Below are positions 1 through 39,596 of a DNA stretch of 39,596 bases, piece after piece. Positions within the stretch are counted from its first letter, which is position 1; every line of letters starts with the position of its first letter. Under the pieces are notes generated by a model, which saw only the letters and a program-made list of their open reading frames with translations, ran no database searches and was not told the DNA's origin. The stretch comes from a virus: IMG/VR virus record IMGVR_UViG_3300025671_000170, positions 1 to 39,596 of that record; one strand, written 5' to 3'. The position numbers and the translations under genes are program-made.

Positions 1-295
1 ATAAATGTTTTCCTATTCTTCTGTGATATTTATAATCGTGATTATGTATGTCTACTCCAACAGCAAGTTGTTCTACTGTGTTAACTCTATTAACCCTAGC
101 TGAAAATAATCTACCTTCAGGATAATTCTCAATACATTTTTTTAATTGTTTGTACCAATCGTTAGTAGTTAAGATAGCATCGTGGTCTAAAAAAACTAAC
201 CATTCGTCATCCTTGTATCTATTTAAAATGTCATTGTATCCCGAACCAAGGCAACTACCATAATTTGTATAGGAAATGTGAGGGTAGATTTTCAT
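1..295 (-). CDS. Glycosyltransferase, GT-A (family 2-like), N-terminal part
   Basis: This is the first 98 codons of a gene that runs off the left edge. The protein starts MKIYPHISYTN and carries a GSGYND segment near residues 18-22, then a hydrophobic strand ending in FLDHDA (residues 35-40). That matches the nucleotide-sugar/metal-binding DxD region of small GT-A enzymes common in marine phages, which transfer a sugar from an activated nucleotide donor. I place the start at the ATG at 293-295, the first in the frame, just after a 9-bp hairpin. No clear Shine-Dalgarno (SD) sequence is visible. It is the third glycosyltransferase in the window. The acceptor is unknown; virion or host-surface glycosylation is inference. 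Confidence 0.7.
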   Translation of the reverse strand, partial: MKIYPHISYTNYGSCLGSGYNDILNRYKDDEWLVFLDHDAILTTNDWYKQLKKCIENYPEGRLFSARVNRVNTVEQLAVGVDIHNHDYKYHRRIGKHL

Positions 296-297
296 TG

Positions 298-319
298 TCT
301 ATCTTTTAACAAAGATAGA
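298..319 (-). promoter_or_regulatory. Perfect 9-bp hairpin in front of the glycosyltransferase start
   Basis: TCTATCTTT (298-306) and AAAGATAGA (311-319) form a perfect stem with a 4-base loop. On the minus-strand transcript the stem ends two bases before the ATG at 295. It lies between the stop of the 89-residue protein and the next gene, so it may modulate translation or act as a weak transcription stop. There is no long U tract. Confidence 0.4.
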
Positions 320-334
320 TATAAAATCAAGACT

Positions 335-604
335 TTATATTTTAATTAAACCGCCGTAGTATTTTTTTGTTAGTGTTTTAACAAATGTAGGAGTTGGGCC
401 TGTGTTACCCGCAGCTCTTTTTCGTTTGACAGCACTCGCCTTTTGCGAAGCGCTCATCTGTGTGGCTTTTGCAAGGGGTACGCATTTTGGATATTTTCTC
501 TTTGAGCTGTTTGATCTCCCGCAAGCTTGATACTGCCCATTCTTCTTCGGAGCTCCAATGTCTACCCATTTTTCTTGAAACCATTTTTTTAATCCTTGTG
601 CCAT
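335..604 (-). CDS. Small basic phage protein, 89 aa
   Basis: This is a lysine/arginine-rich protein with a KKWFQEKWVDIG segment near the N-terminus, two cysteines (CGRS and KCVP, residues about 28 and 41) and a KRKRAAGN stretch. Small proteins of this type are frequent in marine phage late regions and have no assigned function; nucleic-acid binding is possible from the charge. The ATG at 604 shares a base with the stop of the upstream gene (TAATG), so it is translationally coupled and is the last gene of the late block before the glycosyltransferase. Confidence 0.75.
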   Translation of the reverse strand: MAQGLKKWFQEKWVDIGAPKKNGQYQACGRSNSSKRKYPKCVPLAKATQMSASQKASAVKRKRAAGNTGPTPTFVKTLTKKYYGGLIKI

Positions 605-897
605 TATAGTAAATCTTTAAGATACTCATCCATACCTTTTGTAGCCGTATGATATTCGTGTCTCATTTCAAATTCTTTTTTAGTTTCTGTAGGTTGCTTA
701 ACTGCTCTACCTACATAAGCTTTGACCATTTTACCGTGTTTCATTTTTTTAGGACCCCAGTCTTTTCTTTTCACGCCTGACGGGTCTTTAATTTTACCTG
801 CACAAATTTTAGAAGCATAAGCATTTGCATAAGCTGAAGGATAAACCTTAAACTTTCTTTTTGCTGCTGCTTTTCCTCTTGCACAAAGTTTAGTCAT
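604..897 (-). CDS. Small basic phage protein, 97 aa
   Basis: The N-terminus MTKLCARGKAAAKRKFKVYP is followed by SAYANAYASKICAG, a pattern that recurs in small proteins of marine podoviruses and myoviruses. It has two cysteines and is very basic. I know no function for the family. The start overlaps the holin-like gene stop by one base (TAATG at 897), and its own stop overlaps the next start. The chain of overlaps from portal to here suggests late co-expression with head and lysis genes. Confidence 0.75.
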   Translation of the reverse strand: MTKLCARGKAAAKRKFKVYPSAYANAYASKICAGKIKDPSGVKRKDWGPKKMKHGKMVKAYVGRAVKQPTETKKEFEMRHEYHTATKGMDEYLKDLL

Positions 898-1286
898 TAT
901 TTTCCTTTATTCATATTTATTACGTCTGTAGCCTTAAGTCCGTAAATTGCTGCGACTACTGAAACCCAAAGGCCAACTATCCACCAAGGCATCTCTTGTA
1001 ATTTTTGAAAATATAAATCAATCTTCTCTTGCATCTTTTCATCTTCTGCAAACACAGAATATGCAAGCAAAAACAGTGGTGAAGAAATTGTTAAAAGTAC
1101 AAATTCGTCTTTCCAGTCGTTTTTTTGATTTTCTGCAATCTTGCCACTAAACTCTATTTCTCCACGTTTCATTTTTTCTATGTGAAGAAGTTTTGCTTCT
1201 GACATTGCAACATCAGCTGCTTTTTTATTTTTGTAGATTTCTAATCCAGATTTTAAACCTTGACCTAATAGACCCCAAGGAATCAT
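897..1286 (-). CDS. Putative holin, GTA-type (3TM family)
   Basis: This 129-residue protein has a charged N-terminal half (residues about 15-60, predicted helical) followed by two hydrophobic segments: VLLTISSPLFLLAYSVF (about 63-80) and PWWIVGLWVSVVAAIYGLKA (about 99-118). The order of a DEFVLL-type segment, a short linker, and PWWIVG followed by a small-residue-rich helix resembles the GTA_holin_3TM family, whose members permeabilise the inner membrane at lysis. It sits in the late operon, coupled by TAATG overlaps on both sides. No endolysin is recognisable nearby. Family assignment is by eye; another small membrane protein is the alternative. Confidence 0.55.
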   Translation of the reverse strand: MIPWGLLGQGLKSGLEIYKNKKAADVAMSEAKLLHIEKMKRGEIEFSGKIAENQKNDWKDEFVLLTISSPLFLLAYSVFAEDEKMQEKIDLYFQKLQEMPWWIVGLWVSVVAAIYGLKATDVINMNKGK

Positions 1287-1846
1287 TACTTGACCCCCGT
1301 AAATTTCCCACCTCTAATGGCTTTACCCATACCTCGGCACATACCACCATCTTTAAAAGTTTTAGTAAATGTTACAGTTGCACCTTTAGTTTTAGAATCA
1401 CCAAAAGAAGATTTTGATTTTCCAGATCTAACTCCAACATCTAATGTTGAATTTTTTCCAACATTAAATCTTTTGTCGTAAGATATACCTTTTGATTTTG
1501 TTTTATAATCTGAGTAACCAGGCATACTTTCAGTTACGTTTGATTTACTTAAAGTAATATTTCCAAATTTTGTTCCAACACCTACACTACCTGCTTTGGT
1601 ATCTCTTTTAAGTTTACCTTCAACCGTAGTTTCTTGTGTGCCCGATGGCGATACAGTTATTGGGCCAATTAAATCTTTTAACTTACTACCTGAATTAAAT
1701 TTTCTAGGTCTTCCGTAAGTTACTTCTCCTGTTTCTGTATCTGTTACAGTTGGTGAACCTTCTTTAGACATAGGAAGGTCTTTTGTAGCTTCGTTTAATT
1801 TTCTTTTATATTCTTTTGCTCTAATTCTAGCTCTTTTCTTATCCAT
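1286..1846 (-). CDS. Late protein of unknown function with beta-rich body, 186 aa
   Basis: After a basic helical N-terminus (KKRARIRAKEYKRKLNEA), residues about 40-165 alternate short Thr/Ser/Gly-rich strands (VSPSGTQETTVEG, GSVGVGTKFGNITLSKS, NSTLDVGVRSGKSKSS, ATVTFTKTF). This is an up-and-down beta pattern such as a small barrel. The C-terminus RGMGKAIRGGKFTGVK nearly repeats the C-terminus of the gene just upstream. It is coupled to both neighbours by TAATG overlaps and lies between portal and holin, so a virion or assembly role is inferred. I do not recognise a named family. Confidence 0.7.
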   Translation of the reverse strand: MDKKRARIRAKEYKRKLNEATKDLPMSKEGSPTVTDTETGEVTYGRPRKFNSGSKLKDLIGPITVSPSGTQETTVEGKLKRDTKAGSVGVGTKFGNITLSKSNVTESMPGYSDYKTKSKGISYDKRFNVGKNSTLDVGVRSGKSKSSFGDSKTKGATVTFTKTFKDGGMCRGMGKAIRGGKFTGVK

Positions 1847-2541
1847 TAGTATACTCCACTAAATTTAGTTCCTCTTATAGCTTTACCTATACCTCTCATA
1901 CTAACACTTTTCTTACTATTAGTCTTTACCCCGCCATTTTTTAATTTAACCGGCGGCACTTGTGGGTTAGGCCCTCTTTTCGGTGGTGGCCCGCTAGGTA
2001 CACCACCGTTCCTGTACGCACGGAAAGGGAAAAATTTTTGAGCTGTAAATTTTTCTTCAGTAGTTGTTTCCTTTTTAGGTAAAATAGGTTTTTTTAAAAC
2101 CATAGGTGTATCGTTACTGTCCCCACCTACATAAGGTTGTATAACTGGTTTCTTAGCGTAGGTAGTTGTAAACGAACCTGATAATCTTGCATCAGCTGTC
2201 TTCTTAGTTGTTTGTGGTGTTAATACTTCTCTAACTTTAGGACCAACTGTTTTTGCAGCTTTAACAGCTAAACCTAATCCGCTAACATCAAATATACCTT
2301 TGCCAATTAAATTTAATGCAGTAGTTGTTGTATCAAAAAATCCTTTAGCACCTGTATCTTTTTTTGCTTGTGTAGTTTGAGTTGTTGTTGGTGCTCCGCC
2401 ACCATCTCCTCCTTGATAGCTATCTTGAAAAGCTTGAGCTGCAGCTCTACCTGACTCATACATACTGCTAGACATCTCAGATGTCATAAAATCACCTGAG
2501 TATGCTTTTTTAATTTTTAATTTTTTATTTTTTCTTTTCAT
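1846..2541 (-). CDS. Late protein downstream of portal, 231 aa, shares C-terminal motif with its neighbour
   Basis: The start MKRKNKKLKIKKAYSG is very basic. The middle is low-complexity (GGDGGGAPTTTQTTQAKK) with a short Ala/Gly/Val helix (FDVSGLGLAVKAAKTVG, about residue 84-100) and a Pro/Gly-rich stretch (GVPSGPPPKRGPNPQVPP). The C-terminus RGIGKAIRGTKFSGVY matches that of the 186-residue protein encoded next. It overlaps the portal gene by 17 bases. The position where many podoviruses encode scaffold and capsid is occupied by this and the next gene, but neither looks like a capsid. The function is unknown. Confidence 0.7.
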   Translation of the reverse strand: MKRKNKKLKIKKAYSGDFMTSEMSSSMYESGRAAAQAFQDSYQGGDGGGAPTTTQTTQAKKDTGAKGFFDTTTTALNLIGKGIFDVSGLGLAVKAAKTVGPKVREVLTPQTTKKTADARLSGSFTTTYAKKPVIQPYVGGDSNDTPMVLKKPILPKKETTTEEKFTAQKFFPFRAYRNGGVPSGPPPKRGPNPQVPPVKLKNGGVKTNSKKSVSMRGIGKAIRGTKFSGVY

Positions 2542-4858
2542 TTTTAGCTTTCTGTACAGCTAGTTTTTCTCTAGCAACTCTCATTCTCTCTTGGTGTTGC
2601 TCTTCAGAATCTTCAAGCTTCATTTTCTCAAGATCTAATCTTTCGTCAATCTCTTCAGCTTTCAATTCATAGTTTAACATATTCTCTTGTGCTTTTCTTT
2701 GTAGGTCTAAAGCTTTTAAATCTAACTCTCTTTGTTTCAAAGCAACGAGTGGGTCTTGTTGTCCTTGGGCTTCGGACTGTGCTAGTTCCATCGTTAGTTG
2801 AGAAACTCTGTTTGCAATCATTGCATTGATTTGAATCTCTGCTGTTTTAGGATCCTCTTGCATCATTTGTTGTAGTTGAGGATTACTTGCAATTGTAGCA
2901 CCAACTTCTCCTTGTGCTTTTAAACTTACGTGTTCTGAAACGTGTCCTTGTAATAATGCGTAGACCATTGGATTAATCTGCACCATTCTTGTAGCCATAA
3001 ATGCTCTATGTGCTTGAATGTGTGCATCGTGGTCTTGTTCAGGAAATGCTTTTGGTAATTTCATCTGAAGTGCTTCCATATTTTCTATAGCTGGGTCTTT
3101 AGGTATAGGCATTTCTTCAGGTCTTAGAAGATTATCAATTTCTTTTGTACCTAATGACTCATATACTCTACGATATGCTTCTCTGATGTTGTGTAATTGT
3201 GGAGCACTTAGTGCAATCTTTAAATTTTCGTTAGCAAGTGTAACTCTTTGTGCCATTGAGAAGACATTTGGGTCAGCAACAGGAATTACATCTACTCGAT
3301 CGTCAAAATCTTGTACTTTAATCAGCCTATCTGCACCATATACGGAATACGGATACACCGGTGGCAGATAAACTGAAAAGATTTTAGCTAAAAGTCTGAA
3401 TTCTTTCTTCATTGCGTAGTAACATCGCTTGTGTATTGCGCTCATGACTCTCGAACCACGTTCTAATAGTGCAATTGTTGTGCCAACTGCTCTATTTTGT
3501 GAATCATTGCCTACATCCATCTCTGTAATTGCTGCAAATCTCTGACCTGCACCAACCACGAAGCCTAAAAGTTGAAATAATGTAGCTGATGGTTCTTTAA
3601 ATGGTAAAATTTGAAACTGATCTCTGATATTTCCGCCTGGTGCGTCCACATCTCTAAACTCTCCAGGTCTAAATGGCTGATCGTCGTCCCTAATTCTGAT
3701 GCCTCTCGACTTAAATCCTGCAGGTAAGTTAGATAATGTACCCGCATCTAGTAATTGTCTTAGTGCTTGTGTAGCTGTTCTCGATAATCCACCTATCATA
3801 TGGATTAAACCAAAGCCATAAAAGCCTAAACCTGGTAAAAATTTGTAGTGAACGAAGTATTCTTTTCTTTTTTTCATCTCATCCGTCATATCGTAGTTAC
3901 GATAAATGGATAAAACTTCTCCTGAACCTTCATCGATGGTAACAATGTAAGGAAGTTTTACATCTTTCTCTGCATCTTCATACTCATATTCTTCTAAATT
4001 TAAATCTACGTGCATTTCTAAAATGTTAAAGTTGCTAGGATCTTCTCCTGATGGAGAAATTCCTTCTAGCTCTTCGTATTTTTTCTGTATTTGTGATTTT
4101 TCAAACTGAACAGGTTGTAATTCTACATCTCTGTAGAAACCTGCTTTTTGTTGTTTTAGGATTTCGTTCTCTCCCATCTTAACAACGTGAGTAATTCTTT
4201 CGCAATCCATTAAATCAGTTGCGTAGTAAGGCACCACTAAGTCTTCTGCCGGTACAAATTTTGCAACGGCTCTTTGCATAATTTCATCGTAGTAAACTTT
4301 TTTAAATGCAGAACCTGCTAGTGGTAAATAAAATAATAGTTGATCCATATCAGGTGTGTATTCTTCCATCTGATCTGTGATCATATAATTCATAAATTCT
4401 TGAACACGACTTGCTTGTTCAACTTTTTGTTGATCCTCAGCTCCAATGACTTTGGTTCTTACAGGACCATCGCTTGGTAGTAATTCTTTATAGGCTTGTG
4501 CTTGAAATTGTGTAACGGCTTCGGCTAAGAGTGGATGAGTCACGGCTGCCGATCCTTTAAACGGTCTAGTCATTTCAAAATATTTAAATCCTAATAGATC
4601 TAAACCGTTTGTATAGGATGTCTCCCAATCTTTTCTTGAAATTTTATCTTTCTTGTATTCGTCGACAAGTTCTTTAGAAATACTTTTTAGAACGTCCTCA
4701 GATAAATCTAACGCAAGATTTTTATAAAACTCTTGCGAGTCCTCAACAACCTCTTGTGTTGTTAAGTCTTCGTTATCCGATTCTAATTCAATATCTACTT
4801 CTTCAGTTTCAGGAGTCTCAATAACTTGTTCCTCCATTACTTTATCGACTTCAGCCAT
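2525..4858 (-). CDS. Portal protein
   Basis: This 777-residue protein is in the size range of podovirus portals. It would form the dodecameric ring at the capsid vertex through which DNA is packaged and ejected. Features are an acidic N-terminus, then WETSYTNGLDLLGFKY, RPFKGSAAVTHPLLAEAVTQF and a conserved core around LPLAGSAFKKVYYD and FVPAEDLVVPYYATDL. A long charged coiled-coil C-terminus (about residues 690-777, many ELKAEEIDERL-type heptads) matches a portal barrel/crown region. The ATG at 4858 overlaps the upstream stop (TAATG) and is preferred to an upstream TTG at 4864. Terminase is two genes upstream, as expected. Confidence 0.9.
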   Translation of the reverse strand: MAEVDKVMEEQVIETPETEEVDIELESDNEDLTTQEVVEDSQEFYKNLALDLSEDVLKSISKELVDEYKKDKISRKDWETSYTNGLDLLGFKYFEMTRPFKGSAAVTHPLLAEAVTQFQAQAYKELLPSDGPVRTKVIGAEDQQKVEQASRVQEFMNYMITDQMEEYTPDMDQLLFYLPLAGSAFKKVYYDEIMQRAVAKFVPAEDLVVPYYATDLMDCERITHVVKMGENEILKQQKAGFYRDVELQPVQFEKSQIQKKYEELEGISPSGEDPSNFNILEMHVDLNLEEYEYEDAEKDVKLPYIVTIDEGSGEVLSIYRNYDMTDEMKKRKEYFVHYKFLPGLGFYGFGLIHMIGGLSRTATQALRQLLDAGTLSNLPAGFKSRGIRIRDDDQPFRPGEFRDVDAPGGNIRDQFQILPFKEPSATLFQLLGFVVGAGQRFAAITEMDVGNDSQNRAVGTTIALLERGSRVMSAIHKRCYYAMKKEFRLLAKIFSVYLPPVYPYSVYGADRLIKVQDFDDRVDVIPVADPNVFSMAQRVTLANENLKIALSAPQLHNIREAYRRVYESLGTKEIDNLLRPEEMPIPKDPAIENMEALQMKLPKAFPEQDHDAHIQAHRAFMATRMVQINPMVYALLQGHVSEHVSLKAQGEVGATIASNPQLQQMMQEDPKTAEIQINAMIANRVSQLTMELAQSEAQGQQDPLVALKQRELDLKALDLQRKAQENMLNYELKAEEIDERLDLEKMKLEDSEEQHQERMRVAREKLAVQKAKNEKKK

Positions 4859-5211
4859 TAGCAAATCTTAGTTGGTTTTTTTCTTCCTAATTTTTGACCT
4901 CTAGCCATAACCATAGTACCACTTTTAGCTTTCATCATCTTACCGTACTTAGCACCATCCATTGCCCCAAGTCCAAACATTTCGTCTTGTCCTGACATAG
5001 GCATATCCTGATACATTTTTCTTCTTCCGATAGATCTGATTCTAGCTTTTGCAGATGTGTCCTCTGGTCTTAGCATCTTTACGCCAGCTTCGTCATATGT
5101 AGAATCCATGGCACTTTCTCCCGCGCCTTTTCTTCCTAACATCTTAGAAGCACCGTAAGCAGCTAAACCCGCAGCAATAGCCGCTGCGATTTTTTTTGAT
5201 TTTTTTGCCAT
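4858..5211 (-). CDS. Small basic protein between terminase and portal, 117 aa
   Basis: The N-terminus MAKKSKKIAAAIAAGLAAYG has a basic lead followed by an Ala-rich helix, then a Met/Gly/Lys-rich remainder with repeated KYGKMMKAKSG and GRKK patterns. The start at 5211 is fixed by a good SD (AAGGAG 8 bases upstream) in the short gap after the terminase stop. A longer frame extending into terminase has no such site. Its position suggests a head-completion or DNA-associated virion role, but I recognise no family. Confidence 0.75.
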   Translation of the reverse strand: MAKKSKKIAAAIAAGLAAYGASKMLGRKGAGESAMDSTYDEAGVKMLRPEDTSAKARIRSIGRRKMYQDMPMSGQDEMFGLGAMDGAKYGKMMKAKSGTMVMARGQKLGRKKPTKIC

Positions 5212-5221
5212 AGTATTCTCC

Positions 5222-6703
5222 TTAGTAATATATATATTTTTCGTGAGTGTAAATACTTTCTTCTTCCTTTTCATCGGAATAAGTACTTACAAAATAACCT
5301 TGTCGGTATCTTAACATAGCTTGTGTCGTACTGTCCACATAATCGTCGTGTTCTCCGTGCGGAAAAGCTGCACATTCCTCAATAACCTCTTCAGCAAACT
5401 TCTCGCCGTGAGGGTAATAAACTTGGCCTGATTCAAAGATAGGAGCACAGGCATTAACTCTTGTATGTTTGTCACGCCCCTTAGATGGTACGTAATCTAA
5501 TACCGGTATACCCATTCTTCTAAGCTCGTGTATCAATGGTTGGCCCGTGGCTTTTGCCTCGATGATGATAGATTCAGGTTGCCAATATTTGTATTGATCT
5601 AGGGCAACAGCTTTTAGTTCAGGGAAATCGTATTTACCTCTAACCGCATCGATAAGCATCACTGCATCAGCTGCACCATCTTGTGGTGAAAAAATTCCCC
5701 ACGTGGTAATCGCAGAGTAGTCGGCAGTTTCTTTTTTACTGAACGCCGTATCGTAAGATTGAATGACGTGTTTAAGTACGGGCATTGGGCCGTGGTACGG
5801 GATCCACCAATCACGCTTGATGATGGCTCCTTCTTCTGAAGTTGGTTCTTGCATATACTGTGCCGACCAATGCCTCACGGACAACGACGCTTTAACCTTT
5901 TCCAATTCTTCTAGGTTCCAATATTCAGGCCACACGGGATTGCCACTTGGTAAGATTGCGGGAAAAGAAATTTGTCTCCAAGTATCTGCTTTAGGTTCTG
6001 TTTGTGATTTCAATAATCTTCCTGTTAAGTCATCTTGTGCCCAACGCGTCATAACTAAAACAATAGAACCTTTAGGTTGCAAACGCTGACGTGGCCCTGA
6101 CAAATACCAATCGTAAGTTCTTTCCATTGCGGAATCAGAAAGTGAATCTTGTTCTGTGTGTGGATCGTCGATAATAAGTAAGTCCGCCCCTCGTCCTGTA
6201 ATAGAACCGCCTACACCCGCTGCATAATATTCCCCACCATGATTGGTCTCCCAACGTCCTTTGGCCTTACTATCTTCTCGTAGTTTAACATCTCCAAAGA
6301 TCTCTTTATACTCTGCACTATCAATTAAGTTTCTAACTTTGGAACCAAACCTCGCAGATAGTTCTGCGTTGTGTGACACTTGCATTATTTTCTTTTTAGG
6401 ATATTTACCAATGTACCAAGCAGGAAAATAAATTGATGCAAACTCAGATTTGGTATGTCTTGGTGGCATATTAACTATTAACCTTCCTGCACTCTCTTTT
6501 GCAATCAATGTAAATTCAGAAGCTATATGCTGATGGTGGCCCCATTTGCGTGGGTCCCTTTCTGTACGACAAATAAAATCAGGCCAAACAGTTTTTACAA
6601 AATATAAAAAGTTGTCCTGACATAATTTTATATGATTAATCCAAGTTTTTTCTAACTTCAATCGTAATTGATCTGTCGTTAATAATTCAGTATTCGCTGA
6701 CAT
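5222..6703 (-). CDS. terL: Terminase large subunit
   Basis: This 493-residue packaging motor has an ATPase domain and a nuclease domain. Residues about 79-87 (MPPRHTKSE) are the variant Walker A, 175-181 (LLIIDDP) the Walker B, and VLVMTRW (about 215-221) the coupling motif. The C-terminal RNase H-like nuclease shows SYDTAFSKKETADYSA, an acidic IIIEAKATGQ segment and HGEHDDYVDS near the end. The enzyme cuts and translocates DNA into the prohead through the portal encoded downstream. Its ATG at 6703 lacks a strong SD. A promoter at 6752-6780 probably starts the late transcript. The small subunit is not adjacent but lies 6 kb upstream. Confidence 0.97.
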   Translation of the reverse strand: MSANTELLTTDQLRLKLEKTWINHIKLCQDNFLYFVKTVWPDFICRTERDPRKWGHHQHIASEFTLIAKESAGRLIVNMPPRHTKSEFASIYFPAWYIGKYPKKKIMQVSHNAELSARFGSKVRNLIDSAEYKEIFGDVKLREDSKAKGRWETNHGGEYYAAGVGGSITGRGADLLIIDDPHTEQDSLSDSAMERTYDWYLSGPRQRLQPKGSIVLVMTRWAQDDLTGRLLKSQTEPKADTWRQISFPAILPSGNPVWPEYWNLEELEKVKASLSVRHWSAQYMQEPTSEEGAIIKRDWWIPYHGPMPVLKHVIQSYDTAFSKKETADYSAITTWGIFSPQDGAADAVMLIDAVRGKYDFPELKAVALDQYKYWQPESIIIEAKATGQPLIHELRRMGIPVLDYVPSKGRDKHTRVNACAPIFESGQVYYPHGEKFAEEVIEECAAFPHGEHDDYVDSTTQAMLRYRQGYFVSTYSDEKEEESIYTHEKYIYY

Positions 6704-6716
6704 AATTCAGTTTTGC

Positions 6717-6743
6717 TTGGGTCCCTTTTAGATGGGTCCCCAA
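6717..6743 (-). promoter_or_regulatory. Leader hairpin ahead of terL
   Basis: TTGGG (717-721) pairs with CCCAA (739-743) and CCC (723-725) with GGG (734-736) around an 8-base loop (positions within 6717-6743). It lies between the predicted start point of the late promoter and the terL start codon and contains two copies of GGGACCCA on the transcript strand. It may affect translation of terL, whose SD is weak. Confidence 0.35.
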
Positions 6744-6751
6744 TACGTTTA

Positions 6752-6780
6752 AGGATACACTACATCTATTTATTATGCAA
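6752..6780 (-). promoter_or_regulatory. Putative late promoter for terL operon
   Basis: On the minus strand there is TTGCAT (revcomp 6775-6780), 17 bases, then TATCCT (revcomp 6752-6757). This sigma70-like promoter would start about 45 bases upstream of terL. The same -10 hexamer, TATCCT, is seen in the plus-strand promoter at 17975-18003. Confidence 0.5.
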
Positions 6781-6875
6781 GGTTAAGACCAAAATTGTTT
6801 CTTTATGTATAAAATTCCTGGAAAAAATTTTAATAAAAATTTTTTATGTCTGAAAGTTCGTTGGTACCTCTACGA

Positions 6876-6914
6876 TGGGAGACGTGGCCCGGATCACGGG
6901 CCACGTTTGGGAGA
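6876..6914. repeat. GC-rich 10-bp hairpin flanked by 7-bp direct repeats
   Basis: ACGTGGCCCG (6882-6891) and its complement (6897-6906) form a perfect stem with a 5-base loop. TGGGAGA occurs on both sides (6876-6882 and 6908-6914). It follows the stop of the metallopeptidase gene, so it could end that transcript, but no U tract follows on either strand. It is very G+C-rich against its surroundings. The rest of 6704-6918 holds only the terL promoter and leader. Confidence 0.6.
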
Positions 6915-6918
6915 TAAA

Positions 6919-7293
6919 CTATTTAATATGTTTTACAAAGTGTCTGTAACAATCAGCCTCGCTCAGAGGTTTTGCCGGCAGGCAAGCTGACATTAAAGGG
7001 CAGCTCTCGTCGTGGTCCTTGCCGTACACAGCGTGCAACACTTCATGAAGTACTACATGTGTTAACTTCTCTGGACCGTAATTAATCGCCTTCTCAGTGA
7101 TCCATAACTTGTTGGCTCTAAGCTTAGCAAGGCCCAGGGTTGCATCGTTGCCTGCTGTTGCATCTCCAACTTTAACCTGGATCCACGGCAGCTGAGTCAT
7201 TCTTTTAGCTTTATAGATTATATCTAATACAGCTCTTTTTAATTTATATGTCTCAGGTGACATTTTTTTATTTTTTATTATTTTATTTTTCAT
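6919..7293 (-). CDS. Putative zinc metallopeptidase (HExxH)
   Basis: This 124-residue protein has HEVLH at residues 83-87, inside VVLHEVLHAVYG, followed by a His at 94 and CPLM. This is the HExxH...H zinc-site arrangement of small metallopeptidases, with one residue more than the strict metzincin spacing. The upstream region (KLWITEKAINYGPEKLTHVV) fits the helix leading to the site. The start at 7293 is chosen for its SD (AAGGAG, 5 bases away); an upstream extension would read through the palindromic promoter at 7315-7343. The substrate is unknown; cleavage of a host or virion protein is inference. It appears to be transcribed alone. Confidence 0.65.
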   Translation of the reverse strand: MKNKIIKNKKMSPETYKLKRAVLDIIYKAKRMTQLPWIQVKVGDATAGNDATLGLAKLRANKLWITEKAINYGPEKLTHVVLHEVLHAVYGKDHDESCPLMSACLPAKPLSEADCYRHFVKHIK

Positions 7294-7314
7294 TTTATCT
7301 CCTTCGTTATAACT

Positions 7315-7343
7315 TTTATATCCCATCTTTATGGGAGATGCAA
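7315..7343 (-). promoter_or_regulatory. Promoter with palindromic operator (class B)
   Basis: On the minus strand there is TTGCAT (7338-7343), a 17-base spacer, then TATAAA (7315-7320). The spacer holds TCCCAT-N4-ATGGGA (7321-7336), so a repressor bound there would block RNA polymerase. It drives the metallopeptidase gene. A second copy of the operator class is at 8138-8153. Confidence 0.6.
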
Positions 7344-7355
7344 GGGCCATACCGT

Positions 7356-7378
7356 CCAAAATGGGTCGTTCATTTTGG
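7356..7378. promoter_or_regulatory. 8-bp inverted repeat CCAAAATG-N7-CATTTTGG
   Basis: These are perfect 8-bp arms (7356-7363 and 7371-7378) just upstream of the class B promoter. On the minus strand TTGACC abuts the repeat. It is a likely second protein-binding site, or the remains of another promoter. Confidence 0.45.
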
Positions 7379-7393
7379 GTCAACTAGACCTGG

Positions 7394-7486
7394 TTAAAAT
7401 AAACATAATAATAAAAACAAAATAAACATGAAAGTTATCGGATAAAAATATAACAACCTTAAAAGTAGTCCAATAAAATTATCCAT
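7394..7486 (-). CDS. 30-aa membrane peptide, copy 2
   Basis: The peptide starts MDNFIGLLLRLLYFYPI and ends in a second hydrophobic run; almost the whole chain could span a membrane. The ATG follows the upstream stop directly (TAAATG at 7489-7484), implying coupled translation. It is a paralogue of the peptide at 11943-12035: 24 of 30 residues are identical, and ten further codons differ only synonymously. That supports selection on the protein, and therefore a real gene despite the size. It is the last gene before the palindromic promoter region. The function is unknown; exclusion of superinfecting phage or lysis timing are guesses. Confidence 0.7.
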   Translation of the reverse strand: MDNFIGLLLRLLYFYPITFMFILFLLLCLF

Positions 7487-7801
7487 TTACAAACCCTCCG
7501 AGAGCTGCAGAATCATTCCGTTTTCATATGGAATCGTTTTAATGGTTTTGTAGTCGTTGTTTTTGTCTACCTGGTCCAAGATCCACGCCCCCTTCTTTTG
7601 GGAAAGTCTATAGCCTGCATTCTCTATTAAATAAGAATGCATTCTGTCTTTTGTGGTCTTCGAGAACCATCCGCCGTTATTTAATCTAATGGTTTTATTT
7701 AAAACATTGTGTTCAATTATTTTTGTTGAATGGTGCACAACGTTAATTGTGTCACCTTCTACAAACGTAGTCGTCTTATATGCTGATTTATATGTAGTCA
7801 T
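7487..7801 (-). CDS. Conserved phage/plasmid-type protein of unknown function, 104 aa
   Basis: This protein contains the segment IRLNNGGWFSKTTKDRMHSYL (about residues 38-58) and a C-terminal TIPYENGMILQL. The pattern GGWF.TTKxRM followed by a short aromatic-rich domain is familiar from small proteins of phages and plasmids of uncharacterised role. The SD AAGGAG lies six bases before the ATG at 7801. It is the middle gene of a three-gene transcript that starts at the class B promoter at 8134-8161 and ends with the 30-residue membrane peptide. Confidence 0.75.
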   Translation of the reverse strand: MTTYKSAYKTTTFVEGDTINVVHHSTKIIEHNVLNKTIRLNNGGWFSKTTKDRMHSYLIENAGYRLSQKKGAWILDQVDKNNDYKTIKTIPYENGMILQLSEGL

Positions 7802-7811
7802 GTATGTCTCC

Positions 7812-8108
7812 TTAATCTAGTAGTGAATAATATTCATTAGTAAAGTATTTTTGAAAAAAGGTGATTCCCTTTTCAAATGCTTTTCTAGAATCCTGGGCCA
7901 TCGGTGTGAAGGGCTGCTGGTCCATAATCACTTCAGCGCCTTTAATCACATCATATACAGCTGCTGCAAACTTAGGCAGGGTCACTGTTACTCCGCTGAA
8001 TGGATTCGTCACCGTTTCAAATTCTGCTGCATTGTCTCTGCTGCAATAGATATCAAACGGGATTTTTATTTTTTTGCCGTTGTATTCAATTGTATCGTTT
8101 CTATTCAT
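7812..8108 (-). CDS. Conserved phage protein of unknown function, 98 aa
   Basis: This protein has a short beta N-terminus (IEYNGKKIKIP), then SRDNAAEFETVTNPFSGVTVTLPKFAAAVYDVI and a C-terminus with FFQKYFTNEYYSLLD. It resembles a family seen in marine phages and plasmid accessory regions, without a known function. I start it at 8108 because of the strong SD (AAAGGAGC) and because the in-frame ATG at 8147 lies inside the operator/promoter. It is the first gene of the transcript. Confidence 0.75.
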   Translation of the reverse strand: MNRNDTIEYNGKKIKIPFDIYCSRDNAAEFETVTNPFSGVTVTLPKFAAAVYDVIKGAEVIMDQQPFTPMAQDSRKAFEKGITFFQKYFTNEYYSLLD

Positions 8109-8133
8109 TTGTGCTCCTTTGTTGATTCGTTCT

Positions 8134-8161
8134 TTTATCCCATCCATATGGGAGATGTCAA
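8134..8161 (-). promoter_or_regulatory. Promoter with palindromic operator (class B)
   Basis: On the minus strand there is TTGACA (8156-8161), 16 bases, then GATAAA (8134-8139). TCCCAT-N4-ATGGGA occupies 8138-8153, overlapping the -10 and the spacer. It directs the 98-, 104- and 30-residue genes. The design is the same as at 7315-7343. Confidence 0.6.
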
Positions 8162-8577
8162 CTTATATTTTATTTAGTTTAAAATTTATTTTTTGCGGGT
8201 ATCTATTAAATAGGGGGTAATGACTCATGAAAAAATAGTTAACTAAACCTGGAGCCCTGGACCTGCAACCGGCCTGGCCGTGGTGGTTGCAGCTGATCCA
8301 GGGTTATTTTTTAAGGCCCATTAAAAAAGGTTAAGACGGTTAGGGAAATTTTTTCCCCTATGCATTTTCGAGATTTACATTTTAATTTGAAAAAAGGTTA
8401 TGCCTAAACGCCTAGCAAGCACCCCTAGCACTTCGAGGGTTTCATTTATAAAGGTTAATATTAATAGGTGCGTGAACGCCCCTACAATCTTCGACGCCCA
8501 CGAGCCACGCCGAAGGCGTGGCGAGTGGTGCGAAAAAATTATTCAAGAAGCGTGGGACGTGGTTATTGCGTCAGCAA
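8162..8577. other. Gene-free region with several strong hairpins
   Basis: No convincing gene lies here. A long hairpin joins CCCTGGA and CTGCAACC (8255-8270) to GGTTGCAG and TCCAGGG (8285-8303), followed on the plus strand by TTATTTTTT, so it is terminator-like in that direction. GCCACGCC-GAA-GGCGTGGC (8504-8522) is a perfect 8-bp stem. ACGTGGT (8557-8563) pairs with ACCACGT (8584-8590), with an inner ATTGC/GCAAT stem. The section 8400-8577 is G+C-richer than its surroundings. A plus-strand frame from about 8400 is open but looks non-protein-like. This is probably the 3' end region of the nuclease transcript, possibly holding a small RNA. Confidence 0.45.
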
Positions 8578-8955
8578 TCACGCACCACGTTGCCAAGTCA
8601 TTTTATCAAAAAATAAAATTAAAGTTGCTTCGGTATCCTCGCCACTTGCAACAAGTTCCACGCTCCTCGTTCCATTCGACTTAAAAAGTTTCAAGAGCTT
8701 CTGCGAGAGGTCTTGAAGCAAGATAAAACTTTGACCACCATTGTTGAAATGGTCAATGTGCCAATTAATTTGATACTTAGATAAGCCCAAATTCTTGTCT
8801 TGATTTGACTTTAATTCTATCCAAATTGACTTGCTATTTTTTAAATAATAGATGTCAGGAATTCCATTAATTGTATTAGATTCTATGCGAAAAATTTGAC
8901 CTTTTAACTTTAGATTTTTAATGCGAAGCCAAAGCTTACTTTCTCTTTTTTTCAT
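8578..8955 (-). CDS. VRR-NUC / Hjc-like PD-(D/E)XK nuclease
   Basis: In this 125-residue protein, GIPDIYYL (about residues 32-39) and SIWIELKSN (about 44-52) give the D and ExK of the PD-(D/E)XK core, with an earlier Glu in RIESNTING. LSKYQINWHIDHFNNGG then matches the helix and turn typical of VRR-NUC and phage Holliday-junction-resolvase-like nucleases. The likely role is cutting branched DNA during replication or packaging, or host DNA breakdown. The start codon lies inside a 12-bp inverted repeat (8953-8985). It is the last gene of a minus-strand group that includes the 198-residue protein. Confidence 0.75.
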   Translation of the reverse strand: MKKRESKLWLRIKNLKLKGQIFRIESNTINGIPDIYYLKNSKSIWIELKSNQDKNLGLSKYQINWHIDHFNNGGQSFILLQDLSQKLLKLFKSNGTRSVELVASGEDTEATLILFFDKMTWQRGA

Positions 8956-8985
8956 AGCCCATTAATAAGTCAATAATGGGCTATG
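8953..8985 (-). promoter_or_regulatory. 12-bp perfect inverted repeat over the nuclease start codon
   Basis: CATAGCCCATTA (8953-8964) is the exact complement of 8974-8985, with a 9-base loop. On the transcript the ATG of the nuclease gene forms the end of the 3' arm, so folding would hide it. A related CTAGCCCA/TGGGCTAG pair lies in the 57-residue gene near 9719-9742. Confidence 0.55.
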
Positions 8986-8996
8986 GTCAATCTAGT

Positions 8997-9593
8997 TTAA
9001 CAAACTTTAAAGCCACCACACTCGTTCAAAAATGCAACAAAATTTTTTACATTTTCTAAAGAAACAGGATAGCTTGAAGTCCTATCCTCACTTTCCCAAA
9101 GCTTATCCCACTTTAATTTTAAGTGAGGTGGGTAATCTCTTGGAATAATATTAGCTTTTGTGGTTTCTTTAATGGCTTGTTTTTTTAACTTTTCCATTTG
9201 TTCTTTTATTTGTGCGTTCCAAAGTTCAGCTTGTTTAGCTTCTTTCTTCCATTGTTGCTCAGCTTTTTTAAGCCAACCATTATTAATTACCTTTTCTAAA
9301 GATAACTTTATTTTAATGGCTTCGAGCTCACTAAATTCAAAGCCACTATTGTCTTGCAATCTTTCTTTTTGCTCATCTGTTAGCCAATCCTCGTTGAGTA
9401 CAGTAATTAAATTTGCGAGAGGTCGCCAAAACCAAACATTGTTTCTAAAATAATAACCAACATTTTCAGCTTCAAATTTTGATAAATCTTCAAAATATTT
9501 ATCTCTTTCTTTTTCTGTTGTTGGTTTATCCCAATCAATCTCAGGTCTTTTACCTTTTATTTTTGGCTTTAAGCCATATACGTCCATACCCAT
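8997..9593 (-). CDS. MGMDVYG-type phage protein, 198 aa
   Basis: It begins MGMDVYGLKP, a start shared by a widespread group of phage and bacterial proteins of unknown function, followed by YYFRNNVWFWRPLANLI. Residues about 90-150 form a long charged coiled-coil (EQQWKKEAKQAELWNAQIKEQ). The C-terminal part (VSLENVKNFVAFLNECGGFKVC) looks globular. The SD GGAGC lies in the end of the upstream gene, one base before which the stop ends, so the two are coupled. It contains no catalytic motif I can name. Confidence 0.75.
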   Translation of the reverse strand: MGMDVYGLKPKIKGKRPEIDWDKPTTEKERDKYFEDLSKFEAENVGYYFRNNVWFWRPLANLITVLNEDWLTDEQKERLQDNSGFEFSELEAIKIKLSLEKVINNGWLKKAEQQWKKEAKQAELWNAQIKEQMEKLKKQAIKETTKANIIPRDYPPHLKLKWDKLWESEDRTSSYPVSLENVKNFVAFLNECGGFKVC

Positions 9594-9594
9594 T

Positions 9595-9768
9595 TTATTT
9601 TGCTCCTTTTTTTATTTGGTTGTCTACTCGTTGAATATTTGCTTTGTCTCGTTCTATTCGTTCTCTATCTTCTTTGGACAAAACAAAAACCTTACTAAGT
9701 GGTTTTGGTCTTAATACACCTAGCCCACTTTTTAATGGGCTAGATGAAGTTGAATTATATTTTTTCAT
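9595..9768 (-). CDS. Small charged protein, 57 aa
   Basis: The Ser-rich N-terminus (MKKYNSTSSSPLKSG) is followed by a charged helix (SKEDRERIERDKANIQRVDNQIKKG). The ATG at 9768 shares a base with the stop of the 104-residue gene (TAATG). I do not recognise it. A CTAGCCCA/TGGGCTAG inverted repeat lies within its coding sequence. Confidence 0.6.
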   Translation of the reverse strand: MKKYNSTSSSPLKSGLGVLRPKPLSKVFVLSKEDRERIERDKANIQRVDNQIKKGAK

Positions 9769-10082
9769 TATAGTATTGTTGTTTTTAAAGAAATCGCTTC
9801 ACTTTCTTTTTTATATTTGTCGTAAGTGTCAGGATTTTCTTTTCTAAAAGTTGTTGTATCAAAGATACTTCTTAATGTTCTTATGATTTCAACAGCAACT
9901 TTTTGTTTTTTATGAGTGAAAAGCTTTTTGCTTTTAACTTGCTCAATAATATACTCTTTTCTTAACTTATGTATTTTATTGATTGTCTTAATCATCTCAT
10001 CATCTTTTGCGTGTTCTAGCACTAATTGGTTTAAAGGTTTTTCTTTAAACTCTTCTACTTGTTTTAATTGTTGACTATTCAT
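9768..10082 (-). CDS. Lysine-rich helical protein, 104 aa
   Basis: This protein is almost entirely charged helix (QVEEFKEKPLNQLVLEHAKDDE, then KIHKLRKEYIIEQVKSKK) and has no cysteines. The SD AAAGGAG lies 7 bases before the ATG at 10082. It is the first gene after the class A operator/promoter at 10125-10153, so it and the three genes that follow (57 aa, 198 aa, nuclease) probably form one regulated transcript. The function is unknown. Confidence 0.7.
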   Translation of the reverse strand: MNSQQLKQVEEFKEKPLNQLVLEHAKDDEMIKTINKIHKLRKEYIIEQVKSKKLFTHKKQKVAVEIIRTLRSIFDTTTFRKENPDTYDKYKKESEAISLKTTIL

Positions 10083-10124
10083 TTGTTAACTCCTTTGTTA
10101 TTTGTTTAGTCTTAAATTAATCAA

Positions 10125-10153
10125 TTTATCTCTTATCTTCATAAGATAGTCAA
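10125..10153 (-). promoter_or_regulatory. Promoter with palindromic operator (class A)
   Basis: On the minus strand there is TTGACT (10148-10153), exactly 17 bases, then GATAAA (10125-10130). The spacer is filled by TCTTAT-N4-ATAAGA (10131-10146). The -35 overlaps the stop codon of the upstream 122-residue gene. It is the clearest example of the class. Confidence 0.65.
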
Positions 10154-10518
10154 GCATTATTATTACTTTGAAGTTCGCTTAATAGTTGTGTTTCTATTTG
10201 TTGCCTAAGTTGTGGGCTATTATGATAGTCTAACCAACCATTTGGCAAATTTAAAGCCAAGTCATTTCTTCTTCTATTAATGCTGATATTATTATAATTA
10301 ATAGTTCTTTCAGTTTTTCTGCCTATAAAATCAATAGCCCTATCGCCATAAATTCCAAACCACTCTTCAAAACAATGTCGAGTACAGAAGTTTCCATTTT
10401 GATAACGCAAACTAGAGTTAACCCTATCGGCTAAATATTTTTCACCACCTACTTTAATAAACCTATCGGCAGTATTATAACCTGAACAATATGGGTTTTG
10501 ACAAACTTTTTTATCCAT
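10150..10518 (-). CDS. Putative zinc-binding protein, 122 aa
   Basis: The N-terminus has CQNPYC (C at about 6 and 11) and residues about 45-50 have CTRHCFEEWFG, giving a C-x4-C...C-x2-H-C pattern that could hold one zinc ion. The rest is Asn/Arg-rich (NYNNISINRRRNDLALN) and ends in a Gln-rich helix. The start is set by an SD (GGTGG) and an 8-base overlap with the 54-residue gene upstream. The function is unknown; binding to nucleic acid or to a host protein is possible. Confidence 0.7.
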   Translation of the reverse strand: MDKKVCQNPYCSGYNTADRFIKVGGEKYLADRVNSSLRYQNGNFCTRHCFEEWFGIYGDRAIDFIGRKTERTINYNNISINRRRNDLALNLPNGWLDYHNSPQLRQQIETQLLSELQSNNNA

Positions 10519-10675
10519 TTTGTACCACCTTTTTTAATTTATACTTTTTTATTGATATGACATTTTTAGAAATATATGGGTCTATATTTTCTAATTCTTC
10601 AAAACTTGTTTGAAGTGTTGCGTTAGGTTTTTTCTTTTTAAATATATCTAATATATTAAATAGTTTTATTTTCAT
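10511..10675 (-). CDS. Small basic protein, 54 aa
   Basis: The frame begins MKIKLFNILDIFKKKKPN and ends YKLKKVVQNG. The SD AGGAG lies 7 bases before the ATG at 10675, immediately after the stop of the 80-residue gene. Its end overlaps the next start by 8 bases. I do not recognise it; spacing and SD make it a credible gene. Confidence 0.6.
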   Translation of the reverse strand: MKIKLFNILDIFKKKKPNATLQTSFEELENIDPYISKNVISIKKYKLKKVVQNG

Positions 10676-10678
10676 TTT

Positions 10679-10921
10679 TTACTCCTCTTGTTTGTTTTCT
10701 ATTTTTGCAAACTCTTCTAAAAATTTTTCTATCTTTTTAAAAGTAGTTTTATCTATACTGTCCTGATCTACCCACTCGGTACTCCAAGTGTCGTCTGAGT
10801 GTTGCCACTCTACTGCAATATTCCAAGATTTTATTTTTTTAAGTGCCATAAGCTTTCTTGTTGTGCGAGTGGTTGTTAGCCACTCGCTTTTTTGTTTAGC
10901 CGTTTGCTTGTTGTTTTTCAT
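10679..10921 (-). CDS. Small protein, 80 aa
   Basis: The lysine-rich start (MKNNKQTAKQKSEWLTTTRTTRK) is followed by SWNIAVEWQHSDDTWSTEWV, a Trp-rich beta segment, and an acidic C-terminal helix. It overlaps the 330-residue gene by 26 bases in another frame and belongs to the same transcript. There is no recognisable family. Confidence 0.6.
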   Translation of the reverse strand: MKNNKQTAKQKSEWLTTTRTTRKLMALKKIKSWNIAVEWQHSDDTWSTEWVDQDSIDKTTFKKIEKFLEEFAKIENKQEE

Positions 10922-11888
10922 AAAGCAATCTAGCTTTTATTTTGTCCTCTCTTGTTTGTTTTTTGTTTTTCATTGCTTGAAGTAAAGAAGCCACATTATT
11001 CGGATTGAATACTGTAAGTGCTGAGGAGTTTTCTTTTATCTCTTCAACTTCTTTTAAATCAAGATTTAAAGTTTTAGCCAACTCAAACGCTTCATCAAAG
11101 TATTTATAACTATGAAGAGATTGTTTGATTATTTTCATTTGGTCTAAAATAGTATTTATCCAAATAGCGTGGGTATCAATAACTTTTTGTTTTGCCATTA
11201 ACCATTTTTCTAATACTTCTATTTCTGTATTGTCTGCTTTTAATAATCTACTACTGCAATAATTAGAGCCCAAAACTTCAAGCTCAAAATTTTTAGCGTA
11301 GTTATGAAGAATACAGTTTTCATTTTTTGGGTTAGCAAATCCAAAAAATTTATCGTTAGCATCTACAAATTTTCTTTTGTATGGGCTATCGCTTTCTTGT
11401 TCAATCATAATATCAGGATTACAATTAGGTTGTGCTTTCAGTTCTTCTCTATACATAGCGAAAGCAAAATCGCTTTGATTGTCATAAGAACAACCTGTTG
11501 TTGACCCTCTTAAACCAAAGTCAAAATGTTTGTCTTGTGGTTTTACTACTTTGATTGTTTCGTTTTGATTTGTGTGTGAGTTGTATCTTCTTTCCTCTAC
11601 TTCTGTGGTAAAAGAAAAATTAAAGCACCTATCTTTTCTATAAATGTCTATGTTTTCAAATTTATCAGAAAGATATTTTGCTTTTTCAACATCTTCTTTT
11701 GGATAAACTCTTGAAACAATTTGTCTTGCTGTCTCAAAAGCTGTTTTTTCCATTAAAGGATACTCTTCTCTTGATTTAAAAAAAGCTTCCTTTTCTTGTG
11801 TGTTTTCATTTTCTAAATGATTTTTGAATTGAATAGTTAACCTATTTCTAATCTCAGCATTTAGTCTTATTCGTTTTTGTTTTTGCAT
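10896..11888 (-). CDS. Large protein of unknown function, 330 aa
   Basis: The N-terminal basic helices (KRIRLNAEIRNRLTIQF) precede a beta-rich middle (residues about 85-140, CFNFSFTTEVEERRYN, KHFDFGLRGSTTGC), a Cys-containing section, and a C-terminal helical domain with long coiled-coil potential ending in NPNNVASLLQAMKNKKQTREDKIKARL. I do not recognise the family. Its leader is unusual: a class A operator and then a 10-bp hairpin that buries the whole SD (11894-11921). It is the first gene of a transcript with the 80-, 54- and 122-residue proteins, so this group appears tightly controlled. Confidence 0.75.
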   Translation of the reverse strand: MQKQKRIRLNAEIRNRLTIQFKNHLENENTQEKEAFFKSREEYPLMEKTAFETARQIVSRVYPKEDVEKAKYLSDKFENIDIYRKDRCFNFSFTTEVEERRYNSHTNQNETIKVVKPQDKHFDFGLRGSTTGCSYDNQSDFAFAMYREELKAQPNCNPDIMIEQESDSPYKRKFVDANDKFFGFANPKNENCILHNYAKNFELEVLGSNYCSSRLLKADNTEIEVLEKWLMAKQKVIDTHAIWINTILDQMKIIKQSLHSYKYFDEAFELAKTLNLDLKEVEEIKENSSALTVFNPNNVASLLQAMKNKKQTREDKIKARLLYEKQQANG

Positions 11889-11893
11889 TTTTT

Positions 11894-11921
11894 ACTCCTT
11901 TTTCGTTTTTTAAAAAGGAGT
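11894..11921 (-). promoter_or_regulatory. SD-sequestering hairpin
   Basis: On the transcript, ACTCCTTTTT pairs perfectly over 10 bp with AAAAAGGAGT, which contains the SD of the 330-residue gene (plus-strand arms 11894-11903 and 11912-11921, loop of 8). Folding would hide the ribosome site 5 bases before the ATG. Confidence 0.65.
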
Positions 11922-11946
11922 TATCTTATCTAAATAAGATTGTCAA
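11918..11946 (-). promoter_or_regulatory. Class A operator with adjoining -35
   Basis: TCTTAT-N4-ATAAGA (11924-11939) has TTGACA one base away (revcomp 11941-11946). The hexamer at 17-base spacing (TAACTC) is a poor -10, so an activator or another polymerase site may be involved. The -35 overlaps the stop of the membrane peptide gene. Confidence 0.55.
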
Positions 11947-12035
11947 ATTAAAAATAATAGAAGAAATATGATAAATAAGAAAGGTATTGGGTAAAAATAT
12001 AAAAGTCTCAACAAAATTCCAATAAAATTGTCCAT
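11943..12035 (-). CDS. 30-aa membrane peptide, copy 1
   Basis: The peptide starts MDNFIGILLRLLYFYPI and continues with a Phe/Ile/Leu run, so nearly the whole chain is hydrophobic with one Arg and one Asp near the N-terminus. Twenty-four residues are identical to the copy at 7394-7486. As in that copy, it ends a transcript and its stop touches the next palindromic promoter. GAGGTG lies directly before the ATG, a close but possible SD. It sits in the membrane by prediction; the role is unknown. Confidence 0.7.
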   Translation of the reverse strand: MDNFIGILLRLLYFYPIPFLFIIFLLLFLI

Positions 12036-12069
12036 CACCTCTATATATAAAGAGAAAATTAAATTACAA

Positions 12070-12366
12070 CTAAATTTTTTTAATTTCAACTATAACGCTA
12101 TTTGGAATAATAGTAGTATTGCCTACTTCTTCTATATCTGTTTTTGAATTATCTTTTAAAGAGTAATCGCCAAATATTCTAGTAATACCTTTTGATTGAC
12201 TTAATAAATGTCCTTTAGTTATGCAAGTAGCAAGTTTTGTATTTTTTAAATTATCTATGCTTTGCCAACTTGCGTCTGAAACAATATCCAACCAACGACA
12301 TTCAACCATTGGATATTTTTCTAAATCTGATTTTATTTTTTTATTTATTTTTATTTTTCTTTTCAT
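12070..12366 (-). CDS. Phage protein of unknown function, 98 aa
   Basis: The basic N-terminus (MKRKIKINKKIKSDLEKYP) is followed by MVECRWLDIVSDASWQS and a C-terminal DIEEVGNTTIIPNSVIVEIKKI. The order of a VECRWLD strand, a TKGHLL turn and a TIIPNSVI end is seen in small beta-fold phage proteins without an assigned role. It follows the duplicated 11-residue peptide frame and precedes the membrane peptide. Confidence 0.65.
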   Translation of the reverse strand: MKRKIKINKKIKSDLEKYPMVECRWLDIVSDASWQSIDNLKNTKLATCITKGHLLSQSKGITRIFGDYSLKDNSKTDIEEVGNTTIIPNSVIVEIKKI

Positions 12367-12433
12367 AAAAATTTTCCCCTATCAATTTCCAAGGTTTCAT
12401 TTTATTTTCCCCTATGAATTTCCAAGGTTTCAT
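12341..12433 (-). CDS. 30-aa peptide with duplicated 11-residue unit
   Basis: The frame reads MKPWKFIGENK, then MKPWKLIGENF, then YEKKNKNK. Its ATG overlaps the preceding stop as ATGA (12430-12433) and its end overlaps the 98-residue gene by 26 bases. Each repeat unit has its own ATG, and GGGG before the next start may serve as a ribosome site. It could be a small basic protein or a leader peptide controlling the next gene. Confidence 0.4.
   Translation of the reverse strand: MKPWKFIGENKMKPWKLIGENFYEKKNKNK
12368..12433 (-). repeat. Tandem 33-bp duplication
   Basis: Units at 12401-12433 and 12368-12400 match at 29 of 33 positions. The length is a multiple of three, so the reading frame is kept. 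A partial match to the TTTTCCCCTAT part lies at about 8350. Confidence 0.8.
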
Positions 12434-12531
12434 TTTATTTTTATACTTACAGTTCCAACAGAAGTACACATTCCTGGGTTATGCACTTCATTAAAAACCT
12501 GGATGAAAGAATGCCAATCGTTATTCTTCAA
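12430..12531 (-). CDS. Possible 33-aa peptide starting at TTG
   Basis: This frame has a protein-like sequence (NNDWHSFIQVFNEVHNPGMC) and ends with TGA overlapping the next ATG. The only plausible start is a TTG overlapping the end of the TerS gene. The coupling arrangement favours a gene, the rare start weakens it. Confidence 0.3.
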   Translation of the reverse strand: MKNNDWHSFIQVFNEVHNPGMCTSVGTVSIKIK

Positions 12532-13033
12532 TAACTTTATTTGGCGTGACGTCAATAATGTTTTTGGCTTCTCCGATTTTACTTTCAAGTTCGGATAAGC
12601 GCTTCTCCAATTGCTCACGTGACATACCCTCCAATCCAACATGTGTTATCTGTGCTTTACTTACAAACATATCTGCCATTTGGCCAGCTCGATATTCTGC
12701 GTTTACCGCTACACCTAACTGTCCTTTGTCCTCTGCTTTTTTAGACAAATGGTCAAATCTTTTATATTTTCTTAATTTATCTTTTTCGTATATTTGTAAT
12801 TCTTTTTGTAATTTCATTTCCATATATCTGCATACATGTGGATTGACATCAGGATTAGTTAATCTTGATGCTATTTCAGTGGGACCATATTTACTGCTAG
12901 ATTTATACCCTGCCATCTCTGCAGCTTTAACCTTAGTCATTTGGCCATAGTTCTCTACATAGATATCAACAAACATCTTTTGCCTTGGCGTGAGCTCAGT
13001 AATTGATTTTAATGCGTTTTTCTTTTTACCCAT
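12521..13033 (-). CDS. terS: Terminase small subunit
   Basis: This 170-residue protein has the N-terminal DNA-binding signature of phage small terminases: ELTPRQKMFVDIYVENYGQ, AAEMAGYKSSS and EIASRLTNPDVNPHV (residues about 13-70). A helical oligomerisation region with LQKELQIYEKDKLRKY and a C-terminal coiled coil (MSREQLEKRLSELESKIG) follow. TerS recognises the packaging site and loads TerL. Unusually it lies more than 6 kb from terL, with some 15 small genes between, next to an AT-rich iteron region that could contain the packaging or replication site. The ATG at 13033 is the first in the frame. Confidence 0.88.
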   Translation of the reverse strand: MGKKKNALKSITELTPRQKMFVDIYVENYGQMTKVKAAEMAGYKSSSKYGPTEIASRLTNPDVNPHVCRYMEMKLQKELQIYEKDKLRKYKRFDHLSKKAEDKGQLGVAVNAEYRAGQMADMFVSKAQITHVGLEGMSREQLEKRLSELESKIGEAKNIIDVTPNKVIEE

Positions 13034-13369
13034 ATTGACCTATTTGTATCATACTTTTCCCAATTCCTCATCCTGCTATATACCCCAAAGTAGGAAAAAT
13101 AAAAAAATTTTTACAAATTTAATAGGTTGGATCAAGATTTTTCCTAGTTTTCTGGGAATTTTCCTAGTTTTTTTTCTTAAATTGGGAAGATATTTGCCTT
13201 CATTTTACTTGCTTTTTTGCATTTTTTCCTAGTTTCCTAGTTTTTTCCTTACAAATTTTTTTTTATTTTTTTTTCTCTAAGGAGTGGGATTATAGTAGAT
13301 GATAACTGAACCGTGAGCCGTGGTGCGTGACCCCATACTTTAGAGCAACGAACCACGGTATTCGTTCGG
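13034..13369. repeat. AT-rich gap with four iterons, origin or packaging-site candidate
   Basis: This is 336 bases without a gene. TTTCCTAGTTT occurs four times, near 13140-13150, 13160-13170, 13225-13235 and 13233-13243, the last two overlapping. T-rich tracts surround them (13170-13180 and 13255-13275). At the right end lies a G+C-rich section with CCGTGGT (13317-13323) and ACCACGG (13352-13358), which are complementary, and CGTGAGCC-type motifs. It lies between the winged-helix gene and terS. Origin, pac site or regulator-binding array are all possible. Confidence 0.5.
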
Positions 13370-13729
13370 CTAGGCTTCGACGAACGTATTATTTTTATCT
13401 TCTCTTACAATATGAAGACTATAAGAATACATTTCCCCGTCTCTTCTAACAAAACCTAATCTTACTAATTCCTCTAGGTTCTTTTTAACGGAAGAGTATC
13501 TATCCTTCATACCCATCTCAAAAACAGCTCTAGCGATCTGTTTTACAGTATATTCCCCTAATGGATTTCCATCAGGTAATACGCTATGGATAGCAACTAC
13601 TACAGCTGCGTGTCCGATTGTTAAGTGATGCTTTCTTAACCCCTGCTTTTTAGATATTTCACTAAAAGCCATAAGAAAGTTTAGTATTTCAGTAGCTATT
13701 TCGCTACTTATTTTATTATGAATGATCAT
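13370..13729 (-). CDS. Winged-helix DNA-binding regulator
   Basis: This 119-residue protein has an N-terminal helical part (EIATEILNFLMAFSEISKKQG), then YTVKQIARAVFEMGMKDRYSSVKKNLEELVRLGFVRRDGEMYSYSL (about residues 60-105). This is the helix-turn-helix followed by a beta wing seen in MarR/ArsR-like and phage replication-control proteins. The SD AAAGGAG lies 7 bases before the ATG at 13729. It stands alone between two non-coding regions, one with iterons and one with a structured RNA candidate, which fits a transcription or replication regulator. The target is unknown. Confidence 0.7.
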   Translation of the reverse strand: MIIHNKISSEIATEILNFLMAFSEISKKQGLRKHHLTIGHAAVVVAIHSVLPDGNPLGEYTVKQIARAVFEMGMKDRYSSVKKNLEELVRLGFVRRDGEMYSYSLHIVREDKNNTFVEA

Positions 13730-13739
13730 TTGTCATTCT

Positions 13740-14010
13740 CCTTTTTTTAAAGTTAAATCTATTACGATATGCAATAGACTAGCTAACTTAGTGTAGCCAT
13801 AGGTGGCACTTTATATGCCTAGGCACCGCTCTTAGAGCAAGTGAGGCGTATGTTTTAAGTTATCTAAGAGTGGCACCTAATTGATGCTTTCTATCATCTA
13901 AAGTGTCCTAGTATAGACATACAACTATTAAGTGTAATATAATACTGCATCATTTGTTTTTCATTCCTTTCTACAAACCCAGGTTGCCTCATCCAACCTG
14001 GGTTTTTTAT
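13740..14010 (+). ncRNA. Candidate structured small RNA or leader with terminator
   Basis: This region has no gene but clear structure. Bases 814-820 pair with 844-850 (within 13801-13850), inside which CAC/GTG (824-826/841-843) and GCTC-TTA-GAGC (828-838) pair. CTCTTAGA (13829-13836) can instead pair over 8 bp with TCTAAGAG (13863-13870), so two folds exclude each other. The region ends in a strong intrinsic terminator, 104 bases before the plus-strand gene at 14114. Either a free small RNA or an attenuating leader would fit. Promoter not identified. Confidence 0.4.
13976..14010 (+). terminator. Intrinsic terminator
   Basis: AACCCAGGTTG (13976-13986) and CAACCTGGGTT (13994-14004) form an 11-bp perfect stem with a 7-base loop, followed by a T tract. 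It ends the candidate RNA on the plus strand. Confidence 0.85.
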
Positions 14011-14113
14011 ATCAGACTATCCTATAAAAAAAGTTATTGACGATTAATTTCATTAAACTAATTTACTTCTATCAATGACACTTAAGTCATTGTGTAACAT
14101 AGGAGTAAAAACT

Positions 14114-14545
14114 ATGAAAATAAAAGCGTACAACGCTAAACTTAAAAACACTCAACACTTCGGTACAGACCGATCGTTGATTAAAAAACTAACTGATAAA
14201 TTTGGGCCCGATGTAAGTATTGGTGATCTATTACATTTTAGATTATCTGACTTTATGAATTCAGGCTTTACCGGTAAACAAACAGAAAGGATAGTTAAAT
14301 ACCTATCCTTCTTTGGCCATAGATTACCTGATTATGCGTATGCTAATAAAAGAAGCAAGCGTACTAATGTAGAGTTAGTTGCATCCACATTCTGTGCTTA
14401 TGATGAGGACAAATTAGATAAGTTCAGAAACGATCCGTTCTATATGGACCCTGAAACAGAATATGAAAATTATGTGTATGATGTTAAGCAGGATCTGGAT
14501 AAGTGGGAAGATAATTCCTTTGACAAGAACGTCAAATTTTGCTAA
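14114..14545 (+). CDS. Protein with RNAP alpha-CTD-like helix-hairpin-helix, 143 aa
   Basis: Residues about 35-71, SIGDLLHFRLSDFMNSGFTG then KQTERIVKYLSFFGHRL, resemble the bacterial RNA polymerase alpha C-terminal domain (SVGDLL..., G.GKK..EEI...L..LG..L), a helix-hairpin-helix fold that binds DNA and activators. The C-terminal half is acidic (YMDPETEYENYVYDV). The start at 14114 has an AGGAG SD 8 bases upstream; the in-frame ATG at 14075 does not. The gene is one of few on the plus strand, follows the structured leader and is closed by its own terminator. The role could be host transcription takeover; this is inference from a short match. Confidence 0.6.
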   Translation: MKIKAYNAKLKNTQHFGTDRSLIKKLTDKFGPDVSIGDLLHFRLSDFMNSGFTGKQTERIVKYLSFFGHRLPDYAYANKRSKRTNVELVASTFCAYDEDKLDKFRNDPFYMDPETEYENYVYDVKQDLDKWEDNSFDKNVKFC

Positions 14546-14588
14546 TCGTTAGGTGCTAGTGACAGACGCATTAGCGCTCCTATCGTTA

Positions 14589-14637
14589 GCCCACTGCAGG
14601 TTTATTAAGCATCTTCCTGCAGTGGGCGTTTTTATTT
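14589..14637 (+). terminator. Strong intrinsic terminator
   Basis: GCCCACTGCAGG (14589-14600) pairs exactly with 14616-14627 over 12 bp, followed by GTTTTTATTTT. It ends the plus-strand gene at 14114 and separates it from the converging acidic-protein gene. Confidence 0.9.
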
Positions 14638-14816
14638 TACTCTTCGTTTTCTTCTTCGTCTTCAACATCTTCGTCCATATCATCATCCACTTCTTCTTCT
14701 TGGATTTCTAATACGTCCATAATGTTTGCAATTTTATTTTCAAGTTCTTCAACCTTATCTTCTAATTGCTCTATTTTGTTTTTATTTTCGACATCGTCGT
14801 CTTTGTATCCGAACAT
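14637..14816 (-). CDS. Acidic coiled-coil protein, 59 aa
   Basis: There are 28 Asp/Glu against 5 Lys. I15, L18, V22, L25, I29, I32 and L36 follow a strict heptad pattern, so the first part is a coiled coil, probably a dimer or trimer. Residues 40-59 are almost all acidic. The SD GGAG lies 6 bases upstream and a near-consensus promoter lies at 14847-14875, so strong expression is expected. Candidate roles are DNA mimicry (anti-restriction or nucleoid-protein inhibitor) or a charged assembly cofactor. The name is not known. Confidence 0.65.
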   Translation of the reverse strand: MFGYKDDDVENKNKIEQLEDKVEELENKIANIMDVLEIQEEEVDDDMDEDVEDEEENEE

Positions 14817-14846
14817 AGCGTCTCCTTCGTTGATTGTTAGAACACA

Positions 14847-14875
14847 ATTATCTTAGATGAATTAGATGGGATCAA
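14847..14875 (-). promoter_or_regulatory. Promoter for the acidic protein
   Basis: On the minus strand there is TTGATC (14870-14875), 17 bases, then GATAAT (14847-14852). The spacer holds a direct repeat ATCTAA rather than a palindrome. The -35 overlaps the stop of the upstream gene. Confidence 0.6.
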
Positions 14876-15309
14876 GCAGTGACAGAAATAAAAAACGTAG
14901 TCATAGCAACCATTTTAGCGTGCATGACAATACGTCTTGCTTCCTCTACTTTATGTCTTAAATACTTTCTATCTTCTGCAGCTTTAGCTCTTTTTAACTT
15001 ATTAAATAAATTATAATAATCTCTCCAAGCTATTTGTTTGTAAGTAAACTTGATGCTTAAATTCTGTAAAGCTTTTTTATATTGTGTCCTAACATCTTCG
15101 GGATCCCAATTGGCCCACCAACAAACGGTTTCAAAATCTCTAGAGGACATAATCCATTCGTGTGCATCAAATTTATAAATGGAAGTCTTTCGATCATTAG
15201 CCGTGGCTCGTGCATCTTCCATAGCGTTGACAATAACATGTCTCCACAATTTCTGTTCGTTAGATATATGATTCTCGTTAATTAGATCAGCAGCTATATT
15301 AGTGCCCAT
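14872..15309 (-). CDS. Phage protein of unknown function, 145 aa
   Basis: It starts MGTNIAADLINENHISNEQ and contains the conserved-looking core AMEDARATANDRKTSIYKF, then AHEWIMSSRDFETVCWWANWDP (about residues 50-75). A Lys/Arg-rich helix follows, and a hydrophobic C-terminal segment (MVAMTTFFISVTA). I chose the ATG at 15309 since it overlaps the preceding stop by only 11 bases; a longer frame to 15399 exists. The core is of a type recurring in phages, but I can name no function. Confidence 0.65.
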   Translation of the reverse strand: MGTNIAADLINENHISNEQKLWRHVIVNAMEDARATANDRKTSIYKFDAHEWIMSSRDFETVCWWANWDPEDVRTQYKKALQNLSIKFTYKQIAWRDYYNLFNKLKRAKAAEDRKYLRHKVEEARRIVMHAKMVAMTTFFISVTA

Positions 15310-15508
15310 AAGTTTTAACAAGTCTGGCGAATAAATCACGATAGTGAACCTCTCTATTATTTTTTCTTTGAGAGGCGACCTCGTAATTAATATGAACATC
15401 TTGAATGATAGATGTGATTTCAGCGCCTTGATATTTTAAATCTTTAATTAAAGATGAAATTAAATAATAATCTCTGTCCGTACTTTTTTCCATTTTAGTA
15501 TTATACAT
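15299..15508 (-). CDS. Small protein, 69 aa
   Basis: The start MYNTKMEKSTDRDYYLIS overlaps the preceding stop by 8 bases (ATGTATAA), as expected for this gene chain. Further upstream starts at 15547 and 15553 would overlap more. It is predicted mostly helical with KDLKYQGAEITSIIQDV in the middle. There is no family match by eye. Confidence 0.55.
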   Translation of the reverse strand: MYNTKMEKSTDRDYYLISSLIKDLKYQGAEITSIIQDVHINYEVASQRKNNREVHYRDLFARLVKTYGH

Positions 15509-15833
15509 CTTCTCTACCACCCTGTATAACCTTGAACGGAATGACATTATCATTTCTTTTTATTTTATTTTTTATTTCATCCCTTAGCTCATCACCTTCT
15601 ATGTCTTCACCATGATGGAATCCGTAAATCTCTATTGCATCTCTGATAAAATCTGTATTGATGCCACCTGATTTATAACCAAAAGTTATACCTGTAAGAA
15701 GCGAACCTATTACAGTTATAAGTCTTTGATAATGTTTGTATGGTGCGTGCTTAGCCATCAGCACTAACACTTTTGTTAGTTCAGTGGGTCTTTCGAATTT
15801 TGGTACTTTCGGCTTCTTCGACATAATCTTCAC
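15501..15833 (-). CDS. Phage protein of unknown function, 110 aa
   Basis: The basic N-terminus (MKIMSKKPKVPKFERP) is followed by VLVLMAKHAPYKHYQRLITVIGSLL, a helix, then GYKSGGINTDFIRDAIEIYGFHHGEDI and an Ile/Val-rich end. A second start at 15824 is possible. It overlaps the DnaJ-like zinc finger gene by 53 bases in another frame, unusually long for this cluster, so the true start could be internal. Confidence 0.55.
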   Translation of the reverse strand: MKIMSKKPKVPKFERPTELTKVLVLMAKHAPYKHYQRLITVIGSLLTGITFGYKSGGINTDFIRDAIEIYGFHHGEDIEGDELRDEIKNKIKRNDNVIPFKVIQGGREDV

Positions 15834-15999
15834 ACATATCTAATAAACTTAATATATCATCAGCCGTGGTACGTGATGCGTGGTCGTTATGTCCTGATCC
15901 AAAGCAATGGATACAAGTTCCTGTGTTCCCTAATGAACCTCTAACAAAACCGTTTCCTTTGCACTTGTTGCAAATCAATGTTGATTCTTTTTTATTCAT
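15781..15999 (-). CDS. DnaJ-type zinc finger mini-protein, 72 aa
   Basis: CNKCKGNG (residues about 10-17) and CIHCFGSG (about 29-36) are two CxxCxGxG motifs, the zinc-binding repeats of the DnaJ/Hsp40 cysteine-rich domain. They are here without any J domain and followed by an acidic helix (DDILSLLDMCEDYVEEAES). It probably binds one zinc ion and a protein partner. Small stand-alone proteins of this kind occur in phages; a chaperone-adaptor role is inferred only from the motif. Confidence 0.7.
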   Translation of the reverse strand: MNKKESTLICNKCKGNGFVRGSLGNTGTCIHCFGSGHNDHASRTTADDILSLLDMCEDYVEEAESTKIRKTH

Positions 16000-16026
16000 A
16001 AACTTTTTTTCTTCTATTGCAAGTCA

Positions 16027-16206
16027 TTATTTTTTAGCAAGGGTCACACGACCTGTTTTATCTCTAGATCTATCTGACCATACACAATTAATTTCTAATG
16101 TTGAGTCATCTGCTGATACTAAAGTAATCTTATGTCCTGTTGGCGTATCTTCAATATAATGCCTAACATAGTTAGTATACTCCATCCAACCATTACCTTT
16201 TTTCAT
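16027..16206 (-). CDS. Small protein, 59 aa
   Basis: The protein reads MKKGNGWMEYTNYVRHYIE, then a beta-rich part (HKITLVSADDSTLEINCVWSD) and a basic end. It overlaps the membrane-peptide stop upstream by 14 bases. I do not recognise it, but the amino-acid pattern is protein-like. Confidence 0.6.
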   Translation of the reverse strand: MKKGNGWMEYTNYVRHYIEDTPTGHKITLVSADDSTLEINCVWSDRSRDKTGRVTLAKK

Positions 16207-16315
16207 TTTTAAATATCCTTTCCCACCATATCATAAGTTGCCCAATTAAAACTAAGATTACAAAAATCGTAAAAGGTAAATGGCCCAATACAAATATTAT
16301 AAAAAAATCTATCAT
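16193..16315 (-). CDS. Single-span membrane peptide, 40 aa
   Basis: MIDFFIIFVLGHLPFTIFVI continues into LVLIGQLMIWWERIFKNEKR: a long hydrophobic stretch with a positively charged C-terminus, which should face the cytoplasm. The start overlaps the previous stop by one base (TAATG). It is similar in character, but not clearly related, to the 30-residue membrane peptides at 7.4 and 12.0 kb. Confidence 0.6.
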   Translation of the reverse strand: MIDFFIIFVLGHLPFTIFVILVLIGQLMIWWERIFKNEKR

Positions 16316-16437
16316 TATACTATTCCTTTTATTTTTTTAGTTTTTCTCCAATCATCAGCAGAATATAAAAATGTCCAAGCTATACCTTTTTCATCAATAT
16401 AATATCCATCAATAATCCATTTTTTCTTTTTTTTCAT
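16315..16437 (-). CDS. Small basic protein, 40 aa
   Basis: It starts MKKKKKWIIDGYYIDEKG and ends WRKTKKIKGIV; the middle (AWTFLYSADDW) is aromatic. It is coupled on both sides (ATGA upstream, TAATG downstream). The function is unknown. Confidence 0.55.
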   Translation of the reverse strand: MKKKKKWIIDGYYIDEKGIAWTFLYSADDWRKTKKIKGIV

Positions 16438-16559
16438 GCTGTATCGTCCTGGTGTTTTTTTCTCATATAATGTTTACTAGGCTCATAGTCCCATCTTTTA
16501 TGGCCCCTAAGCTTAGCATACCACATTCTAATTCTTACGATTAGTCTCTTGATCTTCAT
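16434..16559 (-). CDS. Small basic protein, 41 aa
   Basis: It starts MKIKRLIVRIRMWYAKLRGH and is strongly cationic and amphipathic. The stop overlaps the next start (ATGA), and the beginning overlaps the 38-residue gene by 32 bases. The sequence has no family I know; membrane association through the amphipathic helix is possible. Confidence 0.5.
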   Translation of the reverse strand: MKIKRLIVRIRMWYAKLRGHKRWDYEPSKHYMRKKHQDDTA

Positions 16560-16644
16560 AATTTACAAAGTTGTTAGTGTTGTACATATTAAGTGCTGTT
16601 ACATCTACAAAGAAGTTATTGGCAACAGGTTTTGGTTTCTTCAT
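16528..16644 (-). CDS. Small protein, 38 aa
   Basis: It starts MKKPKPVANNFFVDVTALNM and is Asn-rich. Its ATG overlaps the upstream stop as ATGA (16641-16644). No function is apparent. Confidence 0.5.
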   Translation of the reverse strand: MKKPKPVANNFFVDVTALNMYNTNNFVNYEDQETNRKN

Positions 16645-16862
16645 TGTATAGGCCCCCTTAGTTCAATAAAAAATTTTTTTATTACTTCAAGTGCATCATC
16701 AAATGATTTTTCACCATCATCTAAGTCAATACGATTTCTAGTCGTATCATTAACAATTAAAGTTAAACTGTTTTGATTTGCATCAAATTCAACTTTAAAA
16801 TATTCTTTGTTAAATTTTTTAAGTGCGCTTAATCTTTTTATGTCTTCAGGAGTTAAGCTCAT
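16641..16862 (-). CDS. Small protein, 73 aa
   Basis: It has a helical N-terminus (TPEDIKRLSALKKFNKE), a beta hairpin (FKVEFDANQNSLTLIVND) and an acidic C-terminal helix. It is coupled by ATGA to the ribbon-helix-helix candidate upstream. That pairing could mean a partner or antagonist of the regulator, but there is no direct evidence. Confidence 0.6.
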   Translation of the reverse strand: MSLTPEDIKRLSALKKFNKEYFKVEFDANQNSLTLIVNDTTRNRIDLDDGEKSFDDALEVIKKFFIELRGPIQ

Positions 16863-17068
16863 TTTGATTTACCATTACCTTTTTTCATAAGTTCTTGCTT
16901 AAACTTATCTGTATTCATTTTTCTTTTCTTAGCTTGAAAGTCTATGTAGTCTAACAAGATCTTTTCAAACATTGCTGCAGGAGCTCTGTACTTATCAGCA
17001 CATAGGCCCTTTAATAATGTATGGTTTTCTTTTTTGATTGCCATACTTTTCCATTTAGTTATGTCCAT
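16859..17068 (-). CDS. Ribbon-helix-helix-like DNA-binding candidate, 69 aa
   Basis: Residues about 5-45 follow the Arc/MetJ layout: a short strand (WKSMAIKKENHTLLKGL), then AAMFEKILLDYIDFQ as the second helix. These proteins bind short palindromes as dimers of dimers. The gene lies just downstream of a TCTTAT-N4-ATAAGA palindrome at 17372-17387, in the transcript that starts there, so it is a candidate for the regulator that recognises the class A operators and controls itself. The C-terminal tail is Lys-rich. Confidence 0.5.
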   Translation of the reverse strand: MDITKWKSMAIKKENHTLLKGLCADKYRAPAAMFEKILLDYIDFQAKKRKMNTDKFKQELMKKGNGKSK

Positions 17069-17315
17069 TTTTTTCCTTCCATTGTTTTTTAAATTCTAAA
17101 AGTGATTTTGCATCTGAGTTTAAGATAGCATTGTACTGTTCAAAGTAACGATTGTTATCACTACAAGGCCAACCTTTATGATTAGACAATCGGTTGATAG
17201 CTGCTATTCGTCTATCTTTCCAACTACCTTTTTCATAAGGTTCTCTATAATGAATACCCGCATCTTGCTGTTCTGCTATGTAAGCTGCAAATTCTTCTTC
17301 TGTCATTTTTTTCAT
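17055..17315 (-). CDS. Small protein, 86 aa
   Basis: It begins MKKMTEEEFAAYIAEQQDAG and includes EKGSWKDRRIAAINRLSNHKG and WPCSDNNRYFEQYNAIL. The start at 17315 is fixed by AGAGG five bases upstream; a GTG at 17321 lacks that spacing. It is the first gene of the minus-strand small-gene transcript below the divergent operator region. The family is not recognised. Confidence 0.65.
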   Translation of the reverse strand: MKKMTEEEFAAYIAEQQDAGIHYREPYEKGSWKDRRIAAINRLSNHKGWPCSDNNRYFEQYNAILNSDAKSLLEFKKQWKEKNGHN

Positions 17316-17358
17316 ACTCACCTCTAGTTGTTTATGTTGTTAGTGTGATATAATTAAT

Positions 17359-17393
17359 ATTATATAACATCTCTTATTTAGATAAGATTTAAA
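17359..17393. promoter_or_regulatory. Divergent promoter region with class A operator
   Basis: TCTTAT-N4-ATAAGA (17372-17387) lies between two divergent genes. On the minus strand a perfect TATAAT (revcomp 17359-17364) has the palindrome arm at the -35 position. On the plus strand TTTAAA (17388-17393) is a possible -10 for the gene at 17405. One bound regulator could control both directions. Confidence 0.55.
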
Positions 17394-17404
17394 AGAAAGT
17401 CAAT

Positions 17405-17614
17405 ATGAAATTTTTATTAGTTCTACAAATTTGTTCTGTCATAGCCCAACAATGTACACAACCTGTTGAAATAGGCAGATATAAAGATCATTATGATTGT
17501 GCAACTGCAGGTTTTATTAATGCTATGGGTGCTATAAGAGAAATAGGACCTGAAGAAGTAAATACTAATAAACTTTTAGTTAACTTTTCTTGTAAGGAAC
17601 AAGAATCTACTTAG
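17405..17614 (+). CDS. Small secreted-like protein with cysteines, 69 aa
   Basis: The N-terminus MKFLLVLQICSVIAQQC looks like a short signal peptide, then RYKDHYDCATAGFINAMG, IGPEEVN and VNFSCKEQ. Four Cys including two in the mature part suggest a disulfide in the periplasm. Proteins with the pattern YxDCxxAGxxxxxxxxxEIGxEE are common in marine phages and unassigned. It is plus-strand, transcribed from the operator region at 17359-17393 with a very short leader. Its end overlaps the converging gene by 8 bases. Confidence 0.65.
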   Translation: MKFLLVLQICSVIAQQCTQPVEIGRYKDHYDCATAGFINAMGAIREIGPEEVNTNKLLVNFSCKEQEST

Positions 17615-17834
17615 GCTCTTTATCACTACAGTGATAGCCAACAACGATCTCACCTTTAAAAGTATGAAAGTAATGGTTTTGTTTTGGTAAAGGAATTTTT
17701 CTTTCGTGAGTAATTACGTGCTTATCCCAAAACTCAGCACAAGTATCATCAAACAATTCTACCTTTAGTAAATCTCCATTAGCTAGTATTAAAGCTATTA
17801 CTAAACCTTTATAACTTGCTGCAAGTTCAAACAT
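17607..17834 (-). CDS. Small protein of unknown function, 75 aa
   Basis: It has a hydrophobic start (MFELAASYKGLVIALILANG) and then a beta/aromatic part (FWDKHVITHERKIPLPKQNHY) with a C-terminal VVGYHCSDKEPK. It lies alone on the minus strand between plus-strand genes and converges with the secreted-like protein. The first 20 residues could be a membrane or signal segment. No family is recognised. Confidence 0.5.
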   Translation of the reverse strand: MFELAASYKGLVIALILANGDLLKVELFDDTCAEFWDKHVITHERKIPLPKQNHYFHTFKGEIVVGYHCSDKEPK

Positions 17835-17974
17835 ACATTATCATACCATAATATGCCTTAAATACACCCTTTTAAAGGCCCCTGGGAGGCCTCAGAATTG
17901 ACAGTAGATACTAACAGGCCATCATACCCCATACCCCCTAAATTAACTTGATTTTGAGTTAAAGTACACTAGTA

Positions 17975-18003
17975 TTGACATATATGCAATTTTATCTTAT
18001 CCT
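17975..18003 (+). promoter_or_regulatory. Promoter giving a near-leaderless transcript
   Basis: TTGACA (17975-17980), 17 bases, TATCCT (17998-18003). The start codon at 18009 lies where transcription should begin. TATCTTAT is repeated at 17993-18000 and 18003-18010, over the -10 and start codon. The gap 17835-17974 holds only a short GC hairpin (AGGCC/GGCCT). Confidence 0.55.
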
Positions 18004-18008
18004 ATCTT

Positions 18009-18242
18009 ATGAAGACTTATCGTATCCAAGCTAGAGCTTTGGGAAAATATCTAGTGGATACAATTAAGGCAGACTCTAGCGACGAAGCCTTAATTAAGTT
18101 TTCTAAAAAAGTTAAAGAAGGTTTGATAGAAATAATTAATGAAGATTTTTATTTAAATCATATAACCTTCATAACATATGAGGAAATAAATGAGTCCAGT
18201 GAAACTCTCTCTGTTGAAAAAACTTCAACATCTGGAACATAA
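18009..18242 (+). CDS. Small protein, 77 aa, apparently leaderless
   Basis: The protein starts MKTYRIQARALGKYLVDTIKADSSDEALIKF and has a beta-alpha layout like short phage proteins of the DpnD/PcfM type (a strand, then SSDEAL.KF helix). The C-terminus is Ser/Thr/Glu-rich. There is no SD and the ATG coincides with the predicted transcription start. It overlaps the next gene by 53 bases in another frame, so the C-terminal tail may be dispensable. Confidence 0.55.
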   Translation: MKTYRIQARALGKYLVDTIKADSSDEALIKFSKKVKEGLIEIINEDFYLNHITFITYEEINESSETLSVEKTSTSGT

Positions 18243-18372
18243 ATGGTCGGCAGATTTAATGACTAATGGTCTATGTACTGTTGATATGTTGAAAACAGAG
18301 AATGATATTAAGTCTGTAAGAAATCAGATTAAATATCAAGATATAGAAGAAAGTTTACAAGCAACAGCTTAG
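18190..18372 (+). CDS. Small helical protein, 60 aa
   Basis: It starts MSPVKLSLLKKLQHLEHKW and continues as a charged helical protein (VDMLKTENDIKSVRNQIKYQ). The start is supported by GAGG six bases upstream. It ends nine bases before the converging homing-endonuclease stop. Coiled-coil potential is good; the function is unknown. Confidence 0.55.
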   Translation: MSPVKLSLLKKLQHLEHKWSADLMTNGLCTVDMLKTENDIKSVRNQIKYQDIEESLQATA

Positions 18373-18380
18373 TTTAACTT

Positions 18381-18797
18381 TCAAAATTTAGAAAATTTCG
18401 CTTTTTCTTCTAGGATACTTGTCGGCTTATCTAAAGCATAGTGATTAATTATCATTAAAAGTTTTGGTCTTTTAACAATCGAATAAGGATAAATCATTTG
18501 AGCAACGGCAAATGCTTTACGGTGAGATACTCTCCAACGCCATTGATCTTTTTTACCTAAGCCATAATTTTTTTTATAAGTAACAGTTCCGTGTTTAACT
18601 ACATTTAAAAAATAATGTAAGGGCTCTATTTCTGTCATATTAATTTCCATAGTAAGGGCCCATACTTTTCCCATATTACCACTTGCATATTTTCTTGGAT
18701 AAAGTTTATATTGTACACAACCTTCTCCATCAAACAAACCTGCACAGTAAGCAATGTGTTCAGTACTTAATCTATTTTTAATTTTATTATTTAGCAT
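18381..18797 (-). CDS. LAGLIDADG homing endonuclease, free-standing
   Basis: In this 138-residue protein, IAYCAGLFDGEGCV (about residues 15-28) is a LAGLIDADG motif with its catalytic acid. There is one motif, so it would act as a homodimer that cuts a long, near-palindromic DNA site and spreads by gap repair. The rest (EPLHYFLNVVKHGTVTYKK, QWRWRVSHRKAFAVAQMI) matches the usual beta saddle. The gene overlaps the end of polA by 11 bases but polA itself is intact and uninterrupted, so this is not an intron or intein copy. I use ATG 18797 rather than the GTG at 18800. Confidence 0.85.
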   Translation of the reverse strand: MLNNKIKNRLSTEHIAYCAGLFDGEGCVQYKLYPRKYASGNMGKVWALTMEINMTEIEPLHYFLNVVKHGTVTYKKNYGLGKKDQWRWRVSHRKAFAVAQMIYPYSIVKRPKLLMIINHYALDKPTSILEEKAKFSKF

Positions 18798-20655
18798 CAC
18801 CCCAGGACTTTCCTAAACCATACTCAACAACAAAAGGTACTTTAAACTTTATTGTGTTCTCCATTATATTTTTTATTTCTTTTGCTTGCTCTTCATTCTC
18901 TACATTGAAACATAATTCATCGTGTATTTGTAATGTCGGCATAAAACCTTTTTTAAAACAATCTAACATAGCTTGTTTTGTTTGATCTGCTGATGATCCT
19001 TGAATTAATCTGTTCAATGCTTTGTAAGTGTAAGCTCTTTTAATATTGTCTTTACCATATTTAGCTACAGCATTTTCGTGTTTCTCTGCTATATGCAAAC
19101 CAAAGTCTCTTGTTTCCCACATATCAAATCTACATTTTCTACCTTTCTTAGTTCTAATTACACCTTTGTCTTGTGCTGTTTCCATACATTTATCGGAAAG
19201 TTTTTTAACAAAAGGTACTTTACGATTATACTTTGCAATAAGTGATTCAGCTTCTTCTCTAGATAAACCTAAACTGTTTGCTAATTTATTTTTACCCATA
19301 CCATACATTAAACCCAAACCAATTGTTTTAGCTTGGCCTCTTTCAATACCTACTAACTCAGCTACTGTTTGGTGAAAGTCTGCTGATGCGTTTTTATATG
19401 CATCTATTAATTCATTTGAACCCTCATAACCCTCTCCAATTGAAGCTGCATAGTGCACCGTCATTCGTGGTTCTTGTTGCGAATAATCAAAGCTACCCCA
19501 CTTACAACCTTCATCAGGTATAAATAATGATCTTATCTTAGGACCAAACTCTTTATTTCTTGCAGGTATTTGCTGTAGGTTTGGATTAGACATACTTAAT
19601 CTACCTGATACAGTTCCACCATTATCAGATCTAAGCTGTTGTATTTCTGCATGTATCCTACCATTTACTTGATACTTCATTATTGATGTTAAGAATGTAT
19701 TATGAAACTTGTTTAACTCTCTTGCCTCTAGTATAAGTTTAGCTATCTTATGATTACAATTAACCAACCAATTATGAGTGAATGATGGTTCGTCTGTTTT
19801 TGCAGTTCTTGGATAAACTACACCAAGCTTATCAAATGCTTTTGCAATTTGTCTCGCAGTCCATATTTCTACGTCAACTCCTGCAACGTTCTTTATTTGT
19901 TTTAATACTTCTTTTTCTTGGAGTTGCATTGTTTTACGTAGGGCTTCAGCACGTTCTACCTCTACTCGTACACCTTTTCTTCTCATCTTAATTAACAAAG
20001 GTAATAGTTCAGATTCTAATTCCCAAACTGTAGTTAAACTTTGCGATAAAATTTCTTGTTTAAATCTTTGCCATAATAGGAGCGTGAGCCGTGCATCTTG
20101 TTCAGCGTAAAATCCAACATGCTCTGCAGGTAACTTCCACATCTCTGCTTTAGCATCTACACCGTGAGCTGCTGCAGCTTCTTTTAAATCTGCTTCTGCT
20201 TTTATTTCATTTAAATAATCAATCGATAAAGAGTTTAATGAATAAGAAAATCTATTCTCATCTATGAGTGCGGCTGCTATCATCGTATCTATGATCTGAC
20301 CATTTACTTTTATACCTGATGCTTCTAACCAACCTACGTCATACTGTGCGTTATGAAATATTTTAGGACAAGGTAAAGCACATACAGACTTCATATAATT
20401 TTTAACTTGTTCAGGTATCATATTGCCACCACCATAGTGTGCAAATGGAAAGTATCCTTGCCAACCTTCTACAGCTACAGCAAAGCCTACAATCTCTCCT
20501 TTACCTATGGCCCAACCTGCACCTAGTCCTTCATTAATTCCATCGTCTCTTGTTTCTAAGTCGATTGCTATTTCTTTAGCATCACTTAAATCTTTAAACT
20601 CAGACGGCGTTGACCATATATGTTTTTTAAATGTCATTGATAATTGTAAACTCAT
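18787..20655 (-). CDS. polA: DNA polymerase family A with 3'-5' exonuclease
   Basis: This 622-residue replicative polymerase has exonuclease motifs AIDLETRD (about 30-37), FHNAQYDVGWL (about 100-110) and FYAEQDARLT (about 181-190). Polymerase motif A is WGSFDYSQQEPRM (about 392-404), motif B is RGQAKTIGLGLMYGMG (about 445-460), and motif C is LQIHDELCFNV (about 582-592). It lacks a 5' nuclease domain, as in T7-like phages. At the position of E. coli Pol I Phe762 it has Leu, a variant frequent in marine viral PolA and linked to altered fidelity and nucleotide selection. It is encoded with helicases and primase upstream on the same strand. Confidence 0.97.
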   Translation of the reverse strand: MSLQLSMTFKKHIWSTPSEFKDLSDAKEIAIDLETRDDGINEGLGAGWAIGKGEIVGFAVAVEGWQGYFPFAHYGGGNMIPEQVKNYMKSVCALPCPKIFHNAQYDVGWLEASGIKVNGQIIDTMIAAALIDENRFSYSLNSLSIDYLNEIKAEADLKEAAAAHGVDAKAEMWKLPAEHVGFYAEQDARLTLLLWQRFKQEILSQSLTTVWELESELLPLLIKMRRKGVRVEVERAEALRKTMQLQEKEVLKQIKNVAGVDVEIWTARQIAKAFDKLGVVYPRTAKTDEPSFTHNWLVNCNHKIAKLILEARELNKFHNTFLTSIMKYQVNGRIHAEIQQLRSDNGGTVSGRLSMSNPNLQQIPARNKEFGPKIRSLFIPDEGCKWGSFDYSQQEPRMTVHYAASIGEGYEGSNELIDAYKNASADFHQTVAELVGIERGQAKTIGLGLMYGMGKNKLANSLGLSREEAESLIAKYNRKVPFVKKLSDKCMETAQDKGVIRTKKGRKCRFDMWETRDFGLHIAEKHENAVAKYGKDNIKRAYTYKALNRLIQGSSADQTKQAMLDCFKKGFMPTLQIHDELCFNVENEEQAKEIKNIMENTIKFKVPFVVEYGLGKSWGDAK

Positions 20656-20924
20656 TAATGTATTGTGCCTTTTCTTTTTTCAATTAATTTATTTAAGGCA
20701 CTTATTACACCTTTTTCCCAAACCCAAGGTTTATTATAATGATCTACTTTAAACCAACTTTTAGGTAACCAAATTTGAATAGGTTTTAAAATAGATCCAT
20801 ATTTATGGTTTAGCCACCAAAAAGATCTACCACTAATTTCATAAATTTCAGCTAATACTGCTTTTTTGCTTTGCCTAAGAGCAGTAAATCTTATTCTTCT
20901 ATGAAAATAAAATTCTTTGTTCAT
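20655..20924 (-). CDS. Small basic protein upstream of polA, 89 aa
   Basis: The protein is basic and Trp-rich: MNKEFYFHRRIRFTALRQSK, then SGRSFWWLNHKYG and KPIQIWLPKSWFKVDHYNKPWVW. Its last base overlaps the polA start, and its ATG overlaps the stop of the zinc-ribbon peptide (ATGA). The position inside the replication operon suggests an accessory role there; I know no family. Confidence 0.65.
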   Translation of the reverse strand: MNKEFYFHRRIRFTALRQSKKAVLAEIYEISGRSFWWLNHKYGSILKPIQIWLPKSWFKVDHYNKPWVWEKGVISALNKLIEKRKGTIH

Positions 20925-21082
20925 TGTTCAGCTTTCATTATTGTACTTACTGTATCCTCATCTTTTTTATATTCGTATTTTCCTAGTTTATATTCTTTAC
21001 AATAACAATCACCACACAAAGGAAATCCTCTGTCTATGACAACTGCTATCTTAGTACATTTAATACATGTTTTATCTTGCAT
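20921..21082 (-). CDS. Mini zinc-ribbon protein, 53 aa
   Basis: It has CIKC at residues 6-9 and CGDCYC at 23-28, a two-pair zinc ribbon with 13 residues between pairs. A Lys/Tyr-rich, then acidic tail follows. Its start overlaps the similar 40-residue protein by 37 bases. There is no clear SD, so coupling is assumed. It may bind nucleic acid or a replication protein. Confidence 0.55.
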   Translation of the reverse strand: MQDKTCIKCTKIAVVIDRGFPLCGDCYCKEYKLGKYEYKKDEDTVSTIMKAEQ

Positions 21083-21168
21083 AATTCATAATAACAAATC
21101 CTACAATAATAAAGACAATCAAACGCAATATCTCTTTTATTGCAATTAATACATTTACTTGTTGTCAT
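21046..21168 (-). CDS. Mini zinc-ribbon protein, 40 aa
   Basis: It has CINC at residues 6-9 and CRIC at 22-25, the same layout as the next gene, in a protein of MTTSKCINCNKRDIAFDCLY type. It overlaps the DUF3310 gene by 14 bases. Its size and the absence of a strong SD leave doubt, but two adjacent frames with paired CxxC are hard to explain by chance. Confidence 0.5.
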   Translation of the reverse strand: MTTSKCINCNKRDIAFDCLYYCRICYYELCKIKHVLNVLR

Positions 21169-21397
21169 CTTTTAATTTTAATATTTCTAATTCACAATAA
21201 TGAATTATCTTTTGTAAATCTTCTATTTTATTTTTTGATAAATACCTACAAACGTACTTCACAACATTTCCCTGAAAGAACGAGAGATTGTTTTTAGAAA
21301 TAAATTCATACGGCTGAATGTGAAAAGATTTATAGTGACTCCCACCTACCTGTCTTTCTTGTGGAAACACTTCATCAAACATATTTTTATTTGTCAT
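21155..21397 (-). CDS. DUF3310-family protein (T7 gp1.7-like)
   Basis: In this 80-residue protein, QVGGSHYKSFHIQPYEFISK (about 16-35) and FFQGNVVKYVCRYLSKN (about 40-56) form the conserved DUF3310 signature: GGxHY, P.E.I, and G...KY..RY. The family includes the T7 gp1.7 region linked to nucleotide metabolism. The start at 21397 has AGGA 8 bases upstream and overlaps the helicase stop by 11 bases; an ATG at 21415 has no SD. It belongs to the replication operon. Confidence 0.85.
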   Translation of the reverse strand: MTNKNMFDEVFPQERQVGGSHYKSFHIQPYEFISKNNLSFFQGNVVKYVCRYLSKNKIEDLQKIIHYCELEILKLKDDNK

Positions 21398-23033
21398 TTT
21401 GTTTTTCCTGTACATAGATTAAATAATCCGAACCAATCGGATAGCTATACTTATAGTCAGTTCGAAGTAAATGTAAAGACTTTTTTGCTCTTGTTGCACC
21501 GGTGTACCATACTTTACGTTCATCTGTTTTATCATCTTTATTTTTTGTTTTAAAATTAGATGGGTAATTGGTTTTGCTATACATAACCACGTGATCTGCT
21601 TCATCACCTTTTACAGAATGAATAGTATCTATAATAATCTTAGGCTCAGCATCTAATTCCTTTTGACCATATCGTCTAAGTAATCTAATAAAATTCCTTG
21701 TTTGACCTGGCTTAAAGTTTCTTCTTAATATCCAATACCAAGGTTTCTTTTTAGCTTTATCATCTAAATCTAAACCACACCATTGTTTAAGTTCTTCAAA
21801 TCCATATTCTTTAAAGTCAGGTTCAGCAGACCAAAACTTTTCTGTTCTATAATCAACTTCTGTTAGTTCTCTTATGTATCTATATAAATTTTGTGCTTCT
21901 ATTTTATTTAACTTTTTATCATTATTTAATTTTGTCCAAGCCTTAATAGCTTTCCATTGCTTATCATCAAAGCATTTATTACCGTGATTATCTTTAAAAT
22001 ATAAACCTGCATCTTTAGCTAACATTCTTAATTCATTTACAGTTGTGTTAATTCGACCCAAAATGAACCAAGTACCTTGCTCTTCATTAAAAGGTATCTT
22101 ACTAAATTGCTGATAGCTTTTAACATATCCTTTTTGATTAGATGGTTGATATTCTTTTTCAATGCTGCCTTCGATACCTCTTCTTATAATTTGAGAGAAG
22201 TGGTGTATAGCTTCTCCAAATCTTCTTGTCTTTCTTAGTCTAACTTTTCTACCGGGAAAGTATTCTGTAAAATATCTAGAGTCTGCACCATTCCATTTAT
22301 AAATACCTTGGTCATCATCTCCTGCTAAATAAATTCTTTTAACATTCTTAGCCATCTTATAAATTACATCCCATTGTAGTGGTGTACAATCTTGAGCTTC
22401 ATCTAATATTAATAACTCTAGAGCTGGGAAGCTAACTTCTTTAACTGCTCTTTGAATCATATCATCAAAGTCTATGAATGGTTTTTGTTTACCGTGGGCC
22501 TTGTAGCTTTCATAGGTTTGTATTTTTCTAAGGAATACATCTATATTATCTTTTTTATATGATTCGCTTTTATATGCCTCTGTTGGATTTACTCTTAAGT
22601 TCCTTGCTTTACTGTATACTTGTAGTGACCAATCTTTATAAGTGAAGTCATCATCAGATAATCTAGTATCTGATTTCTTAACGATACTATTCTCTAATGC
22701 ATAATCAATCATACAATCTTTAGGATCAAATACTTCTTCATCAAAAAATCTTCTGCAATATTTATGTAAAGTATTAAATCTATAAAAGTCATCTGATGAG
22801 AAATGAGGAAAAGCTTCTAAAGCTCTTTCTCTAGCTGTGTTAACTGCTTTATTTGTAAAAGATAAGAAGGCTATTTGTTGTGGTTGTATACCTTTTTTAA
22901 GATGTCCTTTTAAAACTCTTTCAATAAGCGTAAATGTTTTACCTGTACCTGGAGGACCAAATATCTTAATCGTCTTTTGTTTTAATGACTTTAGATAATC
23001 AAGTTCTGAATTTTCCTGTGTGGTATTCGTCAT
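21387..23033 (-). CDS. SF1 (UvrD/Rep-like) DNA helicase
   Basis: This 548-residue protein has Walker A FGPPGTGKTFT (residues 25-35), motif Ia FLSFTNKAV (about 56-64), motif II LLILDEAQD, and motif III AGDDDQGIYKWNGA. Motif V is IDTIHSVKGDEADHV and motif VI is WYTGATRAKKSLHLL. This is a complete 3'-5' SF1A helicase set. No DnaB-type replicative helicase is seen in the window, so this enzyme is a candidate to open DNA at the fork, working with the AEP primase whose gene overlaps its start by 35 bases, and with PolA. Confidence 0.93.
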   Translation of the reverse strand: MTNTTQENSELDYLKSLKQKTIKIFGPPGTGKTFTLIERVLKGHLKKGIQPQQIAFLSFTNKAVNTARERALEAFPHFSSDDFYRFNTLHKYCRRFFDEEVFDPKDCMIDYALENSIVKKSDTRLSDDDFTYKDWSLQVYSKARNLRVNPTEAYKSESYKKDNIDVFLRKIQTYESYKAHGKQKPFIDFDDMIQRAVKEVSFPALELLILDEAQDCTPLQWDVIYKMAKNVKRIYLAGDDDQGIYKWNGADSRYFTEYFPGRKVRLRKTRRFGEAIHHFSQIIRRGIEGSIEKEYQPSNQKGYVKSYQQFSKIPFNEEQGTWFILGRINTTVNELRMLAKDAGLYFKDNHGNKCFDDKQWKAIKAWTKLNNDKKLNKIEAQNLYRYIRELTEVDYRTEKFWSAEPDFKEYGFEELKQWCGLDLDDKAKKKPWYWILRRNFKPGQTRNFIRLLRRYGQKELDAEPKIIIDTIHSVKGDEADHVVMYSKTNYPSNFKTKNKDDKTDERKVWYTGATRAKKSLHLLRTDYKYSYPIGSDYLIYVQEKQNDK

Positions 23034-24561
23034 CTAGCTCCGATAGTTTATTTTCTTCTTGTTTAGGTTTTACTTTTACTTTTTTGTATTCCACAAATTC
23101 AGGCATCTCTACACACCATACATTCTTTTCACCTTCGTGATATTCTAATTTCTTACATCCTAATAACTTCATAGCTTCTTTAGATGTATTAAAATATTTT
23201 TTACCTGTTAGAAATTTCTTTAATGTAACTTGTTTGAAGTAACAGTTCTTAGTTTTAGAATCCATAATGACAAAGCCGTCTTTAATTTTTGCAAAGTCAT
23301 CTACCTCTAAATGATCTTCAAAAAATTTTTTAAGAATATCGTACTGCTGTTCATTCAATACATCTAACCATTTAGATTCATTATCCTCTACAGCATTCAT
23401 CACAATATGACTCATAAGCATTTCAAATGGTGATGGGCCTTTTCTAGGTCTAGGTAAAGTCTTCCAATAGATTTTATAATTTAATAATCTCTTTCTCCAA
23501 GCTTTCTCATCCGCCATATCTTCAGGTCTAACTGTAATAAACTCATCATTTAAATTAAAACTATATTCAATTGATTTAATATCTCTACTGTAAGTTATAT
23601 CTTTAAAATCATTTACAATATCAGGTGCTTCTGCTCCTATACCTAGTGGTCTGTTCTTACATACTTCCTTATTACAGATAGGTGATAGAGCTCCATACTT
23701 AGGTGGACATTTAAACGAATATTCTTTTGCACTAGTTAATGATTTTAATATTGATGTTTGTATTTCATTTTCAGGTAAAGGAGCTGCAAAGAATTGTTTG
23801 TTACGTTCTTTTAAAATATTAAACAGTTCCTCTTTACTTAATTTATGTTCGTGTTGCTTAAGTGCTAAGATACCTGCGTTAAATAAAATATCATTCCTAT
23901 GATTGCCTGACCATTTCTCTCTAATTAAATTTTGTACACAAGGTGGAAACTTACTGTATTCAAATTCAGGTTCATATTCTTTTAATTTAAATTCTTTTAA
24001 ATCTTCTATATCTTTTATTTTTGCTTTAGCTATTTCTATAAACCTACCTAATAAAATTGGTGTACCATCATCATCATAGCCGTGTTCAGTTGTTGCATCA
24101 GCTTTGAAGTATGGCATATTCATAGCCTTCTTCATTGGAAACACTTCATCACTATCAAAGTATTTGTTATTCCATTTGTTTAAAACTTCTAATATGTCTG
24201 TAACTAAAGCCCAATCTTTTAAAAATAAAAATAAATGTAATCCACCTGATTTTGATTTAGTAACCACTAAAGGTAGGTTAGCTTCTTTAATTAAATCTAT
24301 ATATTTTTTAGATGAGTAATTTGAATAATTTCTTGGGTCTATATCTATACAACCCCATTTAGCCTTATCACCTTTCTCAGGTCTAATGCCTATTCGTTTG
24401 ACTCCTTCAATATGATTCTTCCATATCTCCTCAGTAACAGGTTCGTGGATCGTGATGCATTCTGCTTCACGCTTTCCCCGTTCCGTTACCTCCCCTGTGA
24501 GAGAGGTAACGAGATACTGAGTAGGATCACCCTCAAATAATTTTAAGAGATCCTTAATCAT
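22999..24561 (-). CDS. Archaeo-eukaryotic-type primase (AEP / prim-pol)
   Basis: In this 520-residue protein, WGCIDIDPRNY (about 69-79) gives the DxD metal-binding pair and TKSKSGGLHLFLFLKD (about 101-116) the sxH nucleotide-binding motif of the AEP fold. Around residue 290-310, a cysteine cluster (FKCPPKYG, ICNKEVCKNRPLG) resembles the zinc or Fe-S motif seen in prim-pol C-terminal regions. The last third is of unknown fold (KIYWKTLPRPRKGPSPFE). It should make primers for PolA. The gene overlaps the helicase by 35 bases and follows the putative ssDNA-binding gene with a one-base overlap (TAATG). Confidence 0.85.
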   Translation of the reverse strand: MIKDLLKLFEGDPTQYLVTSLTGEVTERGKREAECITIHEPVTEEIWKNHIEGVKRIGIRPEKGDKAKWGCIDIDPRNYSNYSSKKYIDLIKEANLPLVVTKSKSGGLHLFLFLKDWALVTDILEVLNKWNNKYFDSDEVFPMKKAMNMPYFKADATTEHGYDDDGTPILLGRFIEIAKAKIKDIEDLKEFKLKEYEPEFEYSKFPPCVQNLIREKWSGNHRNDILFNAGILALKQHEHKLSKEELFNILKERNKQFFAAPLPENEIQTSILKSLTSAKEYSFKCPPKYGALSPICNKEVCKNRPLGIGAEAPDIVNDFKDITYSRDIKSIEYSFNLNDEFITVRPEDMADEKAWRKRLLNYKIYWKTLPRPRKGPSPFEMLMSHIVMNAVEDNESKWLDVLNEQQYDILKKFFEDHLEVDDFAKIKDGFVIMDSKTKNCYFKQVTLKKFLTGKKYFNTSKEAMKLLGCKKLEYHEGEKNVWCVEMPEFVEYKKVKVKPKQEENKLSELDDEYHTGKFRT

Positions 24562-25379
24562 TAGAACGGAGTTGCTTCTATTTTCTTAGCCTGTTGTTGT
24601 TCTTCAGCAAAGTCTACTTTACCAAAGATATCACTCTTCATAGCTGATTGATAAAAGGCTTGTGTTGTTTTTAATAAATTCAAATCTTTATCTTCAGTTA
24701 AGAATTTATCAAATTCCACAACCCAACCATACCAAGAGTTCTGTGAGTTAGATTCTTTAGTAGTACACAATCTATAAACTGTAGACCATCTAGGAGGATT
24801 GAACATACCGTTCTTTCCTTGTCTTCTTCTTGTACTAATCATAGTGTTCCAAGTTTTAGATTTTTTCTTTTGTGTAGACTTCATTGTGATTAATGCTTGT
24901 TCTACGGGTTGATAGTCTTTATCTAAGATAAATACAAAGTGATTACCTGTATCTTCAACATAGTTACCATTAGGTAGACGATCTTTATTGTCATCTCCTC
25001 TTTTGGTCTGTGTCATGATATCAGGATCTGTATGTATCTTGATAGGTCTGCCTGGCGAATCACCTTTGTCTTTCCACTCATTAAAAGTGTTTATGTAAAG
25101 ACAAGGCACTACTAGGATACCTTCTTTTCCTTTCCATAAGGTACCGGATGTTTCTGAGTAGATGTCTCCAGGTTTTGCTCCTTCTATATACTTACCATCA
25201 GTGTCATCTAAGACAGGTGAGTTAGCATATAGTATTTTTAACATCGGAAGCTTTTGATCACTTGCTGTGACAAACTCCGAACCTTGACCTGCCATCGATT
25301 CTAAATTAATCGTGCTAGGTACTTTTGCGCTATCTTTTTTTTGTAGCTCTTTTGCCTGAGCATTTTCTTTGGTTTGCAT
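24561..25379 (-). CDS. Putative ssDNA-binding or replication accessory protein, 272 aa
   Basis: It has the conserved marine-phage segment LPMLKILYANSPVLDD (about residues 44-59), IEGAKPGDIYSETSG and then a beta-rich body (GILVVPCLYINTFNEWKD, NHFVFILDKDYQPVEQALITM). The C-terminus has a Gln-rich end, not the acidic tail of classical SSB. This family often lies beside phage primase and polymerase genes and is usually labelled single-strand binding. The SD AAGGA lies before the ATG at 25379. The role is inferred from context and family resemblance. Confidence 0.55.
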   Translation of the reverse strand: MQTKENAQAKELQKKDSAKVPSTINLESMAGQGSEFVTASDQKLPMLKILYANSPVLDDTDGKYIEGAKPGDIYSETSGTLWKGKEGILVVPCLYINTFNEWKDKGDSPGRPIKIHTDPDIMTQTKRGDDNKDRLPNGNYVEDTGNHFVFILDKDYQPVEQALITMKSTQKKKSKTWNTMISTRRRQGKNGMFNPPRWSTVYRLCTTKESNSQNSWYGWVVEFDKFLTEDKDLNLLKTTQAFYQSAMKSDIFGKVDFAEEQQQAKKIEATPF

Positions 25380-25380
25380 A

Positions 25381-25923
25381 TTATTCCTTGGTTGTGATTT
25401 TAGTTCTATCCGCTACATAAACACCAAATAAATCGTGCGGTACTTCTTTGCCTTCTTGAATTTGTTCTTTAACAAATCCAGCTAAAGTACTGTGATGTAC
25501 GTGGGTTTTCTGTTTAACGTTAAAACCTTTTTCAATTAATTCCTGCGCTAAAGCTTTAGCCTGATTATCTTCTTTCATACCAAATGAAAGCGATAGATCA
25601 TTTTTAATTAGATCTTCAAATCCATTAGCACGAAGCCAATCGTGGGCCTCATCTACTTTAGATGTAGGAATTCTAGCAGCATACTTCTTTGTGATTTCAA
25701 CAGATGAACCATCTGCTAACTTCAGCATCGTAATACCTGCTTGTTGCATTAAGTTTGGAATAGTCTGCTCAGAAAGGTTACGTTCTACTTCTTGTAACTT
25801 TGTTATTTGATCGTCTAACGCTTTTAACTGTTTCTGAGTATCTATTAACTTATTGCAAGAATCGGCAATGTCACTTGACATACCGGTATCGACCGCAATG
25901 GTCGACTCTTGTTCTAAATCCAT
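25381..25923 (-). CDS. Replication-operon protein with coiled coil, 180 aa
   Basis: The start MDLEQESTIAVDTG at 25923 is set by a near-perfect SD (AAAGGAGG) five bases upstream; a longer frame to 25965 would run into the promoter. Residues about 20-55 form a coiled coil (KLIDTQKQLKALDDQITKLQ), followed by a beta segment (ITMLKLADGSSVEITKKY) and a C-terminal globular part with VHHSTLAGFVKEQIQEG. It is the first gene of the replication transcript, just before the putative ssDNA-binding protein, and probably acts with it. No catalytic motif is visible. Confidence 0.6.
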   Translation of the reverse strand: MDLEQESTIAVDTGMSSDIADSCNKLIDTQKQLKALDDQITKLQEVERNLSEQTIPNLMQQAGITMLKLADGSSVEITKKYAARIPTSKVDEAHDWLRANGFEDLIKNDLSLSFGMKEDNQAKALAQELIEKGFNVKQKTHVHHSTLAGFVKEQIQEGKEVPHDLFGVYVADRTKITTKE

Positions 25924-25944
25924 AGAACCTCCTTTTGATTCGTT

Positions 25945-25972
25945 CTTATAATTATTTATTTGCAATTGTAAA
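25945..25972 (-). promoter_or_regulatory. Promoter for the minus-strand replication operon
   Basis: On the minus strand there is TTTACA (revcomp 25967-25972), 16 bases, TATAAG (revcomp 25945-25950). It overlaps the divergent plus-strand promoter by a few bases, so the two could compete. Confidence 0.5.
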
Positions 25973-25987
25973 GAAAAAAGTTATAAA
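25960..25987 (+). promoter_or_regulatory. Promoter for the SNF2 gene, leaderless type
   Basis: TTGCAA (25960-25965), 16 bases, TATAAA (25982-25987). The ATG at 25994 lies at the expected transcription start and no SD precedes it. Confidence 0.5.
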
Positions 25988-25993
25988 TATTTT

Positions 25994-27412
25994 ATGGAGC
26001 AAAATGTATTTAAAACTACACCATTCAAACATCAGTTAAAAGCTTTTGAAGCAGGATACAACCAAAAGGTGTATGCCTATTTTATGGAAATGGGTACAGG
26101 TAAAACTAAAGTTGCCATTGATAATGCAAATTATTTATTTGAAAAAAAATTAATTACAGATGTTATCGTACTTGCACCTAACTCTGTTTATACCAATTGG
26201 GTTAAAGAAATAGAAGTACATTCTAAAAATAAACCTGATATCTTTTTATGGAAGATACATAACTTAAAAAAATTAGAAAAGTATAAATACGATAATTTCT
26301 TTTTTCTATTAATGAACATCGAAGCTCTATCTAGAGACAAAGGTGTAAAATTTTTAAAACAACAATTACTTAAGCGTGGTAGAAATACAATGCTTATAGT
26401 TGATGAAAGCACTACTATAAAAAATAAAGGTGCAAAAAGAACAAGACAATTATGTAGCTTAGGTGCTATGGCTAAGTATAGAAGAATACTTACAGGTTCT
26501 CCTGTAACTAAAAATCCACTAGACCTTTATACTCAATGTGAGTTCTTAAGTAAGGAGTGCTTAGGATTTAATTCTTTTTATACATTTAGAAATCGATATG
26601 CCATACTTAGAGAAATTAATTTAGGCACACACTCTACTAAAATACCTGTTAAGTTTATTAATATACCTGAGTTAGAACAGAGATTAAAATTATTTTCATT
26701 CCGTTGTACTAAGCAAGATTGTTTAGACTTACCACCTAAATTACATTTGACTAGAGAAATACAAATGACCGATGAACAGAAAAAAGTTTATGAGAAACTT
26801 AAGAAAGAAGCTAGGGCTATCATTGAAGATGAGGAAGTATCTTATACAAACAAATTAACTGAGATTATTAAACTGCACCAAGTCACTTGTGGTTTTAGTA
26901 AAACTAATTCAGGAGAGATCATACCATTCAAAACAAATCCTAAACTAGAAGAATTAAAGAACATATTGGAGGAGACTTCAGGTAAGAGTATAATATGGGC
27001 CAACTATGTCTACAACATAGAACAGATCGTAAAGATGTTAGAGGAGACCTATGGAAAAGAAAGCGTTGTTAAAATCTATGGAGCCATTAGTGTTGAAGAT
27101 AGGAGACAAGCTGTCGAACGTTTTCAATCTGACGATCAGTGTAAGTTTTTGGTTGGTAATCCTAGTGTTGGTGGCTATGGTCTTACCCTTACTGCTTCTA
27201 GGAACGTTATATATTTCAGTAATTCTTATAATCTTGAACACCGTGATCAAAGTGAAGACAGGGCTCATAGGATTGGCCAAACGGCTAAAGTCACTTATAT
27301 AGATTTATTAGTTCCTAAAACAATTGATGAGTTAGTTGTTAATTCATTAAATAGTAAAAGAGATTTAAGTAAAGAAATATTAGGAGATAATATTAAGCGT
27401 TATTTTGATTAA
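25994..27412 (+). CDS. SNF2-family (SF2) helicase/translocase
   Basis: This 472-residue protein has an N-terminal Q-like FKHQLKAFEAG, Walker A YFMEMGTGKTKVA (30-42), motif Ia VIVLAPNSV, motif II MLIVDEST and motif III LTGSPV. In the second RecA domain there are SIIWANYVYNI, GYGLTLTASRNVIYF and SEDRAHRIGQ (motifs IV-VI). The HRIGQ box is diagnostic of SNF2 enzymes, which translocate on double-stranded DNA and strip proteins or remodel forks. It is the only long plus-strand gene in the replication region, is apparently leaderless, and its end overlaps the converging nuclease gene by 20 bases. Confidence 0.92.
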   Translation: MEQNVFKTTPFKHQLKAFEAGYNQKVYAYFMEMGTGKTKVAIDNANYLFEKKLITDVIVLAPNSVYTNWVKEIEVHSKNKPDIFLWKIHNLKKLEKYKYDNFFFLLMNIEALSRDKGVKFLKQQLLKRGRNTMLIVDESTTIKNKGAKRTRQLCSLGAMAKYRRILTGSPVTKNPLDLYTQCEFLSKECLGFNSFYTFRNRYAILREINLGTHSTKIPVKFINIPELEQRLKLFSFRCTKQDCLDLPPKLHLTREIQMTDEQKKVYEKLKKEARAIIEDEEVSYTNKLTEIIKLHQVTCGFSKTNSGEIIPFKTNPKLEELKNILEETSGKSIIWANYVYNIEQIVKMLEETYGKESVVKIYGAISVEDRRQAVERFQSDDQCKFLVGNPSVGGYGLTLTASRNVIYFSNSYNLEHRDQSEDRAHRIGQTAKVTYIDLLVPKTIDELVVNSLNSKRDLSKEILGDNIKRYFD

Positions 27413-28115
27413 GCTTTTCATACTGCTCAACTCTTTCAAACCACTTATCTTCATACCTAGCTAACATCTGAGTATCCATTTTAAATTGTTGGTACTCTAC
27501 TTCCTTTGTACAAATACAAATGACACCTTGTAAGATAGGACCAAAGCTTTTTCTATGTGCTAGTGAATAAGCTGCTATCTGATAATAGTAGTCTTCAATC
27601 CATTCTTCCTTTTTTAATTTATTAGATTGTTTAAAGTCTATGATAGTTGGTTTATCATCAAACAATCCTACTAAGTCTGTTGAGCCTGCCCATCTATCTT
27701 CATAAGCTAAACTTACTTCGTTACCATATACTACTTTAAGTGGGCCTAGATTATTTACAATCTCGTGAGCCATCAATCTAGCTTGTGCACCTTCTTTAGA
27801 TAAATTTAAATAACCTACACCATTAATGTATTGTTCTAATACATAATGCATCTCTGTTCCTCTAAGTGCAGCTTTCTGTGTGATGTCTTGTGCTTCTTGA
27901 TAGCCTACTCGTTCTCTCCACTTATCTAGGGCCTGTCTTTTTTCTTTTGATTGTGTAGCTGATAGAATAGTTGTAACGGAAGGAATTTTCTTTTCACCTA
28001 CATTATAGGTTCGTGGGCCGTGGCCGTCGTTTCGTGTGTAATGCTTATAGTCGTATTTATTTTCTCTCTTAAGATCAGTAATGTAAAATTTGGTTTTATC
28101 TCTGATGAGTTTCAC
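27393..28115 (-). CDS. PD-(D/E)XK exonuclease (RecB/Cas4-like)
   Basis: In this 240-residue protein, RGTEMHYVLEQYING (about 86-100) is the acidic helix of motif I. RWAGSTDLVGLFDDKPTIIDFKQSNKLKK supplies the catalytic D and DxK (about 145-172), and YYYQIAAYSLAH the QxxxY motif. This set is typical of phage RecB-family exonucleases that process DNA ends for recombination and packaging. It starts with GTG at 28115 after AAGGA. It converges with the SNF2 gene and is transcribed as the last gene after the XhlA-like protein. Confidence 0.88.
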   Translation of the reverse strand: MKLIRDKTKFYITDLKRENKYDYKHYTRNDGHGPRTYNVGEKKIPSVTTILSATQSKEKRQALDKWRERVGYQEAQDITQKAALRGTEMHYVLEQYINGVGYLNLSKEGAQARLMAHEIVNNLGPLKVVYGNEVSLAYEDRWAGSTDLVGLFDDKPTIIDFKQSNKLKKEEWIEDYYYQIAAYSLAHRKSFGPILQGVICICTKEVEYQQFKMDTQMLARYEDKWFERVEQYEKLNQNNA

Positions 28116-28123
28116 AAATCCTT

Positions 28124-28339
28124 TTAGGACATTTTAAGGACTATTGCAACTATAACTCCAAGCATAGAAGTAATTAGAAAAGCTGTACTTGATATTAATA
28201 TTTTCTCAATTCGACTAATATCTTTTTGTAAATCTGTTATTTTTTTATTTGTTTCTTCTTGCATAATACGACAAAGCTTTTCGTGATCCGTGATTCGTTG
28301 ATGTGCTAGGACATCTTTATTAACTTTACTTCTTGGCAC
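28124..28339 (-). CDS. XhlA-like membrane protein (putative holin or anti-holin)
   Basis: This 71-residue protein has a charged coiled-coil first half (EETNKKITDLQKDISRIEKI, about 28-47) followed by one hydrophobic span (LISSTAFLITSMLGVIVAIVL). The order of helix, RIEKIL and membrane span is that of haemolysin XhlA-type phage proteins, which sit in the inner membrane and assist lysis. It starts at GTG 28339, preceded by GGAGG eight bases upstream, overlapping the ejection-protein gene. With the GTA-type holin it makes two candidate lysis membrane proteins, without a visible endolysin. Confidence 0.55.
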   Translation of the reverse strand: MPRSKVNKDVLAHQRITDHEKLCRIMQEETNKKITDLQKDISRIEKILISSTAFLITSMLGVIVAIVLKMS

Positions 28340-30938
28340 TTACGATACCTCCAAGTTTAAGTTGAGGCATTTGTTGCATGCTTTGTGCTGCAATAGCTTG
28401 ATCTAGATTACCACCGGCTAAAGCCATTCTAGCTTGCGGAGATATTGATCCTACATTAGATGGAGTAACATTTGGAAGTTGTCCTGTAGATCTTTGTGAT
28501 TGTTGAGCTGCCATTAATTGTTGTTGTGCTTCCTGTTGACTTAAATCTAAAGCTGGTGCATCAGCAGGTCTATCTTTTAGTAATGTTGTATTAACAGGTA
28601 TTTCTCCTTTGAATACTTGTTCTAGCATTGGTCTACTAGCTCTAACTTGATCCATAACCATTTTACCTTGATCAGGTCCTACAAAACCTTGACCTACTAA
28701 ATTAGATGTAAGCTGAGTCATATATCTTTCATATTGTCCAAAGTTTCTTGCATTAAGTTTAGCACCTTCAATTAATACTCTAGCAGCATTAGGACGTGTA
28801 AATAAATTAGCTAGAACTGCTGGTGCTATAAAGAAAGCTCCTGCAGAACCCATATCTATAGTTCCTGTACCTCCTAAAACAACAGGCACTAATTGTGTGA
28901 CAGCACCCGCTTGTTTTAATTGAATAAATACACTTCCACCTTTGTCACTAATTCCTGGTTTTGTAATTTTACCTTGAGCAAATTTAAGAGCTTTAACATA
29001 ATCTTTTAAGTTAGTCGCTTGTTCTTTGGTAATCAATCCTGCATCATCAATAAAAGATTGGTAGTCTTTTAAAAATTTACCTGCTTTATTTGAATTTAAA
29101 ATATTATATTGACCCGGCTGATCTTCAATTGCATTTAAAAAGTTTTTAAAAAACTGTCCTCTTAACCCTTGTTTAATTTCTTCAGCATTTTTAAATAAAG
29201 GAACCGCAGGGCCACCTGGCGTTATAGGTATTTTTTTATCAATTAAATTTAAAAAACGTTCAGTAGTACTTTTATTATTAGCTAGGACTATTGTTTTAAA
29301 TACTTTTTCTTGTCCTGTTGCTGAGCTCATAACTTTAGACATAAGCACGTCATCAAATACCTCGTCACCCATTTTACTAAAAGCAACTACTGTATTTCTT
29401 TGTCCATTTAAAATAGAAGGTAACTTAGCGTCTTCTAACATTCCAACCATTCTTTTTGTAAGCTCTGCTCTTATTCTAGACATTCTTGGATCTGCAGGAT
29501 TTAAAAAAAGTTGCATATCTCTATATAGTTTACTTAGTTGCATATAAGATATGTTATCACCTAAACTTAAAATTTCTCCTAAAAATCTTTCTAGTTTAGG
29601 ATCTCTAACAGTTGCTAAAGATTTTTCTAAATCAGCTATTGTTTCAGCAGCATAACTTTTTATAGAAGATACACCTTTTTCTGTTGTTTGCAATTGAGAA
29701 TTCCAAACTCTTGGTATTTTATTATTTAAATTAATTAAATATTTTTCAATTGGTTTTTTTGTTATAGGATCAATTAAATGTGTTTCAGCGTTTGTTGCTA
29801 ATTCACTCCACATACTTGTTTTAGAAGCATTATATAAATTTTGACTTTTACGCAAATGGTTTTGTATAACATTTCCAATAATATATCCGTTTGGATCTAT
29901 ACCTTCTTTAGATGAAGCTTTAATAATTGAATTGGCAAAAGTATTCATACCTTCTCCAAGTGTATTAGTTGCAAAGCCTTCTGCTTTAATAATAGGGCCA
30001 CCAAAAAATGATGATTTAACCATTCCTTGTGTAAAGTCGATAGCTCTTGATTCTACAGCTTGACCTGGAGTTATACGACCAAGAGGAACATCTTTAACTA
30101 AAAAGTCTGTACCTTGTCTTTCTTCTATTTCAGAAATTATTTTTTGAGCTTTTGTTGGATCTTTTAAAATACCAATTTGTTCTTTTGTTAAAGCTGTAGC
30201 TCCTGTTGCTTTTGAAAGTTCATCAATTTCTTTAGCTGTAAGTTGCCCAACATTTTTTATTTTTAATAATTCACCAAAGAATTTTTTTTCTCTATCTAAA
30301 ATATCTAAAGATCTTCTAGCACCATAAACTTCATTTACTTTTGCTTTTGTAAGTTTGTTGTATGTTTTACTTAAAGCACCAGCTAATCCAAATCCTGCTA
30401 ATTCTCCAAAACCTCCTTGTAATGCACCTCTTGTTACTTCCCTTACAATATCTTCTTTAGGATCAAAAGCTTGAGCTAATGCTGCACCTGTACCACCCCC
30501 AACAGCCGCTCCCGCCGTTCCTGCTCCAATCTTACTTACTGTATTTGCAGAAATGTTTAACAGAGGTCTAGCCATTCTAGCTACTCTTGCAGCTAAACCT
30601 GCTGAGGCAGCTAAAGAAGTACCTCCTGTAACCGGTGCTAAAGCAGCTCCTGCTATACCTCCAACAATAGACAAAGCTACTTCTGCAACTATTCTTTTAA
30701 AAGATGGACTATTTAAAAATCCTTCTGTGTCTTTATTATACTTTCCTTTTTTTGATTCTGATAAAATTTCTTCAGGAGTTAAAGATAAAATACCCTGTTC
30801 ATCAAAAGCTTGATTACCTGTTAAACCTGATTTAGCTTCTCTAAAATCTAAATAAGAATCAATGGCTACTTGTTCTGAAGGAGTTGGTGTGTCTCCTTTA
30901 ATTTTAAATTTTTGTCCATGTAAAACTATTTCACCCAT
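28326..30938 (-). CDS. Large internal virion / DNA ejection protein candidate, 870 aa
   Basis: Residues about 85-160 are Ala/Gly-rich hydrophobic helices with glycine zippers (ALSIVGGIAGAALAPVTGG, GAGTAGAAVGGGTGAALAQ), able to insert in a membrane. The rest is long helical sequence with no catalytic motif, ending in a Gln-rich, Pro-containing tail. This is the character of podovirus internal core/ejection proteins that leave the virion before the DNA and form a channel through the host envelope. It is the last and largest of four such genes in a row, joined by TAATG overlaps. Confidence 0.65.
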   Translation of the reverse strand: MGEIVLHGQKFKIKGDTPTPSEQVAIDSYLDFREAKSGLTGNQAFDEQGILSLTPEEILSESKKGKYNKDTEGFLNSPSFKRIVAEVALSIVGGIAGAALAPVTGGTSLAASAGLAARVARMARPLLNISANTVSKIGAGTAGAAVGGGTGAALAQAFDPKEDIVREVTRGALQGGFGELAGFGLAGALSKTYNKLTKAKVNEVYGARRSLDILDREKKFFGELLKIKNVGQLTAKEIDELSKATGATALTKEQIGILKDPTKAQKIISEIEERQGTDFLVKDVPLGRITPGQAVESRAIDFTQGMVKSSFFGGPIIKAEGFATNTLGEGMNTFANSIIKASSKEGIDPNGYIIGNVIQNHLRKSQNLYNASKTSMWSELATNAETHLIDPITKKPIEKYLINLNNKIPRVWNSQLQTTEKGVSSIKSYAAETIADLEKSLATVRDPKLERFLGEILSLGDNISYMQLSKLYRDMQLFLNPADPRMSRIRAELTKRMVGMLEDAKLPSILNGQRNTVVAFSKMGDEVFDDVLMSKVMSSATGQEKVFKTIVLANNKSTTERFLNLIDKKIPITPGGPAVPLFKNAEEIKQGLRGQFFKNFLNAIEDQPGQYNILNSNKAGKFLKDYQSFIDDAGLITKEQATNLKDYVKALKFAQGKITKPGISDKGGSVFIQLKQAGAVTQLVPVVLGGTGTIDMGSAGAFFIAPAVLANLFTRPNAARVLIEGAKLNARNFGQYERYMTQLTSNLVGQGFVGPDQGKMVMDQVRASRPMLEQVFKGEIPVNTTLLKDRPADAPALDLSQQEAQQQLMAAQQSQRSTGQLPNVTPSNVGSISPQARMALAGGNLDQAIAAQSMQQMPQLKLGGIVSAKK

Positions 30939-31807
30939 TAATTTCCTGTCACGTCTATGACATCTCCTTCTTTTTTAAGAGTTACAACTTTTGATAAATC
31001 AACATCTAAAAACTGATCAGAAGCTCCTGTTTGCTCCATTGAGTTCATAGCTTGATCCAAAGTTATATTATTTCCTTGAGCTATTTGTTCAGCTGCTTTA
31101 AAATAATTACCTAATGTTTCTAGTTTAGCTTCAAATGTTACTTCTGTATCTCCTAATTGAGGAATCATTTTTTGAATACGTTTTGCTTCTTGTTCAGATA
31201 CAGCAGCTCCTGATATCGCTTGTGATATGAAACTTGTAGCTTGTTGAATACTAGCTTTTAGTTTTCCGTATTGTTTAGAATATTCAGAAGTTCCTGCTCT
31301 TCCTAAAACAGCTCTTATTCTATTAACATCAAGACCTAATGGACCTACAGGTTTGCCTAAAGTATAATATCCTTTTTCAATATTACCAATAATACTTTGT
31401 ACTCTTCTTGCAGCTTGTGTTTGTTTTACTTCTTCAGCACTTGGTGCTTGTACAACTTTAATTCCTTCAGGCCCTACTTGAGCAACAGTACCTTCAGTTA
31501 GACCTGCAGCTTTTACTTCAGCAGGAGTTAGTAATCTCATTGCTTGTGATGGTTTTGATTTTTCAATTGCCATTATAGTAGCAGGTAATTGTTCCACACC
31601 TTTTCCAAAAGCTTCTAATAAAGACGATAGTCTAGTTTGTCCTTTAGCTTGTCTAGCTTGTAATAATGGTGCTGCAAAGGTTGCAGCATAAATAGCTTTC
31701 TCTCTAGGTGTTAAAGAAGCTATACCACCTTCTTGATATTTCTTTACAGGAAGGTGTGATTGAAAATATTTTTGTCTAAATAACTTTCTAGTTAATACTT
31801 TATCCAT
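30938..31807 (-). CDS. Internal virion / ejection protein candidate, 289 aa
   Basis: The basic start (MDKVLTRKLFRQKYFQS) precedes ASLTPREKAIYAATFAAPLLQARQ and a helical C-terminal half with KLKASIQQATSFISQAISGA (about 180-200). It ends in an acidic segment. It contains no enzymatic motif. The composition and position between two similar genes suggest a virion-internal role. It shares one base with the 870-residue gene and is separated by one base from the Gln/Ala-rich gene upstream. Confidence 0.55.
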   Translation of the reverse strand: MDKVLTRKLFRQKYFQSHLPVKKYQEGGIASLTPREKAIYAATFAAPLLQARQAKGQTRLSSLLEAFGKGVEQLPATIMAIEKSKPSQAMRLLTPAEVKAAGLTEGTVAQVGPEGIKVVQAPSAEEVKQTQAARRVQSIIGNIEKGYYTLGKPVGPLGLDVNRIRAVLGRAGTSEYSKQYGKLKASIQQATSFISQAISGAAVSEQEAKRIQKMIPQLGDTEVTFEAKLETLGNYFKAAEQIAQGNNITLDQAMNSMEQTGASDQFLDVDLSKVVTLKKEGDVIDVTGN

Positions 31808-31808
31808 C

Positions 31809-32660
31809 TTAAGTACCTGCCGGTCTAGTCATTTGATAAGCAGAGTAAGCACCTAAGCCTGTTCCCAAAGCTTGAGCTAACGGATTAGTTCCGGGAGCCG
31901 TGGATGCTGTAATCGTACTTTGAGTTGTTGGTAAATTTGTCATAATACCTTTTAAGAATTCTATTCTTTGATAAGGTTCGTATTGAGCTTGCAACTGACT
32001 TTGTCTTGCAGCTTCTAATCCTGCTTGGCCAATTTGTCTTTGTACTCCACCAATACCCATTAGAGTATTAAGATCTTGTACTCTCATAGCTTGTTGTTGA
32101 CCACCAAGAGCACCTAATAATTGTCCTGCCTGTAATCCTAATTGTTGCTGTTGTGTTGCAGCTTGTAGTGCTGTATTAAATCCTGTTTGTTGTGCTAAAC
32201 CTATTTGGCTTAATCTTGCTCTTTCTAATTCTCCTTGAGCAACGCCTTGTCTGCCACCACCAAATGCACCTGCTCCAATAGCTTGTGCCGCTAGGTTTTG
32301 TTGTCCTAGTGCTGCTTGCCTATTAATCTCTTGAGTTACATATTGTTGATATGGATTAAAGAATTGAGAAATTTGTGGCCCTTGTTGTGCAGCTTGAATA
32401 GCACTAATACCACCCGCTACTGTAGGTGCACCAACACCAATTTGTCCTGCTTGTTGAAATGCTTGTTGTTCTAATGCTGTTGCAGGTGCAACTTGTATGC
32501 TTGGTAAAGATACAGGTGCTGCAGCTAGTTTAGCAGCTTGATCATATAGGGATAGCTTACGTGCTTCTACTTCAGGTGCCTCTCTTTGAGTCACCATCTG
32601 TGATCCCGATTCTGTTGGAGCTGGCGCTCCGCCACCTCCGCCACCAAATATAAAACTCAT
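31809..32660 (-). CDS. Gln/Ala-rich internal virion protein candidate, 283 aa
   Basis: It starts MSFIFGGGGGGAPAPTESG and then is strongly Gln/Ala/Gly-rich (QQAGQIGVGAPTVAGG, QFFNPYQQYVTQEINRQAA, GAFGGGRQGVAQGELERARL). The NPYQQYV followed by a QEI helix is a pattern that recurs in marine podovirus genes next to ejection proteins. It is predicted helical and low complexity, with no catalytic motif. The start overlaps the GNAT-like gene by 4 bases (ATGA). It is probably packaged inside the capsid or at the neck. Confidence 0.6.
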   Translation of the reverse strand: MSFIFGGGGGGAPAPTESGSQMVTQREAPEVEARKLSLYDQAAKLAAAPVSLPSIQVAPATALEQQAFQQAGQIGVGAPTVAGGISAIQAAQQGPQISQFFNPYQQYVTQEINRQAALGQQNLAAQAIGAGAFGGGRQGVAQGELERARLSQIGLAQQTGFNTALQAATQQQQLGLQAGQLLGALGGQQQAMRVQDLNTLMGIGGVQRQIGQAGLEAARQSQLQAQYEPYQRIEFLKGIMTNLPTTQSTITASTAPGTNPLAQALGTGLGAYSAYQMTRPAGT

Positions 32661-33118
32661 TTAATCTCCTTTGTATATAAATATCTTCTTGTTTTCCAAC
32701 CCTTACCGTTCAAAAATCTTTCCCAACCTTTTCGCGCAAAGACAGCAATTCGTTTACAATCTTCTTGCACAGCAAGGTGTTCTATCATTGCTGCAGCTTC
32801 GTCTTGCCACAGTTCTCTTTGTTCACCTTTCAACAGGACGACTTCGACCTGTTTAAACTTTGGTAGTACCATAATCCTTGTTACGAATACTCCAAATACT
32901 TTATGTTTAAGTCCGTCATCTGAACCAAACATCATAAACAATTGTAAAGAACCATCTTTACAAAAATCTTTAAACTCTTCAACCGTTACCCAATCATCGT
33001 CATATCTAATCCCTTCTCTAACCATAAAATCAACTAGGGACCAATAACGATCAACTTCTTTAGGGTCGATCTTTAGGACATTTACTTCCTTTTTAATCTC
33101 AATCGGCTTTGCTCGCAT
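32657..33118 (-). CDS. GNAT-fold, T7 gp13-like internal virion protein candidate
   Basis: In this 153-residue protein, VFGVFVTRIMVLPKFKQVEVVLLKGE (about 75-100), AAAMIEHLAVQEDCKRIAVFARKGWERFLNGKGW (about 110-143) and YLYTKEI match the strand-helix-strand end of GNAT acetyltransferases, with the common phage ending in GRKGW. T7 gp13, an internal protein with this fold, is of similar size and occupies the same position before large ejection proteins. An acetyl-CoA site is not obvious, so an enzymatic role is uncertain. It overlaps the upstream gene by 20 bases. Confidence 0.6.
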   Translation of the reverse strand: MRAKPIEIKKEVNVLKIDPKEVDRYWSLVDFMVREGIRYDDDWVTVEEFKDFCKDGSLQLFMMFGSDDGLKHKVFGVFVTRIMVLPKFKQVEVVLLKGEQRELWQDEAAAMIEHLAVQEDCKRIAVFARKGWERFLNGKGWKTRRYLYTKEIK

Positions 33119-34022
33119 TTACTAAATCAAAAATTCTTTTAAACTTCTTTTGTTGATCGTAGAAAAAGTTAGCACCTTTGCTTCTCATATCCTTCATATC
33201 TCTTGGTGATGCACCGGATAAAATACCTGCACCTAATACTGCGTCTGCTCTTGATACAAATTCTCCATCTGCTAATTGAGCAAGCATAGTGTCTTCATCT
33301 TTATCACCATTACCTGATCCGTCTTCTACATAACCTGATGCTCTTCTGTAATTATTGTAGTCGTGTTCATTATGAGTCATCTTAGATGGTAAGTAATTTA
33401 TACCACCTTCATTAAATTTTTTAATCTCGGCTAAGCCACCTTGATTATAAGTATATATAGATTGTGGTGCATAAGCTGTAATACCACCTGAATAGTTTAC
33501 AGGTTGAAAAGCACCTTCTAGTTTAGCTGATTGTTCTGCGTATGCTTTTTTATAATCTTCTTCTGTGAAAGTTGGTTTTGGAGCTTCTTCTTCTCCACCA
33601 AATAAACTTTCTGCTATTGGTAATGCAGTAGTAGCTAATAATAATTTTTCTCCACCACCTAATCCCATAAAACCTGAACCTTTCATAGCAGCCGCAGCTT
33701 CTTGGCCTGTTAGTCCTGCAACCTTAGCTTGTTCTGCAGTTAAACCTTTTTTACCAATTAGTCTTTGAAATAAATTTTGTTTTTCTGGAGTAGGTGTAGC
33801 TGCTGCTTCTGTTGCACCAAATCCTAATGAGCTAAAGGCAGGTTTACTAAACATACTAGTAGCACCTTGACTAAAAGAACCTAGTTTTCCTGCAGCACCT
33901 AAAGCCCCAATGCCATAGGAAGCACCCCCAACTAATGCAGCTGATTGTAAGGCTGTTCTAGTAGATTTTCCTCGTAGTTTCTGTACGCCAAATGTGGCTA
34001 ATGCTAAAGTAAATGGATCCAT
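33099..34022 (-). CDS. Structural protein candidate, 307 aa
   Basis: It has a hydrophobic N-terminal part (MDPFTLALATFGVQKLRG, then ALVGGASYGIGALGAAGK), a Gly/Ala-rich middle and the C-terminal motif DTMLAQLADGEFVSRADAVLG (about 238-258), followed by DMRSKGANFFYDQQKKFKRI. The LADGEFV.RADAV motif is common in virion-associated proteins of marine phages, often near tape-measure or internal proteins. It heads the ejection-type gene run. A role in the neck or internal core is inferred. Confidence 0.6.
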   Translation of the reverse strand: MDPFTLALATFGVQKLRGKSTRTALQSAALVGGASYGIGALGAAGKLGSFSQGATSMFSKPAFSSLGFGATEAAATPTPEKQNLFQRLIGKKGLTAEQAKVAGLTGQEAAAAMKGSGFMGLGGGEKLLLATTALPIAESLFGGEEEAPKPTFTEEDYKKAYAEQSAKLEGAFQPVNYSGGITAYAPQSIYTYNQGGLAEIKKFNEGGINYLPSKMTHNEHDYNNYRRASGYVEDGSGNGDKDEDTMLAQLADGEFVSRADAVLGAGILSGASPRDMKDMRSKGANFFYDQQKKFKRIFDLVNASKAD

Positions 34023-34037
34023 AATATTACTTTTATG

Positions 34038-34877
34038 TTATTTAGTAATATTATCATTACTAGGTACTTCAATCAACTCGTTCAAGAACTTTCCTACATA
34101 AGCATGTTCTCCTACATGCATTATTTGTTGATTGATTAAAGCGTGGCATTTACCCCCTATATCTTTCCATAGCTTACAGAAGGCAAAATCTTCTCCTAAA
34201 TAAGTCTTAGTTTTAGGATCGTGAAGCGTGTCAAAGAAATTCCAAAACTCAGGTTTTTCCTCTATCTTACCATTAATTACGGTACCTTGTTTTATAATCT
34301 TTTCAGGGTATGCTTTTTTAAGTTTATCAAACACGTGCTTTTTAATTAGCATACATCCAGTTGGGGAATGCGTTACCTCAATGACATTATCTTTACACTT
34401 AATGTCTTGACTGTCCTCAACTTTCATAGGGTATTGATTACCAAATTGTTTAAATACTTCTACATCTTCATTATTAGTTTCTTTAAACTTTCTTATCATC
34501 TTTTCCCAATTTATTGTCTTAAGTGGATAAGGTATTGATATGACATCTTTATCTTTAGCTACCATCTCATATATAGATTCAGCTTCAAAACCTATGTCAC
34601 TATCTATAAATAATAAATGAGTTGCATCATCAGTTTGTAAGAATTGAGAAACACATAAGTTTCTACCTTGTGTTACTAAACTAGATTTCATAAGTTGAAA
34701 AGTAATTTTATGTTTTTTCTTAAAAGCTAATTTTTGTAATTCTAATAAACTTTGAGCTGTATGAATTGACATTTCTGAATGTACAGGCATTCCTATAAAC
34801 AAATGACAGTCAGATTTAAACTCTATGATAGTATCTTCTTTTTTATTAAACCAAATAGGTTTACTTGGATCTTGCAT
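34038..34877 (-). CDS. Glycosyltransferase, GT-A fold
   Basis: This 279-residue protein has CHLFIGMPVHSEMSIHTAQSL at about 24-44 and then TQGRNLCVSQFL, followed by HLLFIDSDIGFEAE (DSD at 92-94, metal and sugar-nucleotide binding). Later it has SIPYPLKTINW and HSPTGCMLIKK, and a final GEDFAFCKLWKDIGG, all typical of phage GT-A glycosyltransferases. Its start overlaps the next glycosyltransferase by 17 bases, so the two act together, probably adding sugars to a virion or host-surface target. It sits inside the virion gene block. Confidence 0.85.
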   Translation of the reverse strand: MQDPSKPIWFNKKEDTIIEFKSDCHLFIGMPVHSEMSIHTAQSLLELQKLAFKKKHKITFQLMKSSLVTQGRNLCVSQFLQTDDATHLLFIDSDIGFEAESIYEMVAKDKDVISIPYPLKTINWEKMIRKFKETNNEDVEVFKQFGNQYPMKVEDSQDIKCKDNVIEVTHSPTGCMLIKKHVFDKLKKAYPEKIIKQGTVINGKIEEKPEFWNFFDTLHDPKTKTYLGEDFAFCKLWKDIGGKCHALINQQIMHVGEHAYVGKFLNELIEVPSNDNITK

Positions 34878-35793
34878 TTAAAATACCTTTTAAAAAATTT
34901 TCCCAATTATATGCTATTTTATCCCAACTATAAAAATGATTAAAATACTTTTGTTGAAACTTTAAATGATCAATGCATCCATCTTGGCTTAATTGTTCAG
35001 GTATGGCATCAATAGCATAAGCAAACTGTTTGCATAATATCTTATAGTCTTTTTCAAATGGAACATAAACAGGAAACTCAGCACAAGTTTCAAACAAAGC
35101 ACCTAGATCAGTAACAATTGTATATAGGCCCACAGCCATTGATTCTAAAGCAGATGTACAAAACGTTTCTTCCCATATGGAAGGAAATACAAACGCATCA
35201 TATTCGTGTAAATGCTCTAGTATATAAGAATGTGGTTTATAGCCAATGTAGTTAACATTAGGTAATTCTTCAGCTTGTTTATATAAATCTTTATATTGAT
35301 CATCGTGCATCTTTTTAAAATCATCACCATATATTTGAGTGCTAGAGTAAACATCTAATTCAATGTTTTTATTTTTAACTAACTGCATTGCTCCAAGTAA
35401 TACATTTAATCCTCTCCAAGGCGTAGGATGAAATATTAATTTTATTTTCTCTGATTTCTTTTCAAATGTTTTTAAAGTTAGTTTAGGTATACCGTTTTTA
35501 ATTACTGTGCATTTTTCAGTTGGTATATCAAAAGCCATTCTAAACTTTTCATAATTCCAATGGCTATTAAAAACATAATAATCGTACTTTTTGTGGTTAT
35601 CTTTATTTTTAAACCAAGGTGCTAAATTAGGTTGATCGTATGAATTTTTTTGCCAAAGTATATTTATTTTATATTGGCTAAGAGGTATCTTTTCAGGAAC
35701 ACTAGTACAAATCCTAAACTTATTTAAAAGATCTTTATCTAGATGTTTTTCTAAAAATTCGTGTTGAATTTCTGTTCCACCTTTAGGACTCAT
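34861..35793 (-). CDS. Glycosyltransferase, GT-B fold (GT4-like)
   Basis: This 310-residue protein has the N-terminal KGGTEIQHEFLEKHL (donor/acceptor loop), FNSHWNYEKFRMAF, VIKNGIPKLTL, and FHPTPWRGLNVLLGAM. It then has YDAFVFPSIWEETFCTSALE followed by SMAVGLYTIVTDLGA, the E-x7-E region of GT4 enzymes. The real start is taken as ATG 35793 with GGAG eight bases upstream; a TTG further up at 35805 is less likely. Together with the GT-A neighbour it forms a two-gene sugar-transfer pair. Confidence 0.9.
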   Translation of the reverse strand: MSPKGGTEIQHEFLEKHLDKDLLNKFRICTSVPEKIPLSQYKINILWQKNSYDQPNLAPWFKNKDNHKKYDYYVFNSHWNYEKFRMAFDIPTEKCTVIKNGIPKLTLKTFEKKSEKIKLIFHPTPWRGLNVLLGAMQLVKNKNIELDVYSSTQIYGDDFKKMHDDQYKDLYKQAEELPNVNYIGYKPHSYILEHLHEYDAFVFPSIWEETFCTSALESMAVGLYTIVTDLGALFETCAEFPVYVPFEKDYKILCKQFAYAIDAIPEQLSQDGCIDHLKFQQKYFNHFYSWDKIAYNWENFLKGILNARSK

Positions 35794-35953
35794 TAGTGTC
35801 TCCAAATAAATCTAAGTTTGGAACATGCACCTCAACATCTGTTGCTAAATCTTCTTCTTTACACTCTCTAAGAAATTCTTTTTTAGTTTTGTATTTTTTA
35901 CCTGTAGATTTACTACGATAAATTGTAACTGTATCACATTGTATTTTTTGCAT
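35783..35953 (-). CDS. Small protein, 56 aa
   Basis: The sequence MQKIQCDTVTIYRSKSTGKK followed by YKTKKEFLRECKEEDLATD and an acidic end is protein-like. The ATG at 35953 shares a base with the upstream stop, and its end overlaps the GT-B start by 11 bases. There is no family match. Confidence 0.6.
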   Translation of the reverse strand: MQKIQCDTVTIYRSKSTGKKYKTKKEFLRECKEEDLATDVEVHVPNLDLFGDTNES

Positions 35954-36087
35954 TATCTACCTTGACCTCTGTATGATTTACGCTTGCTAATTCTTTTATT
36001 ATATTTTTTAGAATGACGCAAGGGTCTTTTCTTAGGGGTTTCTTTAAAAAAAGTTATTGTACCTATGGCACCTTTTTTCTTAGCCAT
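35953..36087 (-). CDS. Very basic mini-protein, 44 aa
   Basis: The sequence starts MAKKKGAIGTITFFKETPKK, then RPLRHSKKYNKRISKRKSYR, with about 19 Lys or Arg. It overlaps both neighbours by a few bases. It may bind DNA inside the virion. No family is recognised. Confidence 0.55.
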   Translation of the reverse strand: MAKKKGAIGTITFFKETPKKRPLRHSKKYNKRISKRKSYRGQGR

Positions 36088-36418
36088 TCTGATCGTCTCT
36101 GCTAATTTCTAATATTGAAACTACAGCTGTTATAGCACTTGTAGTAGAGGTTTCCATTTTTAATACATCGCTTTCTTCAAGAACTATTGGTCCTTTGGCT
36201 ACGTTACATATCGTTGGTCCTGTTATAGAAGCGTATGCGATTTGTATTGTTGAAGTAGTTGAACTGTCAGTAATACTTGTTTTAAATATTTTAGAACCAC
36301 CCTCATTAGTAACCTGTATGTTTTGTATAATAGCTCTAGCATTACTAGGTGCTGTATACACCGAAGTTACTGAAGTAGTCGTTGGAGCGTAAAACGCATT
36401 TTTATAATAGTTTGCCAT
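36080..36418 (-). CDS. Small beta-rich structural protein, 112 aa
   Basis: ANYYKNAFYAPTTTSVTSVY is followed by alternating strands (ARAIIQNIQVTNEGGSKIF, VLKMETSTTSAITAVVSILE). This pattern is typical of small phage virion proteins, such as tail-fibre or decoration proteins. The start shares one base with the stop of the 257-residue gene. It is likely part of the tail or capsid surface. Confidence 0.65.
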   Translation of the reverse strand: MANYYKNAFYAPTTTSVTSVYTAPSNARAIIQNIQVTNEGGSKIFKTSITDSSTTSTIQIAYASITGPTICNVAKGPIVLEESDVLKMETSTTSAITAVVSILEISRDDQNG

Positions 36419-37191
36419 TAATATCCATCCTGTACTAATAATAAATCAAATGAAGCAGAAGAAGAAGAGGTAGAACTTGCCTTTCCAGAAACATAGATAT
36501 CTGACTTTTGAGGTATTACATTGATTGCATTAAAGATAACTGTTGTTTGACCACCTCTAACATTTAAAAATTGTTTTGTTTGAAACGCTGCATTAGCAAT
36601 ACTATTATCTCTTTGTATAAATTTAAAATCCATTTCTTGATCTTTACCAGATGATACATCTATTGATAATAAATAACCAGTATAACCTGCAGGTATGGTA
36701 TATAAGCACATTAAAGTTTGACCATTACCTGGAGATATAGTTGCAGCAACATCAACTCCACCTGTATAAGTAACTGTAATTGTACCTTCATTATTTCCAA
36801 AAGACCCTGCTGTTTCCACAGACATTCTAAAAACTCTTAAAAATTGTTGTGTTGTAGTAACTGTGTTTGTACCATCTAAATCAACAGTTTCTTCTACAAG
36901 AGCATAAGAAGAATCAAGTCCTTGTATTCTTAAAGTTCTTGCAGCTGTTCCTACTACATCATCATTAGCATTATCACTGACTACATCAAGAGTAGCTTGA
37001 GCTGTTTGCCAAGGATAGTTATTTCCTGTTTCCCAAATAGTTTCAAAAGAACCTGAACCAATACTAGGATTGTATCCAAATTTATTAATCATAGAATAAC
37101 CAAGAACTTTACCTTGCTGTACAGCTAAATAAAATGGGATGTTATCAACTGTGCTTCCACCTGTTATTGGATTGACATTATTACAATTCAT
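36418..37191 (-). CDS. Virion structural protein, 257 aa
   Basis: It begins with IPFYLAVQQGKVLGYSMINKFG and continues with beta repeats rich in Thr/Gly (LRIQGLDSSYALVEETVDLD, TQQFLRVFRMSVETAGSFG, TLMCLYTIPAGYTGYLLSI). The segment order FYLxVxxGKVxGxSxINKFG ... IPAGxTGYL is seen in tail or surface proteins of marine podoviruses and is not a HK97-type capsid. The SD GAGG lies five bases upstream. It lies between the gp10-like protein and the 112-residue protein, so the tail or its decoration is the best guess. Confidence 0.65.
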   Translation of the reverse strand: MNCNNVNPITGGSTVDNIPFYLAVQQGKVLGYSMINKFGYNPSIGSGSFETIWETGNNYPWQTAQATLDVVSDNANDDVVGTAARTLRIQGLDSSYALVEETVDLDGTNTVTTTQQFLRVFRMSVETAGSFGNNEGTITVTYTGGVDVAATISPGNGQTLMCLYTIPAGYTGYLLSIDVSSGKDQEMDFKFIQRDNSIANAAFQTKQFLNVRGGQTTVIFNAINVIPQKSDIYVSGKASSTSSSSASFDLLLVQDGY

Positions 37192-37192
37192 A

Positions 37193-37360
37193 TTACCTCA
37201 TCATAAACCAAGTAAACCTTTGCATCTCTTGTTTAAGATCTTCTTGAAATGAAAAGTTTAATTGATTTTTAATTGTATCTAAAGATGCTATAATTTGTCT
37301 TTGATTAGACTCATCATAAAGTGGTTTTGGTTCTGGTATGTATGCGTCTATTTTAGCCAT
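37193..37360 (-). CDS. Small protein next to the tail nozzle gene, 55 aa
   Basis: The sequence MAKIDAYIPEPKPLYDESNQ, then RQIIASLDTIKNQLNF and a C-terminal helix with Phe/Trp/Met, looks like a small adaptor. It is coupled by TAATG to the 642-residue gene. The function is unknown; a neck or tail-assembly role is inferred from position. Confidence 0.6.
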   Translation of the reverse strand: MAKIDAYIPEPKPLYDESNQRQIIASLDTIKNQLNFSFQEDLKQEMQRFTWFMMR

Positions 37361-39288
37361 TATCTTCTTCCATCAGGTTGTACATCAAATCTAAATAAAC
37401 CAAGTCTCCAATTTTCATCTACTGCTTCATTTTCAATTTTAACATTTATAAGTCTTGCTCTTGCTCTTGTATGAATTTGTGTAGTCGATGAATTAACTGT
37501 AAATGGCCCATATGGCGAGCTTGTAGCAGTTTCACTTGGAAAGTCTCTTAAGTTTAAAGTAATCTTTGCATTACCTGCTATGACTTTAAAGTCAGGTATA
37601 AATCTTCTTATCTTCATTAAAAATTCACCATCTCCATCTATATCTAAATCAAAATCTCCTGATTGTATATAGGCATTGATTGTAGTTTCTGCACCATTTG
37701 CATCTACTTCATTAACTCCAATTTCGTGAGCGTAGTATCTAGTATTACCTTGCGAGGCAGATATACCTTGCACCGTTGGAAAAGTAGGTGCTACGTTTTG
37801 AGTAAATCTAGTAGCATAAGGTAAAGAAAACACACTAGTATCTTCGTATGTAGTTCTTGATAAAGTACCTGTAGTCCAAACTCTTTCTACATAATTATAA
37901 GTTACTATTCTATCTACAAAATTAGAGCCTGACTTTGGATAAAACCAATTAATCTCAGTATACAAACTATTATGACCCGCATATATTTGTTCACCATTAT
38001 TAAAGCTCACGCCTAGATTGTCTCCTGCAGTAGTATAGACAAAGTCTTCTACGCTACAAGGTAATGATTTAACAGTACCGTCATAGACAAAAAATCCTCC
38101 TTCGCCTGACATCCAATACACTGCACCATCAACATATACAGCTGCGTGTTGGCCAAATAAACCACAGTTAGAACCTATCTGTCTAATTGAAAAAGTAAAA
38201 GGTGGCCCAACGAATTGCATAATGTAAGCAGAAGTATCGGTTAATATTAATATGTAATCTTTACCTTTAACAGCTCCAACTATTCTTGTTCCTGAGTCTA
38301 TTCTAAATGTACCTGCAGTATTAACTGATGTTGGTGCATAAGTATTTGGATCTTCTTGATTAGAAAATCTTATAAACATTTTATCTTGAGTGCTTGGAGT
38401 TCCAATCGTAGTTTCAGTTCCTAATTGAATTAAGTGTCTATCTCTATCTGATACTAATGACATAACTGATTTAGTTGGGTTTCCAGCTAAAGTTGTTGCT
38501 CTTGTTGTTAAAGCAAGTGCGTTACCTGCTATAGGTATCCATTGAAATGTTCTACCATTGTGAATGGTTGCAATTAAATTTTGTCCATAGTTATCTAGTG
38601 ACCAAGAACCTGGATCTAGTATTACGGTAGTTGATGTTCTTGGTGTACCCCAAGTTGATAACCCCCAAGTACCTGCACCCCAACCATAAGCTGGAGTAGT
38701 GATTAAGTTACCAATTAATATATAAGGTAACGGATCTAAAGTTCCGTTGTTCGTGGCCCCTGTTCCAGTTTCCGCTGTTGGCATTTGTATAGTAAAGGTT
38801 GTAGTAGAAGGAACCGTCTTTACTTCAAAAACAACATCATCAAAATCAGCTGCAACATAATCAGTTTGTCCAGATGTAAAGGAGCCTGCATTTTCAAATG
38901 TAACTAAATCTCCAACTTCAATAGCATGTGCTCCTGTTGTTGTAATTGTAACGATTGCTGATCCGTTAGTCGTGGTTATGTCAGCACCAGTCGATTGCCT
39001 ATCAGGATCTATAGGTGTGATATCATAAAAGGTATTATCATAATAAATAATTAATAATCTATTAGTGCCAATAGCTGCATATTTACGACCATCTAAGTCT
39101 ACCCAACTATGTTGTGCCCTTGCAGCACCAACCAATGTATTAGCTTGTAGTTGTTCCCAGCCACCAATCTTTTCAGGCATTCCATATCTAAAACGTACAA
39201 AGTCACCATCTATCCACTGACCTTCGGCTTCAGTAGCTGTAGCTTGTTTATTAAATCCGGGTACAAAACCTATTTTCTTTAAAGGCAT
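37360..39288 (-). CDS. Tail nozzle / head-completion protein candidate, 642 aa
   Basis: It starts MPLKKIGFVPGFNKQATATE and has EGQWIDGDFVRFRYGMPEKI, then a long run of beta repeats with conserved pairs such as RTFQWIPIAG, GAVYWMSGEGGFFVYDG and YNYVERVWTTGTL, consistent with a beta-propeller. The start pattern PG.N....EGQW.DGD.VRFR.G.PEK.GGW is shared by many marine podovirus proteins that look like the P22 gp10 or T7 gp12 tail-nozzle group. A complete promoter precedes it. It is the first intact gene of the virion block in the window. Confidence 0.7.
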   Translation of the reverse strand: MPLKKIGFVPGFNKQATATEAEGQWIDGDFVRFRYGMPEKIGGWEQLQANTLVGAARAQHSWVDLDGRKYAAIGTNRLLIIYYDNTFYDITPIDPDRQSTGADITTTNGSAIVTITTTGAHAIEVGDLVTFENAGSFTSGQTDYVAADFDDVVFEVKTVPSTTTFTIQMPTAETGTGATNNGTLDPLPYILIGNLITTPAYGWGAGTWGLSTWGTPRTSTTVILDPGSWSLDNYGQNLIATIHNGRTFQWIPIAGNALALTTRATTLAGNPTKSVMSLVSDRDRHLIQLGTETTIGTPSTQDKMFIRFSNQEDPNTYAPTSVNTAGTFRIDSGTRIVGAVKGKDYILILTDTSAYIMQFVGPPFTFSIRQIGSNCGLFGQHAAVYVDGAVYWMSGEGGFFVYDGTVKSLPCSVEDFVYTTAGDNLGVSFNNGEQIYAGHNSLYTEINWFYPKSGSNFVDRIVTYNYVERVWTTGTLSRTTYEDTSVFSLPYATRFTQNVAPTFPTVQGISASQGNTRYYAHEIGVNEVDANGAETTINAYIQSGDFDLDIDGDGEFLMKIRRFIPDFKVIAGNAKITLNLRDFPSETATSSPYGPFTVNSSTTQIHTRARARLINVKIENEAVDENWRLGLFRFDVQPDGRR

Positions 39289-39315
39289 AATAATACTTAT
39301 TGTTAAATATTAAGG

Positions 39316-39344
39316 ATTATAACACAATGAGAATTGACTTTTAA
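39316..39344 (-). promoter_or_regulatory. Promoter for the virion gene block
   Basis: On the minus strand there is TTAAAA (revcomp 39339-39344), exactly 17 bases, TATAAT (revcomp 39316-39321), with a TG-containing extension before the -10. It would start transcription just upstream of the 642-residue gene. Confidence 0.6.
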
Positions 39345-39350
39345 GAGTGC

Positions 39351-39596
39351 TTATTTAGGTATACCTAAAATAGGTCTTTTATCATACAAATTGCTTTCTG
39401 CAAAGCGACCATTTCTATGATTATAATGTAAAAATACTTGGCCACAAACGTTGCCTTCAAATGGTTCTCGCCAATGCTCTAATTCACAACCAGAATATAT
39501 TAGCATATCTCCTGGCTTAAGAGTCACCTTTACACCTGGAGGTGCGTTTGGTTTATGTATGTTTTTGTATTCATCTATGACGTTATTTGATCCTGT
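39351..39596 (-). CDS. 2OG-Fe(II) oxygenase, C-terminal part
   Basis: These are the last 81 residues of a gene that enters from the right edge. LKPGDMLIYSGCELEHWREP (about 27-46 of the fragment), followed by GQVFLHYN, matches the end of phage 2-oxoglutarate/Fe(II) dioxygenases: the His in ELEHWRE should be the second iron-binding His, and the Arg binds 2-oxoglutarate. The first His-x-Asp pair would lie outside the window. These enzymes hydroxylate proteins or nucleobases; which substrate applies here is unknown. It is encoded just upstream of the virion block. Confidence 0.8.
   Translation of the reverse strand, partial: TGSNNVIDEYKNIHKPNAPPGVKVTLKPGDMLIYSGCELEHWREPFEGNVCGQVFLHYNHRNGRFAESNLYDKRPILGIPK

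Follow-up and report, generated by a model that had tools for sequence, protein, structure and literature searches.

A doubly encoded family of hydrophobic microproteins of about 30 residues at two fixed slots in HTVC023P-type pelagiphages

SAR11 bacteria are the most abundant bacteria of the ocean, and pelagiphages are their viruses. The present results show that pelagiphages of the HTVC023P type encode hydrophobic microproteins of about 30 residues, in two copies, at two fixed slots and under strong purifying selection. The starting point was a viral record of 39.6 kb from IMG/VR, analysed over its whole length and called the window here. Its large terminase and that of Pelagibacter phage HTVC023P share 82% identity, against 61% or less for the next listed isolates; judged from this match and from the nature of the record, the window is a HTVC023P-type pelagiphage. 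Phages of this type have been described as lytic (PMC12753301), and many of the 80 complete pelagiphage genomes reported in PMC9599517 belong to it.

The original prediction had pointed to two paralogous short frames, whose coordinates proved exact but whose strand had been missed. Plus-strand translations at these positions contain many stops, and the coding strand is the minus strand in both cases (Table 1). The counts given for the two peptides (A and B) came out the same on recomputation: both have 30 residues, 24 of which are identical, and 16 sense codons are unlike, 10 of these being synonymous only; the stop codons are unlike too. When B was codon-shuffled and compared to A in 20,000 trials, at most 16 of 30 identities were obtained (mean 5.2), and the similarity of the two window peptides is beyond chance. 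A and B are also the sole hydrophobic ORFs of 25–40 aa located after any of the 44 long coding-strand ORFs of the window. Besides the strand, the original prediction missed the conservation of two slots across the group, the matching of A and B within genomes and the recurrent replacement of alleles.

Table 1. Features at the two peptide loci, in window positions.
Feature	Positions	Strand	Remarks
Peptide A, 30 aa, MDNFIGLLLRLLYFYPITFMFILFLLLCLF	7394..7486	minus	ATG abuts TAA of upstream gene; GGAGG 8 nt before ATG
Gene upstream of A, 104 aa, Kyano_Gp96 family (PF23790)	7487..7801	minus	Stop TAA abuts start of A, 0-nt gap
Hairpin after A, CCAAAATG-N7-CATTTTGG, 8-bp arms	7356..7378	minus	101-nt region folds slightly better than shuffles, z -1.1
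Palindrome TCCCAT-N4-ATGGGA	7321..7336	minus	Within the 17-nt spacer between TTGCAT and TATAAA, a possible promoter for the gene that follows; promoter role putative
Peptide B, 30 aa, MDNFIGILLRLLYFYPIPFLFIIFLLLFLI	11943..12035	minus	Start 34 nt after 98-aa gene
Gene upstream of B, 98 aa, phrog_25889, no assigned function	12070..12366	minus	Constant neighbour of slot B
Palindrome ATCTTAT-N4-ATAAGAT, directly after stop of B	11923..11940	minus	TTGACA just before, overlapping the stop codon
Inverted repeat after B, ACTCCTTTTT-N8-AAAAAGGAGT	11894..11921	minus	Would pair AAGGAG before 330-aa gene; 67-nt region z -5.8

Relatives of the two peptides were collected in IMG/VR with degenerate DNA patterns, the final one covering only the first 16 codons. 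A first core DNA pattern was discarded, its matches being mostly chance ones in unrelated ORFs. With the 16-codon pattern, the homologues elsewhere on which the original prediction depended were found, frame-intact, in 97 viral stretches; they amount to 64 distinct peptides, all 64 of 29–32 residues and without any frame loss. Since the pattern fixes only the first 16 codons, this constancy of length supports a real coding family. In 257 Gb of bacterial and archaeal genomes the same pattern gave five matches, at which the four readable frames measured 1, 46, 50 and 265 aa; from these lengths, the five matches look like chance. The consensus of the family reads M-D-x-F-[IL]-A-F-h-x-R-h-h-h-F-[YF]-P, after which come about 14 hydrophobic residues. 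As family definition we used the motif M-x-x-[FL]-[LI]-[AG]-h-h-x-R-x-h-h-F-[YF]-P in a peptide of 28–36 aa at slot A or B, which both window peptides fit and which is absent from some slot occupants (the 'WKE' peptides of loci L155 and L159, and L065). We propose the name pelagiphage FYP microproteins.

A profile search over whole records found exactly two copies in the complete genome of HTVC023P and in each of four IMG/VR genomes of 46.5–61.6 kb (G001, G002, G003 and G005), a third match of 11 residues in G003 (E 0.009) being left out of this count. It found no copy in HTVC027P, 023Pt_psg01, HTVC103P and three more distant records. A doubtful hydrophobic ORF of 51 aa near the homologue of the 98-aa gene in HTVC027P was set aside. 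In HTVC023P the copies lie at 12922–13011 and 16000–16086 (MN698239) and neither is annotated in GenBank, in agreement with the claim that such frames are too short for gene callers. A tblastn search of the phages collection with the 30-mer gave no match, though HTVC023P carries two relatives; low-complexity filtering and the length of the query are probably responsible. No family relative was found in Pfam, NCBIfam, PADLOC or PDB sequences, nor in PHROGs when queried with the window pair, and Rfam gave no match in the region.

Neighbour-gene searches, run with the 98-aa gene and the terminase, located the two slots. Slot A overlaps or abuts the stop codon of the gene ahead of the terminase cluster. 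Slot B lies 28–42 nt downstream of the 98-aa gene in almost every positive locus, the spacing being 4 nt in L149 and L151. Owing to the stop/start overlap, translation of A appears to be coupled to the upstream gene. This gene belongs to the GP88 family (PF17338) in most relatives and is a 166-aa phrog_36747 gene in L005; slot A also adjoins variable accessory genes. A short hydrophobic ORF occupies slot A in 34 of the 40 testable GP88 loci. Of the remaining six, L056, L059 and L145 proved on inspection to have peptides, and L151 has one that starts with TTG; L144 keeps a remnant of 17 residues, and L218 has none. A 20-aa hydrophobic ORF in L188 was doubtful and was set aside. The idea that GP88 and a small membrane peptide form a module of phages in general was considered and rejected: only two of seven GP88 loci elsewhere are followed by a small hydrophobic ORF, and A of the window comes after Kyano_Gp96, without GP88.

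In order to characterise selection, dN/dS was computed, as the original prediction had proposed. Values are 0.10–0.28 in most orthologue groups and 0.43 in one, the window A/B pair giving 0.12, and synonymous sites are saturated while residues are kept. These low values, which agree with the expected purifying selection on the protein, indicate that the peptides are translated and constrained proteins. Hydropathy over 16-residue windows is about 2.2–3.3. AlphaFold2 predicts an all-helical structure with helices at 3–14 and 16–29, a break near Pro16 and a mean pLDDT of 91. Sequence and model are thus in line with the membrane-type character proposed earlier, and the predicted fold would suit a helical hairpin, either interfacial or short and transmembrane, as well as a single kinked helix; insertion and orientation in the membrane are putative.

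Downstream of the slots, hairpins with z < -2 are present in 61% of 94 distinct regions. In 36 regions, all of them site A as assigned by the peptide that they follow, a constant box TTAGAA-N3-TTCTAA lies over the stop codon; in most of these a strong hairpin comes next, whose two arms change together as judged by eye. The conserved hairpins and the constant box support the view, already put forward in the original prediction, that the peptide gene comes last in its transcript. The inverted repeats announced after both peptides are indeed present as palindromes downstream of A and of B, and a promoter role is plausible for them: in the window each copy is followed by a putative promoter whose spacer is palindromic. 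Generic promoter matches in the region numbered 26, compared to 26.1 in shuffles. The framed arrangement of -35, palindrome and -10 occurred in 19 of 101 downstream regions versus 3.7 in shuffles, many of these being the hairpin stems themselves. A similar copy of the TCCCAT/ATGGGA palindrome lies within a repeat at 8133–8157.

Comparisons between close relatives show recurrent exchange of the ORFs for different hydrophobic peptides, in flanks that stay nearly identical. At slot B, the 200 nt on either side agree to about 96% between the window and L065, and in L065 the ORF is from start to stop a different hydrophobic peptide, of 32 residues. Over more than 4 kb, L248 and L260 are about 100% identical outside peptide A and some 100–300 nt behind it; L260 ends before slot B and the replacement is readable at A only. 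L310 differs strongly from L122 and its relatives at both A and B, in surrounding DNA that is mostly 85–100% identical and that also contains other variable islands, and L310 has a new A and a new B with MDNFIAFL-RLI-FF-P in common. Replacement was also seen in L272/L278, L160/L163 and L299/L304. L144, with a terminase 97% identical to that of the window, has the downstream flank in common with it, but carries GP88 upstream and the 17-residue remnant. Such replacement between near-clonal phages points to diversifying or frequency-dependent selection, for instance through superinfection exclusion or defence evasion.

The A and B peptides of one genome are matched at the protein level, without matching at the DNA level. 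Among 31 genomes with distinct A/B pairs, the normalised score of own pairs was 0.518 compared to 0.418 for permuted pairs (z 8.0), and the excess persisted in the 23 pairs of the canonical-motif subset (z 5.4). At identical residues, codon identity was 39.3% in own pairs and 39.5% in foreign ones. Since synonymous codons show no closer agreement in own than in foreign pairs, recent gene conversion or duplication is not supported as the cause of the matching, and after a single ancient duplication A would not be expected to lie closer to the B of its genome than to the B of others. An old conversion event with later saturation is a possible cause; co-adaptation, of the two peptides to each other or to one partner, is the likely one. 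Examples of matched pairs are HTVC023P (IAFIFRA-x-x-FYP in both), L149 (MLDKLIAHVILFLMYRPI and MLDYIIALLIIFMINHPI), L154 (FFAY...N-x-PI in both, B starting with GTG) and L310 (MDNFIAFL-x-RLI-x-FF-P in both). Mismatched pairs were observed in L155, L159, L172 and L167, and matching is a tendency rather than a rule.

We tentatively favour, as a possible reading held at less than even confidence, that A and B are paired inner-membrane peptides acting in superinfection exclusion. Each peptide would sit in the inner membrane as a pair of short helices with a break at Pro16, Arg10 lying putatively on the cytoplasmic side. The two would constitute one activity delivered from two transcription units, and they may oligomerise with each other or bind a common membrane partner. 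The membrane of the infected SAR11 cell would thereby be closed to the DNA of related short-tailed phages, and the allele type would determine which phages are kept out. Of the steps in this explanation, superinfection exclusion is the least secure. A hydrophobic membrane-spanning sequence, as in exclusion proteins, is predicted by hydropathy and AlphaFold2; no similarity to a described family was found in PHROGs, Pfam, NCBIfam or PADLOC, and we know of no exclusion protein as small as A or B. Phage P22 SieA occurs as three sequence types with less than 30% identity to each other (PMC10883804), which indicates that inner-membrane exclusion proteins of short-tailed phages can have very different sequences. 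The types tested in that study showed no difference in target specificity (PMC10883804), so that sequence type need not equal exclusion type in the microproteins either. A stronger form of the proposal is a two-gene membrane specificity code, in which A and B, as transmembrane peptides, would need sequences that fit each other or a shared partner, and matched alleles, recombined among the most abundant phages of the ocean, would decide entry into an infected SAR11 cell; we consider this form unlikely.

The within-genome matching could alternatively reflect partner specificity in a lysis-timing pair, with one peptide acting as a very small holin or pinholin and the second as its antiholin, which would form hetero-oligomers in the inner membrane. 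The predicted short hydrophobic helices, at least one of them membrane-spanning by hydropathy and AlphaFold2, agree with this explanation, and two separate transcription units would permit different timing; holins are moreover diverse and often replaced. In HTVC023P, however, the endolysin gp49 (phrog_894, 31842–32318) lies about 16–19 kb from the peptides at 12922 and 16000, which are not in a lysis cassette beside it, and the part of a holin could be played there by other membrane proteins, namely gp48 beside the endolysin, gp33 and gp84. The distance of the endolysin, together with its own membrane neighbour gp48, argues against a classical holin. No holin family match was obtained, and a lysis-timing function seems to us rather doubtful.

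Matching at the protein but not at the DNA level would also be obtained if A and B bound and tracked one host membrane target, such as a translocase, a protease or a defence protein in the membrane, and acted as modulators of host membrane proteins or as anti-defence factors. Their size, similar to that of bacterial single-helix regulators, and the position of slot A beside variable accessory genes speak for such a role. Near-clonal phages presumably share a host, so that the replacements described above fit self/non-self or defence selection better than a host housekeeping target, for which they are unexpected; they are compatible with defence evasion. PADLOC gave no match. We regard this explanation as somewhat improbable.

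A third possibility, that the peptides depolarise the cell in the manner of type I toxins of the TisB/Ibs/Hok size class, is very unlikely. Their length of 29–32 aa, below the limit of about 60 aa, and their hydrophobicity fall within the TisB-class range and there are two copies per genome, but the region gave no Rfam match and the strong hairpins lie 3' of the genes, with no antisense RNA identified. Translation is apparently coupled to upstream genes through stop/start overlap, and a stabilisation toxin is without obvious use in a phage type described as lytic (PMC12753301). Finally, it is hardly credible that the peptide is a by-product of a conserved RNA element, in spite of the RNA-like hairpins and constant box directly after the slot, because these hairpins lie outside the ORF, 29–32 codons are kept in 64 distinct forms without frame loss, and synonymous sites saturate while residues are kept (dN/dS 0.10–0.28 in most groups).

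Together, these data describe a conserved, doubly encoded and rapidly exchanged family that annotation had missed even in the cultured isolate HTVC023P. It provides a concrete and testable candidate for phage competition inside SAR11 cells, and the protein-level matching predicts an interaction between A and B or a common partner. The work also indicates that phage genes of about 30 residues can be found and validated through slot conservation rather than by ORF callers.

Several known systems invite comparison. P22 SieA, T4 Imm and HK97 gp15 are larger proteins with several membrane spans, present in one copy and often expressed from prophages. The microproteins resemble them in being phage-encoded, putatively in the inner membrane and carried by phages with a trans-envelope ejection conduit, but differ in their length of 28–36 residues, their two copies and their occurrence in phages of a type described as lytic; a relation in sequence was not found. 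With holin/antiholin pairs and small single-span lysis proteins they share being small, hydrophobic, paired, diverse and replaceable; the distance of some 16–19 kb from the endolysin in HTVC023P and the lack of a holin family match set them apart, and to our knowledge no holin is as small. Type I toxins (TisB, Ibs, Ldr and ZorO) are hydrophobic peptides of about 18–35 residues, sometimes repeated in one genome, and are similar in length, hydrophobicity and copy number. Unlike these toxins, the microproteins are apparently coupled in translation to phage genes and belong to a lytic-described group; no antisense RNA was found at their locus in the window, where Rfam gave no match. The single-helix regulators KdpF, AcrZ, MgtS and CydX are microproteins of about 30–50 residues that are usually missed by annotation, as A and B were; in contrast to them, A and B are encoded by phages, paired and rapidly replaced.

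The stop codon of peptide A, the hydrophobic peptide of about 30 residues encoded ahead of the terminase cluster, is overlapped by a constant box, TTAGAA-N3-TTCTAA, in loci L169, L172, L182, L257, L273 and about 30 more. In most of these loci a strong hairpin lies 3' of the box (for example ACAGCCC-CACAACC-TGGGGCTGT). Judged by eye, the stem varies in sequence among loci with its pairing retained, and a T-run after the hairpin is missing in most of them. These elements were found behind differing peptide A alleles.

In L144, a close relative of the window, slot A has shrunk to a 17-residue hydrophobic frame near position 760, MHNVIIFFMLIAIIAIF. TTG or GTG starts are apparently used by some slot members in L149, L151 and L154, which therefore escape ATG-only searches. 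More distant phages (L188, L212, L214, L185, L193, L215, L216 and L222) encode further short hydrophobic peptides, which are centred on [F/I/S]-P-[K/R/E]. They are located about 2–9 kb upstream of terminase and several overlap the stop of the preceding gene. All these peptides perhaps belong to a wider superfamily.

Features of the window discussed in this section.
Feature	Window position	Remarks
Gene after peptide A	6919-7383	HEXXH-type motif; weak SprT-like match
33-nt repeat, third copy	8350-8382	Diverged; 4 kb from the tandem copies
'MGFDLYG' family gene	8997-9593	About 199 aa; HTVC023P member is gp23 (L060:4078-4677)
330-aa gene	10896-11888	
Inverted repeat	11894-11921	10-bp arms; before the 330-aa gene
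33-nt repeat, tandem	12371-12436	ATTTTCCCCTATGAATTTCCAAGGTTTCATTTT

The inverted repeat would mask the AAGGAG ahead of the 330-aa gene and is a possible translational switch. Between the window and L065 this gene is highly similar apart from a diverged central patch of ~180 nt (alignment columns 880-1060), which reads as a further local replacement.

The gene after peptide A may, from its motif, encode a small metallopeptidase; its counterpart in the cultured Pelagibacter phage HTVC023P gave a weak matrixin match. Several groups of phages have the 'MGFDLYG' family gene placed downstream of a small hydrophobic peptide. Judged from size and place, gp33 of another pelagiphage, HTVC027P, is likely a relative of this family, and gp33 is reported to be highly expressed from early to middle infection (PMC12753301).

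What the first reader, a model, noticed from the sequence alone, without database searches (positions are those of the whole stretch)
13740..14010. Structured non-coding RNA or attenuating leader between two regulators
About 240 bases without a gene hold a bulged hairpin (13814-13850), an alternative 8-bp pairing of its loop region with 13863-13870, and a textbook terminator at 13976-14010. The arrangement of mutually exclusive folds ahead of a terminator and a gene is what riboswitches and attenuators show, but it resembles no class I recognise.
Basis: partly seen in the sequence, partly recalled or inferred. Interest (0 to 1): 0.62.

Follow-up and report, generated by a model that had tools for sequence, protein, structure and literature searches.

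The report
Rival-phage promoters driving a regulator gene
The odd hairpin DNA is not a riboswitch: it is mostly a removable cassette in a marine SAR11 phage that lacks its own RNA polymerase, and the cassette carries start signals matching those of two other phage lineages' RNA polymerases in front of a small DNA-binding-protein gene, so the gene may switch on only when a rival phage is in the same cell.

Summary
The window is from an HTVC023P-type pelagiphage. The gap is divergent, and holds two unrelated elements.

(1) On the MINUS strand, 13370-13911 is a cassette: a 119-aa winged-helix gene (gene A) behind three sites resembling T7-class phage promoters. Two (13859-13881, 13794-13814) match the family between the RNAP and SSB genes of Fussvirus/Stopavirus T7-like pelagiphages; one (13894-13909) matches a Chosvirus-like lineage. 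No single-subunit RNAP is found in the window, in complete HTVC023P or in two other complete relatives. The dual-promoter arrangement recurs in 14 distinct HTVC023P-type sequences, in either orientation, nearly always before a winged-helix gene of this family; a scan of 2.9 million viral contigs found it nowhere else. Two pairs of relatives show the cassette as a presence/absence insert. The hairpins lie in the promoter-derived leader RNA, not in a + strand riboswitch.

(2) On the PLUS strand, 13914-14010 is a conserved sigma70-type promoter plus terminator: a ~60-nt small-RNA candidate.

Best reading: a payload gene wired to rival phages' RNA polymerases. Promoter matches are computed; the sensing role is inferred.

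The parts
13358..13911 (-). cassette (insert): leader with promoter-like sites plus gene A
   Evidence: absent from L003, replaced by about 53 bp, flanks 91-98% identical; inverted at the same locus in L015/L016/L018; a second presence/absence pair L022 (about 507 bp) vs L019 (44 bp)
13894..13909 (-). alpha site AGGACACTTTAGATGA, T7-class promoter of Chosvirus-like phages; predicted +1 about 13898
   Evidence: PWM trained on RNAP-bearing phages scores 23.7, best of 40 shuffles 21.7; same family recurs intergenically in Chosvirus KM23C739 and contig G008 and before SSB genes of T7-like contigs
13859..13881 (-). beta1 site ATTAGGTGCCACTCTTAGATAAC, T7-class promoter-like, resembles the HTVC011P RNAP-SSB site ACTAAGTGCCACTATTAGATA
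   Evidence: PWM 14.3, not significant alone; position homologous to the beta site of relatives after alpha
13794..13814 (-). beta2 site ATAAAGTGCCACCTATGGCTA, T7-class promoter of Fussvirus-like pelagiphages
   Evidence: one mismatch to the site between RNAP and SSB in AP013543 and Gjalp; top beta PWM score in the window, 20.2, best of 40 shuffles 17.8
13883..13898 (-). 5' hairpin GAUG..CAUC, starting at the predicted alpha +1
   Evidence: predicted in the leader folds of window, L018, L015, L115; the same hairpin sequence follows alpha in some T7-like phages
   Evidence: window leader z -3.5, relatives -4.2, -4.5, -2.3; no compensatory pairs in the 4-sequence consensus
13370..13729 (-). gene A, 119 aa, predicted winged-helix DNA-binding protein; RBS-like AAAGGAG just upstream (13727-13744 with the start codon)
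   Evidence: AlphaFold pLDDT 74; second-look alignment to Fur DNA-binding domains Z 11.9; homologs behind the same promoter pair
13914..14010 (+). candidate ~60-nt small RNA: sigma70-like promoter 13914-13943, pyrimidine-rich 5' part, terminator 13975-14008
   Evidence: conserved in seven sequences with invariant TATAAT and ATTTGTTTT and a T-tailed hairpin with two pairs changed on both sides; present in the relative lacking the cassette

Best explanation
The feature is a removable phage cassette ('moron') on the minus strand. Tandem T7-class promoters belonging to two other phage lineages (alpha: Chosvirus-like; beta: Fussvirus/Stopavirus-like Autographiviridae pelagiphages) stand before a small winged-helix DNA-binding protein, gene A, in a phage group in which no single-subunit RNA polymerase is found. 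When a T7-like phage enters the same SAR11 cell, or a T7-like prophage is induced there, its RNA polymerase would transcribe gene A, and the protein would then interfere with the rival or adjust the resident phage's programme. The hairpins are stem-loops of the transcripts these promoters would start and probably stabilise or process the mRNA. Computed here: promoter identity by sequence, co-localisation, recurrence, no detectable RNAP, cassette presence/absence. Inferred: that rival RNAPs use the sites, the anti-rival role, the hairpin function. The adjoining + strand element (13914-14010) is a separate, conserved small-RNA gene candidate.
For: Beta sites lie between RNAP and SSB genes and at other intergenic places of T7-like pelagiphages. 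Alpha sites lie before SSB and other genes of a second T7-like lineage, including annotated Chosvirus. PWMs from RNAP-bearing phages put strong alpha and beta hits at one locus of the window and, for the top two of each, of HTVC023P. 14 of 15 distinct composites precede the payload family or gene B; Markov shuffles give none. A scan of 2.9 million viral contigs finds the composite in 11 stretches, in contigs with HTVC023P-type genes. RNAP domains absent from carriers, present in the promoter-donor lineages. Payload and promoters are both absent from HTVC027P and 023Pt_psg01. Cassette is a presence/absence unit and orientation-independent. Carrier type and beta-lineage phages are recorded on the same host, HTCC1062.
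Against: No transcription data. The composite is in only 7 of 68 usable TerS loci. Beta1 alone is not significant. The alpha lineage's host is not established. The target and effect of gene A are unknown. A host-type promoter could also drive gene A (weak candidate 13910-13938). The window is a 39.6-kb fragment, so absence of RNAP rests on relatives.
Confidence: 0.6

Rival explanations
1. Relic of horizontal transfer: the promoters came along by recombination with T7-like pelagiphages and have no function in the RNAP-less phage; a host promoter expresses gene A.
For: HTVC023P-type phages exchange modules across families (PMC9599517); a weak host-type promoter lies upstream of alpha.
Against: The payload family is not found in 11 T7-like genomes, alpha and beta come from two different lineages yet are kept in the same order and spacing in 14 distinct sequences, and HTVC023P has two tandem units.
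Confidence: 0.17
2. Polymerase decoy or parasitism: the sites titrate the rival RNAP, or lend it for transcription of neighbouring resident genes, and the payload itself matters little.
For: In the window the promoters point through gene A towards the small terminase gene.
Against: In L015/L016/L018, L022-L026 and HTVC023P the cassette points away from TerS; a payload gene of one family follows nearly every time; one to four sites are few for titration.
Confidence: 0.08
3. The sites are the phage's own promoters, read by an unrecognised RNAP of the HTVC023P group.
For: HTVC023P-type phages have large proteins of unknown function.
Against: PF00940 and PF14700 searches are negative in three complete genomes; in a self-promoter system the sites would be spread over the genome, here the intergenic ones are at one locus.
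Confidence: 0.05
4. One reading: a cis-acting riboswitch or attenuator on the + strand with mutually exclusive folds controlling the terminator at 14010 and gene B.
For: The pairings and terminator exist and the region is stable against shuffles.
Against: Hairpins and terminator are on different evolutionary units: the relative L003 lacks the hairpins and keeps the terminator. The terminator has its own promoter-like sequence. The minus strand folds better. No Rfam match.
Confidence: 0.04

Closest known systems
T7-class promoters of Autographiviridae (T7 phi2.5, SP6; recalled from general knowledge)
   Same: GTGCCACTATTAG / GACACTWTAGA cores, in the RNAP-bearing pelagiphages placed before the SSB gene as T7 phi2.5 is
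   Different: Here they sit in a phage group with no detectable single-subunit RNAP, at one locus only, and in a tandem of two lineages' types
Satellite promoters answering a helper phage (P4 late promoters and P2 Ogr; recalled from general knowledge)
   Same: A promoter that answers another phage's transcription factor or polymerase
   Different: The carrier is a full phage with its own terminase, portal and DNA polymerase genes, not a satellite; here the cue would be the rival's RNA polymerase itself
Phage morons / superinfection exclusion genes
   Same: Small autonomous, presence/absence transcription unit with a variable payload at a fixed locus
   Different: Known morons usually have host-type promoters; here the promoters are of rival-phage type. 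The anti-rival effect is not shown
Fur-type winged-helix DNA-binding domain
   Same: Gene A model aligns over 88 residues, rmsd 2.6, Z 11.9
   Different: No Pfam family above its cut-off; no metal-binding dimerisation domain in 119 residues

Membership tests
T7-class phage promoter (Autographiviridae) | Sequence match to a promoter family of RNAP-bearing phages above chance | tested here: met
   alpha 23.7 and beta2 20.2 against shuffle maxima 21.7 and 17.8; beta1 14.3 is not significant alone
T7-class phage promoter (Autographiviridae) | The family recurs at intergenic sites, including the RNAP-SSB gap, in genomes that encode the RNAP | tested here: met
T7-class phage promoter (Autographiviridae) | Cognate RNAP encoded in the same genome | tested here: not met
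   PF00940 and PF14700 absent from window, HTVC023P, HTVC027P, 023Pt_psg01 and L018's contig; so the carrier does not work as a T7-like phage
T7-class phage promoter (Autographiviridae) | Transcription start and recognition by the phage RNAP | not testable with these tools
   needs in vitro transcription or 5' end mapping
Riboswitch / attenuator leader | Match to a known class | tested here: not met
   no Rfam family at gathering score; best weak hits are chance-level
Riboswitch / attenuator leader | Conserved mutually exclusive folds ending in the terminator | tested here: not met
   the relative L003 keeps the terminator and lacks the hairpins; relatives' folds show no counterpart of the alternative hairpin
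Phage satellite (P4 / PLE type) | Lacks its own structural and packaging genes | tested here: not met
   terminase large subunit, portal, DNA polymerase and primase genes present in the window
Superinfection-exclusion / anti-phage moron | Autonomous presence/absence unit | tested here: met
Superinfection-exclusion / anti-phage moron | Product blocks another phage | not testable with these tools
   needs coinfection or expression tests
Trans-acting small RNA (13914-14010) | Own promoter and intrinsic terminator, conserved | tested here: met
Trans-acting small RNA (13914-14010) | Identifiable mRNA target | tested here: inconclusive
   antisense to an RBS-like sequence, but such sites are not enriched in the window (8 found, 7.9 expected)

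The most novel reading that the evidence does not exclude
A lytic phage carries a swappable alarm cassette: tandem promoters matching two different rival phage lineages act as a panel detector for rival RNA polymerases and switch on a DNA-binding payload protein only during coinfection, giving rival-triggered superinfection interference.
Probability: 0.45. Interest if true: 0.88.

Novelty: new variant of a known kind. Interest (0 to 1): 0.72.

Why it matters
If right, phages of the most abundant marine bacteria carry transcriptional tripwires for one another: the rival's dedicated RNA polymerase is read as the cue. That would be a new logic for phage-phage conflict, testable with cultured isolates (HTVC023P and Gjalp, HTVC025P and HTVC011P are recorded on the same host strain, HTCC1062). 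It suggests a general search rule: look for T7-class promoters in phages that lack an RNAP, and take the gene behind them as a candidate anti-phage effector. It also supplies candidate promoter consensuses for two T7-like marine phage lineages, for which I found no earlier description in the papers searched.

Tried and rejected
Rfam and tRNA/tmRNA scans: nothing. blastn of the region, and tblastn of gene A, against annotated phages: nothing. Gene A as a relative of the 'MarR' regulator of T7-like pelagiphages: no homology (hhalign probability 1.5). Collection scans with 15-16-base motifs are mostly chance hits; only those with context were used. Covariation of the leader stem: RNAalifold on four leaders gave no compensatory pairs, so structure conservation rests on individual folds and is modest. 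A search of bacterial genomes with the payload profile could not be run (alignment too divergent). RBS targets of the small RNA: no enrichment. One pattern search over the loci was ill-chosen and returned nothing. Literature: no mention of promoters or RNA polymerase in the HTVC023P-type genome paper (PMC9599517), and no precedent for rival-RNAP promoters in an RNAP-less phage in the lists returned by the open-access searches; subscription papers were not searchable. The alpha-like site at 10748 was set aside because it lies in coding sequence (DQDSIDK).

Full report
OBSERVATION. The region is more stable than shuffles on both strands, z -3.6 on + and -5.0 on -. The gap lies between divergent genes: gene A (13370-13729, -) and gene B (14114-14545, +). 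No Rfam family or tRNA matches.

TWO SEPARATE ELEMENTS. A close relative, L003 (IMG/VR 3300005613_000400), is 91-98% identical in the flanks but lacks 13358-13911, which is replaced by about 53 bp; it keeps the terminator and the gene B region almost unchanged. So the hairpins and gene A form one insert, and the terminator belongs to the backbone. In L015/L016/L018 a gene A homolog (45% identical) and the conserved leader sequences are at the same locus in inverted orientation. A second pair, L022 and L019, shows the same kind of indel, about 507 vs 44 bp.

WHAT THE INSERT CARRIES. On the minus strand, upstream of gene A, come AGGACACTTTAGATGA (alpha, 13894-13909), ATTAGGTGCCACTCTTAGATAAC (beta1, 13859-13881) and ATAAAGTGCCACCTATGGCTA (beta2, 13794-13814). 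A scan of viral contigs with the beta core found it upstream of SSB (gp2.5-like) genes. In annotated genomes these are T7-like pelagiphages: Fussvirus AP013543 and Gjalp have the exact site between the RNAP and SSB genes, and HTVC025P, HTVC041P and HTVC011P have variants there. The same genomes hold further intergenic copies such as ATTAAGTGCCACTATAGGGAA (HTVC041P) and TCTAAGTGCCACTATTAGATA (HTVC011P). From general knowledge, T7 has its phi2.5 promoter (CACTATTAGGG) before gene 2.5, and SP6 uses GTGACACTATAG. Alpha was found before SSB genes of another T7-like lineage (for example L167, L169, L186, L210, L215, L244). In unselected positions it recurs in contig G008 and in the annotated Chosvirus KM23C739 (KT997847), at 17364 and 32412.

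ARE THE MATCHES ABOVE CHANCE? Position weight matrices trained only on RNAP-bearing phages give alpha 23.7 and beta2 20.2 in the window; the best values in 40 order-2 shuffles are 21.7 and 17.8. Beta1 scores 14.3, not significant alone. One higher alpha-like score (25.0, at 10748) lies in coding sequence; it partly reflects a single training site. In the 60.9-kb HTVC023P genome the two best alpha and two best beta sites all lie at 11367-11464 on one strand, directly before gp20. HTVC027P has none above shuffles. The sampled Fussvirus genomes have beta but no alpha, and Chosvirus has strong alpha sites and one weak beta-like site. The alpha-then-beta composite occurs as 15 distinct sequences in 2.70 Mb of loci; 14 lie before a small winged-helix-family gene or gene B, one is an apparent chance match, and shuffles give none. 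Three (L022, L024, L026) come from loci fetched only by their TerS gene. A scan of 2.9 million viral contigs found the composite in 11 stretches, in contigs with HTVC023P-type genes. The motif scans that led here selected on sequence, so conservation inside the beta core of contigs found that way is not independent evidence; the annotated genomes, the TerS loci and HTVC023P are.

THE CARRIER LACKS A DETECTABLE RNA POLYMERASE. The window's TerL is 82% identical to that of Pelagibacter phage HTVC023P. RNAP domains PF00940 and PF14700 are absent from the window, from complete HTVC023P, HTVC027P and 023Pt_psg01, and from L018's 50-kb contig; they are present in Fussvirus and in alpha-lineage records. 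HTVC023P and the beta-lineage phages Gjalp, HTVC025P and HTVC011P are recorded on the same host strain, HTCC1062.

THE PAYLOAD. Gene A and gp20 look like distant members of one family. AlphaFold gives pLDDT 74 for gene A. A second-look structural alignment places the model on Fur-type winged-helix DNA-binding domains (Z 11.9, 88 residues, rmsd 2.6), although Foldseek alone is weak (best E 0.011). The family HMM finds nothing in 11 T7-like genomes. It finds the window, HTVC023P and L018's contig, and not HTVC027P or 023Pt_psg01, which also lack the promoters. It is not detectably related to the MarR-like regulator of T7-like pelagiphages. L066 has a beta site only, before a shorter protein with the same LHAGH-type motif. 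The same locus has no composite in, for example, L008, L019, L030, L052 and L080; the composite is in 7 of 68 usable TerS loci.

THE HAIRPINS. An RNA starting at the predicted alpha +1 (13898) would begin with a hairpin GAUG...CAUC, as would alpha transcripts of some T7-like phages. It would then form a second hairpin, in the window 13863-13879 with 13820-13836. The leaders of L018, L015 and L115 fold likewise (z -4.2, -4.5, -2.3; window -3.5). The aligned set gives no compensatory pairs, so I claim only a recurrent leader hairpin, probably for mRNA stability or processing; this is inference.

THE + STRAND ELEMENT. TAGACA-18-TATAAT (13914-13943), a pyrimidine-rich stretch and the terminator are conserved in seven aligned sequences. 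The five that differ most from the window have TTGAnn 17 nt before an invariant TATAAT, and two stem pairs are changed on both sides in some sequences. This is a candidate ~60-nt small RNA. Its 5' part is antisense to a ribosome-binding-site-like sequence, but no target enrichment was seen.

MECHANISM AND LIMITS. The simplest account is that gene A is expressed when a rival's RNA polymerase is present in the cell, and that the protein then affects the rival or the resident phage. The wiring is supported by sequence; the activation, the anti-rival effect and the hairpin function are not shown. Rivals are a transfer relic, a polymerase decoy, and a self-encoded unrecognised RNAP. HTVC023P-type pelagiphages are already reported to have exchanged modules across phage families, with coinfection suggested as the route (PMC9599517); that paper does not mention promoters or RNA polymerase.

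Noticed in passing
window 13914-14010 (+): Conserved sigma70-like promoter plus terminator, a candidate ~60-nt small RNA independent of the cassette; its 5' part is antisense to an RBS-like sequence.
   Followed up: partly
window 13085-13280: AT-rich non-coding stretch next to the small terminase gene with repeated TTTCCTAG / CTAGGAAA units, also visible in other HTVC023P-type loci (L008, L019, L022, L030, L052, L066, HTVC023P 11690-11780); candidate origin or packaging site.
   Followed up: no
window 13302-13395: GC-rich inverted repeats (CCGTGGT..ACCACGG; CGTTCG..CGAACG) at the TerS-proximal edge of the cassette; similar GC-rich stretches lie at the same place in relatives.
   Followed up: no
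L003 4371-4424: Where the relative lacks the cassette it has about 53 bp with two copies of a CCCAAGCACTyrGGAAAC-like repeat.
   Followed up: no
L157 (HTVC023P) 11367-11464: The cultured isolate carries two tandem alpha+beta units before gp20, annotated only as a hypothetical protein.
   Followed up: partly
L193 1676-1840; L198: The alpha+beta pair stands directly before a gene B homolog instead of a winged-helix gene, so the payload can differ.
   Followed up: partly
L066 4192-4540: A TerS-locus cassette with a single beta site and a shorter, divergent winged-helix-like payload.
   Followed up: partly
L152 34340-34440 (AP013543): In Fussvirus the beta site CCACCTATGG is nearly complementary to the SSB ribosome-binding site CCATAGGAGG just downstream, so the promoter-proximal leader could hide the RBS.
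   Followed up: no
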